The notes under the pieces were generated by a model that was given only the letters and a program-made list of their open reading frames with translations, was not told the origin of the DNA and ran no database searches. From assembly GCA_001664505.1 (NCBI GenBank), contig CP011806.1, positions 2,048,487 to 2,112,486 on the forward strand: DNA of 64,000 nt, read 5' to 3'. Both the position numbers and the translations under genes were made by a program. Within the stretch, counting starts at the first letter, position 1. Each line of letters starts with the position of its first letter. Positions 1 to 64,000 of the stretch are shown here, piece by piece. The DNA comes from Acidobacteria bacterium Mor1. GTDB taxonomy: Bacteria; Acidobacteriota; Polarisedimenticolia; Polarisedimenticolales; Polarisedimenticolaceae.

Positions 1-1
1 C

Positions 2-1879
2 GACATCGACCGCTACCTGGTGTCCCAGCCGATCCTCGCCCGGCCGCCAAGCGCCGTCTACCAGATCCGCAAGATGATCCGTCGGCACCGCGCGGCCTTC
101 GGCTTCGCCGCGATGAGCGCCGCGGCGCTGGTGATTGCCACCGTGGTCAGCGCGACGATGTACGTCCGTGCCGAGCGTTCCGCCGAGGAGGCACGCATCG
201 AGGCGGCCAAATCCAGCGAGGTGTCCCGCTTCATGTCCGGGCTGTTGCAGTCGGTGGGACCGTCGGTCGCCCAGGGCCGGGATACCGAATTGCTTGAGGA
301 GGTGCTGGAGAACACCGTCAAGCGCATCGACGAGGAGCTCGAAGGTTCTCCGGAGGTGGCGGCGATTCTCAAGTCGTACATGGGCGAGGCCTACTTCGAC
401 ATGAGCAACCTGCCCGAGAGCGAGCGGCTGTACCGGGAGTCGCTGGACATGCTGACCGAGCTCAACGGTCCCGACGACGAAGACACCCTGCGAGTCACCT
501 CCAACCTGGCGCTGAACCTGACCCATCAGACCCAGATCGAGGAGGCCGAGCAACTGTGGACCACGGTCATCGAGGGGCGCAAACGCACCCTGGGTCCGCG
601 ACATGGCGAAGTAGCCAACGCCCTCGCCCACGCCGCCGACCTCTACACCCAGAAGTCCGAGTACAAACGGTCGGAAGAAGTACTGCGGGAAGCCCTGGAG
701 ATCCTGCGAGAGCAGGAAGATCCGAACCAGCAGGTGCTGGGCATCACGATCAACACCCTGGGCAATGCGCTACACCACCAGGGTGAGTACGATCAGGCTG
801 AAGCGCTCTACCGGGAGGCGCTCCAGATCCACACCGACGCCCTGGGCCCGACCCACCCCGACGTGCTGGTCGACCTGCACAACCTGGCCTACGTGCGCAA
901 GAACAAGGGGGATTTCCAGGGCGCCGAGGAGATGTTCCTCGAGGTGATCGAAACGCAGAAGGAGATCTACGGCGCCGACGATCACCACGACGTGGCCCGG
1001 ACGATCCAGTCCGTGGGCGGCGTGCGGCAATCGGCCGGCGACTTCCAGGGGGCCAAGGCCCGCTATCTCGAGGCGCTGGCCATGATCGAACGCCTCGACG
1101 GCCCGGAGTCGGCCGCCTACGCCCGGGCACTGAACGACCTGGGTGTAGCCGCCGACCTGTTGGGTGAGGACGCCGAGGGAGAAAAATACCTGCGCGAATC
1201 GCTGCGCATCCGGCGAAAGATCTTCGGAGACGTCGACGACTCGGTCGCCAGCACCCGGGGCAGCCTGGCCAGCCTGTTGATCGGCATGAAGAAGTATGAC
1301 GAAGCGACGGAACAACTCACCGAGGCGATCCGCGTCCAGACCCGGATCATCGGGCCCGACCATCCACAGATCGGCATCCTGCGCACCGACCTGGGCCGGC
1401 TCTACGTCAAGATCGACCGGGATGCCGAGGGCGAAGCGATTCTGCGGGACGTCCTGGACAAACGCCTGGCACGTTTCGGCGAGGAACACGCCTTGACCGG
1501 CCGCAGCTACTACGAAGTCGCTACGGTGCTGGCCAAGTCCGACGACGACACCCGCTTTGACGAGGGGATCGCGATGTACCACAAGTCCATCGCGAGCTAC
1601 AGCGCATCCAAGGGCCCGGACTACCCCGCGGTGCCGATCACCAAGCAGGCCATCGCCAACAACCTGCAGAGGCGCGGCCGCTACGCCGAGGCGGAAGCGC
1701 TGTTCCTCGAAGCGCAGCAGGGGCTGGAGAAATCCTACGGCGCCGAGCATCGGCGCGCGATGCGCAACGTCCGCGCCCTGGCCGAACTCTACGAAGCATG
1801 GAACGAGGCGGAGCCGGCCCCCGAACGCGCCCGCAAGGCCGCCGAATGGCGAGCCAGACTGCCGGCGGAGGATGCGTGA
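2..1879 (+). CDS. C-terminal part of a TPR-containing Ser/Thr protein kinase (5' end outside window)
   Basis: The frame is open from the first bases, so the kinase lobe must lie upstream. The first residues (DIDRYLVSQPILARP) correspond to the end-of-kinase linker of the two complete kinases in this window (DLDHFLAGQPLEARP at 41488, DIERYLENRPVRSGP at 47472). Next come a basic stretch, one hydrophobic helix (AAMSAAALVIATVVSATMYV) and about 550 residues of tandem TPRs of the 42-residue type (A-x-LYREAL-x-I and similar). I infer a membrane-bound kinase with a TPR sensor or scaffold outside the membrane. Neither the ATP site nor the catalytic loop can be checked here. The downstream gene overlaps the stop codon (GTGA), which suggests coupled translation. 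Confidence 0.85.
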   Translation, partial: DIDRYLVSQPILARPPSAVYQIRKMIRRHRAAFGFAAMSAAALVIATVVSATMYVRAERSAEEARIEAAKSSEVSRFMSGLLQSVGPSVAQGRDTELLEEVLENTVKRIDEELEGSPEVAAILKSYMGEAYFDMSNLPESERLYRESLDMLTELNGPDDEDTLRVTSNLALNLTHQTQIEEAEQLWTTVIEGRKRTLGPRHGEVANALAHAADLYTQKSEYKRSEEVLREALEILREQEDPNQQVLGITINTLGNALHHQGEYDQAEALYREALQIHTDALGPTHPDVLVDLHNLAYVRKNKGDFQGAEEMFLEVIETQKEIYGADDHHDVARTIQSVGGVRQSAGDFQGAKARYLEALAMIERLDGPESAAYARALNDLGVAADLLGEDAEGEKYLRESLRIRRKIFGDVDDSVASTRGSLASLLIGMKKYDEATEQLTEAIRVQTRIIGPDHPQIGILRTDLGRLYVKIDRDAEGEAILRDVLDKRLARFGEEHALTGRSYYEVATVLAKSDDDTRFDEGIAMYHKSIASYSASKGPDYPAVPITKQAIANNLQRRGRYAEAEALFLEAQQGLEKSYGAEHRRAMRNVRALAELYEAWNEAEPAPERARKAAEWRARLPAEDA

Positions 1880-2421
1880 GCTCCGGGCGGGACGCCCCGA
1901 TCCCCGGCCTGGCGATGTTGAACCGGGAAACCGAGGCCCGCTTCGACGCGATCCACCAGCGCCACCGGGACCGGATGGAATGCCGGCCCGGCTGTTCGGC
2001 CTGTTGCCGCGCCCGGCTCTCGGTAACCCGGCTGGAGGAGCACGTCATCCGCGCGGGCCTCGAAGGGATGGAACCCTCGGCACGGCAGGCGATCCGGGAG
2101 CGGGTGAGCGAACCGGGCCGAGAGTTCTGCCCGGCCCTGGAACAGGATGGCCGCTGCGGGATCTACGCTCACCGTCCGTTGATCTGTCGAGGTTACGGCG
2201 TCCCCCAGCGCCGCCACGGGGAGGTCCCGATGGTGCAGCCTCCGGTCGTCGACGTGTGTGACCTGAACTTCACCGACGTACGGATCGACCGGCTCCCCCA
2301 GGAGGACATCCTGGAGCAGAGTGCCATCGAGGAGCGGGTCGACGAGCTCAACCGGGCGTTCTGCGAGGAACGGGGCCTCGACGAATCGGAGCGAGTCCCC
2401 CTGGCCGAGATCCTCGCCTGA
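1876..2421 (+). CDS. YkgJ-family cysteine-cluster (Zn/Fe-binding) protein
   Basis: The product is about 181 aa. Its Cys pattern is CRPGCSACCRARLSV near residues 36-50, then FCPALEQDGRCGIYAHRPLICRGYG, then a later VCDLN. This is the CxxxCxxCC...C...CxIY..RP..CR signature of the YkgJ/UPF0153 family, thought to bind a zinc or iron-sulfur centre. The family has no settled function. I chose the GTG at 1876 because GGAGG lies just upstream (1867-1871) and the GTG overlaps the kinase stop as GTGA. An ATG at 1915 is the alternative start but has no ribosome-binding site. Tight coupling to the TPR kinase suggests co-expression; a functional link is only inferred. Confidence 0.8.
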   Translation: MSSGRDAPIPGLAMLNRETEARFDAIHQRHRDRMECRPGCSACCRARLSVTRLEEHVIRAGLEGMEPSARQAIRERVSEPGREFCPALEQDGRCGIYAHRPLICRGYGVPQRRHGEVPMVQPPVVDVCDLNFTDVRIDRLPQEDILEQSAIEERVDELNRAFCEERGLDESERVPLAEILA

Positions 2422-2506
2422 CCGGGTCCGACGGCGGGCAGGCGCTCACTGCCGCATCTCCACGGCCGGATGCAGTACAATCCTCGACTCGCCAGGGGGA
2501 GAATCG

Positions 2507-2740
2507 ATGGCTGGGCTCGCTTGCAAATTGATCGGCCACAAACCGGATCCGTGCGGAGTCTGCCTGCGATGCGGCTCCGCCAAGGGCTCGACCCATCAAT
2601 GGGAACCGGCCGAACGGGAAAAACCCTGCTACCGGCGTGAGGTCTGCTCGGTCTGCGCGAAAGAACGGGAGCAACCCGAGCACGACTGGGACTTCCAGGA
2701 AGTCGGCATGGTCTGTTCCCGCTGCGGGCTCCGAGTCTAG
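2507..2740 (+). CDS. Small double zinc-ribbon protein
   Basis: This 77-aa protein has the metal-binding pairs CGVCLRCGS, CYRREVCSVCAK and CSRCGLRV, that is, several CxxC knuckles with an intervening HxW. A good ribosome-binding site (AGGGGGA) precedes the ATG, and TACAAT at 2475-2480 could be a -10 element. The fold is probably a small treble-clef or zinc ribbon for nucleic-acid or protein binding. I do not recognise a specific family. It ends 4 bases into the 3' end of the convergent amidohydrolase gene. Confidence 0.65.
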   Translation: MAGLACKLIGHKPDPCGVCLRCGSAKGSTHQWEPAEREKPCYRREVCSVCAKEREQPEHDWDFQEVGMVCSRCGLRV

Positions 2741-3963
2741 CGGCACTCCTCCGAGACCAGCTCCCCCTCGATCAGTACCTTGCAGGCGTGGGTGGTGTAC
2801 TCCAGCGGGTCGCCGTCGAACAGCACCAGGTCCGCATCCTTGCCCGCTTCGATCGAGCCGACCCGGTCGGCGATGCCCAGCATCTCCGCCGGGGTCAGGG
2901 TGATCGCCCGCAACGCCTGCTCCGGAGCCAGCCCGACGTGTACCGCGGCCTGGGCCTCGTAGAGGATGATCCGGGTCTTGGGCACGTAGCTCTCGAAGCC
3001 GCTCTGGATGGCGAAGGGAATCCCGGCCTGAGCCAGCTTGACCGCCGTGTCGAATCCGGCGTTCTCCATGTCACCGCCGGATCGGATCATCGTCGGGTGC
3101 AGCATCACGCCGATGCCCGCGTCGCGAATCTCGTCGACCATGCGGTAGGACTCCGCCGCGCCGTCGAGCCACAGCTTGAACCCGAACTCCTTTTGCAGGC
3201 GCAGCGCCGAGGCGATCTCGCCTGCGCTCTGGGCGGTGATCATCAACGGAAGATCGCCGTCCAGAACCTTGGCCATGGTCTCGTGGGCCAGGTTGCGGTC
3301 CGGCTGCTTGTCACCCTTCATCCGCGCGCGATAGGTGTCGGCGGCGACCAGCGACTCGCGCAGCATCGAGACCACCTTGGCCCGGGTCCCCGGCGAATCG
3401 AAGTTGTGGCTGACCGACGGCCCCAACGTGGCGGCCACCGAGGCCTGCTCCCGCAGCACCACATCCTCGACGGTGCCCCCGCGGGTCTTGGCGATCAGGG
3501 TCTGCCCCGAGATCACCGCACCGGTCCCGTGTCCGGTGTGGATGGTGGTGACGCCCAGAGAGCGGGCGAACTCGACCAGCGGCTCGATCGGGTCGTAGGC
3601 GTCCACCGCCCGTAGCTCCGGCTGAACCGGAGAAGATTTCTCGAGCTGGTCCTGGTCCTGGACCTGGCCGCGATCGGAGTTGTAGATCCCGGCGAAGCCC
3701 ATGACGGTGTGCACGTCGACGAGCCCGGGGGTCACCGCGGCCGCTTCGTGTACGGGAACCCCCGAGGGGATCCGCACTCGCGAAGCCGGGCCGACCTTCT
3801 TGATCTTTCCGTTTTCGATCAGCACCACGCCGTCCTTGATCGGCTCTCCGGAGACCGTGTAGACCACGCCCCCCTTCACGGCCAGGTCCGCCGCCTGGAG
3901 CGGCAGGGCGGCGAACAGCAACAGCAGGGCGCATCCCCAGAAGCATCCGATAGTTCGACGCAT
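2737..3963 (-). CDS. Exported amidohydrolase-like protein lacking metal ligands (probable pseudoenzyme)
   Basis: This is a 408-aa protein with a signal peptide (CALLLLFAALPLQAA). It has the typical amidohydrolase ends: AVKGGVVYTVSGEPIKDGVV at the N terminus and GSIEAGKDADLVLFDGDPL at the C terminus. It aligns along its length with the neighbour encoded at 3969-5291. The ligand positions differ: VDTHSH in the neighbour is VDVHTV here, QFHTHRHDD is MITAQSAGE, IQHGTES is LDGAAES, and SINTDD is AIQSGF. The binuclear metal site therefore looks dismantled while the fold is kept. The gene begins 5 bases after the neighbour's stop behind a GGAGGT site, so the two are probably made together, perhaps as a heteromer with an active and an inactive subunit. 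It is not obviously degraded: the frame is intact and codon use is normal. Confidence 0.85.
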   Translation of the reverse strand: MRRTIGCFWGCALLLLFAALPLQAADLAVKGGVVYTVSGEPIKDGVVLIENGKIKKVGPASRVRIPSGVPVHEAAAVTPGLVDVHTVMGFAGIYNSDRGQVQDQDQLEKSSPVQPELRAVDAYDPIEPLVEFARSLGVTTIHTGHGTGAVISGQTLIAKTRGGTVEDVVLREQASVAATLGPSVSHNFDSPGTRAKVVSMLRESLVAADTYRARMKGDKQPDRNLAHETMAKVLDGDLPLMITAQSAGEIASALRLQKEFGFKLWLDGAAESYRMVDEIRDAGIGVMLHPTMIRSGGDMENAGFDTAVKLAQAGIPFAIQSGFESYVPKTRIILYEAQAAVHVGLAPEQALRAITLTPAEMLGIADRVGSIEAGKDADLVLFDGDPLEYTTHACKVLIEGELVSEECR

Positions 3964-3968
3964 CAGCC

Positions 3969-5291
3969 TTACCTCCAGCACGCGTGATCGTGCTCGCCCA
4001 TGGGCGAATACACATGCCAACCGCCGACGGCGTACTTGTGGTGCTCGGGGTTCGATGCGTCGTAGACCCTCTGCCCCTCGACCCAGGTTTCGAGCACCTG
4101 GGTGTGCACGCTGAACGGATCCCCCGAGAGAATCACGAAGTCCGCGTCCTTGCCCGGCTCGATGGAGCCGACCCGGTCATCGAGACCGAGCTGCCGGGCG
4201 GGCACCAGGGTCACGGCCCGCAGGGCCCCCTCTCGGGTCATGCCGTTGCGCACCGCGATCGCCGCCGTACGCAGGAACAAACGGGAGTCGGTGATCCAGT
4301 CGTCGGTGTTGATGCTGATGGCGACTCCGGCCTTCTCCAGCAGCGCCGGAGCGTCCATCCGCATGCGCAGGATCTCCTCCTTGCCGCCGGGGGAATCGAC
4401 CAGGGTGAAGGAGACGCCGATGCCCTCGGCGGCCAGCTCCTCGGCCAACATCCAGGACTCGGTCCCGTGCTGGATCACGGGCTTGAAGCCGAACTCCCGG
4501 CTCAACCGCAGGAGGGTCGCGATGTCGTCATGGCGGTGGGTGTGGAACTGTACCCGGCGTTCGCCGGAGAGAATCTGCCCCACCGCCTCGAGGCCGAGAT
4601 CCCGCTTGAACGGTTTCGACCCTTCGCCCTCATCGTCGTTGTCGCCGTCGTCGCCGCCGGCCTTCTTGCGGGCGTAGTCCTGAGCCCTGGTGAACAGCTG
4701 GCGCACCATCGCCGCCGATTTGGCCCGGGTGCCGGGGAAGGGTTTGCCCCGCATCGAGTTGGTGCCGTTGGCCATCTTCATGCTGCCGCAGATACCGTGG
4801 GTCGCATCTTCGCAGAAGAGCCAGTCCTCGATCTTGCTCGGGTCCTTGCGCAGCTTGAGGTAGATCGTCTGCCCCGACATCAGGTGTCCCGAACCGGGCA
4901 TCACGTTGATGGTGGTCAGGCCTCCCGCACGGGCGCGCCACATGCTGTCGTGCAGCACGTTGACCCCGTCGAGGGCCCGCACGCCCGGGTGCAGCGGCCC
5001 GGAGCTGTCGCCCCCCGAAACCTGCCCCAGGTGTGAGTGGGTGTCGACCAGACCGGGCATCAGGATCTTGCCCGGGATGTCGATCATCCGTGCGTCCCGC
5101 GGAACGTCGACGTCGGGGACGTCTCCGACGGCGACGATCTTTCCATCGCGAACCAGCACCACGCCGTTGGCGAAGTCCTCGCCGCCCATGGTCAGAACCC
5201 GGCCTCCACGAAAGGCGATGGTCTCAGCCGACACCGCGCCGAAGACCAGCGACGCCATCACGGCGGCTATCCAGAATGATCGCAAACGCAC
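3969..5291 (-). CDS. Exported metal-dependent amidohydrolase (imidazolonepropionase-like)
   Basis: This is a 440-aa secreted member of the amidohydrolase superfamily. A signal peptide (AAVMASLVFGAVSAE) is followed by PGLVDTHSHLG (first metal HxH), a Lys in the TIYLKLRKD segment, QFHTHRHDD and VIQHGTESW (later His ligands) and SINTDDW (terminal Asp). All expected metal and catalytic residues are therefore present. A strongly acidic insert (GGDDGDNDDEGEG) sits mid-protein. The GTG start at 5291 was chosen because GGAGGAGG lies just upstream and the signal peptide follows directly. Secreted relatives are often peptidases or dipeptidases cleaving peptides or cyclic amides; the substrate cannot be read from the sequence. 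It is the upstream partner of the ligand-free paralogue. Confidence 0.88.
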   Translation of the reverse strand: MRLRSFWIAAVMASLVFGAVSAETIAFRGGRVLTMGGEDFANGVVLVRDGKIVAVGDVPDVDVPRDARMIDIPGKILMPGLVDTHSHLGQVSGGDSSGPLHPGVRALDGVNVLHDSMWRARAGGLTTINVMPGSGHLMSGQTIYLKLRKDPSKIEDWLFCEDATHGICGSMKMANGTNSMRGKPFPGTRAKSAAMVRQLFTRAQDYARKKAGGDDGDNDDEGEGSKPFKRDLGLEAVGQILSGERRVQFHTHRHDDIATLLRLSREFGFKPVIQHGTESWMLAEELAAEGIGVSFTLVDSPGGKEEILRMRMDAPALLEKAGVAISINTDDWITDSRLFLRTAAIAVRNGMTREGALRAVTLVPARQLGLDDRVGSIEPGKDADFVILSGDPFSVHTQVLETWVEGQRVYDASNPEHHKYAVGGWHVYSPMGEHDHACWR

Positions 5292-5355
5292 GGTTCCCTC
5301 CTCCGGAGCGGTGGCGCGCTCCGCAACGACGGCGAGCATATCACCGTAGCCGTGG

Positions 5356-6198
5356 CTACCGGGGCTTGACGAACTTGAACACGAAACGGTCGGTCTTGTC
5401 CCGGCGGACGGCTCCATCGGCAAAGATGTTCCAGTCCCGGGTGTCGTCGGGGTTGGCCAGCAGATCGGACTCCCCGGCCAGCTCGAACCCGGCGGCCAGC
5501 ACCTCCTGCCGAACCAGCTCCGCATCGATCCGATGCAGCCCTTCACGCGGATCGAGTGCATCCCGGGCACCGGAACCTTCCTCGGCGTGGTGGTCGATGA
5601 TGCCGAACACCCCACCCGGACGGAGCGCGTCATGGACCCTCCTGAGGAACTCGGCGCGATCCGCCTGATCGCCGTCGGGGGTCGGCAGCCAGAACAGGTC
5701 GTGATAGAAGCGCACCAGGATCGCCGCGTCGAGATCGGCGGGGAGCTCCATCTCGTCCAGCTCGGCATCGATCCGCTCGATGTTACGGCGGCCGGCATCG
5801 CTCAGACGAGTCAACCGCGTGGTCAACGGCTCCTCGGCGAAGCGCGCCAACACGAAGGCGTTGTTCTGAGCGTAGACCATGCCGTCGCCGCCGACCGCAG
5901 AGGACAGCAGCTCGGTATAGAAGCCGCCGGTGGCCTGCAGGTCGGCAACCCGCATGCCCTCGGCGATGCCGAAGAAGGCCAGCACCTCGGCAGGTTTGCG
6001 GTCAGCATCCCGGGCGCGATCTTCCTCGGGCCGCAGCGGATCGGCCAGGGCCGACTGCAGCTTCGCCGGATCCGGCCCCGCCGGGGCCGCGACCTTGCCT
6101 GCCTCGGATCCACCGTTCGCCGCAGCGTCCGGCCCGGCGGGCGCCCCGCAACCTACCGACGCCAGGACCAACAGAACCACCACCAACATCGCTCTCAT
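5356..6198 (-). CDS. Lipoprotein with class I methyltransferase fold (COG4798-like)
   Basis: This 280-aa protein starts with a lipoprotein signal (VVVLLVLASVGCG), so it should be lipidated and outside the cytoplasm. It then carries a methyltransferase-like domain: MRVADLQATGGFYTELLSSAVGG in place of motif I, and later DALRPGGVFGIIDHH. The motif-I glycines are partly replaced (DLQATGG), as in the DLxPGGGxYT variant of the exported predicted methyltransferase family COG4798. An exported protein has no obvious SAM supply, so a non-methyltransferase role is possible. The ribosome-binding site GGGAGGAG supports the start. It lies 64 bases upstream of the two amidohydrolase genes on the same strand and may lead that operon. 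Confidence 0.75.
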   Translation of the reverse strand: MRAMLVVVLLVLASVGCGAPAGPDAAANGGSEAGKVAAPAGPDPAKLQSALADPLRPEEDRARDADRKPAEVLAFFGIAEGMRVADLQATGGFYTELLSSAVGGDGMVYAQNNAFVLARFAEEPLTTRLTRLSDAGRRNIERIDAELDEMELPADLDAAILVRFYHDLFWLPTPDGDQADRAEFLRRVHDALRPGGVFGIIDHHAEEGSGARDALDPREGLHRIDAELVRQEVLAAGFELAGESDLLANPDDTRDWNIFADGAVRRDKTDRFVFKFVKPR

Positions 6199-6374
6199 GA
6201 ATCTCCTCCCGCGGCCTACGCCGCAACGGCTTGCCCCGGAACCGCAACCGCCCGGGAGATCGTCACATTCCCGGGCAGGTACGTATCTTCCGCCGCGCCC
6301 GATCCGTCGTACCGGTCCTGAGCCGCGGAACGGAGCATTCCCGCTTCGCCCAGGCTCCCAATGGAGGTCTAATG

Positions 6375-7082
6375 ATGCGAGTTCTCGCCGGGATTCCTCG
6401 GGCCGCCGTCCTCGGCGCCACCACCCTGTTCTCCGCCGCCCTGCTCATGATCACCGGCGCCTGTGCCGGCGAACCCCTGGACATCCAGCCGTTTCTGATG
6501 GAAAGAGACGCCGAGGTGCTCCTCGCTCGTTCCGCGGCGCCCCCGGCCATAGGACGGGAGGCCACGGTGCAGGTGCTGACCGCCCGGGGCTTCGAGACGG
6601 TGGCGACCGGGAGCAACGGCTTCGTTTGCATGGTCGAACGGTCGTGGTCCGGGCCGGCCGCTTTCAGCGGCGACCGCAGCGTGTTCCTCAACCCACGGGT
6701 CAAGGCGCCGATCTGCTACAACGCCCCGGCGGTCGAGACCGTGATGCCGCGCCAGGCGCTCAAGACCCGCCTGGCCCTCGAAGGCGCCGCAGCCGAAACC
6801 ATCCGCCGCGAGGTCGATCGCGGCCTCGCCGACGGCAGCCTGCCGGTCCCACCCCCTTCCGCCATGGCCTACATGCTTTCCGCCGGCCAGTATCTGAGCG
6901 ACCGGGCCAAGAAGGGCATGCCGCACCTGATGCTCTACATCCCGTACGCGACCAACGAGGAGTGGGGCGGGTTCGTTCCCGGGACACCGCAAGCCTTCGT
7001 GCTGTACGGTGAAGGCAGCCCCGAGGCGGTGGTCATCGTCCCCTCCTCGCGGTTCGTCGAGCTGTCCGAAGTAGGAGGCTGA
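6375..7082 (+). CDS. Exported protein of unknown function
   Basis: This is a 235-aa protein with a signal peptide (VLGATTLFSAALLMITGACAG); the Cys near the cleavage region could also be a lipobox. The mature part has no motif I recognise; it includes two Cys (GFVCMVERSW and APICYN) and ends VVIVPSSRFVELSEVGG. The second of two adjacent ATG codons (6375) is preferred because the GGAGGT site then lies 6 bases away. The sigma-factor gene follows only 8 bases after its stop, so the two are probably one transcript. It may be the target or sensor of that sigma factor, but this is inference from position only. Confidence 0.7.
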   Translation: MRVLAGIPRAAVLGATTLFSAALLMITGACAGEPLDIQPFLMERDAEVLLARSAAPPAIGREATVQVLTARGFETVATGSNGFVCMVERSWSGPAAFSGDRSVFLNPRVKAPICYNAPAVETVMPRQALKTRLALEGAAAETIRREVDRGLADGSLPVPPPSAMAYMLSAGQYLSDRAKKGMPHLMLYIPYATNEEWGGFVPGTPQAFVLYGEGSPEAVVIVPSSRFVELSEVGG

Positions 7083-7090
7083 TCAACGCC

Positions 7091-8002
7091 GTGCGCGGTC
7101 CCGACGAAGAGCTTCGCAAGAGCCTGGAACAACAGCGCGGCCGCTTCCTCGAGGCGGTCGCGTCGTTGCGCCCGCGGCTACACCGATACTGCAGCCGCAT
7201 GCTCGGCTCCCCTCTCGACGGTGAGGACGCGGTTCAGGAGACCCTGGCCAAGGGTTTCTACAACCTACCGGAGTTGCGGGAACCCAGGGACCTCCAGGCC
7301 TGGCTGTTTCGCATCGCCCACAACGCCTGCATCGACGAGTTGAGGCGGCGGCGCTCCAAGCGGGAAGAGTCGATCGAGGGAGAACCCGAGGGCGCGCCGC
7401 GAGAAGACCCGGTGCTGCGGGGCCAGGAACTGGAACAGGCGTTGCGCTTGATGGTGCACCGCCTGCCGCCCAAGGAACGCGCGGCCCTGGTGCTGAAGGA
7501 CGTGCTGGAGTTCTCCCTGCGCGAGATCGCGGGGATCATCGACTCCACCGAGGGCGGGGTCAAGGCGGCCCTCCATCGGGGCCGTGGAAAGCTGGCCGAC
7601 GCCCAACACCAGCCGGCTCCCGAGCCCTCCCGGCTGGAACCGGCCGACCGGGCGCTGCTCGAACAGTACGCCACCCGCTTCCAAGCCCGGGACTGGAGCG
7701 GACTGGTCGAGCTGCTGCGATCCGATGCGCGGCTCGAGGTGGTCGAGATCTTCGACTCCCACGGCCACGACGGCTTCACCTCCCGCTATTTCTTCAACTA
7801 CTCCCGCCTCGACTTCCAGTGGCGCTGCCGGCCCTCCCGGTTGGAGGGGGCGCCCGTCCTGGCCATTGACCGGTTGGAGGAGGGCCGCTGGGGGCTCTTC
7901 TCCCTGATCCGGCTGGATCTGCGCCAGGGCCGGGTCGCCGGGGTCCGGGATTACCTCCACGTACCGCGCTATCTGTTCGAGGAGCTGGAGGGTGCGGTCT
8001 GA
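7091..8002 (+). CDS. ECF sigma factor with C-terminal SnoaL-like extension (ECF41/SigJ-like)
   Basis: This is a 303-aa protein. Region 2 covers roughly residues 20-100 (DGEDAVQETLAKGFYNL, LQAWLFRIAHNACIDELRRR) and region 4 roughly 115-175 (LPPKERAALVLKDVLEFSLREIA followed by STEGGVKAALHRGRGKL). The remaining 120 residues form an NTF2/SnoaL-like extension (ALLEQYATRFQARDWSGLVELL), as in SigJ and ECF41 factors, where the extension takes part in regulation in place of a classical anti-sigma factor. The GTG start follows GGAGG by about 12 bases. There is no adjacent DGPF/COMM reductase gene as seen in typical ECF41 loci; the partner here is the exported protein just upstream. Confidence 0.85.
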   Translation: MRGPDEELRKSLEQQRGRFLEAVASLRPRLHRYCSRMLGSPLDGEDAVQETLAKGFYNLPELREPRDLQAWLFRIAHNACIDELRRRRSKREESIEGEPEGAPREDPVLRGQELEQALRLMVHRLPPKERAALVLKDVLEFSLREIAGIIDSTEGGVKAALHRGRGKLADAQHQPAPEPSRLEPADRALLEQYATRFQARDWSGLVELLRSDARLEVVEIFDSHGHDGFTSRYFFNYSRLDFQWRCRPSRLEGAPVLAIDRLEEGRWGLFSLIRLDLRQGRVAGVRDYLHVPRYLFEELEGAV

Positions 8003-8028
8003 TTCTCCGCAGGAGCCCGAAATCCGGG

Positions 8029-8057
8029 TTGACAGGGCTTCCGATCCGCCCGATCTA
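8029..8057 (+). promoter_or_regulatory. Candidate promoter upstream of the response regulator
   Basis: A perfect -35 hexamer TTGACA (8029-8034) is followed after 17 bases by a weak -10 (GATCTA). It lies in the 145-base gap before the two-component operon. Confidence 0.3.
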
Positions 8058-8147
8058 GGTAGGCTGCCACCCGATACACTTTAGATACGATGCGGCGGCA
8101 GACTTCCCGGCAGGGGCATCCCCGACCCGGGGCTGGAGATCGGAATC

Positions 8148-8840
8148 ATGACCCTCGCGGGCAAATACATCCATCTGGTCGAGGACGATGACCGCATCCG
8201 CAACGAGATCGTCCAGGCGCTCGAGTCGACCGGCGCGGTCATCACCGCCAGCGAGACCTTCGAACAGGGTCTCGAAGCGTTGTCCGCGCCCTTCGACCTG
8301 GTGATCCTCGACCTCGGACTGCCCGACGGCGACGGCCTCGAACTCTGCCGCTACCTGCGGCTGGACGGCCGGGAAGATCCGGTGATCATGCTGACCGCCC
8401 GGGACGCGACCCGCGACTGCGTCAAGGGGCTCGACATGGGCGCCGACGACTACATGACCAAGCCGTTTCAGATGACCGAACTGCTGGCGCGGGTACGCAA
8501 CGTGCTGCGCCGGTCGGGACGCTCGGTCGGCATGCAGAAGCTCGAATGGAACGGCATCGAACTGGACCCCGAGGCCCGGGTCGCGCGGCGCAGCGGCGAA
8601 CCGCTCAACCTGACCCGGCGGGAGTTCGACCTGTTGGCCTTCCTGCTGCGCTATCCGCGCCGGGTCTGGACCCGGGAGAACCTGCTGCAGCGGGTCTGGG
8701 ACAACGCCGAGGCCGGCGAGACCCGGACCGTCGACCTTCACGTGCGCCGTCTGCGCGCCAAGATCGAAGAAGATCCGCGGGACCCGCGACTGATCGCCAC
8801 GATCTGGGGCGTGGGTTACGCGTTGCAGGCACCCGAATGA
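8148..8840 (+). CDS. OmpR/PhoB-family response regulator
   Basis: This is a 230-aa two-domain regulator. The receiver domain (about residues 5-120) has the acidic pair in HLVEDDDR, the phospho-acceptor Asp in DLVILDLGLPDGDG, the Thr in IMLTARD and the Lys in MTKPFQ. The winged-helix DNA-binding domain (about 130-228) has LTRREFDLLAFLLRYP and RTVDLHVRRLRAKIEEDP and ends in the usual IWGVGYAL. Its stop overlaps the histidine-kinase start (ATGA), so the pair is translationally coupled. The regulon is unknown. Confidence 0.95.
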   Translation: MTLAGKYIHLVEDDDRIRNEIVQALESTGAVITASETFEQGLEALSAPFDLVILDLGLPDGDGLELCRYLRLDGREDPVIMLTARDATRDCVKGLDMGADDYMTKPFQMTELLARVRNVLRRSGRSVGMQKLEWNGIELDPEARVARRSGEPLNLTRREFDLLAFLLRYPRRVWTRENLLQRVWDNAEAGETRTVDLHVRRLRAKIEEDPRDPRLIATIWGVGYALQAPE

Positions 8841-10387
8841 ACAAGCCGCGCTCGATCCGCTGGACCCGCCGCACCGCCGTCTGGCTGTTCGGCGTCGTCG
8901 CGCTGACCTTCGTCGTCGCCAGCGGCGCCAGCTACTTCGTCGGAAGCGCGATCACCACGGCGGTTCTCGACGGCATGCACTACGCCCCCGGCGCGCTGTG
9001 CGAGGACGGCCCCGAACCCTACGTCGAATACACCGGGAGCCTCGCGGCGGCGGTTGCCGAGGGGTTGCCCGATAGCTCCCCGATCGACCAGGAGTCGATC
9101 GCCGGCGTCCTGGGCGACAACTGCTACCAGGGACAGTTCCCCATCGTGGTCGACAACGACGGCACGGTGCTGTTCCGGCCCGAAGGGATCGAGGAGTTCC
9201 CGCAACGCTGGCCGATGCCCCTCGAGCAATGCTCCCAGGTCCATGTCTTCGGCACGGAAGACGAGATCTGGCGCTCGTTCCATTCGCCGCTGCACCGGCC
9301 CGGCTACCACCTGGTACTGATCGATGTCGCCGCCTGGTCTCCGCTGGAAGGCCCCTCGTTCGGCGAGATGCTTCCGGTCCCCGAGGACTTCGCCACCGTG
9401 TTCGATCCGCGCTCGACGCTGAGCGCGCGCACCCATTCCGCGGGCAAGCTGGCGGAGATCGCCGGCTTCCTGGTTGCCGGCCTCACGGTGCTGATCGCCT
9501 CGTTGCTGCTGGCGCGACTGGTCGTCCGTCCGCTGGTGCGCCTGTCGGACCAGGCCAGTCAATCGGTCTCTCCGGAGAACGTGCTGGCCCAGCCCTTCGA
9601 GGCTCCGGGCCTCGGTGAGGTGGAATCCCTGACCGCCTGCCTGAACGATCTGCGCGGCAGGGTCAACGGCCTGGTCACCGATCTCAAGACCTCCGACCGG
9701 CGGCGGCGAGCATGGGTCGCCCAGATCTCTCACGACCTGCGCACGCCGATGACCGCGCTGCGCGCCTGCCTGGACCGGCTCGAATCCCAGGTGAGCCACG
9801 AGCCGGTGTTGATGCACAAGAAGTCGCTGCGGGAGACGATCAGCACCGCCCAGCTCGACCTGGACCGGCTGCTCGAGATGGCGCACGACCTGTTCGAGAT
9901 CGCCCGCCTCGAGCACTCCGGAGACCTGGCCCTGGAAGAGGTCCTGCCTGCGGAGCTGGTGCGCCGCACGGTGCGCGCCATCGAGCCGATCGCCCGGGAG
10001 CGGGCGGTGGAGCTGGAGGTCGACCTGGATCCGGAAGCTCCGGCACTGTCCGCCGACGGCAACCGCCTGACCCGGGCCCTGGAGAACCTGCTGCGCAACG
10101 CCATCCAGCACGCCCGCAACAAGGTCGCGGTGGCCGTCGAACGCCATGGCGACCGGCTGCTGTTCCGGGTCACCGACGACGGCTCCGGTTTCCCTCAGGC
10201 CCGTGGACTGATCGATCTGGACAAGGCCGGCTCGGTCACCCGTCCCGACGGTTCGGCGGGACTGGGGCTGATGGTGGTCCAGCGGGTCGCCCGGGCCCAC
10301 GGCGGCGAGGCCGGCGGCCAGAGCGAGCCGGAACGGGGCTCGGCCATGTGGATCAGCCTTCCGCTCAAGGCCAGCGCCACGACCTGA
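8837..10387 (+). CDS. Membrane sensor histidine kinase
   Basis: This is a 516-aa EnvZ-like kinase and the partner of the response regulator at 8148. TM1 is near the N terminus (VWLFGVVALTFVVASGASYFV). A periplasmic sensor of about 160 residues with several Cys (ALCEDG, DNCYQG, LEQCSQV) follows, then TM2 (FLVAGLTVLIASLLL), a HAMP region (VVRPLVRLSDQAS), a dimerisation/phospho-acceptor helix (WVAQISHDLRTPMTALRA, His in SHDLRTP) and an HATPase domain (NLLRNAIQHA as N box, DDGSGF as G1, GLGLMVVQRVARAHGG as G2). The Cys-bearing sensor could respond to redox or metal, which is inference only. The start is ATG at 8837 by overlap with the preceding stop. Confidence 0.93.
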   Translation: MNKPRSIRWTRRTAVWLFGVVALTFVVASGASYFVGSAITTAVLDGMHYAPGALCEDGPEPYVEYTGSLAAAVAEGLPDSSPIDQESIAGVLGDNCYQGQFPIVVDNDGTVLFRPEGIEEFPQRWPMPLEQCSQVHVFGTEDEIWRSFHSPLHRPGYHLVLIDVAAWSPLEGPSFGEMLPVPEDFATVFDPRSTLSARTHSAGKLAEIAGFLVAGLTVLIASLLLARLVVRPLVRLSDQASQSVSPENVLAQPFEAPGLGEVESLTACLNDLRGRVNGLVTDLKTSDRRRRAWVAQISHDLRTPMTALRACLDRLESQVSHEPVLMHKKSLRETISTAQLDLDRLLEMAHDLFEIARLEHSGDLALEEVLPAELVRRTVRAIEPIARERAVELEVDLDPEAPALSADGNRLTRALENLLRNAIQHARNKVAVAVERHGDRLLFRVTDDGSGFPQARGLIDLDKAGSVTRPDGSAGLGLMVVQRVARAHGGEAGGQSEPERGSAMWISLPLKASATT

Positions 10388-10899
10388 AGCCGACTCCTGC
10401 CCGCTTCCGGGCTGACCGTCAGACGACCGCCGGGGGCCTGCGGATAGTCCGTCCGCTGCTAGCTCCAAAGCCCCTGCTCCCGGAAACAACCTCGATACAA
10501 CTGGGATAGACCTTAGCGCTGTCCACCTCGCGGCAGCGGGTCGACATCGCCGACTCCCTCCGGCTCGGGACCGGCGGATCAACCCCCTTGGGGCGCGTCT
10601 CGGTGAATCCCCCCGGAACGCAAAGCTTCCGCTGACTTGGCGGATGCGCCCCGGATCGACCGGCCCGCTGCCGCCTCTTACCCCTTCAGCAAGTCCGGCC
10701 TACGCCGCCCGCGGGCGCCACCGCTCGACGGTGTCGGGCGTGTCGCGACGTGTCGGGCTGCGACTGTCGCCCGATCCGACACGCCGGCCCGAAAGCCCGC
10801 CGTTCCGTCGAGACTGTCGGCCCATTCCGCCCCTCGAGGCCGTGGCATGACTCTTGGAACATGGAGCGGCGAGTGCGTTTACCCCCAGGAGCCCGACCG
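10388..10899 (+). other. Intergenic region (512 bases) with clustered TGTCG motifs
   Basis: I find no convincing gene here. The second half holds TGTCG at 10732, 10741, 10751, 10765 and 10815, and the inverted form CGACA at 10777. The first three are spaced 9-10 bases apart, about one helical turn. This could be a regulator-binding cluster for the subtilase gene, or chance in GC-rich DNA. Confidence 0.35.
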
Positions 10900-13353
10900 A
10901 TGCACCGACGCCACACCGTTCTTGCGATCCCCTGCCTGCTGCTGGCCCTGGCCGCCCCAACGGCCGAGGCTCAACGTTTCCACCGAGACGTGAGCTCCGA
11001 CACATCGGGGCGGAGCGGAGTGATCCAACGCACCGCGCCTGACCCGGCGCCGGCGCCGAAGATCGCGCCGAAGCTGGAAGAGCAGATCGAGCGAGGGGAC
11101 CGGGCCATGGTCGACGTGATCGTCCGTTTCCGCCCGGGGGCCCTGCGTTTCCAGAAGTTCTCCCGCCAGTTGGGCGGTGAGTCGCGCCACACCTTCCAGC
11201 GTCTGCCGCTGCAGGCGATGCGCATCCCGCTCTCCTCGGTCGAAGCGCTGCGGCGCAACCCCAACGTGCTCTCGGTCACCCTGGATGCCCCGGTCTCCGC
11301 TGCGTCGGTTTCCGCGCGGAAAACCGCCAACCTGGCGACTCCCGGTAGCCCCCAGGAGGTCACCCCGTCATCCACTCTCGGGATCGCCGTCCTGGATTCC
11401 GGAGTCGGCAGCCATCCCGACCTGAACGTCTCGCAACGGCTCGACTTCATTCCCAAGCACATGGTCTGCGGGGAGGAATCCCAGCGGGTCGATCGTGGCC
11501 TGCAGGTGCTCTACCGCTTCGACGAGATCGAAGGGGGCGTGATCCGCGACGTCTCCGGAGTCGGTAGTCCGATGGATCTGACCATCGAGGATTCCGGCGC
11601 CGCCCTGCTCAAGGGGGACGGCCTGGTGCTGTCGTCGGCCAACCGCGTGTCCAACGGAACCAACCACAACAAGATCTTCATGGCCAGCCAGGCCAGCAAC
11701 GAGTTGACCGTCGAGGCCTGGCTCGTGGCTGGAGATACCAACCAGGGCGGGCCGGCACGGATCGTGACCCTGTCGCTGAACAGCGGTAACCGGAACTTCA
11801 CCCTGGGGCAGGACGGCACCCGCTTTCACGCTCGCGTGCGCACGACGACCAACGGATCCAACGGCTTCAACGAAACCCTGGACGGCGACAGCTCGGTGCA
11901 GTCGAGTCTCCACCACGTGGTACTCACCCGGGACGCCCAGGGCACTACCGTGCTCTACGTCGACGGCGTGGCCCAGGACACCGACCACATCGGCGGCAAC
12001 TTCAGCAACTGGGATCCGAGCTTCGATTTCGCCCTGGGGAACGAGTTCAGCACCTCGAGTGACTCGACCCACCGGGATTGGGTCGGCCGTTACGAACTGG
12101 TCGCCGTCTCCTCGGCGGCCTTGACCGCCCAGGAAGTGCAGCAGAACTTCGCCGCGGGCAGCCCCCACTCGGGCAACTCCTGCTCGAACCCGGTGGAACA
12201 GACCGACCCCTGGGGCCACGGCACCCATGTCGCCGGCCTGATCGGCGCCAACCTGGGCGAGAGCGGAGACCGGGGCATCGCCCCGGGCGCCAAGATCCAC
12301 TCGTTGCGGGTGCTCGACCACGACGGCCGCGGCAACACCTCCGACGTCATCGCCGCCCTGGACTGGTTGCTGGTCAACGGGGCGCAGCAGGGCATCCGGG
12401 TGGTCAACATGTCCCTGGGTAAGGCCATCGAGGAATCCGCCGCCAGCGACCCGCTGGTGCTGGCGGTCGAGGCGCTGTGGGATGCAGGCTTCGTCGTGGT
12501 CTGCTCCGCCGGCAACTACGGCCGTGACGGCAACTTCACGATTACGAGCCCGGGCAACTCCCCCAAGGTGATCACCGTCGGGTCGCTGACCGATTCCGGC
12601 ACCGGCGAGGACTTCAGCGACGACTACACCTCGAGCTTCTCCTCCAAGGGACCGACGCTGATCGACCACTACCTCAAGCCGGACCTGCTGGCTCCCGGGA
12701 ACCGGGTCGTCGCCCCGATGTCCGACGAGGCCGGCCTCAAGCGCCTGCTCAGTGACCGCCTGGTGGCCTGCGGCGCCAAGGAATGCGCCGACGACTACCT
12801 GGAGCTGTCGGGAACGAGCATGGCCGCCGCCATGGTCTCCGGCGCCGTCGCGCTGATGCTCAGCGAGGAGCCGGGGCTCAACCCGGCCACGGTCAAGGCG
12901 CGGCTGATGCGCTCGGCGCGCAAGATCGACGCCGACATCACCCATGCCGGCGCCGGCGTGATGGACGTCCAGGCGGCGCTGGCCGAGACCGGCACCGTCA
13001 GCGCCTCGCCGTCGCCCCGCATGCACCGCTCGGGTGAGGGCGCGGTGATCCTGATCGAGGACACCGCGGCACTCTGGGGCGACCAGCAATGGTCTGCGGC
13101 CTACCTCTGGGCCGACGCCTACCTGTGGGCCGACAGCTTCGTCGAGGCCGACGGCTACCTGTGGGCCGATGCCTACCTCTGGGCCGACGCCTATCTCTGG
13201 GCGGATGCGTATCTGTGGGCCGACGCCTACCTCTGGGCAGATGCGTATCTGTGGGCCGACGGTTATCTCTGGGCCGATGCGGTCAAGAACATGAACGGGC
13301 TGATGGTCGGGCAGATGTCCGCCGCCTCGTCCCGCCTCAACGACGACCCCTGA
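10900..13353 (+). CDS. Secreted subtilisin-like (S8) protease with LamG-like insertion and YLWADA-repeat tail
   Basis: This is an 817-aa exported serine protease. A signal peptide (LAIPCLLLALAAPTAEA) and a propeptide of the I9 type (VDVIVRFRPGALRFQKFSRQ) come first. The catalytic triad is Asp about 166 (AVLDSGVGSHPDL), His about 443 (WGHGTHVAGLIGANLG) and Ser about 640 (LSGTSMAAAMVSGAVALML). Between Asp and His, where about 40-60 residues are usual, a concanavalin/LamG-like domain of roughly 220 residues is inserted (LYRFDEIEGGVIRDVSG ... HHVVLTRDAQGTTVLYVDG ... FDFALGNEF). The C terminus carries ten hexapeptide units based on YLWADA. The ATG at 10900 follows AGGAG and begins the signal peptide; an upstream in-frame extension is not needed. 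It likely degrades extracellular protein, with the insert giving substrate or surface binding. Confidence 0.9.
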   Translation: MHRRHTVLAIPCLLLALAAPTAEAQRFHRDVSSDTSGRSGVIQRTAPDPAPAPKIAPKLEEQIERGDRAMVDVIVRFRPGALRFQKFSRQLGGESRHTFQRLPLQAMRIPLSSVEALRRNPNVLSVTLDAPVSAASVSARKTANLATPGSPQEVTPSSTLGIAVLDSGVGSHPDLNVSQRLDFIPKHMVCGEESQRVDRGLQVLYRFDEIEGGVIRDVSGVGSPMDLTIEDSGAALLKGDGLVLSSANRVSNGTNHNKIFMASQASNELTVEAWLVAGDTNQGGPARIVTLSLNSGNRNFTLGQDGTRFHARVRTTTNGSNGFNETLDGDSSVQSSLHHVVLTRDAQGTTVLYVDGVAQDTDHIGGNFSNWDPSFDFALGNEFSTSSDSTHRDWVGRYELVAVSSAALTAQEVQQNFAAGSPHSGNSCSNPVEQTDPWGHGTHVAGLIGANLGESGDRGIAPGAKIHSLRVLDHDGRGNTSDVIAALDWLLVNGAQQGIRVVNMSLGKAIEESAASDPLVLAVEALWDAGFVVVCSAGNYGRDGNFTITSPGNSPKVITVGSLTDSGTGEDFSDDYTSSFSSKGPTLIDHYLKPDLLAPGNRVVAPMSDEAGLKRLLSDRLVACGAKECADDYLELSGTSMAAAMVSGAVALMLSEEPGLNPATVKARLMRSARKIDADITHAGAGVMDVQAALAETGTVSASPSPRMHRSGEGAVILIEDTAALWGDQQWSAAYLWADAYLWADSFVEADGYLWADAYLWADAYLWADAYLWADAYLWADAYLWADGYLWADAVKNMNGLMVGQMSAASSRLNDDP
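13102..13281 (+). repeat. Coding 18-base tandem repeat (YLWADA x10)
   Basis: Ten consecutive 18-base units encode YLWADA, YLWADS, FVEADG, five YLWADA, YLWADG and YLWADA. Codons alternate at third positions (tac/tat, ctc/ctg, gac/gat), so the peptide is conserved more than the DNA. Confidence 0.95.
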
Positions 13354-13470
13354 TCCGCCTGACTCCGGCGGCCTGGGCTATCGTCATCGAGTTGCCCCGG
13401 CCGCCGGGAATAGTTCGGCGAACCTCACGGTTCATGGACGGGCTGCGACCAAGCGCAAGGAGGCCCGTTC

Positions 13471-14688
13471 ATGGCACCCCGATCCAGTGAGAGAGTCCGT
13501 TTCCCCGGCGCCCTGGGAGGCCTTCTGGCTGCCCGGGTCGAGCGCCCCGCCGGCGCCCCGCGAGCCTGGGCGCTGTTTGCCCACTGTTTCTCCTGCTCCA
13601 AGGACCTCAAGGCGGTCGGACGGATCACCCGCGCCCTGACCGAGCGGGGCTTCGGGGTGTTGCGCTTCGACTTCACCGGCCTGGGTGAGAGCGACGGGGA
13701 CTTCGCCGACACCAACTTCAGCTCCAACCTCGACGACCTGGTCGCCGCTGCCGACTTCATGCGCCGTGAACTCGAGGCGCCGAGCCTGCTGATCGGGCAC
13801 AGCCTGGGAGGCGCCGCGGTGCTGGCCGGGGCCCGGCGGATTCCCGAATCCCGGGCGGTCGCCACCATCGGCGCGCCCAGCGACACCAAACATCTGGTCG
13901 GCAACCTGCTGGCCGATCATCCGGAACTGGAAGACGCCGAAGAGGCGGAGGTGCGTCTCGGCGGGCGGCCGTTCACCGTCAAGCGCCAGTTCCTCGAGGA
14001 CCTGCGGGAACATACCCTCGAGGAGAGCATCGCCGGTCTCGGACGCGCCTTGCTGGTGATGCACTCGCCGGTCGACGAGACCGTCGGGATCGAACACGCG
14101 GCACGCATCTACGGAGCCGCGCGGCATCCGAAGAGTTTCGTCTCCCTGGACGACGCCGACCATCTGCTGCTCCGCGACGAGAAAGACGCACGCTACGCCG
14201 CCGAGGTGCTGGCCTCCTGGGCCGGCCGCTACCTGCCGGCCGACGACGGGGCACAGGAGCCTCTCCCGGAGGGCACGGTGTCGGTCCGCGGCGGCAAGGG
14301 GTTCGTCCAGGAGGTCCGGGCCGGCCGCCACCGCCTGGTCGCCGATGAGCCGCAGCGAGTCGGCGGCGAAGACCGGGGTCCCGGCCCCTACGACCTGCTC
14401 CTCGCCTCGCTGGGCGCCTGCACCTCGATGACCCTCAGGATGTACGCCGACCGCAAGGAGTGGCCCCTGGAAGAGGTCGAGGTCACCCTGCGGCACCGCC
14501 GTGTTCACGCCAAGGACTGCGCCGATTGCGAGAGTGAGACCGGACTGGTCGACGAGATCGAACGGGAGGTCGAGATCCGGGGCGATCTGGACGCGGAACA
14601 ACGGGCGCGATTGATGGAGATCGCCGACCGCTGTCCGGTGCACCGCACGCTGCACAACGAGATCAAGGTGCGTACCCGGGCGGTCTGA
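13471..14688 (+). CDS. Bifunctional alpha/beta-hydrolase - OsmC family protein
   Basis: This is a 405-aa fusion. Residues 1 to about 250 form an alpha/beta-hydrolase with the nucleophile elbow LLIGHSLGGAAVL (Ser), an acid region (HSPVDETV) and the His in LDDADHLLL. Residues 260-405 form an OsmC/Ohr-type domain (YDLLLASLGACTSMTLRMYADR, with the peroxidatic Cys, and a second Cys region AKDCADCE ... DRCPVHRTL). OsmC domains reduce organic hydroperoxides through paired cysteines; the hydrolase may release an acyl or thioester substrate. The same architecture is widely annotated in bacteria. GGAGG before the ATG supports the start. It appears to be transcribed alone. Confidence 0.9.
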   Translation: MAPRSSERVRFPGALGGLLAARVERPAGAPRAWALFAHCFSCSKDLKAVGRITRALTERGFGVLRFDFTGLGESDGDFADTNFSSNLDDLVAAADFMRRELEAPSLLIGHSLGGAAVLAGARRIPESRAVATIGAPSDTKHLVGNLLADHPELEDAEEAEVRLGGRPFTVKRQFLEDLREHTLEESIAGLGRALLVMHSPVDETVGIEHAARIYGAARHPKSFVSLDDADHLLLRDEKDARYAAEVLASWAGRYLPADDGAQEPLPEGTVSVRGGKGFVQEVRAGRHRLVADEPQRVGGEDRGPGPYDLLLASLGACTSMTLRMYADRKEWPLEEVEVTLRHRRVHAKDCADCESETGLVDEIEREVEIRGDLDAEQRARLMEIADRCPVHRTLHNEIKVRTRAV

Positions 14689-14698
14689 CGCAGAACCC

Positions 14699-14727
14699 TT
14701 GTCCCCCGCCCCGTTTCCCGGTATCTA
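14699..14727 (+). promoter_or_regulatory. Candidate promoter of the Asp-box propeller gene
   Basis: TTGTCC (14699-14704), a 17-base spacer, then TATCTA (14722-14727), 28 bases before the preferred ATG. Both hexamers resemble sigma-70 consensus and the spacing is optimal. Confidence 0.4.
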
Positions 14728-14754
14728 CTCCCCGGGGGGTACAGGGGGATGATC

Positions 14755-17466
14755 ATGAACGAGTATCGAGGCGAACGGTTGCTGCGCGCCCTGCTGGTCT
14801 GCGCGTTGGCCGTAGCTCTGGCGGCCTGCGCCGGCGCACAAAAGAAACCTGCGCAGCAGCCGGAGGCCGAGCGGGAGCGTACCGAGCGCCGCCCGAGCAA
14901 CTGGTTCATGGAGCAGCGGCTGAGTTCCTCGGGAGTGATCCCGGTCGGCGCCCGGCGCAACGCCCTGGCGGCGATGACCCGGGCCGGGCAAACCGAAGCC
15001 GCAGGAACCTGGATCGCCGAGGGCCCCCAGAACGTCGGCGGCCGAGTGACCGCCATGGGTGTCGACCCCAACGTCTCGTCCCGTATCTGGATCGGCACCG
15101 CCGATGCCGGCGTGTGGCGCTCGGAGGACTCGGGAGTCAACTGGACCCCGGTCTTCGACGACCAGTCGACCCTGTCCATCGGCGCCATCGTCACCCACCC
15201 GACGCTCTCGAACGTGCTCTTCGTGGGCACCGGCGAAGATAACGGCGGCGGGTACTCCTACGACGGCGACGGCATCTACAAGTCCGAAGACGGCGGCAAC
15301 ACCTGGACCCATCTGGGTCTGGCCGAGACCCGCCGGATGCAGCGCATCGCCATCGACCCGACCGACCCCGACGTGCTGTTCGTTGCAGCAGGCGGCGACG
15401 TGTTCAACCGGGACAACAACCGGGGCGTCTACCGCTCGACCGACGGCGGGCAGAATTGGTCACAGGTCCTGTTCGTCGCCGACGACACCGGCGCCATCGA
15501 CGTCCAGATCGACCCCTCGAACCCGAACCGCATCTTCGCCGCCACCTGGCAGCGCATCAGCGAGGGGGCCAACTGGACGGTCAACGGCGTGGAGTGCGGC
15601 GTCTATCGTTCGGTCGACGGCGGCGACAACTGGACCCGGTTGGCGGGCGGGCTGCCCTCCGACGCCGACGTCGGGCGCATCGGCCTGGCCGTCGCCCCGT
15701 CGAACCCCCAGATCGTCTACGCCAACGTGATCGGCTCCAACGGCCGCATCCGCGGCATCTACAAGTCCACCGACTCCGGGGACAACTGGACCAAGGTCAA
15801 CAACTTCATCATCGAGATCGCCTCCAGCGGTTTCTCCTACTACTTCGGCAAGATCCGGGTCGACCCGCTCAACCCCGACGTGGTCTACGTGCTCGATCAA
15901 CAGATGTGGCGGTCGACCAACGGCGGCAACAACTTCAACACCTTCGCCGGTTCGGTTCACGTCGACCACCACGCTCTGCAGGTCGACGGCGCCGGCCGGC
16001 TCTACTCGGGTAACGACGGCGGTTTCTACTCGAGCTTCAACAACGGCGCCAACTGGACCCAGTCGACGACTCTCCAGATCACCCAGTTCTACGACATCGG
16101 CATCGACACCCTCGATCCGAACCGCCGCTTCGGCGGCGCCCAGGACAACGGCACCAACCGCACCACCACCGGCGGGCTCAACGACTGGACCAACGTGCTG
16201 GGCGGTGACGGGATGGAAACCGAGGTGGATCCGACCGACTCCAACTTCGTCTACGCGGAATCACAGTTCGGCAACATCAACCGCTCGGTGGACGGCGGCG
16301 ACAGCTTCACCTCGGCGCAAAACGGCATCGACGGCAGCGAACGAGCCAACTGGGTCACGCCGATCGTGCTCGACCCCACCGTGCCGTCGACCCTCTACAC
16401 CGGCTATCAGCGGGTCTACCGCTCGACGGACCGCGCCCAGAACTGGACGGCGATCAGCCCCGACCTGACCATCTGCCCGACCGACCACTGCGGACCGGAC
16501 TTCGGCGGCGGCAACGACGGCCACGAGGGCGAGGCCCACACCCAGAACCTCATTCGCGAGACCATCACCGCCATCGGCGTATCGCCGGTGGATCCCGACG
16601 TGTTGTGGGCCGGCACCGACAACGGCCTGGTCTGGTCCAGCGGCGACGGCGGCGCCAACTGGACCGAGCGGGAACCCCTGGGCCTGCGCCAGTGGGTCAC
16701 CGACTTCGCGGCGGACCCCTTCGAGGCGGACAAGGTCTACCTGACGGTCACCGGCTACCGGGTCGGCACCAAGGTGCCCTACATGCTGGAGTCCGACGAC
16801 CTCGGCGCCACCTGGCGGGACATCGGCATCGGCCTGCCCCAGGTCCCGACCAACTCGGTGGTGGCCGACCCGCTCTACAAGGGACAGCTCTTCGTCGGGA
16901 CCGACGTCGGGGTGTACCTGACCGACGACGGGGGAACGACCTGGCAACGCCTCGGGGACAACCTGCCCAACGTGGTGATCCAGGATCTGGTGCTGCACCA
17001 GCCCTCCCGCACGCTATACGCCGGAACCTTCGGCCGGGGGCTCCAGACCTTCGACCTGAACCAGCTCCCGGTTCCCGACCGCGACTCCGACGGGGTGCTC
17101 AACGTCGATGATTGCGCCCCCGAGGACGGCGGCAGCTTCGCCTCCCCCGATGAGGTCACCGGCCTGCAGCTGGCGGAAGGCGCCGGGCAGACCGATCTGA
17201 GCTGGGACAGCCTGGCAACCCAGGCCGGCAGCGGTGTGGTCTACGACGTGGCGGTCGGCTCCCTGGCCTCGCTGCAGCTCGACGGCGGAACCGCCAACGC
17301 CGCAGACCTGGTCTGCGGTGCCGCGACCAACGCTACCGGCGACCCCTTCGTGCCGGCGGCCGGCGAGGGGCGCTTCTACCTGGTGCGCGGCCGCAACGTC
17401 TGCGCCGACGGCAGTTGGGGCCGGGACAGCAGCGGCACCCCGAGGACCACGGCGGCCTGCCCCTGA
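14755..17466 (+). CDS. Sortilin/VPS10-like lipoprotein with about 12 Asp-box (BNR) repeats
   Basis: This protein is about 903 aa. The lipoprotein signal LVCALAVALAACAGA places it outside the cytoplasm. The body is built of Asp-box propeller blades (S/T-x-D-x-G-x-x-W): SEDSGVNWTP, SEDGGNTWTH, STDGGQNWSQ, SVDGGDNWTR, STDSGDNWTK, SGDGGANWTE, SDDLGATWRD, TDDGGTTWQR and degenerate copies. Such 10-bladed propellers occur in sortilins and xyloglucanase-like proteins; I see no clear glycosidase acids, so hydrolysis is not claimed. The last 125 residues (from DDCAPEDGG to the terminal ACP) match the C terminus of the Kelch protein at 37397. The ATG at 14755 is preferred over 14749 because AGGGGG then lies 6 bases upstream. 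Confidence 0.87.
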   Translation: MNEYRGERLLRALLVCALAVALAACAGAQKKPAQQPEAERERTERRPSNWFMEQRLSSSGVIPVGARRNALAAMTRAGQTEAAGTWIAEGPQNVGGRVTAMGVDPNVSSRIWIGTADAGVWRSEDSGVNWTPVFDDQSTLSIGAIVTHPTLSNVLFVGTGEDNGGGYSYDGDGIYKSEDGGNTWTHLGLAETRRMQRIAIDPTDPDVLFVAAGGDVFNRDNNRGVYRSTDGGQNWSQVLFVADDTGAIDVQIDPSNPNRIFAATWQRISEGANWTVNGVECGVYRSVDGGDNWTRLAGGLPSDADVGRIGLAVAPSNPQIVYANVIGSNGRIRGIYKSTDSGDNWTKVNNFIIEIASSGFSYYFGKIRVDPLNPDVVYVLDQQMWRSTNGGNNFNTFAGSVHVDHHALQVDGAGRLYSGNDGGFYSSFNNGANWTQSTTLQITQFYDIGIDTLDPNRRFGGAQDNGTNRTTTGGLNDWTNVLGGDGMETEVDPTDSNFVYAESQFGNINRSVDGGDSFTSAQNGIDGSERANWVTPIVLDPTVPSTLYTGYQRVYRSTDRAQNWTAISPDLTICPTDHCGPDFGGGNDGHEGEAHTQNLIRETITAIGVSPVDPDVLWAGTDNGLVWSSGDGGANWTEREPLGLRQWVTDFAADPFEADKVYLTVTGYRVGTKVPYMLESDDLGATWRDIGIGLPQVPTNSVVADPLYKGQLFVGTDVGVYLTDDGGTTWQRLGDNLPNVVIQDLVLHQPSRTLYAGTFGRGLQTFDLNQLPVPDRDSDGVLNVDDCAPEDGGSFASPDEVTGLQLAEGAGQTDLSWDSLATQAGSGVVYDVAVGSLASLQLDGGTANAADLVCGAATNATGDPFVPAAGEGRFYLVRGRNVCADGSWGRDSSGTPRTTAACP

Positions 17467-17474
17467 GGCCGTAG

Positions 17475-18254
17475 CTAGGGCGCCGCGCTCTTCGCGGCGC
17501 TTCGCAGTTGCTTCAACATCTCCCGGGCATTGTCGTTGCCCGGATCGAGTTGGAGGGACAGCTCGTAGTGCTCGATGGCACCGGCGTGATTGCCGGCGGC
17601 GGCCAGGCCCTCGCCGAGGCTGTCGTGGGCGTTGGCCGACTGCGGGTACATCTCGACGTTCAATTCGAACACCTGGACCGCGTCGACGGGCTTCTCCTCG
17701 GCGAGCATCTGGTAGCCGACCTGGTTCAGCACGTGTTCGCCGAAGTCGAAGGTGCCCCGTCCGTGGTACGTGGCCCGCAGATCGCGGTAGCGGGCGACGA
17801 CCGCGCCGGCGCCGGCACCCTCGGCGGCGTAGGCGTCACGCAGCTCCTCGGCCAGCGTCGTCGGCCGGGCGTGGCCGCGATGACAGGTGTGGCACCACAT
17901 GTTGACCCGCGCAGGCCCGCCGGGTTCGATGGTGCGCAGCTTCTTGTTGATGTCCCCGAGCATGTCCAGCATCACCCGGGCGGTCTGTTTCTTCGGGTTC
18001 GCGTCGGAGACGAAGTCGTAGGCTCCCAGCGGAGCCCCTTCCTCGCCGTCGTGACAGTGGGAACAGCGCACTCCGAGAGCGCTGGTGAAGCCGGTCATCA
18101 CCGCCCGCAGGTTCTCGGCGGGCAGGTCTGCGGGGAGCGAGGTGAGATTCTCCGCTCGTTCCGGCCAGCTGAAGGGCGCCGGCTCCTCGGCGAAGACGGC
18201 AGCGCCTGCGAGGAGCGTCGAGAGAACGAACAGACGGGCAGGACGTCGTGACAT
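17475..18254 (-). CDS. Exported c-type cytochrome (CytoC_RC type) with TPR
   Basis: This is a 259-aa protein with a signal peptide (LFVLSTLLAGAAVFAE). Two haem-binding motifs, CSHCH (about residue 64) and CHTCH (about 120), sit in an arrangement (LPAENLRAVMTGFTSALGVRCSHCHDG ... ARVMLDMLGDINKKL ... VNMWCHTCHRG) typical of the photosynthetic-reaction-centre cytochrome-like family, which is frequent in non-photosynthetic Acidobacteriota. The C-terminal third is a TPR region (VFELNVEMYPQSANAHDSLGE, AIEHYELSLQLDPGNDNA). The role is probably periplasmic electron transfer or redox sensing. It converges with the propeller gene, with 8 bases between the two stops. Confidence 0.88.
   Translation of the reverse strand: MSRRPARLFVLSTLLAGAAVFAEEPAPFSWPERAENLTSLPADLPAENLRAVMTGFTSALGVRCSHCHDGEEGAPLGAYDFVSDANPKKQTARVMLDMLGDINKKLRTIEPGGPARVNMWCHTCHRGHARPTTLAEELRDAYAAEGAGAGAVVARYRDLRATYHGRGTFDFGEHVLNQVGYQMLAEEKPVDAVQVFELNVEMYPQSANAHDSLGEGLAAAGNHAGAIEHYELSLQLDPGNDNAREMLKQLRSAAKSAAP
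17480..17500. terminator. Hairpin between convergent genes
   Basis: A perfect 8-base stem (GCGCCGCG/CGCGGCGC) with a 5-base loop lies just after the propeller stop and inside the last codons of the cytochrome. There is no T run, so intrinsic termination is uncertain. Confidence 0.3.
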
Positions 18255-18312
18255 GGATCCCCCACGAACGCCCCTGCCCCAAGCTTACCCCAACGGGGCC
18301 ACCAGGAGACGG

Positions 18313-19110
18313 CTAGCCTTCGCGGCTCGCTTCCAGGGCGTAGACCAGGGGCAGCTTGTCACCGAAGGGTTCGAGCCGGTACTTGCGTTCAGCGACCTTG
18401 ACCACCTTCTCGAAGCAGTCGTAAGGGCTGTAGTCGAATTCCTCCAGCCGCTCGAGGCGCAGCCCCTGCTTCAAGAGCGCGGTGACCACCTCGCCCAGGC
18501 CGTGGTTCCAGCCGACCGACTCGATCTCCTGGTCCTCGCCCCCGTCGGTGTAGGTTCCCTGCTGGGTGAAACGCAGCGGGCCGCGGTTGAAGTAGGCCTC
18601 CTCGATGAAGGAGAGCTTCTCGTCCCACATCCAGACCAGCGGGTGGAACTCGATCAACAGCAGCTTGCCGCCGGGAGCCAGGTAGCGCCGCACGATCTCC
18701 GCCCAGCGATCCATGTCCGGCAGCCAGCCCAGCACGCCGTACGAGGTGTAAACCCGGTCGAATTCCCCGTCGAGGTGGTCGGGGAGCGAATAGAGGTCGC
18801 AGCAGACGAACTCGGCGTCGAGACCCATTTCATCGTTCAGGCCGCGTGCGGCGCGGATCGCCGCGTCGGAAAGATCGACTCCGGTGACCTTGGCGCCCAG
18901 CCGTGCCAGGGAGAGGGAATCCTGACCGAAGTGGCACTGGAGATGCAGGATGCGCCGGCCGCGCACATCGCCGAGGATGCCCTTCTCGATCTCGTTGAGG
19001 GAGCAGGCGCCTTTCCGGAAGGCATCGACATCGTAGAACTTGGACTCGAGGTGGATCGCCGTGCGGCGGTTCCAGGCCTCGCGATTGGTCTCGAAGGCGT
19101 CGTCACTCAT
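18313..19110 (-). CDS. Class I SAM-dependent methyltransferase
   Basis: This is a 265-aa cytoplasmic protein. A motif-I-like stretch (RILHLQCHFGQDSLSLARLGAK) and the acidic residue in VTGVDLSD define the SAM site; LAPGGKLLLIEFHP is the usual post-motif strand. The HLQCHFGQD variant occurs in many ubiquinone/menaquinone-type or small-molecule methyltransferases. The start codon overlaps the stop of the antiporter gene by one base (TGATG), so it is the last gene of a three-gene operon. The substrate is not predictable. Confidence 0.85.
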   Translation of the reverse strand: MSDDAFETNREAWNRRTAIHLESKFYDVDAFRKGACSLNEIEKGILGDVRGRRILHLQCHFGQDSLSLARLGAKVTGVDLSDAAIRAARGLNDEMGLDAEFVCCDLYSLPDHLDGEFDRVYTSYGVLGWLPDMDRWAEIVRRYLAPGGKLLLIEFHPLVWMWDEKLSFIEEAYFNRGPLRFTQQGTYTDGGEDQEIESVGWNHGLGEVVTALLKQGLRLERLEEFDYSPYDCFEKVVKVAERKYRLEPFGDKLPLVYALEASREG

Positions 19111-20567
19111 CAGGCATCTCCCTGGTTCGGATCACCCCGGCGTGAATCCCCCTGGGCCCGCCGGATACCGAAGCCGCTGCGGCGATAGGCCGCGGCCAAC
19201 AGCAGCGAACAGACCGGACCGCCGTAGCAGAAAGCCGCCCAGGGAAGATAGCGCACCGTCGGTACTCCCAGGGTCGTGGCCATGAAGATCGCCGAGACGG
19301 TCCAGGGCATCAGCGGCTCGACGATGGTGACCGAATCCTCGAGAGAGCGAGAGAGGTTCTGAGGCGCCAGCCCCTGGCGCCGGTATGCGTCCCGGAACAA
19401 GCCGCCGACCACCAGAGCCGTGACTCCGCCGTGACTGGTCACGCCGATCATCGTCGCGCCGGCGGCCATGGTCGCGGCGATCAACCCGAAGACCGAGCGT
19501 ACCGAGCGCAGCAGCGCCGAGATCAGCCGGTCCAGCGCCCCCGAGACATCCATCGCTCCGGCCAGCAGGAACGCCGCCAGGATGACCAGCAGCGTGCCGG
19601 CCATGGAGTTCATGCCCCCGCGGGAAACCAGCGTGACGAATGCGGGGTCGAGGGAGCCCGGATCGAATCCGCGGGATGCGACCATCTCCGGGCGGAACCC
19701 GAGCACCGCCGACTCCAGCCCGTGCTGCAGGCTGAAGCCCCTGAAGAGGCCGAGAGCGACGGCGACCAACGATGACGCTCCGATGGCCAGCGCAGCGGGC
19801 ACCCGGGTGACGATTCCCGCGACCACCACCAGCAGCGGCAGGAGCGCGACCGCTCCCGGGGCGTAGACCCGTTCGATCTCGGCCAGCAGCGCCGCCGCCG
19901 CTCCTGCGCCCTCCCCTTCGACGCCTCCGGCCCACAGATAGAGAACGACGCAGACGGCGAAGGAGGGCACGGCGGTGTAGAGCATGTGCCGCACGTGGGC
20001 GTAGAGATCGGCGCCGGCGCCGAGAGCGCTGATGTTGGTCGAATCCGACAGAGGCGAGAGCTTGTCGCCGAAGTAGGCGCCCGAGACCACTGCTCCCGCG
20101 GTCAGCGCCGGGTCGGCCCCCAGGGCGCCGGCCATGCCCATCAGCGCCACCCCCATGGTCCCCGCCGAACCCCAGGAGGTCCCGGTACCGAGGGACATCA
20201 GCGCCGTTGCCAGGAAAGCGGTCAGGGTGAAGTACGCCGGGTCGATCAGCTGAATGCCGAAGTAGACCAGCGCCGGAATGGTGCCTCCCAGCATCCAGGT
20301 GCCGATCAACATGCCGATGGCGAGCAGGATCAGGATCGCCGGCAGCACCGCCGCCAACTTCTCGCCGGTGGCCCGCTGGATGTCGAGCCAATCGCGACCC
20401 CGGGAAACGGCGATCACACCGGCGACCAGGGCAGCCCCGAGCAAGATCAGGATCAGCAGGTCGGTGCTCATCTCGAGGCGGGTCAGGCCGAAGATGAACA
20501 GCGCCAGCATCACGCCGAGGGGCGCGGCGGCGGCGGCCAGGGAGATCGGACGGCGTTCCTCAGTCAC
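19110..20567 (-). CDS. NhaC-family Na+/H+ antiporter
   Basis: This 485-aa integral membrane protein has about 11-12 predicted helices. Recognisable segments are LGTGTSWGSAGTMGVALMGM and GAVVSGAYFGDKLSPLSDSTN, hallmarks of the Na_H_antiporter (NhaC) family, plus MAAGATMIGVTSHGG and SLEDSVTIVEPLMPWTVSAI near the C terminus. Members exchange Na+ for H+ or organic anions across the inner membrane (for example malate-lactate MleN). The GTG start at 20567 lies 8 bases inside the 3' end of the PLP enzyme. Operon position next to a transsulfuration-type enzyme could indicate exchange of an amino-acid-related solute; this is inference. Confidence 0.9.
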   Translation of the reverse strand: MTEERRPISLAAAAAPLGVMLALFIFGLTRLEMSTDLLILILLGAALVAGVIAVSRGRDWLDIQRATGEKLAAVLPAILILLAIGMLIGTWMLGGTIPALVYFGIQLIDPAYFTLTAFLATALMSLGTGTSWGSAGTMGVALMGMAGALGADPALTAGAVVSGAYFGDKLSPLSDSTNISALGAGADLYAHVRHMLYTAVPSFAVCVVLYLWAGGVEGEGAGAAAALLAEIERVYAPGAVALLPLLVVVAGIVTRVPAALAIGASSLVAVALGLFRGFSLQHGLESAVLGFRPEMVASRGFDPGSLDPAFVTLVSRGGMNSMAGTLLVILAAFLLAGAMDVSGALDRLISALLRSVRSVFGLIAATMAAGATMIGVTSHGGVTALVVGGLFRDAYRRQGLAPQNLSRSLEDSVTIVEPLMPWTVSAIFMATTLGVPTVRYLPWAAFCYGGPVCSLLLAAAYRRSGFGIRRAQGDSRRGDPNQGDA

Positions 20568-21738
20568 CGCGCAACGCCCGGTCGAGATCCTCGATCAGGA
20601 GTTCCGGCGGCTCCAGGCCGACCGAAAGGCGAATCAACCCCGGCGGGATCCCCATGGCGTCGGCGTTGGCCGGGCCGCCGCTGGTCTTGGCCGCCGGCGC
20701 CACGGCCAGGCTCTCGACCCCGCCCCAGCTGACGGCGGTATGGAAGTAGCGCAGCCGGTCGATCACCCGGCGGACCTCCTGCCCCAGCCTTTCGGGGGCA
20801 CCGTCGAGGCGCAGACTGACCATGCCGTTGCCGCCGCGTAGTTGCCGGGCGGCAAGAGAGCCCGGCTCGTCCACGTCGGGGTAGTAGACCTCGGCGACCC
20901 GGGAGTGTCCGGCCAGGAAGGCGGCGACCTCCCGCCCCCCTCTCTCGTGCTGCTCCAGGCGCGCCGGCAGGGTTCGCAGCCCGCGGATCAAGAGCCACGC
21001 GTCATGAGGGCTCAGGGTGCTGCCGAGCTGCATGAAGCCTTCGTGAAAGATCCGCTCGTAGAGATCCTCTCGCGTGACCAACACCCCACCGACCACATCG
21101 CTGTGGCCGCCGATGTATTTGGTGCAGGTGTGCATCGAGATATCGATCCCCTGGGTCAGGGGCTTCTGCAAAAGCGGCGTGGCCCAGGAGTTGTCGATGG
21201 CGGTCAGGATGCCCCGCTCCCGGGCCAGGGCCGCGAGGGCCGGCACGTCGAGGACCCGGTTGAGCATGGAGCCCGGACTCTCGAACCAGATCAGCCGGGT
21301 GTCGGGCCGCAGAGCAGAGGCGACGGCGTCTGTTCCGAGATCCAGCACCACGTCATGTTCGATGCCGAATCGCTCCAGGCTCCCCGCAAGCTTGACCGTC
21401 GGCCCGTAGTTCTGGTTGACGAACAGGATGTGGTCGCCCCGAGAGAGGAGCGCGAAGAAGATCGCGGCGATCGCACCGATTCCCGAGGCGAAGGCGATGC
21501 CCGCATCCCCCTGTTCGAGGCGAGCCAGCTTCCGCTCCAGTTCGGCCACCGTCGGATTGCGGCCTCGGGTATAGACGAAGTTGGCGTGCTCGGCGGCGAG
21601 CCCCTGGGCCAGGCGCTCGAAGGACTCCTGGACGAACAGCGAGCTCTGATAGATCGGCGGCATGACCGCGCCCTGATGGGCCGCGAGGTCCTCATCGTGG
21701 CCCAGACAGAGCGCCACGTCCTGGGGATCGAGTTTCAT
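20560..21738 (-). CDS. Cys/Met metabolism PLP-dependent enzyme (cystathionine lyase-like)
   Basis: This protein is about 392 aa and belongs to the transsulfuration family. Features: the YTRGRNPTVAELERKLARLE phosphate-binding loop, GIAFASGIGAIAAIFFALLS, ESPGSMLNRVLDVPAL, and the PLP lysine in MHTCTKYIGGHSDVVGG; the C terminus IRLSVGLEPPELLIEDLDRAL is typical. It could be a cystathionine beta- or gamma-lyase or a methionine gamma-lyase; the sequence alone does not decide. The start at 21738 is chosen because AGGA lies 6 bases upstream; ATG at 21747 is the alternative. First gene of the PLP enzyme - NhaC - methyltransferase operon. Confidence 0.9.
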   Translation of the reverse strand: MKLDPQDVALCLGHDEDLAAHQGAVMPPIYQSSLFVQESFERLAQGLAAEHANFVYTRGRNPTVAELERKLARLEQGDAGIAFASGIGAIAAIFFALLSRGDHILFVNQNYGPTVKLAGSLERFGIEHDVVLDLGTDAVASALRPDTRLIWFESPGSMLNRVLDVPALAALARERGILTAIDNSWATPLLQKPLTQGIDISMHTCTKYIGGHSDVVGGVLVTREDLYERIFHEGFMQLGSTLSPHDAWLLIRGLRTLPARLEQHERGGREVAAFLAGHSRVAEVYYPDVDEPGSLAARQLRGGNGMVSLRLDGAPERLGQEVRRVIDRLRYFHTAVSWGGVESLAVAPAAKTSGGPANADAMGIPPGLIRLSVGLEPPELLIEDLDRALRGD

Positions 21739-22065
21739 GACGCGCATCCTATCGCGGACCGGGCCGCAGGCGGCGCCAATCGTCAATTGTCGTCGGGAGT
21801 CGGGCCTGGCCGTGACGCTCGACGGCACGAGGAAACCGGTGCCTACCCCGAATTGCCGACGGCCCGCTTTCGGCGTTGCGCTTTTGAAATCCCCAGCAGC
21901 TGCGATTCCTGCGTAACCGCATCATCCGCAAACAGTTGCACTGGTGACTTGAGGCTGGCGGGGTTTTCGGCGATCGGTATTGGGATTTCCCGCGAATCGA
22001 TAATCTTGAGTAGGCATGGAACTCGCAATTCCCGGGGCACGCTCAATCGATCAAGGGAGATCACC
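21739..22065. other. Divergent intergenic region (327 bases)
   Basis: This region separates the minus-strand PLP operon from the plus-strand gene at 22066 and is noticeably less GC-rich than its surroundings from about 21890 to 22050. GATAAT at 21999-22004 is a plausible plus-strand -10 without a clear -35. I see no gene, tRNA or repeat in it. Confidence 0.4.
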
Positions 22066-22515
22066 GTGTTCCGTTCCGTCGCCAGCCTCAAGTTCGTTAT
22101 CGCTCTCGTCCTGACCTTCACCCTCGGTGCCGCGGCCCACGCCGCCGGCGAACGGCTCACCGTCGAGCTGCATCAACCCTTTGAAGTCAACGGCACCGTC
22201 TACGACGGCGGCCAGGTCTCGGTAAAGGTCCTGCGCCAGCACACCCCCTCGATCGCTCTGAGCGAGGTGTGGGTCGGCGATCAGTGTGTCGGCATGCTGA
22301 TGGCCCACCGCTCCGACGCTCCGGCGCTCCCGAACAGTGAGGACACCCTGGTGTTCCGCCGCTCGGCGGCAGGCCACCTGCAGCTCGTCGGCTACGCTCT
22401 CCGGGGCCAGGCGGACAACTCGCTGTACGGCTACGGAAAGAACTCCCGGGACGTGCGCGCCCAGTGGCGTGCCCCCCAGGCGGCCGATGAGGCCGTGCTC
22501 GTCGCCTCTCGCTGA
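22066..22515 (+). CDS. Small exported protein of unknown function
   Basis: This is a 149-aa protein with a signal peptide (KFVIALVLTFTLGAAAHAAG). The mature part has beta-rich segments (RLTVELHQPFEVNGTVYDGG, LVFRRSAAGHLQLVGYALRG) and one Cys (VGDQCVGML). I do not recognise the family. GTG at 22066 follows GGGAGA and starts the signal peptide directly. The frame stays open far upstream, but that part has no exported-protein start and lies antisense to the PLP gene. A strong terminator follows. Confidence 0.75.
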   Translation: MFRSVASLKFVIALVLTFTLGAAAHAAGERLTVELHQPFEVNGTVYDGGQVSVKVLRQHTPSIALSEVWVGDQCVGMLMAHRSDAPALPNSEDTLVFRRSAAGHLQLVGYALRGQADNSLYGYGKNSRDVRAQWRAPQAADEAVLVASR

Positions 22516-22551
22516 TTCCGAAATCGAATTCCCTCCCCCCCACCACGCACT

Positions 22552-22581
22552 CGGCGCCGGGCAACCGGCGCCGTTTTTTTT
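22552..22581 (+). terminator. Rho-independent terminator after the 22066 gene
   Basis: A 9-base stem CGGCGCCGG / CCGGCGCCG with a GCAA loop is followed by eight T residues. Confidence 0.9.
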
Positions 22582-22679
22582 GCCCGGACAGGTGTCCGCC
22601 CGAAGGCCGCAGGACGGACCGGAATCCTGTTGAGAGACGGGCTTGCGGCCGCACCGTCGGGGAGGGAGACGGCGCGGGT

Positions 22680-23390
22680 TCAGGCCCGGCGGGCCCGGGA
22701 TACCCCGCGGTCCGAGGGCACGAACATCAGCGCCGCAACTCCTTGATGGACCGAGAGATCGAGCTGGCGCCCGGTGAGGTTGCTCAGCCCCAGCGAACCC
22801 GGGTTGAGGCGCTTGCGACGCATGGTCCAGCGGGTCCCCCGCAGGCTGACCGTCGCCCTTCCGCAGGGGGCCAGAAGCGACACCGTTCGGTTGGAAACCG
22901 TGGCGACCCGGCACCCCTTGTGGGTCAGGATCACGATGCCCCGGTCGGTAGGGGCCAGGATGCCGGCGAACTTCTTCGACCAGGACCCGAGCTCCAGCAG
23001 GTTGGCCCACTCGTGGTCCATGCGGCCGCCCGCCAGGCCCGCGACCAACACCACGTGAACCCCTCGGCGATGAGCCGCCTTCAAGGCCGCGCCCAGATCG
23101 CTGATGTCCTTGTCGCGGGGCAACAGAATGCGGGGAACGTCTTCAGGAAGAGAGGTCGCCGAGTCGCCGTCTCCGACGAACAGGTCCGGCTGGCGCTTGG
23201 CGCTGCGACAGGTTTCGATACCCCCGTCGACGGCGACCATCAAGCAACTGTCGGCGAGGGCGCTGACGAAGCCGGCTGCCCGCTTCAACTCCGCGGTGGT
23301 GCTGCCCTGCAGAACGAGCAGCGCTCCGCGCACCTTCCCCCTCAGTCCCTTCAATTGAATCTCGGGACGATCGCCCGCGGCAGCCGCCAT
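22680..23390 (-). CDS. Thiamine pyrophosphokinase-like protein
   Basis: This 236-aa protein has the thiamine pyrophosphokinase pattern: VAVDGGIETCRSAKRQPDLFVGDGDS (nucleotide/thiamine site), LLPRDKDISDLGAAL in place of the usual DKxxTD segment, and VLVAGLAGGRMDHEWANLLEL (GGRxDHxxAN). Members transfer pyrophosphate from ATP to thiamine to give thiamine diphosphate. The C-terminal half (VSLLAPCGRATVSLRGTRWTM) fits the beta-sandwich domain. The start at 23390 follows a GGAAGGGAAGG purine run. It lies downstream of lon on the same strand, separated by the lon terminator, so it probably has its own promoter in the 128-base gap. Confidence 0.8.
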   Translation of the reverse strand: MAAAAGDRPEIQLKGLRGKVRGALLVLQGSTTAELKRAAGFVSALADSCLMVAVDGGIETCRSAKRQPDLFVGDGDSATSLPEDVPRILLPRDKDISDLGAALKAAHRRGVHVVLVAGLAGGRMDHEWANLLELGSWSKKFAGILAPTDRGIVILTHKGCRVATVSNRTVSLLAPCGRATVSLRGTRWTMRRKRLNPGSLGLSNLTGRQLDLSVHQGVAALMFVPSDRGVSRARRA

Positions 23391-23460
23391 CCTTCCCTTC
23401 CCCGTGCTGGCTCTGGTGGAAACACCCGAGCGTACCGCAGGAACGGAGCAAGCCGCAAGA

Positions 23461-23489
23461 CGAAAGAGGCCCGCCTTGCGGCGGGCCTC
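23461..23489 (-). terminator. Rho-independent terminator of lon
   Basis: On the minus strand a 10-base stem (GAGGCCCGCC/GGCGGGCCTC, 23466-23489) with a 4-base loop is followed by TTTCG, about 30 bases after the lon stop. Confidence 0.7.
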
Positions 23490-23518
23490 ACAGCAAACGT
23501 CAAAACTTCGAGTCGGTA

Positions 23519-25963
23519 TCAGGCGCCGTAGGAACCGCCGCTCACGATGTCAATGTCGTGACCGTCCGTGCCGGCACCGGTACTACCGTTGCCGTTTCCC
23601 TCGGTCTGACTGCCCACGCGCACAGCGTGCTCACGCAGCGCCGGGCCGAAGGCCAGGTCGAGCACCTCCTCCACCTCGCGAACGAAGTGGAAGGTCAGCG
23701 CGTTCTTGACCGGATCGGAGACATCCTCCAGATCCTTCTCGTTCTTGTCGGGCAGGATGATGTTCTTGAGTCCCGCCGACTTGGCAGCGATGACCTTCTC
23801 CTTGATTCCGCCGACCGGAAGCACCTTGCCGCGCAGGGTGATCTCGCCGGTCATGCCCAGTTCGGGCTTGAGCGGAATGTCGGTCAGCAGCGACACCAGC
23901 GCGCAGGTCAGGGTGACACCCGCCGACGGACCATCCTTGGGAATCGCACCGGCCGGCACATGGATGTGGAAGTCGCTCTTCTCGAACAGCTCCTCGTCGA
24001 TGCCCAGCGACTCGGTGTTGGCGCGGATCCAGGAGATCGCTGCCAGCGCCGATTCGCGCATCACGTCACCGAGGCGGCCGGTCAGGGTCACCTTGCCCTT
24101 GCCCCGCATCCGCGACGCCTCGATGAACAGGATCTCGCCGCCGGCCATGGTCCAGACCAGCCCGGTCGAGACGCCGGTGCGTCCGGCCTGCTCGGCGACC
24201 TCGCGGAAAAACCGCGTGGGACCGAGGAGATCGGGCACCTTGTCGTGGTCGACGACGGTCTTGTCGGTGTTGCCCTCGACGATGGTCCGGGCCACCTTGC
24301 GGCAGATCGTGGCCACCTCCCGGTCGAGGTTACGCACGCCCGCCTCGCGGGTGTACTCGGTCACCACCCGGCGCAGGCCGTCGGGCTGGATCTCGAGCTG
24401 CTCGGTGGACAGACCGTGGTCTTCCAGCTGCCGCGGCACCAGATGGCGCTCGGCGATGGCGATCTTTTCTTCCTCGGTGTAGCCGGGAAGCTGCAGCACC
24501 TCCATCCGGTCACGCAGGGCGTGAGGGATGGCGTCGAGGACGTTGGCGGTGCAGATGAAGAAGACCTTGCTCAGGTCGAAATCGACCTCGAGGTAGTGAT
24601 CGGAGAAGGCGCTGTTCTGCTCGGGATCGAGCACCTCGAGCAGCGCCGACGACGGATCGCCGCGGAAGTCGTTGCCGACCTTGTCGATCTCGTCGAGGAC
24701 GAAGACCGGGTTCTTGGTTCCCGCCTTCTTGATGCCCTGGATGATCCGGCCCGGAAGCGAACCGATGTAGGTCCGGCGGTGGCCGCGGATCTCGGCCTCG
24801 TCACGCACGCCACCCAGGGACATGCGCACGAACTTGCGGCCCATCGCCTTGGCGATCGACTTGCCCAGCGAGGTCTTGCCGACTCCCGGAGGGCCCGCGA
24901 AGCAGAGGATCTGCGCCTTGAGGTCCTTCTTGAGCGAGCGGACGGCCAGGTACTCGAGGATGCGGTCCTTGACCTTGGTCAGGTCGTAGTGCTGATCGTC
25001 GAGGATCTTCTTGGCTTCCTTGAGGTCGAGGTGATCTTCGGTCTCTTCCTTCCAGGGAAGGTTGATCAGCCAATCGAGGTAGGTGCGGGAGACCGTGTAC
25101 TCCGCCGCCTGGGGCGGCATCTTGGAGAGACGGTCGAGCTCCTTCTCGGCGGCCTTCTTGGCCTCTTCGGGCAGGCCGGCAGCCTCGATCTTCTTGCGCA
25201 GTTCTTCGATCTCGGCGAAGCGGTCGTCGTCCTCGCCCAGCTCCCGCTGGATCGCCTTCATCTGCTCGCGCAGGTAGTACTGGCGCTGGGTCTTGCCGAC
25301 CTCGTCGGCGACCTGGGACTGGATTTTCGAGGAAATCTCGTTCAGTTCGAGTTCACGGGTCACGATCTCGACCAGCTTCTGCACCCGGTCCTTGACGTTG
25401 GCCCGCTCCAGCAGCCCGATCTTCTCCTCGACCGAGATCGGCAGCACCGAGGCGGCCAGATCGCTGAGCCGCGCCGGATCTTCGACACCGGCGGAGAGGA
25501 CCATGTCGGCGAGGTCCGAGGAGATGTTCTGGGAGACGTTGGCGAAGCGCTGGAACTGGTTGACCAGGCTCCGGACCATGGCGTCGAGCTCGGTGTTCTT
25601 GTCGACGGCATCGTCGAGTTCGGTGATCGAGGCCTTGATGTAGGGCTCGGTCGCCGAGAACCGGTCGACGCGTACGCGGCCCATGCCCTGAATGATCAGG
25701 TTCACGTTGTTGCCGCTGAGCTTGACGACCTTGAGAATCCGGGCCACCGCGCCGAGGCGGTACATTCCCGTCGGATCCGGATCGTCGTCCGAAGGATTCC
25801 GCTGGGAAATCACGGCGATCGGCTTGCTGTCGCGCACCACATCGTCGAGCAGATTGAGCGTCTTACGCCGCCCGACGGAGATCGGCATGATCGCGTGTGG
25901 AAACAGCACACTGTTCCGCAGCGGAAGGACTCCGATTTCCTTGGGAATCTGGATTTGCTCCAT
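23519..25963 (-). CDS. lon: ATP-dependent protease Lon
   Basis: This is a full-length Lon of 814 aa, close to the usual 780-820. The N-terminal substrate-binding domain ([20 protein letters not shown]) and helical region are followed by the AAA+ module with Walker [14 protein letters not shown], Walker [19 protein letters not shown] and sensor residues, then the serine-lysine dyad: [10 protein letters not shown] (Ser about 677) and [14 protein letters not shown] (Lys about 719). It degrades misfolded and regulatory proteins in the cytoplasm. The C-terminal tail ([15 protein letters not shown]) is low complexity. It follows hsp20 on the same strand, separated by a terminator, giving a proteostasis cluster. 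AAGGG precedes the ATG. Confidence 0.97.
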
Positions 25964-26089
25964 TAATTAGCCCTTATTCGATAGTGTCAGACTTTCAAGA
26001 AGCTAAGCTCCCGACACGTATTCTGCAACCGAATCGGCCCCCTCACCACGGCTTATTCCGCGCCTTTTTTGCTTCTCCCGAATACGAAA

Positions 26090-26115
26090 GCCACGGGCCC
26101 CCGAGGGCCCGTGGC
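26090..26115 (-). terminator. Rho-independent terminator of hsp20
   Basis: An 11-base perfect stem GCCACGGGCCC / GGGCCCGTGGC with a 4-base loop lies 45 bases after the hsp20 stop. On the minus strand it is followed by TTTCG and later an A-rich tract. Confidence 0.75.
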
Positions 26116-26159
26116 GCGGGTCGCTCAGATTACGTTTTCGTGCTTTCCGCGGGTTGGAT

Positions 26160-26600
26160 TCAGTGGACCTGAATCTCGACCTTGCGCGGCTTCGCCTCTT
26201 CGAGCTTGGGCAGCGTGATCTCGAGCACACCCTGCTTGTACGTGGCCGCGATGCGGGCCGCGTCGACGGTGGTCGGCAGCCGGAAGCTGCGGTTGAAGCT
26301 GCCGTAGACCCGCTCGAGGCGGTAGGCGTTGTCTTCCTTGATGTCGGTGTGGCGCTTGCGTTCGCCGCTCAGCACCAGGGTGCCGTTCTCCACGTTGATC
26401 TCGATGTCTTCTTTCTCGACACCGGGAATCTCGGCGCGGATCACCAGGTCATCGCCGCTTTCGAAAATCTCGACGGGCGGAACCCAGGCACCGTAGGTGT
26501 CGCTGTCCTGCCATCCTTCGTGGGCTTCGGACAACGCACGGCTCAGTCGGCTCTGCATGTTGGCCAGATCGCGAAAAGGATCGAATCTCACCAGGCTCAT
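26160..26600 (-). CDS. Hsp20/alpha-crystallin small heat-shock protein
   Basis: This 146-aa protein has a full alpha-crystallin domain: VPPVEIFESGDDLVIRAEIP, VEKEDIEINVENGTLVLSGER, and the closing A/G-x-x-x-G-V-L signature ATYKQGVLEITLPK. The N-terminal region is short (FDPFRDLANMQSRLSRAL). It acts as an ATP-independent holdase forming oligomers in the cytoplasm. AGGAGGT sits ahead of the ATG. The leader contains TTGACA-type sequences that may be its promoter, and the strong terminator separates it from lon. Confidence 0.95.
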   Translation of the reverse strand: MSLVRFDPFRDLANMQSRLSRALSEAHEGWQDSDTYGAWVPPVEIFESGDDLVIRAEIPGVEKEDIEINVENGTLVLSGERKRHTDIKEDNAYRLERVYGSFNRSFRLPTTVDAARIAATYKQGVLEITLPKLEEAKPRKVEIQVH

Positions 26601-26654
26601 CTCAATACCTCCTTCACCCGTGTCTCGTTGCCCCCAATCTCTCGGGCGATCACT

Positions 26655-26691
26655 GGGTTAAGACCGCATCCGGGGCGTGTCAAGGTCGCGG
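26655..26691 (-). promoter_or_regulatory. Candidate hsp20 promoter within a duplicated 14-base motif
   Basis: On the minus strand, TTGACA (26683-26678), a 17-base spacer and TAACCC (26660-26655) lie about 55 bases before the hsp20 start. The -35 belongs to a 14-base sequence (tgtcaaggtcgcgg) repeated at 26762-26775, where the second TTGACA is again followed by CAACCC after 17 bases. Confidence 0.4.
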
Positions 26692-26761
26692 CATCCCGTT
26701 GGAGCATGGCGACTTACACCGTCTGCGGCGACAGCTACGGGTTGGGATGCGGAAGCGCGCC

Positions 26762-26775
26762 TGTCAAGGTCGCGG
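26762..26775 (-). repeat. Second copy of the 14-base motif upstream of hsp20
   Basis: Identical to 26678-26691 (tgtcaaggtcgcgg), 84 bases away. It contains TTGACA on the minus strand and may be an alternative promoter or a regulator site. Confidence 0.35.
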
Positions 26776-26801
26776 AAGGACGGGCCGGCGCTGAGAGGCG
26801 G

Positions 26802-27155
26802 TCAGCCCTCGAGCTTCAGCTTGTCGGGCAGGTCGTTCTGCTGGGTGCCCGGGTTGGCCAGCGAGCCGGTGAGCGGCATGTCGACCCAGGTGAGGTACTT
26901 GCCCAGAGCCAGCAGCATGAACTCCTGCTGGAACTCGAAGAAGTCGGCGTCGAAGCCGGCGCGTTCGCCGTCGTGACCGGTGATGGTCAGCATCAGGCGG
27001 CGCAGGGCACCGGGGTGCTGCTGCTCGGCCTCGCGGATCAACGCGAACACGTCGTTGGCGGCCCGGGCGAAGTCGTCGCCGCCGACGACCTCGTGTTCCA
27101 GCAGCACCACGCCATCTTCCAGGCGCTCGATGGACGAGCGGGGGGAGAGCACCAT
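26802..27155 (-). CDS. Conserved-looking 117-aa protein coupled to EF-G
   Basis: I do not recognise this protein. It is soluble, without signal peptide or membrane segment: VLLEHEVVGGDDFARAANDVFALI and GALRRLMLTITGHDGERAG suggest an alpha/beta fold, and the C-terminal part is FFEFQQEFMLLALGKYLTW. It starts 4 bases after the EF-G stop with AGGG as ribosome-binding site, so its expression is tied to EF-G. A role with translation or GTPase function is only a guess from position. Confidence 0.65.
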   Translation of the reverse strand: MVLSPRSSIERLEDGVVLLEHEVVGGDDFARAANDVFALIREAEQQHPGALRRLMLTITGHDGERAGFDADFFEFQQEFMLLALGKYLTWVDMPLTGSLANPGTQQNDLPDKLKLEG

Positions 27156-27159
27156 CGCC

Positions 27160-29235
27160 CTAGCCGTAGAGTTTTTCGTGGTGCAGCGCCACGAGGTTGT
27201 CGGGAATCGGCCGGTAGTCCAGGGGCTCCAGGGAGAAGGAGCCCCGTCCCTGGGTCTGGCTGCGCAGCACCGTCAGGTAGCCGAACATCTCACCGATCGG
27301 CACGACACCGCGCACCACCGCCATGTTCTTGCTGAATCCGGTCTCCTCGACGATGGCCCGGCGTTGGTTCAGGGTCTTGTGCACGTTCCCCAGGAAATCC
27401 TCGGGGACCCGCAACTCCAACCGGCCGTAGGGCTCCAACACCTGGGTGCCGGCGGCCTGGAGCGCCTCGCGGAAGGCGTGGCTGCAGGCGGTGTTGAGGG
27501 CGATCTCCGGCTGGCCGACCTCGTCGAACTTGACGCTGTCGAGACAGACCTTGATGCCGGTCACCGGGTAGCCGTAGAGCCCGCCGCCGTCGGCGGCGTT
27601 GGCCATCGAATCCATCAATCCGGGCAGGTACTGGGGCGGTAGCTCCCCCTGCCGCAGCTTGCTCTCGACCTCGGCCTTGGCTCCCTGATTCGCCAGGGGC
27701 TCGACGGAGACCCCGACCTTGGCGAACAGGTTCTCGCCGGCGACCTGGCGGGCGTACTCGCCGGTGCCCGACGCCGCCGCGGCCGCGGTCTCGCGGTAGG
27801 ACACCCTCGGCTTGCCGTAGTTGACCTCGACGCCGAAGTCCCGCTGCATGCGCCCCAGGACCACCTCGAGATGAAGCTCGCCCATCCCCGACAGCAGCGT
27901 CTGCCCGGTTTCCTCTGAGAGAGTGCTCTGGAGGGTCGGGTCTTCCCGCTGGGCGCGCTCCAGCACCTGGGAGAACTTCTCCCGGTCGCCGGCGGTGCGC
28001 GGCTCCACCGCGATGGACACGACGGTATCGGGGAAACGGATCGTCTCGAGCAGGATCGGTTCGTTCTCGGCGCAGAGGGTGTCGCCGGTAGCGGTCTTGT
28101 GCAGACCGGTCACCGCGACGATGTCGCCGGCGACGATCTCCTTGAGCGCCTCGCCGCGGTCGGCGTGCATGCGCAGGATGCGGCGCAGACGCTCCTTGCT
28201 GCCGGTGCGCGGGTTGATCACCCGGCCGCCGGTCTCGAGCTTCCCCGAATAGACGCGGATGTAGTACATGTCCGCCGCGTCCTTCGCCTGGATCTTGAAC
28301 ATCAGCGCCGAGAAGGGCTCCCCCTTCTTGGGCGCCCGTGTCAGCTCCTCGCCGGTCTTGGGATGGGTGCCTTCCACCGGCGGCACGTCGAGGGGCGAGG
28401 GCAGGCAGGCGCAGACCATGTCGAGCACCGGCTGGATGCCGATGTTCTTGAGCGCCGAGCCGCACATCACCAGGGTCGCCTTGCGCGCCAGGGTGATCGC
28501 CCGCATCGCCTCGAGCAGATGCTCCTGCTCGATCGGTTCCTCGGCCAGGAACAGCTCCATCAATGGGTCGTGGCGCTCGGCCAGGGCCTCGATCATCGCC
28601 GCCCGGCGGGTCGCCGCCTCTTCCTGCAGCCGCTCGGGAATATCGCTCTCGGTCATGTCCCGGCCCAGGGTGTCGGCGTCGAACACGATGTAGCGTTCGT
28701 GAACCAGGTCGACGATGCCGGCGAACTCGGCGGAGGAGCCGTCGGGGAACTGGATCGGGATCGGCTCGGCGGCCAGCCGGTCCTTCATCGATTCGACCGA
28801 CGCGTCGAAGTCCGCCCCGATGCGGTCCATCTTGTTGACGAAGGCGATGCGCGGAACCTCGTAGCTGTCCGCCTGGTACCAGACCGTCTCGGACTGGGGC
28901 TCCACTCCTTCGACCCCGTCGAACACCACCACCGCGCCGTCGAGCACGCGCAGGGAGCGCTCCACCTCGGCGGTGAAGTCGACGTGCCCCGGGGTGTCGA
29001 TCAGGTTGATGATGTGCTTGTTCCACTCGAGGGTCGTCGCCGCCGCAGAGATGGTGATCCCGCGGCTACGCTCGTCCTCGCGGTAGTCCATCACCGCCTG
29101 GCCGTCGTGGACCTCGCCGATCTTGTGGCTCTTGCCGGCATAAAAAAGGAAGCGTTCGCTGGTGGTCGTCTTACCGGCGTCGATGTGGGCCACGATGCCG
29201 ATGTTGCGGACGCGTTCCATGGAATTCTGGGCCAT
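27160..29235 (-). CDS. fusA: Translation elongation factor G (probable paralogue)
   Basis: This is a 691-aa EF-G GTPase. G1 [14 protein letters not shown]2/switch I region [14 protein letters not shown]3 DTPGHVDF and G4 [11 protein letters not shown] are intact, and domains II-V follow (for example [45 protein letters not shown]). It catalyses ribosomal translocation. It is not in a str operon (no rpsL, rpsG or tuf nearby), so it may be a second EF-G; the symbol is tentative on that account. GGAGAG precedes the ATG. The upstream HEAT-repeat gene ends 70 bases away on the same strand. Confidence 0.93.
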
Positions 29236-29305
29236 TTACCGAATCTCTCCAGCAGGGTATGCAAACAGAAGTGGGGTCGCGAGGAGCGGCCGTAGGGCGT
29301 GCGGG

Positions 29306-31006
29306 CTACATGACGTAGTCGCCGTCCTCGGGTCCGCCCTCCCCCTCGTCTTCGCGCTGCTCGCGGTCGCGGCGGGCGCGCTCATCCTCGATGGCCTGGA
29401 GGATCTCGTCCTCCTCGGGGATCCGCACGTTGTGGATCGCGCCCAGCAGCAGCAGCCCGTGACCGACCAGCGCCGGATCTTCCTCGAGCCAGTCGCGCAA
29501 GGGCTCGATCAACTCCTCGAGCCCGAACAGGCTGACCCACTCGGCGGTATGCCCGGGGCCGACCTCGGCCATGAACCATTCCAGATAGGTCGCCACCGCC
29601 TCGTAGGCGGTCGCGGTGCCGAGATCGCAGAGCAGGACCAACAGGCTGTGGGCGGAATCGGGGTCGACATGGCCGGACTCGATCATCGATCCGGCCGCGG
29701 GGATCACCGCCTCGCCCATGCGGGACAGCGCCCGCTCGGAGGCGCCGAACACGTAGGAGTTCTCGTCGGCGAGGTACTCCATGATCTCGGGGACGAAGTG
29801 GATCGCCCGCAGTTCACCGAGAGTCTCGAGCGCCACCACCTTGGGGAAAAACGGCCCCTGGGCCTCGAGCATGCGCAGGCACCAGTCCTGGGCGCGCTGG
29901 GCCTTCTCGGCGTCGTCGCGGCAGACCACCGCGATGGCCGCAGGCAGGTCGGCAAGGGTGAAGGCGGTCTCGACCTCGGCCAGTGTCAGCAGGCGATCGA
30001 GGTGCCCCCGGGCCCGGCGCAGGGACAGCGCGAAGTTCTGATAGCGCGCTACCGCGAACGCCGCCGACAGCTGGAAGCCGAGCACCCACTGCTGGAACTG
30101 ATGACCCAGTCGCTCGACGTCACGCAGCGACTGGGGCGTGGCAAAGGCGCCGATGGCCGCCTCGATCCGCCGCGGCAGTGGATCTTCGGGGTCGTCGGTC
30201 AACTTGCGGGTCTCCGCGCAGGTCCAGTCGGCCAGGGAGCGAACGATGTCCGCCAGTCCGCCGGCGCGGAAGCGCTGACCCAGCTGCTTGAGGGTGGTCT
30301 CCCCCATCGCGGTCAGGATGTCGCAGTCGTAGCCGGATTCCACCGCCTTGATCGTCTTGCGCAGTTCGATGCGGCCCGAGGGACCGGTGCGGAAACACCA
30401 GCCGGCGTCGTCGATCTGCAGCGCATCCATCAATGCGCGGAACGCCTCGCCGGCGCGGTTGGTGCCCCGCCACTGGAGCGCGGTCAGGAACTTGGCCAGG
30501 GTGTCCGGGATCTCGTCGGCGTCGACGATCTTGAGCACGCCCCGCAGCGCCATCGGGTCGGCCAGCAGCTCGACCCGGCGATCGGTGGTCTCGCGGACCA
30601 GTTCGCAGGCGTCGGTGGTGCCGAGGTCGGCCAGGGCCTCGATGATGATGCCGAAGGCGGACTCGTTGGGCTCCTCGGCCTCGAGGGCTGCCCGGGCAAG
30701 ATCGACGGTGCCGGGATACCCCAGGCGGGCCAGGGCCTGCAGGCAGAGCCCCGGAGTGGCGCCCCGCAGCACCCGCAGTCCGCGGACGAGCACTGCGTGA
30801 TGCTCGGGACCGCCGTGCTCGCCCAGGTGCCGGGCGACCATCGCCGGGGTGGCCTCGTGATCGTCGATCAATCCGTGAGCGATCTTGTCGCAGCAGTCTT
30901 CGGGGTAGTGCCGGATCAGCCGGTCGATCGCCCAGTAGCGGACTTCCGAGTCCTCGAAACGGGCGAAGCGAGCCAGCTCATCCATGCTCCAGATGAGTTC
31001 GCTCAT
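29306..31006 (-). CDS. HEAT-repeat protein
   Basis: This 566-aa protein is composed of helical repeats, most clearly HEAT-like near the N terminus (WSMDELARFARFEDSEVRYWAIDRLIRHYP; LCLQALARLGYPGTVDLARAAL; GIIIEALADLGTTDACELV) and C-terminally (HFVPEIMEYLADENSYVFGASERAL). It has no signal peptide or enzyme motif. It ends in a charged Arg/Glu tail (DEILQAIEDERARRDREQ). Such scaffolds bind proteins or sense modification. It lies upstream of EF-G on the same strand and may share its transcript. Confidence 0.8.
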   Translation of the reverse strand: MSELIWSMDELARFARFEDSEVRYWAIDRLIRHYPEDCCDKIAHGLIDDHEATPAMVARHLGEHGGPEHHAVLVRGLRVLRGATPGLCLQALARLGYPGTVDLARAALEAEEPNESAFGIIIEALADLGTTDACELVRETTDRRVELLADPMALRGVLKIVDADEIPDTLAKFLTALQWRGTNRAGEAFRALMDALQIDDAGWCFRTGPSGRIELRKTIKAVESGYDCDILTAMGETTLKQLGQRFRAGGLADIVRSLADWTCAETRKLTDDPEDPLPRRIEAAIGAFATPQSLRDVERLGHQFQQWVLGFQLSAAFAVARYQNFALSLRRARGHLDRLLTLAEVETAFTLADLPAAIAVVCRDDAEKAQRAQDWCLRMLEAQGPFFPKVVALETLGELRAIHFVPEIMEYLADENSYVFGASERALSRMGEAVIPAAGSMIESGHVDPDSAHSLLVLLCDLGTATAYEAVATYLEWFMAEVGPGHTAEWVSLFGLEELIEPLRDWLEEDPALVGHGLLLLGAIHNVRIPEEDEILQAIEDERARRDREQREDEGEGGPEDGDYVM

Positions 31007-31107
31007 GGGTCCCTTTCCTGCGGCGCGAATGCGCCGAACGAAGGACTTATCCTACCGCACGGGGCAGGCTCGACGCCCGCGGCGGAGCGGCGGCGGCGAG
31101 AGACCGC

Positions 31108-31953
31108 TCAGGAGCCTGCAGCCCCCAGCCGGTCCAGGGCCCGCCGGGCCTCGGCCAGCCAGCGGTCGGCGGCCGCAACGCCCTGTGCCGCTTGAGCTTG
31201 GGCCATCTGCCGGGCCCTGGCGTAGGCCGCCCGGGCCTCGCCGGGCTCGTCGACCCCTTCCAGTGCTTCGGCCAGGGCCATCACGTTGGGCGGATGACTC
31301 GGCATCAACTCGACCGCAGCCTCTGCATGCTCCAGCGCCAGGTCCGGGTCGCCGGGCCCGCTCGGCCAGCCCGGTGCACGCACATATACAAGGGCCAGCG
31401 CCCGGTCGGGGCCGGCGTTGTCCAGCTCGGGATCGCCCTCGATCGCCTGCTCGAGGAGCGCCACCATTCTCGGCAAGGCATCGAGGCCGGTGGATGATCG
31501 TTCCCGGGCCTGGGCGCCGAGGGCCAGCGCCAGCCAGTAGGCGCAGCGGGGATCTTCCGCGGCGGCGCGCAGGCACCACTGCCCGGTCTCGACCGCCCGC
31601 TCGGCGGCAGCCCGCCGGGCCGCGGCTTCGGTCTCCCGGCCGGCCAGCCAGATCGACGCCCTGGTGGCCGCGGAGAGCCACTCCACCGACTCCGGGTCCG
31701 AGGCGGCCGCGCCCTGCCAGAGCTCCGCGGCCTCCCGCACCGCTTGGAGAGCGGCGGCCGCGTCGGCAACCTCCCGTTGCTCGAAGAGTGCCGCGGCGCG
31801 GGAAGAGGCTTCGGCGGCCGGAAGACCGCCGCCGGAACCGGCCAGCTCGCTCAGGGGCCGCGGCTCACGGAGCGCCGGGCGGCAGCCCGCAGCAACCAGC
31901 AGCAGCCACACCAGAAACAAGAGCGCCCACGGGCTCCGGGTGACCGCCGGCAT
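31108..31953 (-). CDS. TatT-like TPR lipoprotein (TRAP-T component family)
   Basis: This 281-aa lipoprotein has the signal WALLFLVWLLLVAAGC. The body resembles the TRAP transporter T-component (TatT) family: CAYWLALALGAQARERS, then NAGPDRALALVYVRAPGWP and GDPDLALEHAEAAVELMPSH followed by NVMALAEALEG. TatT forms TPR oligomers that dock periplasmic binding proteins. No TRAP permease is nearby; the partners here are a PhnD-like binding protein, whose stop overlaps this start (TGATG), and an RND exporter. I infer an unusual transport assembly. Confidence 0.75.
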   Translation of the reverse strand: MPAVTRSPWALLFLVWLLLVAAGCRPALREPRPLSELAGSGGGLPAAEASSRAAALFEQREVADAAAALQAVREAAELWQGAAASDPESVEWLSAATRASIWLAGRETEAAARRAAAERAVETGQWCLRAAAEDPRCAYWLALALGAQARERSSTGLDALPRMVALLEQAIEGDPELDNAGPDRALALVYVRAPGWPSGPGDPDLALEHAEAAVELMPSHPPNVMALAEALEGVDEPGEARAAYARARQMAQAQAAQGVAAADRWLAEARRALDRLGAAGS

Positions 31954-32768
31954 CAACGGCGAAGCGCTTCCAACGCATCGGCGTCCACGGGGACGAACCG
32001 ATCGACGCGCAGCGACTCGAGCACTTCCGGGTTGGTGTGATGCATCTCCAGCAGCGCCTGCCGGAGACTCTGCACCCCGACCGGCAGGGCGGAGTCCGAG
32101 GGATCACCCACGATGCAGACGAGGGTCAGCGGCAACGACGGAGAGGTGGCGACCACCTCGAGCTCCGCGGCGAACCGCAGGGACCCCAGAGCGGCACGCT
32201 GCTCGGAGTCGATCAATACCGCCTCCGGCTCTCCCTTGGACGCCCGGCGCAACGCCGAGCGAATGCGCGATTCGAACGCAACCGTCGTGGAATCCGGAAG
32301 TGCGCCCCATGCCGACAACACCGGACCGCGCACGAACTCCGGGGCGTAGCCGATCTGGCTACTGAGGGTCATCCCGGCCAGGTCGCCGGCCTCGCTCACC
32401 TTCCCCCTGGCCGCCACGAGGCTCCAGCGTTCACCGGAGTCTCCCCGTTGAACCTGTACCAACGGCGTCAGCGACAGCTCCTTGCCGAACGCCGCCCAGA
32501 CCGCCGTGGGGACCATCACCAGCCGGGCTGAACCCTCGACGGCAGCCCGCCCTTCCTCGAGAGACTTGTAATAGGTGACGCGGGGAGGTAACGGCGCCCC
32601 GGCAGCGCCGGCCAACGCCTGGCCGAACGCATCCATCGTCGGCTGGGCCTGCTCGGTGCTCCCGGGATATCCCGGCGCCCACACCACGATATCCAGGGCG
32701 GCGGCGGCCGCCGCCGACGACGACACGGCCAAGCAGATGAGCAGCGCAACGATCCGGGAACGACTCAT
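31953..32768 (-). CDS. PhnD-like periplasmic substrate-binding protein
   Basis: This is a 271-aa exported protein. A signal peptide (IVALLICLAVSSSAAAAAA) is followed by an alpha/beta binding-protein pattern of the phosphate/phosphonate ABC type: FGQALAGAAGAPLPPRVTYY, MVPTAVWAAFGKELSLTPLV, VLIDSEQRAALGSL. It probably binds a small ligand in the periplasm; no ABC ATPase or permease is adjacent. ATG at 32768 starts the signal peptide. It overlaps the downstream TatT-like gene by one base and follows the RND gene by 57 bases, suggesting a single operon. Confidence 0.7.
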   Translation of the reverse strand: MSRSRIVALLICLAVSSSAAAAAALDIVVWAPGYPGSTEQAQPTMDAFGQALAGAAGAPLPPRVTYYKSLEEGRAAVEGSARLVMVPTAVWAAFGKELSLTPLVQVQRGDSGERWSLVAARGKVSEAGDLAGMTLSSQIGYAPEFVRGPVLSAWGALPDSTTVAFESRIRSALRRASKGEPEAVLIDSEQRAALGSLRFAAELEVVATSPSLPLTLVCIVGDPSDSALPVGVQSLRQALLEMHHTNPEVLESLRVDRFVPVDADALEALRR

Positions 32769-32825
32769 GCAGCCATCGTACCGCGGCGACCGGTCCACGG
32801 CACACGGCGGCGGCTGCGCTGCGCC

Positions 32826-35552
32826 TCAGCGCCGGGCGAGGCCCAGCAGGATCAAGACGTTGGGCAACACGACCATCGAGGTCAACAGACAGGCCCCGAC
32901 GCCGAGTAGCAGCACGATCCCCAGGCTCTGCATCCCGCTGTGATCGGCCAGGGTCAGGCTGCCGAAACCGATCATGGTGGTCAGTGAGGCAATCAGGATC
33001 GCACGGCCGGTGTGACGCAGCACCGTTTCCATCCCCTCGTTCCCTTCGTAGCGCAGCCGGCTCACGATGTGAACGCCGTGATCGATCCCCACCCCGATGA
33101 TCAGCGGGACGGCGACCAGGTTGGCGAAATTGAAATGCACGTCGAGCAGGCCCATGCCGCCGAGCATCCAGGTCGCGCCGACGGCGAGGGGCAGCGCGGC
33201 GAGCAACGCGTCCCGCAGGCTGCGGAAGGTGATCAACAACACGATCAGTACCAGGCCCAGTCCGGCCGCCACCGCCTTGTAGAAGCCGTCGGTGATCCGC
33301 CGGGACATCTTGAGGAACATCAGCGGAAATCCGGTGGCGTTCTCGGAGACCCTGCGGGAGGCTTCGACGTAGGGAGCCAGCCGGTCCGGATCGAACACGT
33401 TGCCTTCGGGATAGAGGAACGCAAGGTAGCGGCCACTGCCGGTGACAAAGCGGCTGCGCAGCGGCTCGGGGAGGGTCTCGACCGTCGGCGGGGCGGATGC
33501 CGCGGCAGCGCGCAGATCCGCCACCAGGCGCCGGGCCCAGTCGAGCAGCCGGACCTGCCCCGCGCTCCAGGCCTCGACCTCGGCAGGGCCGGCGGCGGCG
33601 GCGATCTCGGCAACCAGCTCGGCATCCTCGAGAGCGGCCTCCAGCGGTTCGACCAGTTCGGACACCCCGGCATCGAAGGCGTCGGCGGCCGCGGCATCCA
33701 GACTGTCGATCAACGTCTCGGCCGAATCCACCAGATCCGCCGGGTCGACCGCCCGGGTATCGGGAGCGAGCCGCACCTGCGCCAACATGGCGCCGAGCCT
33801 GGCCACCGATCGGCTCGAAGCGTCGGCGTCCCGCGGCAGGTAGCGCAGCACCGACTCGAAGCGCGCGACGTGAGGCTCGGCGGCCGCGCGCCCCTCGAGT
33901 TGGCGCAGCGCGTCCAGGTCGTCCACCGCCGCCACGTTGAACAGCGGCGACAGGGTGGACTCGCGAACCAGACGCTTTTGGTAACGCACCGACTCCGCCT
34001 CGGCCGGCAGCAGCTCCAGCAGATCGGTATCGAAGCGGATCCCCGGAATGGCGAGGAGTGCCGCCGCAGTCAGGGCGAGAGCCCCGAACACCACGGTCCG
34101 TGGGTAGCGGCAGGTAATCCCCGCCAGCCAGTGGGCCCAGACCCGGTCGACCGCCGCCGCGCGGCGCGCCGGCCGGGTGTCACGGCGCGCGCGGCGTTTG
34201 CCGTATAACACCAGGATCGCAGGCAGGGTGCACAGCGCGGCGAAGAGGCAGAGCACCACTCCGACACCCGCGACCAGCCCCAGCTCGGCGAACCCGCGGA
34301 ACTCCATCAACAAAATCGAGAAGAAGGCGAAGGCGGTGGTCAGGCCGCCGACGAACACCGCGGGGCCCACGTGGTGATAAGCCCGACGGGTGGCCTCCAC
34401 GGGATCCCGGTTGTGCGCCTCCTCGAGTTCGTACTCGGAGACCGGATGGATCACGTAGTCGACGCCGACGCCGACCAGCGTGGAGACGAAAGAGGAGGTG
34501 ATCAGGTTGAGGTAGCCGAGATGCAGGCGCACCGCACCGAAGGCCCAGATGATCCCCATGAATAGCGCCGCCAGCGCCAGGATCGCGTGGGCCCGGTAGC
34601 GGAAAACGAAGAACGTCAGGATCGAAACGCCGATCACCGCCAGGATCGAGGTGGTGATGGCGTCCTTCTGCACCGTGGCCATCTCCTCGACGGTGGTGGC
34701 GGGCTGCCCGGTGAACGAAACCGTGTAGCTTCCGGCTCCCGGCGGGGTCTCGGCGAGCCGCGCGTCGGCCAGCCGGCGCATGCCGTCCACCAGCTTGCGC
34801 AGCGCGGGCAGACGGCGGTCCGTCCCCGCCGGAGAGATCACGATGAAGTGAATCCGCCCGCCGCCGTTGCGTCCGCCGCGTAGATAGCCGTCGGCCTGCT
34901 CCGCGTCGGATCCGGCCAACACCGCCAGAGGCGGCCGGGACTCGAGTTCCGCGAGCACGCCGTCGGGGTCCTCGAGGAACCTGCGTTGGAATGCGATCAG
35001 CCGGGACAGCTGGGAGACCCCGGCCAGCGCCTCTTCGCCCGCCGCGCCCTGGGGCGCCCCCGCCTCGAGCCGGGTGCCGATCGCCCGGTTGAGCGCCGCG
35101 AAACCGTCGATCCCGGGAAGGAGCTCGAGCAGCGCGCCGCGCTGGGCGGCCGAACCGGCGATGCGGTCGAGTTGCTCCGGCGGATATAGATGAAGGCCGT
35201 GCTGCAAGAGCCACTCGGTATCGACCTTGTGGAACACGTGCTGCACCTGAGGGCCGGCGGCGAAATCGGCGGCGAGGCGGTCGACGAAGCCGCGGAGGTC
35301 TTGATCGGAAACCGACTCCGGCGCCTCGACCGCCGCGATCAACGCTCCGCTACCGCGGAACTCCCGGGTCAACGCTTCCAGCCGGATCTGGTCGGGGTCG
35401 TCGGGAGGGGCGAGATCGACCCTGGAGGTCTTCATCTTGACCCCGCTCCCCAGAACCAGGGCCACCAGGGTCAACACGATCGAAGCGGCGAGGACGAGTC
35501 GAGCCCGGGCGAGGACCGCCGTCTCCAACCGGTTGATCGCGTCGCGTAGCAC
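32826..35552 (-). CDS. RND/MMPL-family transporter (HpnN-like)
   Basis: This 908-aa inner-membrane protein has two similar halves. Each half has one N-terminal helix (LVLAASIVLTLVALVLGSG; VVFGALALTAAALLAIPGI), a large periplasmic loop and five further helices. Diagnostic pieces are GVGVDYVIHPVSEYELEEA in half 1 and GVGIDHGVHIVSRLRYEGNE in half 2, as in hopanoid-associated HpnN and MMPL exporters. Proton-driven export of lipid-like molecules is the family role. GTG at 35552 is chosen because GGAGG precedes it and the first helix follows; no start with a good site was seen further upstream. It leads a cassette with the PhnD-like and TatT-like genes. Confidence 0.88.
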   Translation of the reverse strand: MLRDAINRLETAVLARARLVLAASIVLTLVALVLGSGVKMKTSRVDLAPPDDPDQIRLEALTREFRGSGALIAAVEAPESVSDQDLRGFVDRLAADFAAGPQVQHVFHKVDTEWLLQHGLHLYPPEQLDRIAGSAAQRGALLELLPGIDGFAALNRAIGTRLEAGAPQGAAGEEALAGVSQLSRLIAFQRRFLEDPDGVLAELESRPPLAVLAGSDAEQADGYLRGGRNGGGRIHFIVISPAGTDRRLPALRKLVDGMRRLADARLAETPPGAGSYTVSFTGQPATTVEEMATVQKDAITTSILAVIGVSILTFFVFRYRAHAILALAALFMGIIWAFGAVRLHLGYLNLITSSFVSTLVGVGVDYVIHPVSEYELEEAHNRDPVEATRRAYHHVGPAVFVGGLTTAFAFFSILLMEFRGFAELGLVAGVGVVLCLFAALCTLPAILVLYGKRRARRDTRPARRAAAVDRVWAHWLAGITCRYPRTVVFGALALTAAALLAIPGIRFDTDLLELLPAEAESVRYQKRLVRESTLSPLFNVAAVDDLDALRQLEGRAAAEPHVARFESVLRYLPRDADASSRSVARLGAMLAQVRLAPDTRAVDPADLVDSAETLIDSLDAAAADAFDAGVSELVEPLEAALEDAELVAEIAAAAGPAEVEAWSAGQVRLLDWARRLVADLRAAAASAPPTVETLPEPLRSRFVTGSGRYLAFLYPEGNVFDPDRLAPYVEASRRVSENATGFPLMFLKMSRRITDGFYKAVAAGLGLVLIVLLITFRSLRDALLAALPLAVGATWMLGGMGLLDVHFNFANLVAVPLIIGVGIDHGVHIVSRLRYEGNEGMETVLRHTGRAILIASLTTMIGFGSLTLADHSGMQSLGIVLLLGVGACLLTSMVVLPNVLILLGLARR

Positions 35553-35638
35553 CTGGGCCTCCAGCACGAGCGGTTTCGAGCACCACCCGTTTCTCCGGTG
35601 CATCTTCGCACGTTGCCCGGGGCTTTCAACAGACAAAG

Positions 35639-35661
35639 CCCCGGCCGGAGTCCGGCCGGGG
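35639..35661 (-). terminator. Terminator hairpin after the Cys-rich protein gene
   Basis: A 10-base stem CCCCGGCCGG / CCGGCCGGGG with a 3-base loop is followed on the minus strand by CTTTGTC, and by a T-rich stretch on the plus strand. Confidence 0.65.
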
Positions 35662-35714
35662 TTCGCCTTTTGCGTTGCGGTGTATTCCGCGGCCTCGCGG
35701 ATACCGCGTGGGGC

Positions 35715-36215
35715 CTAGAAGTCGCCGGGCACTTGCTGGGCGGTGCTGACGCTGACGGTCTTGGTGCAACCCTTGGGAGTCTGGGTTCCGCAGGAGTTGT
35801 TCAGCTTGATGCAACCGGGCGGCGTGCACGCCCAACCGTTGCCGGCCCGTTGCGGCTCACAGCCTTCCGGCTGGCAGTCGGGGTCGGTGCAACCCTGATG
35901 GGTGCAGGTCACGGTGGTCCGAACCTGGGAGCCGGCCGCGGTGGTCACTTCGTAGACGGTGCGGATGCCTTCGAGCACGTCGCCGTTGTCCAACTCGGTG
36001 CGGAAGGACTCGGGCTCACCCACCGGCACGATCGAGGTGGCGAGCAAACCGAACATCAGCGCCTCCGATTCACTGAGCACGATGTCCCCTTGCGGCGCGA
36101 TGGAACTCTTGACGCTTTCGTCGTAGCTGACGTGGCCGAGGCCGCAGGTTTCTCCGGCGTAACCGGCGGTGGCGAACAGTGCGATGGCGACCAGCGAAAC
36201 GATCATCTTCTTCAT
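35715..36215 (-). CDS. Cysteine-rich exported protein
   Basis: This is a 166-aa protein with a signal peptide (MIVSLVAIALFATAGYAGE). The N-terminal half contains KSSIAPQGDIVLSESEALMF; the C-terminal half is Cys-rich (CTHQGCTDPDCQPEGCEP, WACTPPGCIKLNNSCG, KGCTKT), about nine Cys within 60 residues, suggesting disulfides or metal binding. I do not recognise a family. It is transcribed divergently from the sigma-like gene at 36439, across a 223-base region, and has its own terminator, so it may belong to the same regulatory circuit. Confidence 0.75.
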   Translation of the reverse strand: MKKMIVSLVAIALFATAGYAGETCGLGHVSYDESVKSSIAPQGDIVLSESEALMFGLLATSIVPVGEPESFRTELDNGDVLEGIRTVYEVTTAAGSQVRTTVTCTHQGCTDPDCQPEGCEPQRAGNGWACTPPGCIKLNNSCGTQTPKGCTKTVSVSTAQQVPGDF

Positions 36216-36283
36216 GACTCTCTCTCCGTTTTGTTCGACGGTTCATTCCGTCGCTCGAGGGGGAGTGCAACGACCGATCGATT

Positions 36284-36306
36284 CGCGAGAAAAAACTTTT
36301 TCCGCG
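36284..36306. promoter_or_regulatory. A/T-rich imperfect inverted repeat in a divergent promoter region
   Basis: CGCGAGAAAAA and TTTTTCCGCG face each other around AC. It is the only A/T-rich block in the 223 bases between the Cys-rich gene and the sigma-like gene, and may be an operator or promoter core. Confidence 0.35.
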
Positions 36307-36438
36307 ACGCGCGAACACGCCGGACACCTTGCATTACGGCGATCGCAAATTTTCTTTCGACCTCGCGACGAGCAAATCCACCGGGGGCAAAAGCGCGCAA
36401 CGCGGACTCCCCTCCAAGCGAGTTCGAGAGGAGACGCC

Positions 36439-37071
36439 ATGACCCAACAATCGATCGCCGAACAAGTTCACGCCGCAGTTATCGGAGACAGCGAAGCGCG
36501 GGACTGGATGTATCGCGAGTTTCACAGCGCGCTGCACCGCCGTCTGGCCGGACGCTACGGACGCTGGAAACGGCTGGAGATCGATGACCTGGTGCAGGAC
36601 CTGTTCGTACTGCTGTTCCAGAACGACGCGCAGGCGCTGCGACGCTTCGTCGAAGGGGTGCCCTCGAAAGATCAAACCTCTGGCCGCCTCGCCGGCTATC
36701 TGTGGGACGCGGCCTGCGGCATCATGGCCAACCGGCGCCGCTCCTACGAACGGGCACCGCAGTTCGAGGAGGCCACTCCCGACGTCGCGACCGCGGAAGA
36801 CCTCGAGACCCGCGCTCACGGCCGCGCGCTGATCGCTCGTCTCGAAACCGAACTCCGCCGCTCCGAAACCCGGGTCTATCTCTACTACCGGCTGCGTTGC
36901 GTCGAAGGACTGACTCCTCGGGAGATCTCCCACGTGACCGGTTGGACCCGGGAAGAGACCTACGCCTTGCGTGGAAAGTTCCGCGAGTTCGTGCAGGCCT
37001 GCACTCCCTCGGGGATGAAGTTGACGCGCCGCAGACAGGCTGCCGACGGACCGCCCGCCGTCCGCCGGTAG
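36439..37071 (+). CDS. Sigma-70-like (ECF-type) factor
   Basis: This 210-aa protein resembles an ECF sigma factor: region 2 (LEIDDLVQDLFVLLFQNDAQAL, then LAGYLWDAACGIMANRRRS) and region 4 (YLYYRLRCVEGLTPREISHVTGWTREETYALRGKFREFV, a helix-turn-helix). GAGAGGAG lies ahead of the ATG. The 62-aa gene at 37107 follows within 35 bases and then the giant Kelch protein. I infer a sigma factor controlling this cell-surface locus. Confidence 0.78.
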   Translation: MTQQSIAEQVHAAVIGDSEARDWMYREFHSALHRRLAGRYGRWKRLEIDDLVQDLFVLLFQNDAQALRRFVEGVPSKDQTSGRLAGYLWDAACGIMANRRRSYERAPQFEEATPDVATAEDLETRAHGRALIARLETELRRSETRVYLYYRLRCVEGLTPREISHVTGWTREETYALRGKFREFVQACTPSGMKLTRRRQAADGPPAVRR

Positions 37072-37106
37072 CGGATGTCCGCTGAAAGCGTAAGGAGCGG
37101 CAGGAC

Positions 37107-37295
37107 ATGAGCGAGAAGCGAATCGATCGGCCCCGGGGCCTCGAAGATGAACGGCTCATCGCCTACCGTGAGCGCCGCCTGACCCAGGCCGAGCGTGCCG
37201 AGATCGAGTCCCTTCTTGCCGAGCACCCCGAACATCTGAAGCGACTCCTGGAGTTGGCCGGCTCGCCGCTGCGCACCTCCGACGACGACGATTGA
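37107..37295 (+). CDS. 62-aa anti-sigma-like mini-protein without zinc ligands
   Basis: The core (LEDERLIAYRERRLTQAERAEIESLLAEHPEHLKRLLELA) has the spacing of the N-terminal domain of zinc anti-sigma factors (DELLAAYLDGELSPEERAxVEAHLxxCPxC) but lacks the Cys/His ligands and any membrane helix. AAGGAG precedes the ATG. Its position directly after a sigma-like gene makes a soluble anti-sigma or sigma-binding peptide plausible; this is inference. Confidence 0.65.
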   Translation: MSEKRIDRPRGLEDERLIAYRERRLTQAERAEIESLLAEHPEHLKRLLELAGSPLRTSDDDD

Positions 37296-37396
37296 ACTTC
37301 CCTCCTCTTTTCTGAGCCCTTTTCCCCATCGTTTCCGCCTCTTCGATCGGTGAGCCCCAGAGGCTCGAGAACATCCGACATGGAGAGGTCCTGACG

Positions 37397-40300
37397 ATGG
37401 CTAGCATTCAATTCTTACAAGCCGCCTGGATCAAACGACCGGCGGGCATCCTTCCGGTGCTGATCCTTCTGGCGCTGGCAGCGCCGCTGGCGGGGGCCGC
37501 CGAGCCTGGCGGCGCCGAAGACCTGGAGGCCCGGCGGGCTCTGGGCCAGGTCTACTGGGATAACCGGGAGTGGCCCGAGACCAACGCCGGAGCGAAACCG
37601 GCCTACCGGGACGCGGTCAGCGACGCGGAGTTGCTGGCCCAGTGGCAGGCGGTGGAAGCCCGGCGAGACCTGCTTCAGCGACGCTGGGGCATCGAGATCA
37701 CCCCGTCGATGCTGCAGCGGGAGCTGAACCGCATCGCCGCGAGCACCCGGGACGCAGCCCGGCTCACCGAGCTGTTCGATGCGTTGGGCAACGATCCTCA
37801 ACGGATCGCGAAGCACATCGCCCTACCGGTCCTGGTCGAGCGCCTGGCCGAAAAGAACTTCGAAAGCGACGGTTCGATTCATCGGCAAACCCTGAATGCC
37901 ATCGATGACGCCTGGAAGGCCGGCCTGACGGCGGCGGACTTCCGCGCTCTCGGAGCCGAGACCGAATCCTGGCGCCGGGGCCGGCCCGAAGCCGGCCACG
38001 ACGCCCGGCGGCTGACCGATGACGAGTGGGAGATGGTCACCGACCGGCTGCGCATGGATCTCGACGTCGAGACCCTCCAGGCGGGGCTGGTGAGCCCGAT
38101 GCTCCAGGACCGCTCCTCGTTCTATCGCGTCGCCGTCGAGCGCGCCGACGGCGATCACCTGACCATCTTGCGCAAGGCCTGGCCCAAGCAGACCCTGAAC
38201 AGCTTCATGGCACAGGACTCGGCCACGACGACGGCCGCAGGCACCGGTGGCAACCGGGAGAACGGCGACCGGCTCGAACCGATCCCGCTGCCTCCGGGTT
38301 CGATCGAACTCCCGACGCCCGACGACGCGGTCTCGAGCTGCACCGACGACAGCTGGCGCGGACCGATCCGCCAGCAGCCGGGTGCGCGTTTCGGGCACAC
38401 CGCCGTCTGGACCGGCAGCGAGATGCTGATCTGGGGTGGTTTCCACCGGGGCAGCTTCGGCTACGACGATGGCGGCCGCTACGACCCGGTGACCGATACC
38501 TGGACAGTGCTTCCCTCCGCGAACAGCGCCGCGCGCACGGGACACACCGCCGTCTGGACCGGTACCGAGATGTTGATCTGGGGTGGTTCCGTCGACGATG
38601 CCGATGCGGGCCTGCGCTACAACCCGACGACCAACACTTGGTCTTCCATGAGCACCACCAACATGCCGGCGACCCGCGATCTCCACGTCGCCGTCTGGAC
38701 GGGCACGGAGATGATCGTCTGGGGTGGATGGGACTTCGGCGGCGGCCGCTACAACCCGGCCACCGACACCTGGGGCACGATGAACCAGTTCGGCCCGACG
38801 GAAGCGCCCTACTCGACCGCGGTCTGGACCGGCAACGAGATGATTGTCTGGGGTGGCGGCGAGGACGCGTTCTCGATCACGGGGGATTCGGGGCGATACG
38901 ACCCCGTCACCGATACCTGGTCGAGCCTTCAGTTCTTCCCCCAGGAAGATCGCGCCCGGCACACCGCGGTCTGGACCGGCAACGAGATGATCATCTGGTC
39001 TGGAATCTATCTGGAGTTCGACCCGGAAACCGAGGAGGAGTTCGAACTCCCCTCGAACACCGGCGCGATGTACGACCCGGTCACCGACTCGTGGACCAGC
39101 ATCTTCGGACCCAACTCCCGCTGGGCTCACACCTCGGTGTGGACCGGTAGCGAAATGCTGATCTTCGGCGGCAACGATTCACCGGTGAACCTCGAGTCCT
39201 TCGACCCGGTCAGCGAGTCGTTCACGACCCTGCCCAACGCGGCTTTCGTGATCAACCGAACCGAACACACGATGATCTGGACCGGCACCGAAGCGATCAT
39301 CTGGGGTGGAGTCGATATCTTCAACCCGTTCTTCCCGATCGACACCGGCCTGACCTGGACGCCGGGCACGTCCAGCTGGGGCCAGACCTACGCCGACGCG
39401 ATCCCCAACCCGCGAAGCAACCACTCCGCCGTCTGGACCGGCAGCGAGATGTTCATCTTCGGAGGTCGCAGCGAAGGGGGCGGCTTCGAGAACGGCGGGA
39501 TCTACGACCCGTCGCTGAACTCCTGGTCCTCCTACTCGACGACCAACGTGCCGAGCTTCCGCCAGCGGCATCGCTCGGTGTGGACCGGTACCGAGGTGAT
39601 CGTGTGGGGCGGTTTGCTCGCCGACTGGCTCGGCACCGGCGGACGCTACAACCCTGCGACGGATACCTGGACCGACACGACTACCGTCAACGCCCCCGCG
39701 GCCCGCGGCAACCATTCGATGACCTGGACCGGCAGCGAGATGCTGGTCTGGGGTGGCGGCGCCTCTGGCCTGTTCAACGACGGCGGCCGTTATGACCCCA
39801 CGACCGACAGCTGGACCGCGATGTCGACGGTGGGTGCCCCCTCTGCACGCAACTCGACGCCGTTCCTCTGGACCGGAACTGAAGCGATCGTCTGGGCAGG
39901 CTCTTCAACCGGCGACGGTGCGCGCTACAACCCGGCCACCGACAGCTGGACGCCGATGTCGAGCACCGGTGCCCCCAGCGCCCGCGGTGGACACACGGGT
40001 GTGTGGACCGGCACCGAGGCGATCTTCTGGGGCGGCAGCACGAGCTCCTCGGGGGGCGATACAGGCGGCCGCTACAATCCGGCCACCGATAGCTGGCAGC
40101 CGACCAGCCTGACCGGCGTGCCGACTCCCCGGCTCTCGCACACCGCCGTCTGGACCGGTGAAGAAATGGTGGTCTGGGGCGGTCGCCAGAACTCCACCGA
40201 TTGGGACAACGGTGGGCGCTACGATCCGGTTACCGACAGCTGGACCTCCACCACGCAGACCGACGCGCCGACCGGCCGTTATGCCCACAGTGCGGTCTTC

Positions 40301-40849
40301 ACCGGCAACGAGATGGTGGTCTTCGGCGGCCAGATCGACACCACCTTCTTCAACCCGACCCACGGCGCCTACTGCGCCTCCTCGGCCTGCACGCCGCTGA
40401 CCTGGTTCGAGGACCTGGATAGCGACGGCTTCGGCAACCCGCTCGTCACCCTCTCCGACTGCACTCAACCCGCGGGCTACGTCGCCGTAGCCGGCGACTG
40501 CAACGACGGCGACGGCAACGTCTGGGCCACCCCCGGCGAGGTGTCGGGTGTCCAGCTGGCCAAGGGGCTCGGATCGGTGGTGGACATTCTCTGGTCCGAC
40601 CCCGCAAACCTCGGCGGTCAACCCGGCTCGCTGGAGTTCGACACGCTTCGGGCCGACGATCCGTCGGACTTCCTGAGCGCGGTCTGCCTCGAAACCGACG
40701 GCAGCGACAACGCCTCCACAGACACCAGCGACCCCGCAGCGGGCAGCCTGTTCGCCTACCTGGTGCGTGCCGGCAACGCCTGCCCCGCCGAGGGCACGCT
40801 GGGAACCGACTCCGACGGAACCGAAAGAACCGGGGCGGTCTGCCCCTGA
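37397..40849 (+). CDS. Giant exported Kelch-like beta-propeller protein
   Basis: This is a 1150-aa protein with a signal peptide (GILPVLILLALAAPLAGAAE). Residues 30 to about 290 form a non-repetitive domain. A run of about 14-15 propeller units with the core HTAVWTGSEMLIWGG...RYDPVTDTW then extends to about residue 1000; the unit resembles Kelch/galactose-oxidase blades, and the number suggests two seven-bladed propellers. A thrombospondin-3/MopE-like Asp-rich segment (DLDSDGFGNP, AGDCNDGDGNVW) and a C-terminal domain ending GTERTGAVCP follow, the latter shared with the propeller lipoprotein at 14755. It is probably surface-exposed. A terminator follows it. Confidence 0.88.
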   Translation: MASIQFLQAAWIKRPAGILPVLILLALAAPLAGAAEPGGAEDLEARRALGQVYWDNREWPETNAGAKPAYRDAVSDAELLAQWQAVEARRDLLQRRWGIEITPSMLQRELNRIAASTRDAARLTELFDALGNDPQRIAKHIALPVLVERLAEKNFESDGSIHRQTLNAIDDAWKAGLTAADFRALGAETESWRRGRPEAGHDARRLTDDEWEMVTDRLRMDLDVETLQAGLVSPMLQDRSSFYRVAVERADGDHLTILRKAWPKQTLNSFMAQDSATTTAAGTGGNRENGDRLEPIPLPPGSIELPTPDDAVSSCTDDSWRGPIRQQPGARFGHTAVWTGSEMLIWGGFHRGSFGYDDGGRYDPVTDTWTVLPSANSAARTGHTAVWTGTEMLIWGGSVDDADAGLRYNPTTNTWSSMSTTNMPATRDLHVAVWTGTEMIVWGGWDFGGGRYNPATDTWGTMNQFGPTEAPYSTAVWTGNEMIVWGGGEDAFSITGDSGRYDPVTDTWSSLQFFPQEDRARHTAVWTGNEMIIWSGIYLEFDPETEEEFELPSNTGAMYDPVTDSWTSIFGPNSRWAHTSVWTGSEMLIFGGNDSPVNLESFDPVSESFTTLPNAAFVINRTEHTMIWTGTEAIIWGGVDIFNPFFPIDTGLTWTPGTSSWGQTYADAIPNPRSNHSAVWTGSEMFIFGGRSEGGGFENGGIYDPSLNSWSSYSTTNVPSFRQRHRSVWTGTEVIVWGGLLADWLGTGGRYNPATDTWTDTTTVNAPAARGNHSMTWTGSEMLVWGGGASGLFNDGGRYDPTTDSWTAMSTVGAPSARNSTPFLWTGTEAIVWAGSSTGDGARYNPATDSWTPMSSTGAPSARGGHTGVWTGTEAIFWGGSTSSSGGDTGGRYNPATDSWQPTSLTGVPTPRLSHTAVWTGEEMVVWGGRQNSTDWDNGGRYDPVTDSWTSTTQTDAPTGRYAHSAVFTGNEMVVFGGQIDTTFFNPTHGAYCASSACTPLTWFEDLDSDGFGNPLVTLSDCTQPAGYVAVAGDCNDGDGNVWATPGEVSGVQLAKGLGSVVDILWSDPANLGGQPGSLEFDTLRADDPSDFLSAVCLETDGSDNASTDTSDPAAGSLFAYLVRAGNACPAEGTLGTDSDGTERTGAVCP

Positions 40850-40892
40850 TGGCCACGGCAACGCGCACCTGACCTGACGGTCCCCTTTTGTA

Positions 40893-40930
40893 CGCCCGGT
40901 CGTCTTCGGACGGCCGGGCGTTTTTGTTTT
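40893..40930 (+). terminator. Rho-independent terminator after the Kelch protein
   Basis: A 12-base stem (CGCCCGGTCGTC / GACGGCCGGGCG, one wobble pair) with a TTCG tetraloop is followed by TTTTTGTTTT. Confidence 0.92.
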
Positions 40931-40948
40931 CCGGGGTAGGATGGCTCG

Positions 40949-41485
40949 ATGCGGCCTCCCCTCGACAGTGACCAGATCGACCGGCTGTTCGATGCGGCTT
41001 ACGACGAGTTGCGCCGCCTGGCGGCCCAGGTCGGGAAGCACCGGGCGGGCGCGACGCTGAACCCCACGGCGCTGGTCAACGAGGCCTACGTCCGGCTGCG
41101 CCGGCTGCTCCGGGTCGAACCCGCATCGGAACTTCACTTCCGGCGGATCGTGGCTCAGGCCATGCGGCAGGTACTGGTCGAGGCCGCGCGCCGCCGGCAA
41201 TCGCAGAAACGAGGGGGAGACACCCCGTTCGTTACCTTCGACGAGGAACGGGATACCTGGACCGTCGCCTGCGATTCGGTGATCCGGCTCGATGAGGCGC
41301 TCGACGAGCTTTCCCGGCTCCATCCCCGGCAGGCGCTCCTGGTCGAGTGCCGCTTCTTCGGCGGCTTGCGTGGCCCGGAGATCGCCACCTTGCTCGATGT
41401 TTCTCTCGCCACCGTGGAGCGGGACTGGCGGCTGGCCCGCGCCTGGCTCTCGCTTCGCGTGCGCGGCGAACCGGCAGCAGAGTAG
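40949..41485 (+). CDS. ECF-like sigma factor (Sig70_ECF_ext type)
   Basis: This 178-aa protein is of the group common next to TPR kinases: LFDAAYDELRRLAAQ, TLNPTALVNEAYVRL, HFRRIVAQAMRQVLVEAARRRQSQKRGG and region 4 LRGPEIATLLDVSLATVERDWRLARAWL. This pattern is the ECF family expanded in Acidobacteriota and Planctomycetota. Its stop is 2 bases before the GTG of the kinase at 41488, so the two are one operon and the kinase probably controls sigma activity by phosphorylation. Confidence 0.9.
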   Translation: MRPPLDSDQIDRLFDAAYDELRRLAAQVGKHRAGATLNPTALVNEAYVRLRRLLRVEPASELHFRRIVAQAMRQVLVEAARRRQSQKRGGDTPFVTFDEERDTWTVACDSVIRLDEALDELSRLHPRQALLVECRFFGGLRGPEIATLLDVSLATVERDWRLARAWLSLRVRGEPAAE

Positions 41486-41487
41486 CC

Positions 41488-44088
41488 GTGGATATCGCCC
41501 GCTGGACCCGGATCCAGCAGATCTTCGACGCCGCCCGCCAACGTCCGTTGAGCGAACGGGACGCCTACGTGCGCACCGAATGCGCCGGCGACGGGGAACT
41601 GGCCCGTGAAGTGCTGGCGCTGCTGGCCGAAGACGAGGAGCAGGGTTCGCCGCTGGACGGAGGGCCGGGCGCGTGGGCCGGCGACATCCTCGACGATCGC
41701 GGCGTCCCCGCGACGATCGGGCCCTACCGCATCGAGAAGCTCCTGGGCGAAGGCGGTATGGGAGTGGTCTACCTCGCCCGGCGCGACGACCTGGACCATC
41801 TGGTGGCGATCAAGCTGCTGCGCGACGCCCGGCTGTCGAAGAGTCGACGCGACCGTTTCCTGCGGGAGCAGCGGGTGCTGGCCGGGTTGACCCATCCGTC
41901 GATCTGCCGGCTGCATGACGCAGGGGTGCTGGCCGACGGAACGCCCTATTTCGTCATGGAGTACGTCGACGGACTGCCGCTGACCGAATACTGCCGGCGC
42001 AACCGCCTCGGCCTGGAACGGCGCCTACTTCTGTTGCGCAAGATTGCCGACGCGGTGCGCCACGCCCATCGCCGGGCGTTGATTCACCGGGACCTCAAGC
42101 CGTCCAACGTCCTGGTGCTGCGTGGCCCCCAGGATGAAGAAGCGACGGTGCGGCTGCTGGACTTCGGGATCGCCAAACAGATCGAAACGGCGGCCCAGGC
42201 ACCCACCGAAACCGCCGCGGGGATGATGACCCCCGCCTACGCCGCGCCGGAGCAGCTCGCCATGGAGCCGGTCGGCGTCTACACCGACGTCTACGCCCTG
42301 GGCGTATTGCTGTACGAACTGCTGACCGGTGAGCTTCCTCACGATGTGGCCGGGCTGGCCCCCTTCGCCGCCGCCCAGACGGTGCTTTCCCAGGACCCGA
42401 TTCGCCCCTCCCAACGGGTTCGCCGGGCAGCGGAGGCGCCTGCCTTCACCGCCGACATCGGACGGCTCGCCTGGGGCGACCTGGATGTCCTTTGCCTCAA
42501 GGCGATTCAGCGGGACCCGGAACGCCGCTATCCCACCGTCGACGGGTTGATTCGCGACCTCGATCACTTTCTCGCCGGACAGCCCCTCGAAGCCCGGCCG
42601 GACAACGTCGGCTACCGTTTGCGCAAGTTCGTGACCCGCAACCGCACCGCGGTGATCGCCGGTACCGCGGTCACGGTCACCGCCGCGACCCTGCTCACCC
42701 TCAACACCGTGCAGCTTTCGCGGGCCCGGGACGCGGCGGTCGAAGAAGCGTCCCGCACCCAACGCGTCCAGCAGTTCCTGATCGATCTGCTGCAGGGGGG
42801 TGACGAGGCAGCGGGCCCCCGAGACGGACTGAAGGTCACGACATTGCTCGAACGAGGTGAGCGGGAAGTCGGAACCCTGGACGGCAAGCCCCGGATCCAG
42901 GCGGAGGTGATGCACACGCTGGGGGGCGTTTACCGCACCATGGGCCGGCTGGAACGATCGGAGTCCCTGCTGCGAAGAGCGCTGGAACAGCGCAGGAACG
43001 AACTCGGCGCCACCGACCCTGAAGTCGCCGAAACTCTCGCCGAGCTCGGCCTGGCACTGGCGGACCGTGGAGAGCTGGAAGCAGCGGAGCAGCACGTGCG
43101 AGAGGCTCTGGGAATCGTGACCGGGAACCTCGCCCCCGATCACCCGCGCCATGCCGCGGTGCTCCAGGCATTGGCCAGCGTCCTGATCGACCGCGGCGCT
43201 TACGAGCCGGCGATTGAACAGGCCCGCAAGGCGGCGGCGATTCAGGAGCGAAACGGAGATATCGGCGGGCGCCTCGAGAGCCTGGGCTACGAAGCCAACG
43301 CCCACTTCTACCTGGGCGACTACGAGACCTCGGACAGCCTCAATCGTGAGCTGCTGGCCATGACCGCAGACCACCGGGGCGAGGAGCACCCGTCCTATGC
43401 CACCTGCCTGATCAACCTGGCGGCCACCCGGCGCTGGCTGGGCTACCTCGACGAAGCCGAGGCGCTCTACCGGCAGGCACTCCGGATCAACGAGGACTTC
43501 CACGGCCCGGATCACATCGTCGCCGCCTCGAACCGCACGTTGCTCGGAGCGGTCCTGGCCGATCAAGGCCGCCCGGAGGAGGCCCGGGAGCTACTGGTCG
43601 AAGCCCTGGCGATCAACGAGGCGACCTACGGCACCGGCGGCTACGAAGTCGCCCTGGTGCTGAACAAGCTGGCACTCCTGGACCTCAACCGGGGCGATCT
43701 CGATGCGGCCGAGGCCGGCTTCCGGCGAGAGCTCGAGATTTATCGAAGCGTCGTCGGCGACACCCATGCCTCGGTGGCGACCGGGTGGTCCAACCTGGCG
43801 ACCATCGCGTTCCGCCGGGGCAACCCCGCCAGCGCCGAGACCCTGCTGCGGCGATCCCTCGGGATCTATCTCGAGGCCCTGGGCCCGGCGCACATAGATG
43901 TCGCCTTCGTCAAGATCAAGCTGGGCCGGCTTTTGGTCGATGCCGGCCGCCACGCTGAGGCGATCCCCGAACTGGTTTCCGGCATCGAGATTCTGGAAGC
44001 GCAGGCCAACCCCTCCCTGAGCTGGATCGAAGCCGGCAAGGCTGCGCTACAGAAGGCACGGCAAGAAAACGGCGAGCCGGTGGGCTGA
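41488..44088 (+). CDS. Membrane Ser/Thr protein kinase with TPR domain
   Basis: This protein is 866 aa. A short N-terminal segment (WTRIQQIFDAARQRPLSERDAYV) leads to a kinase domain from about residue 76: LGEGGMGVVYLAR (Gly loop), VAIKLL (Lys), HRDLKPSNVLV (catalytic loop), LLDFGIAK (Mg site) and TPAYAAPEQ (activation-segment end). One TM helix (about 387-405, AGTAVTVTAATLLTLNTV) and about 400 residues of TPRs follow. The kinase faces the cytoplasm and the TPRs lie outside. GTG start directly after the sigma stop. All catalytic residues are present. Confidence 0.93.
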   Translation: MDIARWTRIQQIFDAARQRPLSERDAYVRTECAGDGELAREVLALLAEDEEQGSPLDGGPGAWAGDILDDRGVPATIGPYRIEKLLGEGGMGVVYLARRDDLDHLVAIKLLRDARLSKSRRDRFLREQRVLAGLTHPSICRLHDAGVLADGTPYFVMEYVDGLPLTEYCRRNRLGLERRLLLLRKIADAVRHAHRRALIHRDLKPSNVLVLRGPQDEEATVRLLDFGIAKQIETAAQAPTETAAGMMTPAYAAPEQLAMEPVGVYTDVYALGVLLYELLTGELPHDVAGLAPFAAAQTVLSQDPIRPSQRVRRAAEAPAFTADIGRLAWGDLDVLCLKAIQRDPERRYPTVDGLIRDLDHFLAGQPLEARPDNVGYRLRKFVTRNRTAVIAGTAVTVTAATLLTLNTVQLSRARDAAVEEASRTQRVQQFLIDLLQGGDEAAGPRDGLKVTTLLERGEREVGTLDGKPRIQAEVMHTLGGVYRTMGRLERSESLLRRALEQRRNELGATDPEVAETLAELGLALADRGELEAAEQHVREALGIVTGNLAPDHPRHAAVLQALASVLIDRGAYEPAIEQARKAAAIQERNGDIGGRLESLGYEANAHFYLGDYETSDSLNRELLAMTADHRGEEHPSYATCLINLAATRRWLGYLDEAEALYRQALRINEDFHGPDHIVAASNRTLLGAVLADQGRPEEARELLVEALAINEATYGTGGYEVALVLNKLALLDLNRGDLDAAEAGFRRELEIYRSVVGDTHASVATGWSNLATIAFRRGNPASAETLLRRSLGIYLEALGPAHIDVAFVKIKLGRLLVDAGRHAEAIPELVSGIEILEAQANPSLSWIEAGKAALQKARQENGEPVG

Positions 44089-44094
44089 GCGGCA

Positions 44095-44388
44095 TCAACC
44101 GCCGGACATGGCGACGAAGCAGGAAACCGGCATGCCGACGAACAGCAGAAGGCCCGCGTAGAGGATGTAGCGGCCGACCCCCGGCTTCGAGCTGACGAAC
44201 CGTTCAACGAATTCCGCTTCGCTCATCTGGGCATCCGGGGACTCCGGTGCGGTGCGTTGGAGTCTGCCGTAGGCAGCCCGGCCCTTGCGCTCGCCCACTC
44301 CGCGGTTGTGCCAGCTGAATGCCATGTTGCTCTTGATCACCACGTAGATCGTCGCGAGAAAGACGGCAAGAATCAGGATCAGTCCCAT
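44095..44388 (-). CDS. Small two-helix membrane protein
   Basis: This 97-aa protein has an N-terminal helix (LILILAVFLATIYVVI) and a C-terminal helix (YILYAGLLLFVGMPVSCFVAM) flanking a charged loop (SEAEFVERFVSSKPGVG). GGAGGT precedes the ATG at 44388. I do not recognise it. It converges with the kinase, with 6 bases between the stops. Confidence 0.65.
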   Translation of the reverse strand: MGLILILAVFLATIYVVIKSNMAFSWHNRGVGERKGRAAYGRLQRTAPESPDAQMSEAEFVERFVSSKPGVGRYILYAGLLLFVGMPVSCFVAMSGG

Positions 44389-44504
44389 GGTGCACCTCCG
44401 GTGACACTCCGGAACGCCGTGTTCCGGGCCGGCAGCCGTTTCTTGCCACCGGAGATGCACTACGCGAACCGTCGGCGAGCCCCCTCATGGCCCGCCGTTT
44501 TTTT

Positions 44505-45362
44505 TCAGGGAGTCGACGGGTCGGGCATGACGTAGCGCAGGCTCTCGTTGGCGTAGCGAGGCACGAAGGGGAGCCCGGCCGGCGGGTCGGTCAAGATCCA
44601 GTAGGCTCCGCCGGCCTTGTCCTCGCCGCCGGGCGAGGAGATCTCACCGGTTCCGAGTTCCGCCCAATCCACGTCGACATTCCACGCGTACGTGTCATGG
44701 CCGGTAAGCTCCCGGCGGCCGGTAGTGCGGGCGATCATGCGGTAGAAGGTCGGCGTCCCGTCGGCCGGCGAGAGGAACGCCACCGCGAACCGGGACCGAT
44801 AGCCCTCGGCCAGGGGCAGCGCGGCCAGCACCAACCCGGCGGTGGAGGCGTCGAAGAGCGGAAGCGGCAGCTCCCCTTCCTCCTTCTCGACAGTTCCGTC
44901 CAATGCCTCGCGGGTCAGGCGGTAGGCGTGCTCTTCGAACTCGACGACGAACCAACGGGCGAAACCGACCTGTTTCAGCCGGTCCAGCACCGGCTGCGGC
45001 GTCTCGTCCCCCAGCCGGCGCTCGATCCGGCGGGGCGCCAGGGTCCGGGCGTCCAGGGTCACCGTTGTGGTCGCCTGCCAACCCTTGTGACGAAAGGTCT
45101 GGGTCCGCACCCACGTATCCCCCGCCCGGCTCAGGGTCTCGTCGATCCGGCTCCCCCGGTCGAACCACTCCCCTCCACGGAACAGGAGCTCCTCCCAGGT
45201 GTACTCGAAGGGCCGCAGCGCATCGCCGCGCAGCGCCGGATCTCCGGGGCGAAGATCCTGCTCTCCTGCCGAGACCGCGGTCGCCAGGCAACAGAGAAAC
45301 AACATCACACCGACGGCGGGAAGCCCTCCGGGCACTTTCGTGAGAATCGGACGTCTGGACAT
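44505..45362 (-). CDS. Exported protein resembling DUF3108
   Basis: This is a 285-aa protein with a signal peptide (VGVMLFLCCLATAVSAGE). The mature beta-rich domain (ALRPFEYTWEELLF, QTFRHKGWQATTTVTLDA, YRSRFAVAFLSPADGTPTF, HDTYAWNVDVDW) resembles DUF3108-type outer-envelope proteins, with moderate confidence. AAGGAG precedes the ATG at 45362. It is divergent from the CadC-like regulator gene, with a 195-base gap, and could be its target. Confidence 0.65.
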   Translation of the reverse strand: MSRRPILTKVPGGLPAVGVMLFLCCLATAVSAGEQDLRPGDPALRGDALRPFEYTWEELLFRGGEWFDRGSRIDETLSRAGDTWVRTQTFRHKGWQATTTVTLDARTLAPRRIERRLGDETPQPVLDRLKQVGFARWFVVEFEEHAYRLTREALDGTVEKEEGELPLPLFDASTAGLVLAALPLAEGYRSRFAVAFLSPADGTPTFYRMIARTTGRRELTGHDTYAWNVDVDWAELGTGEISSPGGEDKAGGAYWILTDPPAGLPFVPRYANESLRYVMPDPSTP

Positions 45363-45557
45363 GGCGTACTCCTTTTCGCTCGAGAAACGGAGCCGCTTTG
45401 TACGGTCGCCGGCGTGAAACCGCGACTGAGATGGCGATGACTTCGGACTGAGCCCGCAAGCCCTTTCACGACAACGTTTAGACCCGACACTGATTTCCGG
45501 TTCCAAAGCCGCTTCGATGTGGTCCGAAAACCCTCGCGCAACGTATTAAACCGGTGC

Positions 45558-47432
45558 ATGCACTATCGATTCGGACAGTTCGAACTGAACGCCGGCGAGC
45601 CCGAACTCCGCCGGCGCGGGCGGATACAGAACGTGCCGGCCCAACCCCTGCGCCTCTTGCAACTGCTGGTCTCCCGGGCCGGCCGGGAGGTCTCCCGGGA
45701 AACGATCATCGCCGAGATCTGGTCCGATGGGACGTCGGTCGCTTTCGATACGGCGATCCACACCCTGATTCGCCAACTCCGCGAAGTGCTGGGGGACAAC
45801 GCCCGGAGCCCGACGTTCATCGAGACCCTGCCCAGGCGGGGCTATCGCTTCATCGCACCGGTCGAGCAGTTCCCCGCGGGTTCCGCGGGTGCACCGCAGG
45901 CCGCGTCTCCGCCGGTTGCGGACACCTCTCCCTCGCTGACCGCTTTCGTTCGCGAGAACCGGCGCCGGGCCGGGCTCGCCGTGGCGCTGAGCATCCTCGG
46001 CCTGCTGGCCATGATCCTCTCCGCCTTCCGTCCCGGCGACCAGCGGCCGTTGCGCCAGGCGGGCGGCGTCGCGACGGTCGCGTTGCTGCCCCTTCGAATC
46101 GACGGGCTCGACGCGGCGCCGGGCTTGACCGAGCAACTGATCGACTCCCTCGGCCGAATCGAAGCACGGGGCCTGCGCATCGCGGAAGCCGGAAGCACCT
46201 GGCAGCTCGGCCGGGGAGATTCCCGCGACCGCGCCGCCCTCTTCGGCATCGACTATCTGATCGAATGCCGGGGTAGCCTGAGAGGAGACCGGATCGAGGG
46301 CACCCTGGAGCTTCATGAGACCCGCAGGCGCAAGGTACTTCGCGCCGAACGGTTCACCCTTGGCGCCGAGGACCTGGAACCGCTCGAGCGGGCGCTGGCC
46401 AGTCGCATCGCCGGAAGCCTCGCGGCGGCCCTGGAGTCACCGGTCTCGCCAGGGCAAGCGATGCTTCACGGCCCCGCGAGCTACCGCGCGCTGATCGAGG
46501 CTCAGTACCTGTTGCGGCTCGGCGATCGGGAGAGCGTGGCCCGGGCGGTCGAGCGGTTGCGCAGCGGGCTGTCCGATGATTCCGAGTCGGCGTCCCTCCA
46601 CGCCTGGCTCGCGCTGGCTCTGGGACGACAGGCCTTCAGCTCGGTCCCGGTTCCCCCGGGATTGATCCGTGAGGCGGATCACGCGGCCCGGCGCGCCGAA
46701 GAGCTGGATCGTGAGTCCCTTACGCCCCGTTTGGCCCGGGCGTTCACCGCGCTCTATCTGCAGCGACAGCCCGAGGTGGCGCGACAGGCCCTGGAGCGCG
46801 CCCTCGAGATCGACCCGGGTTCGGCGGAAGCCCACCGGCTTCGAGCCGCCGAGCGGGCGATCGCGGGACACACCCTCCAAGCCCTGGATCATGCCCGGAT
46901 CGCCCGCGACCTCGATCCGCTCAACATGGCGGTCCGCGGAGACGTCTGCTGGTACGAGCTCTACGCCGATCGCTTCGCCGAGGCGATCGTGGAGTGCCGC
47001 CGCGCTCTGGATCTGGAGCCGGAGGATGGCTGGAGCCTGATGGGCCTCGCCGTAGCCCTGGAGCACAGCGGCAAATCTCACGAGGCGGCGGGAGTCCTGG
47101 CCCGTAGCTTCCGTGTGCCTGCCGAGGTGGAGCGAAAAGCCCTGGAGCAAGCGGATCCGGCCACCTGGATCTGGGGCAGGCTGGCGGAAAGCTACTTCTC
47201 CGGCCGCGCGGCGGACCGGGTCGACGGCTTCCTGGCGGCGGTGCTCTGCGCAGGCGCCGGCGATACCGATCGCGCCATCGCCATGTTGGCGCTGGCCGAG
47301 AAACAGCGCAGCGGTTGGCTCCCCTTCCTCGGTGTCGATCCCCGTTTGGATCCGGTGCGGGAACACCCCGGCTACCTCGAGATTTCCGCGAAGTCGAGGA
47401 AACCTACGCCTCCGGTTGCTTCTAGTATCTAG
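45558..47432 (+). CDS. CadC-like membrane transcription regulator with TPR domain
   Basis: This protein is about 624 aa. The N-terminal winged helix (residues 1-100: YRFGQFELNAGEPELRR, QPLRLLQLLVSRAGREVSRE, TAIHTLIRQLREVLGD, FIETLPRRGYRFIAPV) is of the OmpR/CadC type. A linker and one TM helix (about 137-157, GLAVALSILGLLAMILSAF) lead to a FlgO-like or TolB-like segment (VATVALLPLRIDGLDAAPGL) and C-terminal TPRs (AYLDREAL-like ALEIDPGSAEAHRL, ALDLEPEDGWSLMGLA). It binds DNA inside and senses outside. The start at 45558 matches the family; GTG at 45555 is an alternative. The kinase at 47472 is 39 bases downstream. Confidence 0.88.
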   Translation: MHYRFGQFELNAGEPELRRRGRIQNVPAQPLRLLQLLVSRAGREVSRETIIAEIWSDGTSVAFDTAIHTLIRQLREVLGDNARSPTFIETLPRRGYRFIAPVEQFPAGSAGAPQAASPPVADTSPSLTAFVRENRRRAGLAVALSILGLLAMILSAFRPGDQRPLRQAGGVATVALLPLRIDGLDAAPGLTEQLIDSLGRIEARGLRIAEAGSTWQLGRGDSRDRAALFGIDYLIECRGSLRGDRIEGTLELHETRRRKVLRAERFTLGAEDLEPLERALASRIAGSLAAALESPVSPGQAMLHGPASYRALIEAQYLLRLGDRESVARAVERLRSGLSDDSESASLHAWLALALGRQAFSSVPVPPGLIREADHAARRAEELDRESLTPRLARAFTALYLQRQPEVARQALERALEIDPGSAEAHRLRAAERAIAGHTLQALDHARIARDLDPLNMAVRGDVCWYELYADRFAEAIVECRRALDLEPEDGWSLMGLAVALEHSGKSHEAAGVLARSFRVPAEVERKALEQADPATWIWGRLAESYFSGRAADRVDGFLAAVLCAGAGDTDRAIAMLALAEKQRSGWLPFLGVDPRLDPVREHPGYLEISAKSRKPTPPVASSI

Positions 47433-47449
47433 TGTCCCGCACGGGACAC
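47432..47449. promoter_or_regulatory. Inverted repeat between regulator and kinase
   Basis: GTGTCCCG-CA-CGGGACAC begins on the last base of the CadC-like gene's TAG stop and lies 22 bases before the kinase GTG. It could be an operator, an attenuator hairpin or an RNA stabiliser. No T run follows. Confidence 0.4.
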
Positions 47450-47471
47450 CCGGGCGACGCGGAGGAGAGTG

Positions 47472-49913
47472 GTGGCCGAGAAACCGATCTGCCCCGAATG
47501 CGGGGCTGCCTTGCCGGGAGAGGATTCCCTCTGCGAGGCGTGCCTGCTGCGGCGAGGCCTGGAAGCCTCCGCGCCGCTCTCCCCGACACCCCGCCCCTCG
47601 GATCCCGGCCCCTCGGCGACATCCCCCGAACGCATCGGTCCCTACCGCATCCTGCGCCGGCTAGGCGAAGGGGGCATGGGTGTGGTCTACCTCGCCCGGC
47701 AAGAAGAAGAGCTGCAGCGGGACGTGGCGATCAAGCTGATCAAGCACGGGGTCGACTCCCAGGAGGTCCTGGCTCGCTTCGAGATCGAGCGCCAGGCGAT
47801 GGCGCTGATGAACCATCCCGGCATCGCCCGGGCGATCGATGCGGGAACCTCCGACCGTGGCGAGCCCTATTTCGTCATGGAGTACGTCGACGGGGAACCG
47901 ATCACCCACTACTGCGACCGGCGGCGGCTGGATACCCGCTCCCGCCTGCGGCTGTTCGTCGATCTCTGTGAAGCGGTCCAGCACGCCCATCGCCGCGGAG
48001 TGATCCACCGGGATCTCAAACCGTCCAACGTGCTCGTCGCCGAAACCGACGGCCGGCCGGTCCCCAAGGTCATCGACTTCGGCGTGGCCAAGGCGACCTC
48101 CCAGCATCAGCTGGCGTGGAACGTCTTCACCCAGATGGGGCACCTGATCGGAACACCCGAGTACATGAGCCCGGAGCAGGCGGACATCACCGGCTACGAC
48201 GTCGATACCCGCAGCGACGTCTTCTCGCTGGGAGTCATGCTCTACGAGTTGCTGGTCGGGCGCACGCCCCACGACGGCAGATCGCTGAGAGACGCGGGGC
48301 TGGCTGCCATGCTCCGCGAGATCCGAGAAACCGATCCCCCCCGGCTGACGGCGAGAGTCTCGCCGGTGGGCCAGGGCGGACGCACGGTCGCGCGGGATCG
48401 TGCGACCGACCCCGCCGGTCTCGCGCGGGACCTGCGAGGCGAGGTCGAGTGGATCGTCATGCGCGCTCTGGCCAAGGACCGGGATCGGCGGTTCGGCTCC
48501 CCTCGCGAGCTGGCCGAAGATATCGAGCGCTATCTCGAAAACCGCCCGGTTCGGTCGGGCCCGCCTGGAGCCGGCTACCGGCTGCGCAAATTCGTCAAGC
48601 GTCATCGTCTCGGAGTGGGTATCGGCGCGGCAGCGCTGGTCACCCTCCTGGCCTTTACGGCGGTCACCACGGTTCAATCGCGGCAGATCGCTGCGGAACG
48701 GGACAAGGCCGAGCTCGAGGCCGAGACCGCCGGGCACATCGCCGATTTCATGACCGGACTCTTTCGCACGAGCCGGCCCGACGAGGCGCGCGGGCGCCGG
48801 GTCACCGCCCGGGAGTTGCTGGACAAGGGAGCGCGCAAGATCCGCGCCGATCTTCGCGACGACGAAGAGCTCCGGGCGCGGCTGTTGACCGTGATGGGCA
48901 ACTCCTACCGGAGTCTGGGCCTGCTCGAAGAGGCCGAACCGCTGCTGGACGACGCGCTACGGATCCGCGAGACGCAACCGGGCACTCCCCGGCTACGCTC
49001 GCTCACGAATCTGGGCAATCTCTATGGCGACATGGGACGCTACGACGAGGCGGAGACGTTGCTCGCGGAAGCGGCTGCGGAGTTCGGCGAGCAACTGGGG
49101 CCGGGCCACACCGACACCCTCGAGAGCCGCGCGGCCCTTGCGGCCCTGCGGCTCCTCCGCGGGGAGTACAACGAGGCGCTCGCCGAGTACGAGGCGATCC
49201 ACGAGGCCCGGCAGCGGACCCTCGGCGTGGACGCTCCGAAAACACTCGACGCGCTCGGAGCCATTGCCGCAGCCCGCTCACAGATCGGGCACCACGACGA
49301 AGCGGCTGCGACCTACGAGAACATCCTCGAAATCCAGCGAAGCTCCCGCGGGTCCGATCATCCCGACACCCTGTCGGCGATGAACAACCTGGCGGCAGCC
49401 TATGTCCCCGCCGGCCGGGACGCCGAAGCCGAGGCCCTGTTCGCCGAAGCGCTCGACGTCCAGAAGAGCGTTCTCGGCGCCGAACACCCCGACACGCTGA
49501 GGACCCGCACGAACCTGGCGCAGCTGATGCTCAAGGGCCGGCGCTATGACGAGGCGGAACCGGAACTGATCGCGTTGATCGATCTGAAACGGCAGGTGCT
49601 GGGTGAGGACCATCCTTCGACCGCTCACGCGCGCCAGCTCCTGGCCGGGGCCTACGCCGGAACGGGCCGGTTCGAGCTGGCCGCCCCGCTGTTCGACGAA
49701 GTGGTGGCGGCCCAGGCCCGTCTTCTCGGCATGGATCACCTGCAAACCCGGCAGGCTCAGTTCAATCAGGCCTACGTCTACCTCCAGACCGGCCGGGTCG
49801 GCGAGGCCCGGGCCAACTTTGCGGCCATCGCCGACTACTGCAGCCGGGAGCTGTCCCCCGAGCACGACTTCTGCCGGGCCAACAGCCGGGCACTGCAAGC
49901 GGTCGGCAGCTAG
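47472..49913 (+). CDS. Membrane Ser/Thr protein kinase with N-terminal zinc ribbon and TPR domain
   Basis: This protein is about 813 aa. It begins with a zinc ribbon (CPECGAALPGEDSLCEACLL), then a kinase domain from about residue 55: LGEGGMGVVYLAR, VAIKLIKHG, HRDLKPSNVLV, VIDFGVAK, GTPEYMSPEQ. One TM helix (about 380-400, GIGAAALVTLLAFTAVTTV) and a long TPR domain follow, with repeats such as HPDTLSAMNNLAAAYVPAGR and HPDTLRTRTNLAQLMLKGR (kinesin-light-chain style). The GTG at 47472 lies 4 bases after GGAGGAG; an adjacent GTG at 47469 is an alternative. It probably acts with the CadC-like regulator upstream. Confidence 0.92.
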   Translation: MAEKPICPECGAALPGEDSLCEACLLRRGLEASAPLSPTPRPSDPGPSATSPERIGPYRILRRLGEGGMGVVYLARQEEELQRDVAIKLIKHGVDSQEVLARFEIERQAMALMNHPGIARAIDAGTSDRGEPYFVMEYVDGEPITHYCDRRRLDTRSRLRLFVDLCEAVQHAHRRGVIHRDLKPSNVLVAETDGRPVPKVIDFGVAKATSQHQLAWNVFTQMGHLIGTPEYMSPEQADITGYDVDTRSDVFSLGVMLYELLVGRTPHDGRSLRDAGLAAMLREIRETDPPRLTARVSPVGQGGRTVARDRATDPAGLARDLRGEVEWIVMRALAKDRDRRFGSPRELAEDIERYLENRPVRSGPPGAGYRLRKFVKRHRLGVGIGAAALVTLLAFTAVTTVQSRQIAAERDKAELEAETAGHIADFMTGLFRTSRPDEARGRRVTARELLDKGARKIRADLRDDEELRARLLTVMGNSYRSLGLLEEAEPLLDDALRIRETQPGTPRLRSLTNLGNLYGDMGRYDEAETLLAEAAAEFGEQLGPGHTDTLESRAALAALRLLRGEYNEALAEYEAIHEARQRTLGVDAPKTLDALGAIAAARSQIGHHDEAAATYENILEIQRSSRGSDHPDTLSAMNNLAAAYVPAGRDAEAEALFAEALDVQKSVLGAEHPDTLRTRTNLAQLMLKGRRYDEAEPELIALIDLKRQVLGEDHPSTAHARQLLAGAYAGTGRFELAAPLFDEVVAAQARLLGMDHLQTRQAQFNQAYVYLQTGRVGEARANFAAIADYCSRELSPEHDFCRANSRALQAVGS

Positions 49914-49987
49914 CAACCGGGGCCTGCCCGGCAGGGCGTTGCCGCCCCGGCAACCGGGGTAGAATCGGGGGCTTCACGGAGCCTCCG

Positions 49988-50827
49988 ATGCAATACACCC
50001 CCTGGGTACCGCAATCCGAACCGTTGGCCGCGTGCATCGACACGATGTTCGTCCTCGAGAACTATCGTCCGGAGCATGCGCGGGAACGGATCGTGCCCGA
50101 CGCAACGGTCACCCTGGTGATGGAACTCGATGGACGGCCGAGACACGTCTACGAACCCGGCACCGACCGGATCCGGCAAACATTCCGGGGCGCGTGGCTC
50201 TCGGGAGTGCACCGGCACTTCATCACCATCGGGGACACGAACTTCGACTCCACCCTGATGGCCACCCGGTTCAAGCTCGGCGGCGCCCGGCCATTGCTCC
50301 CGGCCGACCTCGAGGACCTGAACGACCGGGTCGTTCCGGCAGAGGAGTTGTTCGGTGACGCGATCCACCGGTTGCGCGACGAGATCCTCGCGCAGGAAGA
50401 CTCGGCGGCTCGACTGGCGCGAATGGCCTGCTTCTGGGAAGGCCGTCACGACCCGGAGCAACAGCCGCCGGAGGCAGCCGCGACCGCCGTCGCGACCCTG
50501 GTCGAATCCCCGGCAGAGGTGTCCATCGCCGACCTTGCCCACCACGCGGCGGTCTCCCCCAAGCATCTGCTGACGCTGTTCCGACGCCACGTAGGGCCGA
50601 CCCCCAAACAGCTGCAGCGCATTCTGCGCTTCTACCGGGTCTTCGAACGCCTGCAGGCGGGGCAGGTCCAGGACTGGGCGGAGTTGAGCCTGGAGTTGGG
50701 CTATGCCGACCAGTCTCACTTCATCCGTGAGTTCACCCGCTTCTCCGGCTACCGGCCGGCGGAGTTCGCCCGCAGAGATTCGGACCGGCCGAACTTCTTC
50801 CCCGAGGACGACGGGGACGGCCGGTAA
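49988..50827 (+). CDS. AraC-family transcription regulator
   Basis: This is a 279-aa protein. The N-terminal part (MQYTPWVPQSEPLAACIDTMFVLE ... RFKLGGARPLL) is the DUF6597-type sensing domain, and the C-terminal two helix-turn-helix motifs are VSIADLAHHAAVSPKHLLTLFRRHVGPTPKQ and DWAELSLELGYADQSHFIREFTRFSGYRPAEF. GGAG precedes the ATG. TAGAAT at 49960 may be its -10. The ligand is unknown; the adjacent SRPBCC gene (50889), only 61 bases downstream, may be co-regulated. Confidence 0.9.
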   Translation: MQYTPWVPQSEPLAACIDTMFVLENYRPEHARERIVPDATVTLVMELDGRPRHVYEPGTDRIRQTFRGAWLSGVHRHFITIGDTNFDSTLMATRFKLGGARPLLPADLEDLNDRVVPAEELFGDAIHRLRDEILAQEDSAARLARMACFWEGRHDPEQQPPEAAATAVATLVESPAEVSIADLAHHAAVSPKHLLTLFRRHVGPTPKQLQRILRFYRVFERLQAGQVQDWAELSLELGYADQSHFIREFTRFSGYRPAEFARRDSDRPNFFPEDDGDGR

Positions 50828-50888
50828 GAAATATCCAATCCCCGCCCGCGACTCTCGTCTAGGCTTAGCCTCTTTGCGGAGGTGATCG

Positions 50889-51464
50889 ATGCACGCAGGG
50901 ATTCGAGTCGGGGCGTTGCTGGCCTTTCTGCTGATCGCCGGCATGGTTCACGCCGGCACAGACGAAGGTTCCGGTCCGATCCGGAGCCGGGTCGTCGAGA
51001 CCGAGGCCGGCGAACTGATTCTGGTTCAGGAGGTCCGCCTTCGGGCCCCCCTGGCGAAGGTCTGGGAGGCGTACACCACCTCCCAGGGCTGGCAGGGCTG
51101 GGTCGCACCCAAGGCCCGGGTCGATTTCCGCGTCGGCGGGACCATTCACACCCAGTACGACCCGGAGGCCGAGATCGGCGATGCCGGGACCAACACCCTG
51201 CACATCGTCAACTACGTACCCCGCAAGCTCCTGACCCTTCGGGCCGAGCTCCAGGACAACTGGCCCGAGGTGATGAAGCGGGACGGCGAGCACCTGACCA
51301 ACGTCGTGACCTTCGAGGCGGCATCCGCCGGTGAAACCCTGCTGGTCTCCTACGGCATCGGCTACCGCAAGGATCCGGCATACGACCGGCTGATGGAGTT
51401 CTTCATCAAGGGCAACGAGGCGCTCTACGGCGAGTTGATCCGCCACGTCGAGGGTGGAAACTGA
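50889..51464 (+). CDS. Exported SRPBCC (AHSA1-like) domain protein
   Basis: This is a 191-aa protein with a signal peptide (LLAFLLIAGMVHAGT) ahead of a START/Bet v1 fold: VRLRAPLAKVWEAYTTSQGWQGW, KARVDFRVGGTIHTQY, KLLTLRAELQDNWPEVMK and LLVSYGIGYRKDPAYDRLMEFFIKGNEA. AHSA1-type domains bind hydrophobic ligands. Export makes a chaperone-activator role unlikely. A near-ideal ribosome-binding site (GGAGGTGATCG) precedes the ATG. Confidence 0.85.
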   Translation: MHAGIRVGALLAFLLIAGMVHAGTDEGSGPIRSRVVETEAGELILVQEVRLRAPLAKVWEAYTTSQGWQGWVAPKARVDFRVGGTIHTQYDPEAEIGDAGTNTLHIVNYVPRKLLTLRAELQDNWPEVMKRDGEHLTNVVTFEAASAGETLLVSYGIGYRKDPAYDRLMEFFIKGNEALYGELIRHVEGGN

Positions 51465-51465
51465 A

Positions 51466-51489
51466 ACGGCGGGCCCGGAGGCCCGCCGT
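51466..51489 (-). terminator. Terminator between the SRPBCC gene and katG
   Basis: A 10-base perfect stem ACGGCGGGCC / GGCCCGCCGT with a 4-base loop is followed on the minus strand by TTCAGTTTCC. It sits between convergent genes and may serve both. Confidence 0.6.
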
Positions 51490-51514
51490 CGTGGTCGTTC
51501 GTGGCAGAAGAGTG

Positions 51515-53800
<2,286 letters not shown>

Positions 53801-53828
53801 TTAGCAAATGCGCCATAGGATGGAAATA

Positions 53829-53845
53829 CCGTTTATCTCTAACGG
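53829..53845. promoter_or_regulatory. Inverted repeat upstream of katG
   Basis: CCGTT-N7-AACGG lies in the A/T-richer end of the 166-base region between katG and the DUF4062 gene. It could be a regulator site for katG, but it is about 140 bases from the katG start. Confidence 0.3.
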
Positions 53846-53858
53846 CCATAGCCGGAAG

Positions 53859-54836
53859 CTATTGACCGAAGACGATCCCGGTCAGCGCCTGCTCGATCTG
53901 CGGGCCGACCTCGTCCCAGCGGCTGGGTTTGACCGTGGCGGTCACGATCACCTCGCGGCCGCCCTTGATCAACACGACCGCGGCGAAGCAGAGCGGGAAC
54001 GCCAGCCCGGGCACCGTGCCCTTGTAGACGACGAAGATGCCGTCCCGGCCGCCGATCGACCGCACCTCGGCCCGCACCACGTCGACACCCGGCATCTGTT
54101 GCACCGACTGGACATGGTGGGCCAACAGCACCTGGATGTCGCCGGTGCCCGGCAGCGGAGCCTGCTGAACGTTGAAGTTGTCGTGAAACTCGTCACGCAA
54201 CGGCCCCATGAGCTGGGGCGTGTTGTTGACTCCCTGGTGAGCGGTCCAGCCATCCGGAGCGGGTATGCGCATCCCCAGATAGGGATGGACCCACCAGCCG
54301 TCCTGGAGGTACGGGTCGGTCGCATTGGTCAGCCAGCGCGACAACGATGTCGCTACCTTCTTGGCCAGATCTTCCGGGCTGTCGAAGTGGTCGCACGGCC
54401 GGCGGAGCAGCTCCCGCTTGAAGGCCTGGAGCTGTTGCACCGCCTCCTGGATACCGTCGACCTCGCCGGGGGCGGCCCCGACCAGGCGATCCTGCTCCTT
54501 GTCCGCGGTCCACGGGGCACTCTCGTCGACGAGAAAGGTGAAGATCGGAAGTCCCGCGTTCTGGGCGGCGTCGACCTCATGCCAGGTGATGCTCTTGGCG
54601 CTGCCCTCCGAGGTGGGCGGCACCCAGCCGTAGCGGTGGGCCACGATGACAACCAACGCGTCACAGCCCTCGACCAGGTTCCGGCAGGCCTGGAGTGACC
54701 AGCTCGGTTGGGCTCCGAAGGTCTCCATGCCGACCGCCTTGTGGCCCAGACGGTCGATCACCTCGCGAACTTCGCTGCGATGCTCGCCCAGATCCCTGGC
54801 CGTGGAAGAGATGAAGACCCTCAGCGTCCTTGCCAT
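53859..54836 (-). CDS. DUF4062 protein with C-terminal DcrB/PsbP-like domain
   Basis: This 325-aa protein starts with a DUF4062 domain: LRVFISSTARDLGEHRSEV, ETFGAQPSWSLQACRNLVEG, ALVVIVAHRYGWVP and SITWHEVDAA. DUF4062 is normally found in STAND NTPases and other signalling proteins. A helical linker follows (VQQLQAFKRELLRR), then from about residue 190 a DcrB/PsbP-like beta domain (DGWWVHPYLGMRIPAPDGWTA, VLIKGGREVIVTATVKPSRW). No NTPase or membrane helix is visible. GAGGAA precedes the ATG at 54836. It may be an effector or sensor protein; the function is not known. Confidence 0.75.
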   Translation of the reverse strand: MARTLRVFISSTARDLGEHRSEVREVIDRLGHKAVGMETFGAQPSWSLQACRNLVEGCDALVVIVAHRYGWVPPTSEGSAKSITWHEVDAAQNAGLPIFTFLVDESAPWTADKEQDRLVGAAPGEVDGIQEAVQQLQAFKRELLRRPCDHFDSPEDLAKKVATSLSRWLTNATDPYLQDGWWVHPYLGMRIPAPDGWTAHQGVNNTPQLMGPLRDEFHDNFNVQQAPLPGTGDIQVLLAHHVQSVQQMPGVDVVRAEVRSIGGRDGIFVVYKGTVPGLAFPLCFAAVVLIKGGREVIVTATVKPSRWDEVGPQIEQALTGIVFGQ

Positions 54837-54985
54837 GACTTGTTCCTCGATTTGCCGGCGGCGGCCGACGGGTGCGGTCGGTCGCTTCTTATGGCGGAAT
54901 CCTCCCACGGATCGGCTCAACGGGTGTCGAGAAAACTGCCGCTCCCTTCGACGGGCTATCATGCGCCACACAGGAGGAGCATCCA

Positions 54986-55285
54986 ATGATTCAACGGATC
55001 GTTCTGGTCAAGTTGAAGGCGGAGTACGACAACCCGGCCGCCCGTACGGAGATCATGGACAAGAGCCGCGCGGTCCTGGTGCGCTGCCATGGGGTGAAGC
55101 ACGTGGATATCGGCGCCCCCGCCGACGAACGCTCGGCCAAGGACTGGGACCTGTGCTTGATGGTTCGCTTCGAGCAGATCGAGGACGTGCCGGTCTACGT
55201 CGACGATCCGGTTCACCGGGAGTACGTGGATACGTTCCTTTCGCCGCGCACCGAGATCAAAAAGGCCTGGAACTTCGAGGTATGA
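54986..55285 (+). CDS. Dabb (stress-responsive alpha/beta barrel) protein
   Basis: This 99-aa ferredoxin-like Dabb domain protein reads IQRIVLVKLKAEYDN, VKHVDIGAPADE, DWDLCLMVRFEQIEDVPVY and VHREYVDTFLSP. Such proteins act as small dimers and often bind hydrophobic compounds. AGGAGG lies upstream of the ATG. It is divergent from the DUF4062 gene and its stop overlaps an in-frame ATG of the M64-like protease gene, suggesting coupled expression. Confidence 0.85.
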   Translation: MIQRIVLVKLKAEYDNPAARTEIMDKSRAVLVRCHGVKHVDIGAPADERSAKDWDLCLMVRFEQIEDVPVYVDDPVHREYVDTFLSPRTEIKKAWNFEV

Positions 55286-55287
55286 AA

Positions 55288-56709
55288 ATGAACCGGAACC
55301 GGACGTGGATGATCTTGTTGTTGCTGCTCTCGCTGAGCGCCGCGCCGGCGGCCGCCGGTTTCGACGGCTGGTTCACCGGCGACACCCTGCGGGTCGACCT
55401 CTACCACTCGGGAACCGCCGCCGAGGAACGGATCGCCCTGGGCCGGTTGCGTATCGAAGGTCCATGGCCGGGAAGCCGCACGCGGCTCCTCGATGAAACC
55501 GGACTGGGCAAGTACCGGGTCGAGGTGGTGGCGCTGCCCTCCAACCGGGTGATCTACAGCCGCGGATTCGCCAGCATCTACGGCGAGTGGGAGACCACCG
55601 GCGAAGCCAACCAGGGCGTCTGGAACACCATCGAGGAAGCGGTGCGCATTCCCGAGCCGAAGGCGCGCTTTCAGCTGCGCCTGATGAAGCGCGCCTCCGA
55701 TCAGACCTTTGCCCAGCTGTGGACCCGCACCATCGACCCGGCCTCCCGTTTCGTCGACCGTTCTCCGGTACCGCCGGCCGACGTGGTCGAAATCGAGGTC
55801 CACGGCGACCCCGCCACCAAGGTCGATCTGTTGATCCTGGGGGACGGCTACGCCGCAGATCGCCGGGACAAGTTCCTGGCCGACGCCCGCAAGGCCAGAG
55901 ACGCGCTGTTCGCCGTCGACCCGTTCAAGAAACGCCGCAAGGACTTCAACACCCGGGCGATCTGGACTCCCTCCCCCGAACAGGGTGTCGCGCGCCCCCG
56001 GGCCGGCGTGTACCGCGAGACGCCCCTGGGCGCCCGCTACAACACCTTCGATTCCGAGCGGTACGTGCTGTCCCTCGAGGACAAGCGCTGGCGGGACGTT
56101 GCGGCGGCGGCTCCCTACGACACGGTGTTGATCCTGGTCGACGAACGGAAGTACGGCGGCGGCGGCATTTTCAACCTGTACGCCACCGCTGCCGCCGATT
56201 CGGCCTACGCCGACTATCTGGTGGTCCACGAGTTCGGCCACAGCTTTGCCGGGCTGGGTGACGAGTACTACAGCTCGTCGGTGGCCTACGAGAAGTTCAC
56301 CGCTCCGGACGTCGAACCCTGGGAGCCGAACATCACCGCCCTGCTCGATCCCGAGAAGCTGAAGTGGGCGGATCTGGTGGATGGGACCCCGCTTCCGACC
56401 CCCTGGGGCAAGGAGGCCTACGACGCCGAGTCCCGGGCCTACCAGGAGCGCCGCAACGCCATGCGCGCCGAGGGGGCATCGGAAGCGGAGATGGAAGCGC
56501 TGTTCGACGAGGTCAAGAAGGAGTCCACGGCGACCCTGGCCGCCGAGAAGCACGCCGGTAAGGTCGGCGCGTTCGAGGGCGCGATGTACGAGTCCCGCGG
56601 ACTCTACCGCCCCCGGGCGGACTGCATCATGTTCACTCGCAACGATGTCGGCTTCTGCCCCGTCTGCTCCCGGGCAATCGAGCAGGTGATCGACCTGCTC
56701 AGCCGCTGA
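55288..56709 (+). CDS. Exported M64-like (IgA) metallopeptidase
   Basis: This protein is about 473 aa. A signal peptide (WMILLLLLSLSAAPAAAG) precedes an N-terminal jelly-roll-like domain, then the peptidase: VDLLILGDGYAADRRDKFLAD and FNTRAIWTP lead to the metzincin-like zinc site HEFGHSFAGLGDEYY with Cys and metal residues near GLYRPRADCIMFTRNDVGFCPVC. This matches the peptidase M64 family. ATG at 55288 gives 7 bases from GAGG; 55282 is an alternative overlapping the Dabb stop. The next gene (56718) is a second metallopeptidase, only 8 bases after this stop. Confidence 0.9.
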   Translation: MNRNRTWMILLLLLSLSAAPAAAGFDGWFTGDTLRVDLYHSGTAAEERIALGRLRIEGPWPGSRTRLLDETGLGKYRVEVVALPSNRVIYSRGFASIYGEWETTGEANQGVWNTIEEAVRIPEPKARFQLRLMKRASDQTFAQLWTRTIDPASRFVDRSPVPPADVVEIEVHGDPATKVDLLILGDGYAADRRDKFLADARKARDALFAVDPFKKRRKDFNTRAIWTPSPEQGVARPRAGVYRETPLGARYNTFDSERYVLSLEDKRWRDVAAAAPYDTVLILVDERKYGGGGIFNLYATAAADSAYADYLVVHEFGHSFAGLGDEYYSSSVAYEKFTAPDVEPWEPNITALLDPEKLKWADLVDGTPLPTPWGKEAYDAESRAYQERRNAMRAEGASEAEMEALFDEVKKESTATLAAEKHAGKVGAFEGAMYESRGLYRPRADCIMFTRNDVGFCPVCSRAIEQVIDLLSR

Positions 56710-56717
56710 GATCGACC

Positions 56718-58598
56718 GTGGCCGGCGGCGCGACCCCGATTCGAGGCAAGGGTTTCCGAGCGCGGGCGGTGGTGCGGCCGGCGGCCCTCCTGGCCATCGC
56801 CGCCTGGAACATCGGCGCCGCGGAGCCTCCCGATCCGGCGGCCAGCGCCGCTTCCTTCGATCGGCTGGCGTGGCGCAAGGCCGAGACCGCCCACTTCACC
56901 GCCTACAGCCAGCTGTCGGAATACAAGACCCGGCGCAGCCTCGCGGAGTTCGAGCAGTTTCGCGACTTCCTCGATCGCGCGTTTCCCGATCAACGCCGGG
57001 AGGACCTGCGCAAGACCTACGTCCTGGCTTTCACCTCGGAGAGCGCCTACCGCCCCTACGCCAAACGCAACCTGCAGGGAGTTCCCCAGGATGTAGGAGG
57101 CTTCTTCATCTCCACACCGGCCGGGAACTTCATCACCATCGAAGCCGGCCCACGCAGCGCATTCCGGCCGGTGGTCTACCACGAGTACATGCACCACTTC
57201 CTGACGCCCCGCTACGGAGCGCTGCCGCTGTGGTGCGAGGAAGGGCTCGCCGAATACTTCGGGTTCATCTATTTCGCCGGCGCCAACGGAGTGGCGGGCA
57301 GCGAGATCGAGCACCACGTGGAGACCCTGCGCGAGACCGGCCTGCTGCCGCTCACCCGGTTGTTCGGCATCTCGGCCTACTCGGGCGAGTACGACGAGAT
57401 CGGCCGGGCCGGCCCGTTCTACGGCACGAGCTGGCTGCTGGTGCACTACCTGCTGAGCGACGCCGGAGGAAAGCCGCTGGGTGTCGAGCAACTGCTGGCC
57501 ATGGCGGCACAACCGGGAGCGCTCCAGGATTCGATCCTGGCCCACCTCGGTGTGAGCGTCGACACTCTGCAGTCGCGGCTCGAGGCCTATCTGGACCGCC
57601 GGGTGTTCAAGACCGCGACCTATTCGGCGGGCAAGGCGATCTCCCTGGACTCCATCGACGTGCAGCCCGCCGGCCGGGTCGAGGTCGCCACGCGTCTGGC
57701 CGAACTGCTGGTCTTCGCCCATGAGGACTCTGCCTCGGCTGCGGCCCACCTGGCGGAGGTTGCCGGGGAAGAAGGAGCCGGCGCCGAGACCGCTGCCATC
57801 GGCGCGTACACGACCTATGCCGCGGGAGATCCGGCCGCCGCCGAAACTCAGTTCAAGAGCGCGACCGAGAGCTATCCACAAGACCCCTGGGTCTGGCAGC
57901 TCTACGCCCTCAGCCGGCTCAGGACTTTTCAGCGGGAGAGCGGGACGATCTTCCGCCGCCAGGAGGAGGTCCCGGCCAAGGCCCTGGAGGCGCGGGCATT
58001 CTTCGAGCGCAGCCTCGAGCTACAGCCGGGAAACCCCGACGCGCTGTACGGGTTGGGCTCGACCTACCTCAACCCGGGGAACGAGGACACCGCTCCGGGC
58101 ATCGCCGCGCTGGAGCAGGCCCGGGAATTGTTCGGCGGCCAGCTCGCGGTCACCACCGCCCTGGCGTCGCTCTACAGCAACTCCGGCGAGATCGAACGGG
58201 CCGACGCGCTGTTGCGGGACATTCGGCGCAAGGCCAACAAGCCGGACCTCGTCAACCGGGTCGAGAACATCCTGTTGCTGGGCCGCCAGGAACGGGCCAA
58301 CGATCTCTTCCGCGCGGGACGCTACGACGAGGCGCTCTCCACCATGCGTTCGATCGTCGACGGGCTTCCGGCCGGACCGGGCAAGGAGGTCGCTCAGGAG
58401 AACCTGGAGTTGATGAAGGCGCAGGCGGTGAACCACCGCTGCGTCGCGCGCTTCAACGCGGCACTGGATCTGCTCAAGGCAGGGAAGACCCGGGAAGGCC
58501 GAGCGGGGATGCTGCCTCTGAAGGAGGAGTGCACCGAACCCTCGCTAGCCGACCGGATTGCGGAGATCCTGGCCGCTACCGCGCCGCGGCGACGCTAG
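56718..58598 (+). CDS. Exported gluzincin-like peptidase with TPR domain
   Basis: This 626-aa protein has a hydrophobic N-terminal region (RPAALLAIAAWNIGAAE). The zinc site is VVYHEYMHHFLTPRYGALPLWCEEGLAEYFG (HExxH followed by a downstream Glu), placing it with peptidase MA-like gluzincins. The C-terminal half is TPRs (ARAFFERSLELQPGNPDALYGLG, LASLYSNSGEIERADAL). GTG start, 8 bases after the M64 gene, so a Dabb - M64 - gluzincin operon. The substrate is not predictable. Confidence 0.85.
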   Translation: MAGGATPIRGKGFRARAVVRPAALLAIAAWNIGAAEPPDPAASAASFDRLAWRKAETAHFTAYSQLSEYKTRRSLAEFEQFRDFLDRAFPDQRREDLRKTYVLAFTSESAYRPYAKRNLQGVPQDVGGFFISTPAGNFITIEAGPRSAFRPVVYHEYMHHFLTPRYGALPLWCEEGLAEYFGFIYFAGANGVAGSEIEHHVETLRETGLLPLTRLFGISAYSGEYDEIGRAGPFYGTSWLLVHYLLSDAGGKPLGVEQLLAMAAQPGALQDSILAHLGVSVDTLQSRLEAYLDRRVFKTATYSAGKAISLDSIDVQPAGRVEVATRLAELLVFAHEDSASAAAHLAEVAGEEGAGAETAAIGAYTTYAAGDPAAAETQFKSATESYPQDPWVWQLYALSRLRTFQRESGTIFRRQEEVPAKALEARAFFERSLELQPGNPDALYGLGSTYLNPGNEDTAPGIAALEQARELFGGQLAVTTALASLYSNSGEIERADALLRDIRRKANKPDLVNRVENILLLGRQERANDLFRAGRYDEALSTMRSIVDGLPAGPGKEVAQENLELMKAQAVNHRCVARFNAALDLLKAGKTREGRAGMLPLKEECTEPSLADRIAEILAATAPRRR

Positions 58599-58609
58599 GG
58601 GCCGCGGCC

Positions 58610-60346
58610 CTACAGATAGCCGAGCGCCCGCAACCTGGCGAGGGATGCATCCTCGGCGGGATCCGCTTCCGCGTCCCCCTCCACCACCCGGCCCAGTCGC
58701 GGAAGGGTGCGGTATTCCTCAGCGATCAACGGGGGATGTTCCGCGTACCACTCCGGCGACAGCACTTCGGCGAGAACACCCCCCTGCCCCGCCGGCGGCT
58801 GCAGCCGCGCGTCCTGCGGCAGGCCCAGCAGATGCAGGACCGTCGGCGCCACCTGGTAGAGGGTCGCCGGCGAGGTGAAGCGGCCGGGGGCGATCTTCGG
58901 ACCGGCCAACACCATCATCCCGTCGAGGCGATGACCGCCGGAAACGTCCCGGTGGCGCAAGCGCACCGGATCCATGGCGAAGCTCGCCGCCCCGTCCCGG
59001 ACGCGGGTCGCGGTCAGCGCAGCCTGGGCGAATTCGACGGTCAGCGCCGGCATGCCGGGCATCCAGTCCTCGCCGTTCAGGTGGTTCTCGATCCGGTCGA
59101 AGAGCGGCCCCTCTTCGACACGCAAACCGCGCAGCCGGGTTTCGATCTCCTCGGCAAGGGATGCGGCCTGCTCCCGGGGCACGATCCCCTGGGACTCGGT
59201 TTCGACGAGGTTGAGCCAGATACGTTTGCGCTCACGATAGAGCTCGGAGATCGCCCAGGCGGTGCTGCGCGTCCAGTCGAAATCGCCGCTCTGGAGCTTG
59301 CGGATGTAGCCCAGTTCGCTCAAGACCACTTCCAGCTGGAAGTGGAAGGCTTCCTCCGGGCGCATCGGACCACCGCCGTGATCGGAGACCACGACGATCG
59401 TCGCATCTTCCGGAGCCAACGCCACGATCTCCCCGACCACGTGATCCAGGTAGCGGTAGTAGGACGGAATCACCTGGGCCAGGGCCGGATCGCGGGGCGG
59501 CTCGTCGGGGAAGGGCACGTAGTCCGGATCCATGTCCTTCCAGGTGACGTGCTGGGCGATGTCCACGCCGGCGAAGTAGGAGACCACCAGGTCCGCCGAC
59601 TCTCTCGCGACCGCCCTGCGCAGCAGATCGAGACTTCGCTGATCGTCGTGCAGGGTCTCCCGCAGGAAAGGGGTGCGCCCGATGGCCTCGAGAGCCCAGC
59701 CCGGGGGTGAGCTTGCCTCGAAGGACGGCCCGGCGTCGAGCCACCCCTCGGGATGAACCTGGCCCGGCCGGGCCGCTGCCGGGTCGAGACCCCGGGCCAG
59801 GTAGACCCCTTCGATCGTCTCGGCCGGGAAGGAGCCGAACCAGTTGACCACCACCGACCGGCCTCCGGCGGCGCCGACGTGATCCCACAGCGCCGGCGAG
59901 CGCCGATCCAACGGCCCGGACTCGACGGTGCGGTAGCTACCCGGAACCCGCTCGGTGAAGTTCACCACGCCGTGGACATCCCGCGGCTGGCCGGTGGCGA
60001 TGGTGGCCCAGAGCGCCGGCGAGATGGTCGGGTTCTCCGAGCGCAACACCCCAGAGCTGCCCCGCTCGATCAGGGCCGCCAGGTGCGGCAGCTCTCCAGC
60101 CTCGAGCAGCGGATCGAGCATGTTCCAGCCGGCGCCGTCGAGACCGATCAGCCAGACCGGAGCGGAAGGAGCGGGGATCGCACCCTCCAGGGTGCCGTAG
60201 GCGGGTTGCCGGGAGGATTCTCCAGGGGCGCAGGCCACGAACAAAAGCAAGAGGAGCACGAGCCACAGCCGCGGCGAGGGTCCTGTCCCGTTACATCCGG
60301 CTGCCCGCTTGCGGTCGCCTTGCTCGAAGCTACTCCATCGCCTCAC
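58610..60346 (-). CDS. Lipoprotein alkaline-phosphatase-superfamily phosphodiesterase
   Basis: This protein is about 578 aa. A lipoprotein signal (LWLVLLLLLFVACAPG) follows a short basic stretch. The catalytic elements of the type I phosphodiesterase/nucleotide pyrophosphatase family are LIGLDGAGWNML (metal Asp), ENPTISPALWATIATG (Thr nucleophile), GVDIAQHVTW, VVVSDHGGG and DVSGGHRLDG (metal Asp/His). The end RLRALGYL is common to such proteins. GTG at 60346 is chosen because GGGGAGGA lies 6 bases upstream. It converges with the gluzincin gene (11-base gap). Confidence 0.85.
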   Translation of the reverse strand: MRRWSSFEQGDRKRAAGCNGTGPSPRLWLVLLLLLFVACAPGESSRQPAYGTLEGAIPAPSAPVWLIGLDGAGWNMLDPLLEAGELPHLAALIERGSSGVLRSENPTISPALWATIATGQPRDVHGVVNFTERVPGSYRTVESGPLDRRSPALWDHVGAAGGRSVVVNWFGSFPAETIEGVYLARGLDPAAARPGQVHPEGWLDAGPSFEASSPPGWALEAIGRTPFLRETLHDDQRSLDLLRRAVARESADLVVSYFAGVDIAQHVTWKDMDPDYVPFPDEPPRDPALAQVIPSYYRYLDHVVGEIVALAPEDATIVVVSDHGGGPMRPEEAFHFQLEVVLSELGYIRKLQSGDFDWTRSTAWAISELYRERKRIWLNLVETESQGIVPREQAASLAEEIETRLRGLRVEEGPLFDRIENHLNGEDWMPGMPALTVEFAQAALTATRVRDGAASFAMDPVRLRHRDVSGGHRLDGMMVLAGPKIAPGRFTSPATLYQVAPTVLHLLGLPQDARLQPPAGQGGVLAEVLSPEWYAEHPPLIAEEYRTLPRLGRVVEGDAEADPAEDASLARLRALGYL

Positions 60347-60440
60347 GGGCGGTCCTCCCCGCCCTCCATGGATCCGGCCGGAGGGCGAGGCAGAACATCG
60401 TGCCGCGGCCCGGCGAACGCCAGTCGGCGCCCTCTGGAAC

Positions 60441-60469
60441 AAAAAGGCCCCGCGGCGAACCGCGGGGCC
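60441..60469 (-). terminator. Rho-independent terminator of boxCB
   Basis: On the minus strand a 10-base stem GGCCCCGCGG / CCGCGGGGCC with a TTCG loop is followed by TTTTT. It lies 54 bases after the boxB stop. Confidence 0.92.
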
Positions 60470-60522
60470 CTGAAGGTCTGAGTGGCCTCGGCGAGGAGCA
60501 CCTCCCTCGCCGCAAACTCGAA

Positions 60523-61932
60523 CTAGGCGTGCCGGATGTACTCGAAGTCGAAGCCCTGGTTGTTGATGCCCCGCTTCGGCGGCGCCAACCAGTTGGCGAT
60601 CTTGCCCGGCTCCAGCACCGGCTTCATCAGGCTCTTGATGTAGACCCGGTCCTCGGCGGTCGGCAGCCACTGGCTGGCCTTGGCGTTGAACTCGTCCTCG
60701 GAAATCGGGTTGCCCAGGGTGTCGAAGTGGCGCCCCTGGTAGATGCCCATCTTGCGGTTGAAGCGCTTGTGGGGCAGCGTGATCTTGTAGTCGATGCCGT
60801 TCTCGGCGATGCACTTGTTCCAGCGGTCGACACCGCGCTGGTTGTCGTCGACGTACTGATCGCGCAGCACCTCGTTCATCGCGGTCCGCAGCGGCACCTC
60901 CTTCTTGGAGATGTGGCCGTTCTCGGCGACGTCGACCTCGTAGAACTGCTCGAGGGCGACGTGGTCGTCGAACTTCTTGCCCTCCCAGGCGCGGCCCTTG
61001 AGACCGGCGCCGAAGAAGTCCGCCGCGTTGGAGGAGATCTCGCCGCCGAACAGGTCGAGGCTCGAGGAGTACCAGAAGTTCACATAGCGCTGGACCGTGT
61101 CGAGGTCGATGCCGCCCAGGGCACGGGCGTCCTCGTTGGGGTCTTCCTTCATCAGCTCGCAGGCGCGCTGCACCACCCGCATGACGCCGGTCTCACCGAC
61201 GAACATGTGGTGCGCCTCCTCGGTCAGCATGAAGCGCGTGGTGCGGCTCAGCGGATCGAAGGCGCTCTCGGCCAGAGCCAGCAGCTGATACTTGCCGTCC
61301 CGGTCGGTGAACATGGTGAACATGAAGAAGGACAGCCAGTCGTCGATCGGCTCGTTGAAGGTGGTCAGGATGCGCGGCTTGTCGAAGTCGCCGGAGCGCC
61401 GCTCGAGCAGCTCTTCCGCTTCCTCACGGCCGTCGCGGCCGAAGTGGGCGTGGAGCAGGTAGACCATGGCCCACAGGTGGCGGCCTTCCTCGACGTTGAC
61501 CTGGAACAGGTTGCGGCAGTCGTAGAGGCTCGGGGCGATCTTGCACAGGAGGCGCTGCTGCTCGACGCTCGCGGGCTCGGTGTCCCCCTGGGTCACGATC
61601 AGGCGGCGCAGGTGGTTGCGGAACTCACCGGGAACCTCCTGCCAGGCGGGCTGGCCGTAGTTGTCCCCGCAGGAGATGCGGCGGTCCGCCTCGGGCTCGG
61701 CCAGGAAGATGCCCCACTTGTAATCGGGCATCTTGACGTAGTCGAAGTTGGCCCAACCCTTGGAATCGACGGAGATCGCGGTCCGCAGGTAGATCTGATC
61801 TTCCTGGAAGTCCTCGGGACCGGCTTCCTTCCACCACTTGAGGTAGTTGGGCTGCCATTTCTCGAGGGCCCGCTGCAGGCGTCGATTCTGCGACAGGTTC
61901 ACATTGTTGGGGATCTTCTCGTGCAGCTGCAT
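60523..61932 (-). CDS. boxB: Benzoyl-CoA 2,3-epoxidase subunit BoxB
   Basis: This is the 469-aa oxygenase component of aerobic benzoyl-CoA degradation; with reductase BoxA it epoxidises benzoyl-CoA. Diiron ligands are seen in VNVEEGRHLW and LTEEAHHMFVGE, and the typical N terminus QLHEKIPNNVNLSQNRRL is present. The length is normal. AGGAGG lies upstream and the ATG overlaps the boxC stop (TGATG). No boxA gene is in this window. Confidence 0.96.
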   Translation of the reverse strand: MQLHEKIPNNVNLSQNRRLQRALEKWQPNYLKWWKEAGPEDFQEDQIYLRTAISVDSKGWANFDYVKMPDYKWGIFLAEPEADRRISCGDNYGQPAWQEVPGEFRNHLRRLIVTQGDTEPASVEQQRLLCKIAPSLYDCRNLFQVNVEEGRHLWAMVYLLHAHFGRDGREEAEELLERRSGDFDKPRILTTFNEPIDDWLSFFMFTMFTDRDGKYQLLALAESAFDPLSRTTRFMLTEEAHHMFVGETGVMRVVQRACELMKEDPNEDARALGGIDLDTVQRYVNFWYSSSLDLFGGEISSNAADFFGAGLKGRAWEGKKFDDHVALEQFYEVDVAENGHISKKEVPLRTAMNEVLRDQYVDDNQRGVDRWNKCIAENGIDYKITLPHKRFNRKMGIYQGRHFDTLGNPISEDEFNAKASQWLPTAEDRVYIKSLMKPVLEPGKIANWLAPPKRGINNQGFDFEYIRHA

Positions 61933-63593
61933 CAAGTCCTCCTGATGTCGAACACGGGCCGTTCGGGTTTGCCGTACATGGTCAGGGCGCCCTTCTCGCC
62001 GACGGCGTTGGGACGCTGGAAGATCCAGTTCTGCCACGCGGTCAGGCGGCCGAAGATCTTGCTGTCGCAATTCTCGGCGCCGGGGAAGCGCAGGTTGGCT
62101 TCCATGCCGGTCAGCGCGTCGGGAGACATGCTGACCCGCTCCTCGATGGCGATGCGGACCTCTTCTTCGTAGTCGATGTCGTCGGCCACCACGGTGACCA
62201 GCCCCTCGTCCTCGGCGTCGGCCGGGTCGTAGCTGCGCAGATCGCCGAGCAGCTCGCCCACCTTCTCGGGGGTGCCCAGGTAGCGGGTTTCCATCCGCGA
62301 CGCACCCTGGGACATCTGATAGGCGCCGGCGTTCATCGCGGTCAGCGCCAGCTCCACCGGGTTGTCGGGATCGTCGAGCATGTAGGAGCGGTCGGCGGCC
62401 ATGGCCATCTCGAACAGGGTGCCGCCGAAGCAGGAGCCGGGCTCGAGCAGCGCGAAGAAGGACTTGGCGGTCAGATCCAGCCGCCGCAGCACGCGGCCGA
62501 TCAAGAGCCGTACTTCGCCGACGAACCAGTCGTCCTTCAGGCCTTCCAGCACGCCGTCCATGGCGACGACCTTGTCCAGTTCGCCTTCGGTCTTGAGCAG
62601 CACCAGGCCGATCTCGGGTTCGTTGATCCGCAAGTGCAGCAGCGCGTCGTCGAGTTCGCGGAAGGCCTGGATCGGCCACCAGGCGGCACCCAGCTGGCGG
62701 ATGCCGTCGGCATCGGTCGGTTGGTCCCCTTGCGGCCCGCGGACGGTCAGCTTGGCCACCCGCTCTTCGCGGTCGATCTCGACGGAGACGTTGGGATAGA
62801 CGATCGAATCCTCTTCGATGGTGCGATCGAGGGGCGTGAGGGTGATGCCCTCGCTGGCCTTGCCCGGCGACGAGGCGGCGAGTTCGGCGGCACGCTTCTG
62901 CACGACCTCCTCGAACTTGCTGCGGGGGGCGACGTGATCGACCAGGCCCCACTTCTTGGCCCGGTTGCCCTTCACCCCTTCGGCGGTGGTGCAGAAGATG
63001 TCGGCCAGATCCCGGCGCACCTTGCGCTTGTCCACCAGACGGGTGAGGCCGCCGGTACCCGGCAGCACCGCCAGCAGCGGCGTCTCGGGCAGGCTGACCG
63101 CCGAGTTGCCGTCGTCGATCAACAGGATCTCATCACAGGCCAGGGCCAGTTCGTAGCCGCCGCCGGCACAGGTGCCGTTGAGCGCCGCCAGGAACTTCTG
63201 GCCGCTACCCTCGGAGGCATCCTCGATACCGAGGCGGGTCTCGTTGGTGAACTTGCAGAAGTTGACCTTGAAGGCGTGGGTCGAGCTGGAGAGCATGTGG
63301 ATGTTGGCGCCGGCGCAGAACACCCGGTCCAGCCCGCCGGTGACGACCACTGCTCTCACCTCGGGATGCTCGAAGCGCAGCCGCTCGATGGCGTCCCGCA
63401 GTTCGATGTCGACCCCCAGGTCGTAGGAGTTGAGCTTCAGTTCGTAGCCCGGGCGGTGGGGCTCGTTTTCCTGCACGGCCATGGTCAGGCGCGCCACCGG
63501 GGCATCGACTTCCAGTTTCCAGTGCTTGTACTGGTCCGGACTCGTATCGAAGGTGATGCGCGCGGGGCGCTGGGTCTCGGTTCCGCTGGTCAC
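61932..63593 (-). CDS. boxC: Benzoyl-CoA-dihydrodiol lyase BoxC
   Basis: This 553-aa member of the crotonase superfamily opens the 2,3-epoxy ring to give a semialdehyde-CoA and formate. Crotonase features are GLDRVFCAGANIHML and LNGTCAGGGYELALACDEI (oxyanion glycines), and the protein has the double-length BoxC architecture with conserved blocks LPGTGGLTRLVDKRKVRRD and EPGSCFGGTLFEMAMAADR. GTG at 63593 is supported by GGAGG five bases upstream; a TTG four codons upstream is unlikely. Confidence 0.96.
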   Translation of the reverse strand: MTSGTETQRPARITFDTSPDQYKHWKLEVDAPVARLTMAVQENEPHRPGYELKLNSYDLGVDIELRDAIERLRFEHPEVRAVVVTGGLDRVFCAGANIHMLSSSTHAFKVNFCKFTNETRLGIEDASEGSGQKFLAALNGTCAGGGYELALACDEILLIDDGNSAVSLPETPLLAVLPGTGGLTRLVDKRKVRRDLADIFCTTAEGVKGNRAKKWGLVDHVAPRSKFEEVVQKRAAELAASSPGKASEGITLTPLDRTIEEDSIVYPNVSVEIDREERVAKLTVRGPQGDQPTDADGIRQLGAAWWPIQAFRELDDALLHLRINEPEIGLVLLKTEGELDKVVAMDGVLEGLKDDWFVGEVRLLIGRVLRRLDLTAKSFFALLEPGSCFGGTLFEMAMAADRSYMLDDPDNPVELALTAMNAGAYQMSQGASRMETRYLGTPEKVGELLGDLRSYDPADAEDEGLVTVVADDIDYEEEVRIAIEERVSMSPDALTGMEANLRFPGAENCDSKIFGRLTAWQNWIFQRPNAVGEKGALTMYGKPERPVFDIRRT

Positions 63594-63620
63594 GCTATCC
63601 TCCAAACTCTCAGGACGTGC

Positions 63621-63626
63621 ATTATA
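63621..63626 (-). promoter_or_regulatory. Candidate -10 of the boxCB promoter
   Basis: A perfect TATAAT on the minus strand, 27 bases before the boxC GTG. The -35 at 17 bases (CTGCCT) is weak, which suggests activator dependence or an alternative spacing. Confidence 0.5.
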
Positions 63627-63660
63627 CTTCGCCCTGCAAGGCTAGGCAGAGCGGATTCGA

Positions 63661-63674
63661 TGCACTATAGTGCA
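63661..63674. promoter_or_regulatory. Candidate BoxR operator (perfect 14-base palindrome)
   Basis: TGCACTATAGTGCA is self-complementary and has the form TGCA-N6-TGCA. TGCA-based boxes are, from memory, the type reported for the BoxR/BzdR regulators of Azoarcus. It lies just ahead of the boxR ATG (63678) and includes the hexamer TATAGT, a good -10. Confidence 0.65.
63667..63672 (+). promoter_or_regulatory. Candidate -10 of boxR, giving a leaderless transcript
   Basis: TATAGT on the plus strand is 5 bases before the ATG at 63678, so transcription would start at or near the start codon. The -35 region is weak. Confidence 0.4.
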
Positions 63675-63677
63675 CAT

Positions 63678-64000
63678 ATGCCGTCTTCGCCGCAATCGAC
63701 CTCCATTCTCTCTCATCTGGCCGACCGTGTGCGCTCTTTGCGCCGGGCAAGGGGCTGGAGCCGCAGCGAACTGGCGGCCCATTCGGGGCTGTCCTCCCGC
63801 TTCCTGGCCCGGGTCGAGGGGGGCGACGGCAACATCTCGGTTCTGCGGCTGGAGGAGCTGGCCACCGCCCTCGCAACCACGCCGGACGCCCTGTTGCGCG
63901 CTCCGGCGGCCGCCCGGGTGGTGGCGCTGGTCGGCATGCGCGGCGCCGGCAAGAGCACCGTCGGCCCCCTGCTGGCTTCGCGGCTGGAACTCCCCTTCGT
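63678..64000 (+). CDS. boxR: BoxR-like regulator, XRE-type HTH fused to shikimate-kinase-like domain (3' end outside window)
   Basis: The visible 107 residues contain an XRE helix-turn-helix (RVRSLRRARGWSRSELAAHSG, LSSRFLARVEGGDGNISV) and then the start of a P-loop domain (VVALVGMRGAGKSTVGPLLA). This is the BoxR/BzdR architecture, where the kinase-like domain senses benzoyl-CoA and releases repression. Its divergent position from boxCB and the operator at 63661 support this. The alternative start at 63660 adds six residues; 63678 is chosen. The gene is cut by the window end. Confidence 0.85.
   Translation, partial: MPSSPQSTSILSHLADRVRSLRRARGWSRSELAAHSGLSSRFLARVEGGDGNISVLRLEELATALATTPDALLRAPAAARVVALVGMRGAGKSTVGPLLASRLELPF

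Follow-up and report, generated by a model that had tools for sequence, protein, structure and literature searches.

Amidohydrolases are usually annotated gene by gene and have been studied mostly as homo-oligomers. Within the superfamily, the CRMP/DPYSL proteins are dihydropyrimidinase-like pseudoenzymes that have lost the metal ligands and kept the fold. They are eukaryotic cytoskeletal proteins that form oligomers of their own and are not known to depend on an active twin encoded beside them. In the open-licence literature, nothing relevant was found on paired or inactive amidohydrolases other than AibH1H2 of Rhodococcus, an (alpha-beta)2 hydroxylase of the PF04909 (Amidohydrolase-2) type. 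It consists of two amidohydrolase-like proteins, one catalytic and the other thought to be structural, and AibH1 retains a bound metal, on which the complex depends (PMC10401708; PMC12141560). A dead paralogue that works through its active twin is also known from the prozymes of trypanosomatids, where conserved inactive copies of AdoMetDC and DHS are needed to activate the active ones by forming heteromers (PMC5201418; PMC3663545).

The pair described here, P0001 and P0002, lies in a 64,000-nucleotide stretch of the genome of Acidobacteria bacterium Mor1 (the window; Table 1). Unlike AibH1H2, both proteins match PF01979 and PF07969 and no other Pfam family, these being general amidohydrolase families, and P0002 is without the canonical site; a search of NCBIfam gave no specific model for either protein at its cut-off. 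CRMP/DPYSL proteins are among the weak sequence matches of P0002. The nearest solved relative of both by sequence is 3ooq, a structural-genomics entry from Thermotoga maritima (E 9e-60 for P0001, whose alignment spans 25-419, and 6e-42 for P0002). It has a full metal-ligand set in the alignment, was solved as one chain type and has no apparent signal peptide. No function or biochemical data were found in open-licence papers for any member of the family, 3ooq included. We consider it likely that P0001 and P0002 form an exported heteromeric amidohydrolase, in which P0002, as an obligate pseudoenzyme partner, would complete or control the active subunit. The prozymes provide the works-like model for P0002, although they are eukaryotic, have unrelated folds and had their activation measured.

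Table 1. Features of the P0001-P0002 locus (positions in the window)
Feature	Position	Strand	Remark
P0001, active subunit, exported 3ooq-type amidohydrolase	3969..5291	-	GTG start, 440 aa
P0002, pseudoenzyme subunit, fold as P0001	2737..3963	-	ATG start, 408 aa
GGAGGAGGG, ribosome-binding site of P0001	5296..5304	-	read in sequence
P0001 signal peptide (...AVSA/ET)	5226..5291	-	by eye
H85-x-H87 of P0001, strand-1 metal ligands (H85, V87 in P0002)	5031..5039	-	alignment
K172 of P0001, strand 4 (Ala in P0002)	4776..4778	-	alignment
GGAGG, ribosome-binding site of P0002	3972..3976	-	read in sequence; inside last P0001 codons
P0002 signal peptide (...PLQA/AD)	3892..3963	-	by eye
P0002 residues 85-121, loop after strand 1	3601..3711	-	D103 invariant, Q104 near-invariant; least confident part of monomer model
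P0002 residues 142-149 (HTGHGTGA), barrel mouth	3517..3540	-	H142 and H145 each 73/75
P0002 H289, end of strand 7	3097..3099	-	invariant 75/75
P0002 residues 319-332 (IQSGFESYVPKTRI), loop after strand 8	2968..3009	-	G322, E324, Y326, V327, P328 invariant in 75; low model confidence

The two reading frames and the motifs quoted for them in a preliminary description of this DNA are all present, as is the 5-base gap between the genes (3964-3968). Its statement that the frame, signal peptide and ribosome-binding site of P0002 are intact also holds, the signal peptide being read by eye. A hydrophobic N-terminus is found in 68 of 73 active and 79 of 80 inactive relatives. The GGAGG lies 8 bases from the ATG of P0002, and its overlap with the end of P0001 makes translational coupling of the two genes likely.

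The fold of the amidohydrolase superfamily, a TIM barrel flanked by a beta sandwich, is present in both proteins, and the ligand set is complete in one and absent, save for a single residue, in the other. P0001 has all six binuclear amidohydrolase ligands (HHKHHD: H85, H87, K172, H250, H275 and D330), in columns that are near-invariant across 74 aligned actives. P0002 has H/V/A/T/G/G (HVATGG) at these positions, so that one of six is kept and five are gone; the loss is family-wide among the aligned relatives. The earlier claim that every metal ligand had been lost is thus right for five of the six, H85 being the exception. Among 81 relatives, this first His of the HxH motif is kept in 50 and replaced by R in 31, and therefore is neither conserved nor held by selection. 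The ligand list drawn up for the pair was correct in the motifs it gave and did not include the lysine of strand 4, which is the sixth ligand. K172 of P0001 is presumably the carboxylated bridging lysine, by analogy with subtype-I amidohydrolases; the corresponding residue is Ala in P0002 and in 83% of its relatives. The placement of the strand-8 Asp has a two-residue ambiguity, falling on G322 of P0002 in one alignment and on the invariant E324 in the other.

The ligand-free copy is not confined to one strain. A scan with six P0002 orthologues of a database holding one genome for each of 84,980 bacterial species gave at least 560 confirmed relatives, of which 80 loci were kept for study. These cover at least six phyla (Acidobacteriota, Bacteroidota/Balneolota/Rhodothermota, Chlorobi/Ignavibacteria, Calditrichota, Gemmatimonadota, Planctomycetota), with one relative from a bin labelled Gammaproteobacteria; many of the 80 are metagenome bins. 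In 78 of the kept loci the active gene immediately precedes the inactive one in the same orientation, and the remaining two, L079 and L114, are interrupted by a contig end, so that every checkable locus is paired (78/78). Both the gene pair and the ligand loss are thus conserved across these phyla. No relatives were found in the viral contigs searched. In the window's own phylum, a search of 396 genomes at a strict threshold found a P0001 orthologue in 67 and a P0002 orthologue in 52, all of the latter among the former and all adjacent, on the same strand and with the active gene first (52/52). Absence of P0002 from the other 15 was considered and rejected as an artefact of the strict threshold or of a contig end. 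In 14 of them P0002 lies beside P0001 at the fetched locus, its match mostly split in two by an insertion, and in the fifteenth (G054) it is broken at the end of a contig, bringing the count to 67/67. An insertion at about residues 216-219 that splits matches and hides P0002 from strict searches was seen in L079, L080, L081, L095 and the genomes of genus g89. Spacing was obtained for 72 loci, taking as the start of the inactive gene whichever start codon lies closest to the stop of its active neighbour: in 43 the genes overlap or abut and in a further 20 they are within 30 bases of each other (63/72). The commonest arrangement is an overlap of 1 or 4 bases, and the relatives mostly overlap by 1-4 bases. 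The sole widely spaced pair found, with a gap of about 750 bases, is in a Chitinophagaceae bin (L088).

The barrel of P0002 is predicted to be intact. An AF2 monomer model from 75 sequences has a pLDDT of 92.3 and a pTM of 0.90, and it matches 3ooq with a Z score of 51.3 (372 residues superposed, rmsd 1.8); the family that comes next reaches Z 26. Conservation in P0002 is higher on the catalytic face, which was delimited manually with the DSSP string as guide, than elsewhere in the barrel (mean entropy 1.06 vs 1.44, p 0.0003); the same comparison in the active family gives 0.84 vs 1.15. Alternatively, H142, H145, H289, E324 and their neighbours might make up a rewired site at the mouth of the barrel, for another metal or for metal-free chemistry, the pair carrying out two different reactions. 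In keeping with such a site, H142 and H145 (73/75 each) and H289, E324 and R294 (75/75) are fixed in the P0002 clade, on the catalytic face, at the C-terminal ends of barrel strands or in the loops that follow. However, the other inactive clades of the fold family are without residues of the H142/H145/H289/E324 type, so pairing is independent of these polar residues. Moreover, the stretches of lowest confidence in the model (residues 91-110 and 321-330) overlap the two loops richest in invariant residues (those of D103 and Q104, and of G322, E324, Y326, V327 and P328), and poor order in the monomer is accounted for equally well by partner contacts. We therefore regard a rewired site as unlikely. 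That loops should be invariant and at the same time unsettled in the modelled monomer fits contact with a partner, and we infer that these loops have a role in a complex with P0001.

Further paired sets occur in the same fold family, and in every cluster inspected one member has full ligands and its neighbour has lost them partly or totally. Many Acidobacteriota have three-gene sets in the order dead1-active-dead2. The active and dead2 domains are fused in L009 (from the window's own genome), L048, L051, L154, L163 and L164, among others, and dead1 is fused to the active domain, with dead2 separate, in L156, L158, L160, L161, L162, L165 and L166. The fusions are real, since a stop-free open frame spans both domains. 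A model of the natural L009 fusion from 13 sequences has a pTM of 0.83 and a pLDDT of 80. Two barrels without a defined relative placement are expected to give a pTM nearer 0.5, and the model therefore sets them in a defined arrangement; it bears on packing indirectly, through the pTM, and is an analogue only, because its inactive half comes from a clade other than that of P0002. These observations bear on whether P0002 could be an independent periplasmic protein that binds the substrate or product of P0001 and is co-transcribed with it, no complex being formed. The intact pocket face and the strict co-occurrence are compatible with such a protein, but the natural active-inactive fusions of the related sets and the high pTM of the modelled fusion favour contact. 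In addition, no transporter or signalling partner was found to recur next to the pair at the loci examined, and we consider an independent binding protein quite improbable. For P0001 and P0002 we infer instead a physical complex, located in the periplasm.

In close species, dN/dS is 0.03-0.25 for P0002 and 0.04-0.22 for P0001; in a deeper comparison, a pair that includes the window, the values are 0.34 and 0.29. Selection on the inactive copy is thus purifying and as strong as on the active one. Thirty-six invariant columns are common to all 75 aligned P0002 members. The ligand loss is not due to chance, since it is common to a whole orthologous family that spans at least six phyla and is under purifying selection. 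Neither is the inactive copy pseudogenised in relatives: an in-frame stop was found in G197 only, among all P0002 orthologues examined. Decay of a gene duplicate, to which the lost ligands and this one stop might point, is hardly tenable and was rejected in view of a dN/dS like that of the active partner, the spread over at least six phyla, the invariant residues that P0002 has of its own and the strict pairing. A two-part enzyme is favoured over decay by the strict pairing, the purifying selection and the fusions in related sets, which also support the earlier suggestion of a conserved inactive partner. The orthologue in G197 (G197:C4:33395-34603), whose genome has 1.2 Mb and belongs to the window's phylum, is interrupted by a single in-frame TGA. 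In G318, a genus mate with a genome of equal size, the copy is open, and these reduced genomes retain the pair.

In the two-part enzyme that we favour, P0001, with the only complete metal site, would be the hydrolase, acting outside the cytoplasm on a small substrate. P0002 keeps the barrel and has no usable canonical metal site; translational coupling would match its production to that of P0001. It most likely packs on P0001 where a homo-oligomeric ancestor had its second, identical subunit, and from that position may either stabilise the active conformation or, like a prozyme, lend substrate-binding residues through the conserved loops of the barrel mouth. A more ambitious proposal, which we find doubtful, is a broad exported heteromeric class made of an active barrel and one or two pseudoenzyme barrels from ancient duplications, in which the P0002-type pocket now serves the reaction as a binding or cofactor site (H142, H145, H289, E324).

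When the ligand columns are left out of the tree, three changes at most are needed to separate domains with full ligands from ligand-poor ones (shuffled mean 18). The P0001 and P0002 clades are sisters (SH-aLRT 94), with long branches involved. The data do not reject a topology that unites all ligand-poor domains in one clade (p-AU 0.40), and the free tree takes up to three changes. Judged from the tree, the ligand loss is old and may have taken place in one event or in up to three. Among the 60 nearest genomes no isolated family member is evident, contig-end cases aside. Four solitary homologues are found in Bacillota and Actinomycetota, each with 6/6 ligands. In most of them the stretch ahead of the fold is too short, or nearly so, for a signal peptide, and from this they look cytoplasmic.

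An exported methyltransferase-fold lipoprotein gene had been described as preceding the pair, and a methyltransferase-like gene (P0003) is indeed adjacent upstream here; its Pfam score is under the curated cut-off, and it lies beside the pair only in the window's genome. A functional link was rejected, as no homologue is present at any other fetched locus, and P0003 is probably unrelated to the pair. Elsewhere in the window, at 10750-13353 on the plus strand, lies a gene for a subtilase-like protease that ends in a series of YLWADA/YLWADG repeats, nearly identical to one another. A search for recurring neighbours around the loci found no third gene that is conserved, except within small groups of related lineages, such as a zinc-type dehydrogenase in six Rhodothermia/Balneolales loci. 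On a Qipengyuania plasmid, a pair of this fold family is flanked by a POT-family peptide transporter on one side and an FKBP isomerase on the other. From this one locus beside a peptide transporter, and from distant carboxypeptidase and prolidase relatives, our guess is that the substrate is a small peptide or a cyclic amide.

A large exported set in at least six phyla thus appears to need a dead twin, and expression or screening of single genes would miss its activity. Many 'amidohydrolase' annotations label proteins that cannot be amidohydrolases of the ordinary kind. The recurring pairs, the sets of three genes and the fusions at varying points offer a natural series for studying how one subunit of a homo-oligomeric enzyme becomes a non-catalytic partner.

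Some further variants of the related sets were observed. In the window's own genome, L009 (G000:C1:85947-90241) consists of an inactive gene standing alone and, after it, a gene for a 906-aa active-inactive fusion. The dead1 protein of this locus (4560-6281, minus strand) has about 100 extra C-terminal residues, by appearance a small beta domain, and in the L056, L160 and L162 fusions this extra stretch sits between the dead1 and active domains. In L047 (3670-11367, genome G045), six amidohydrolase domains are encoded in five frames, active and inactive alternating, with the last two fused.
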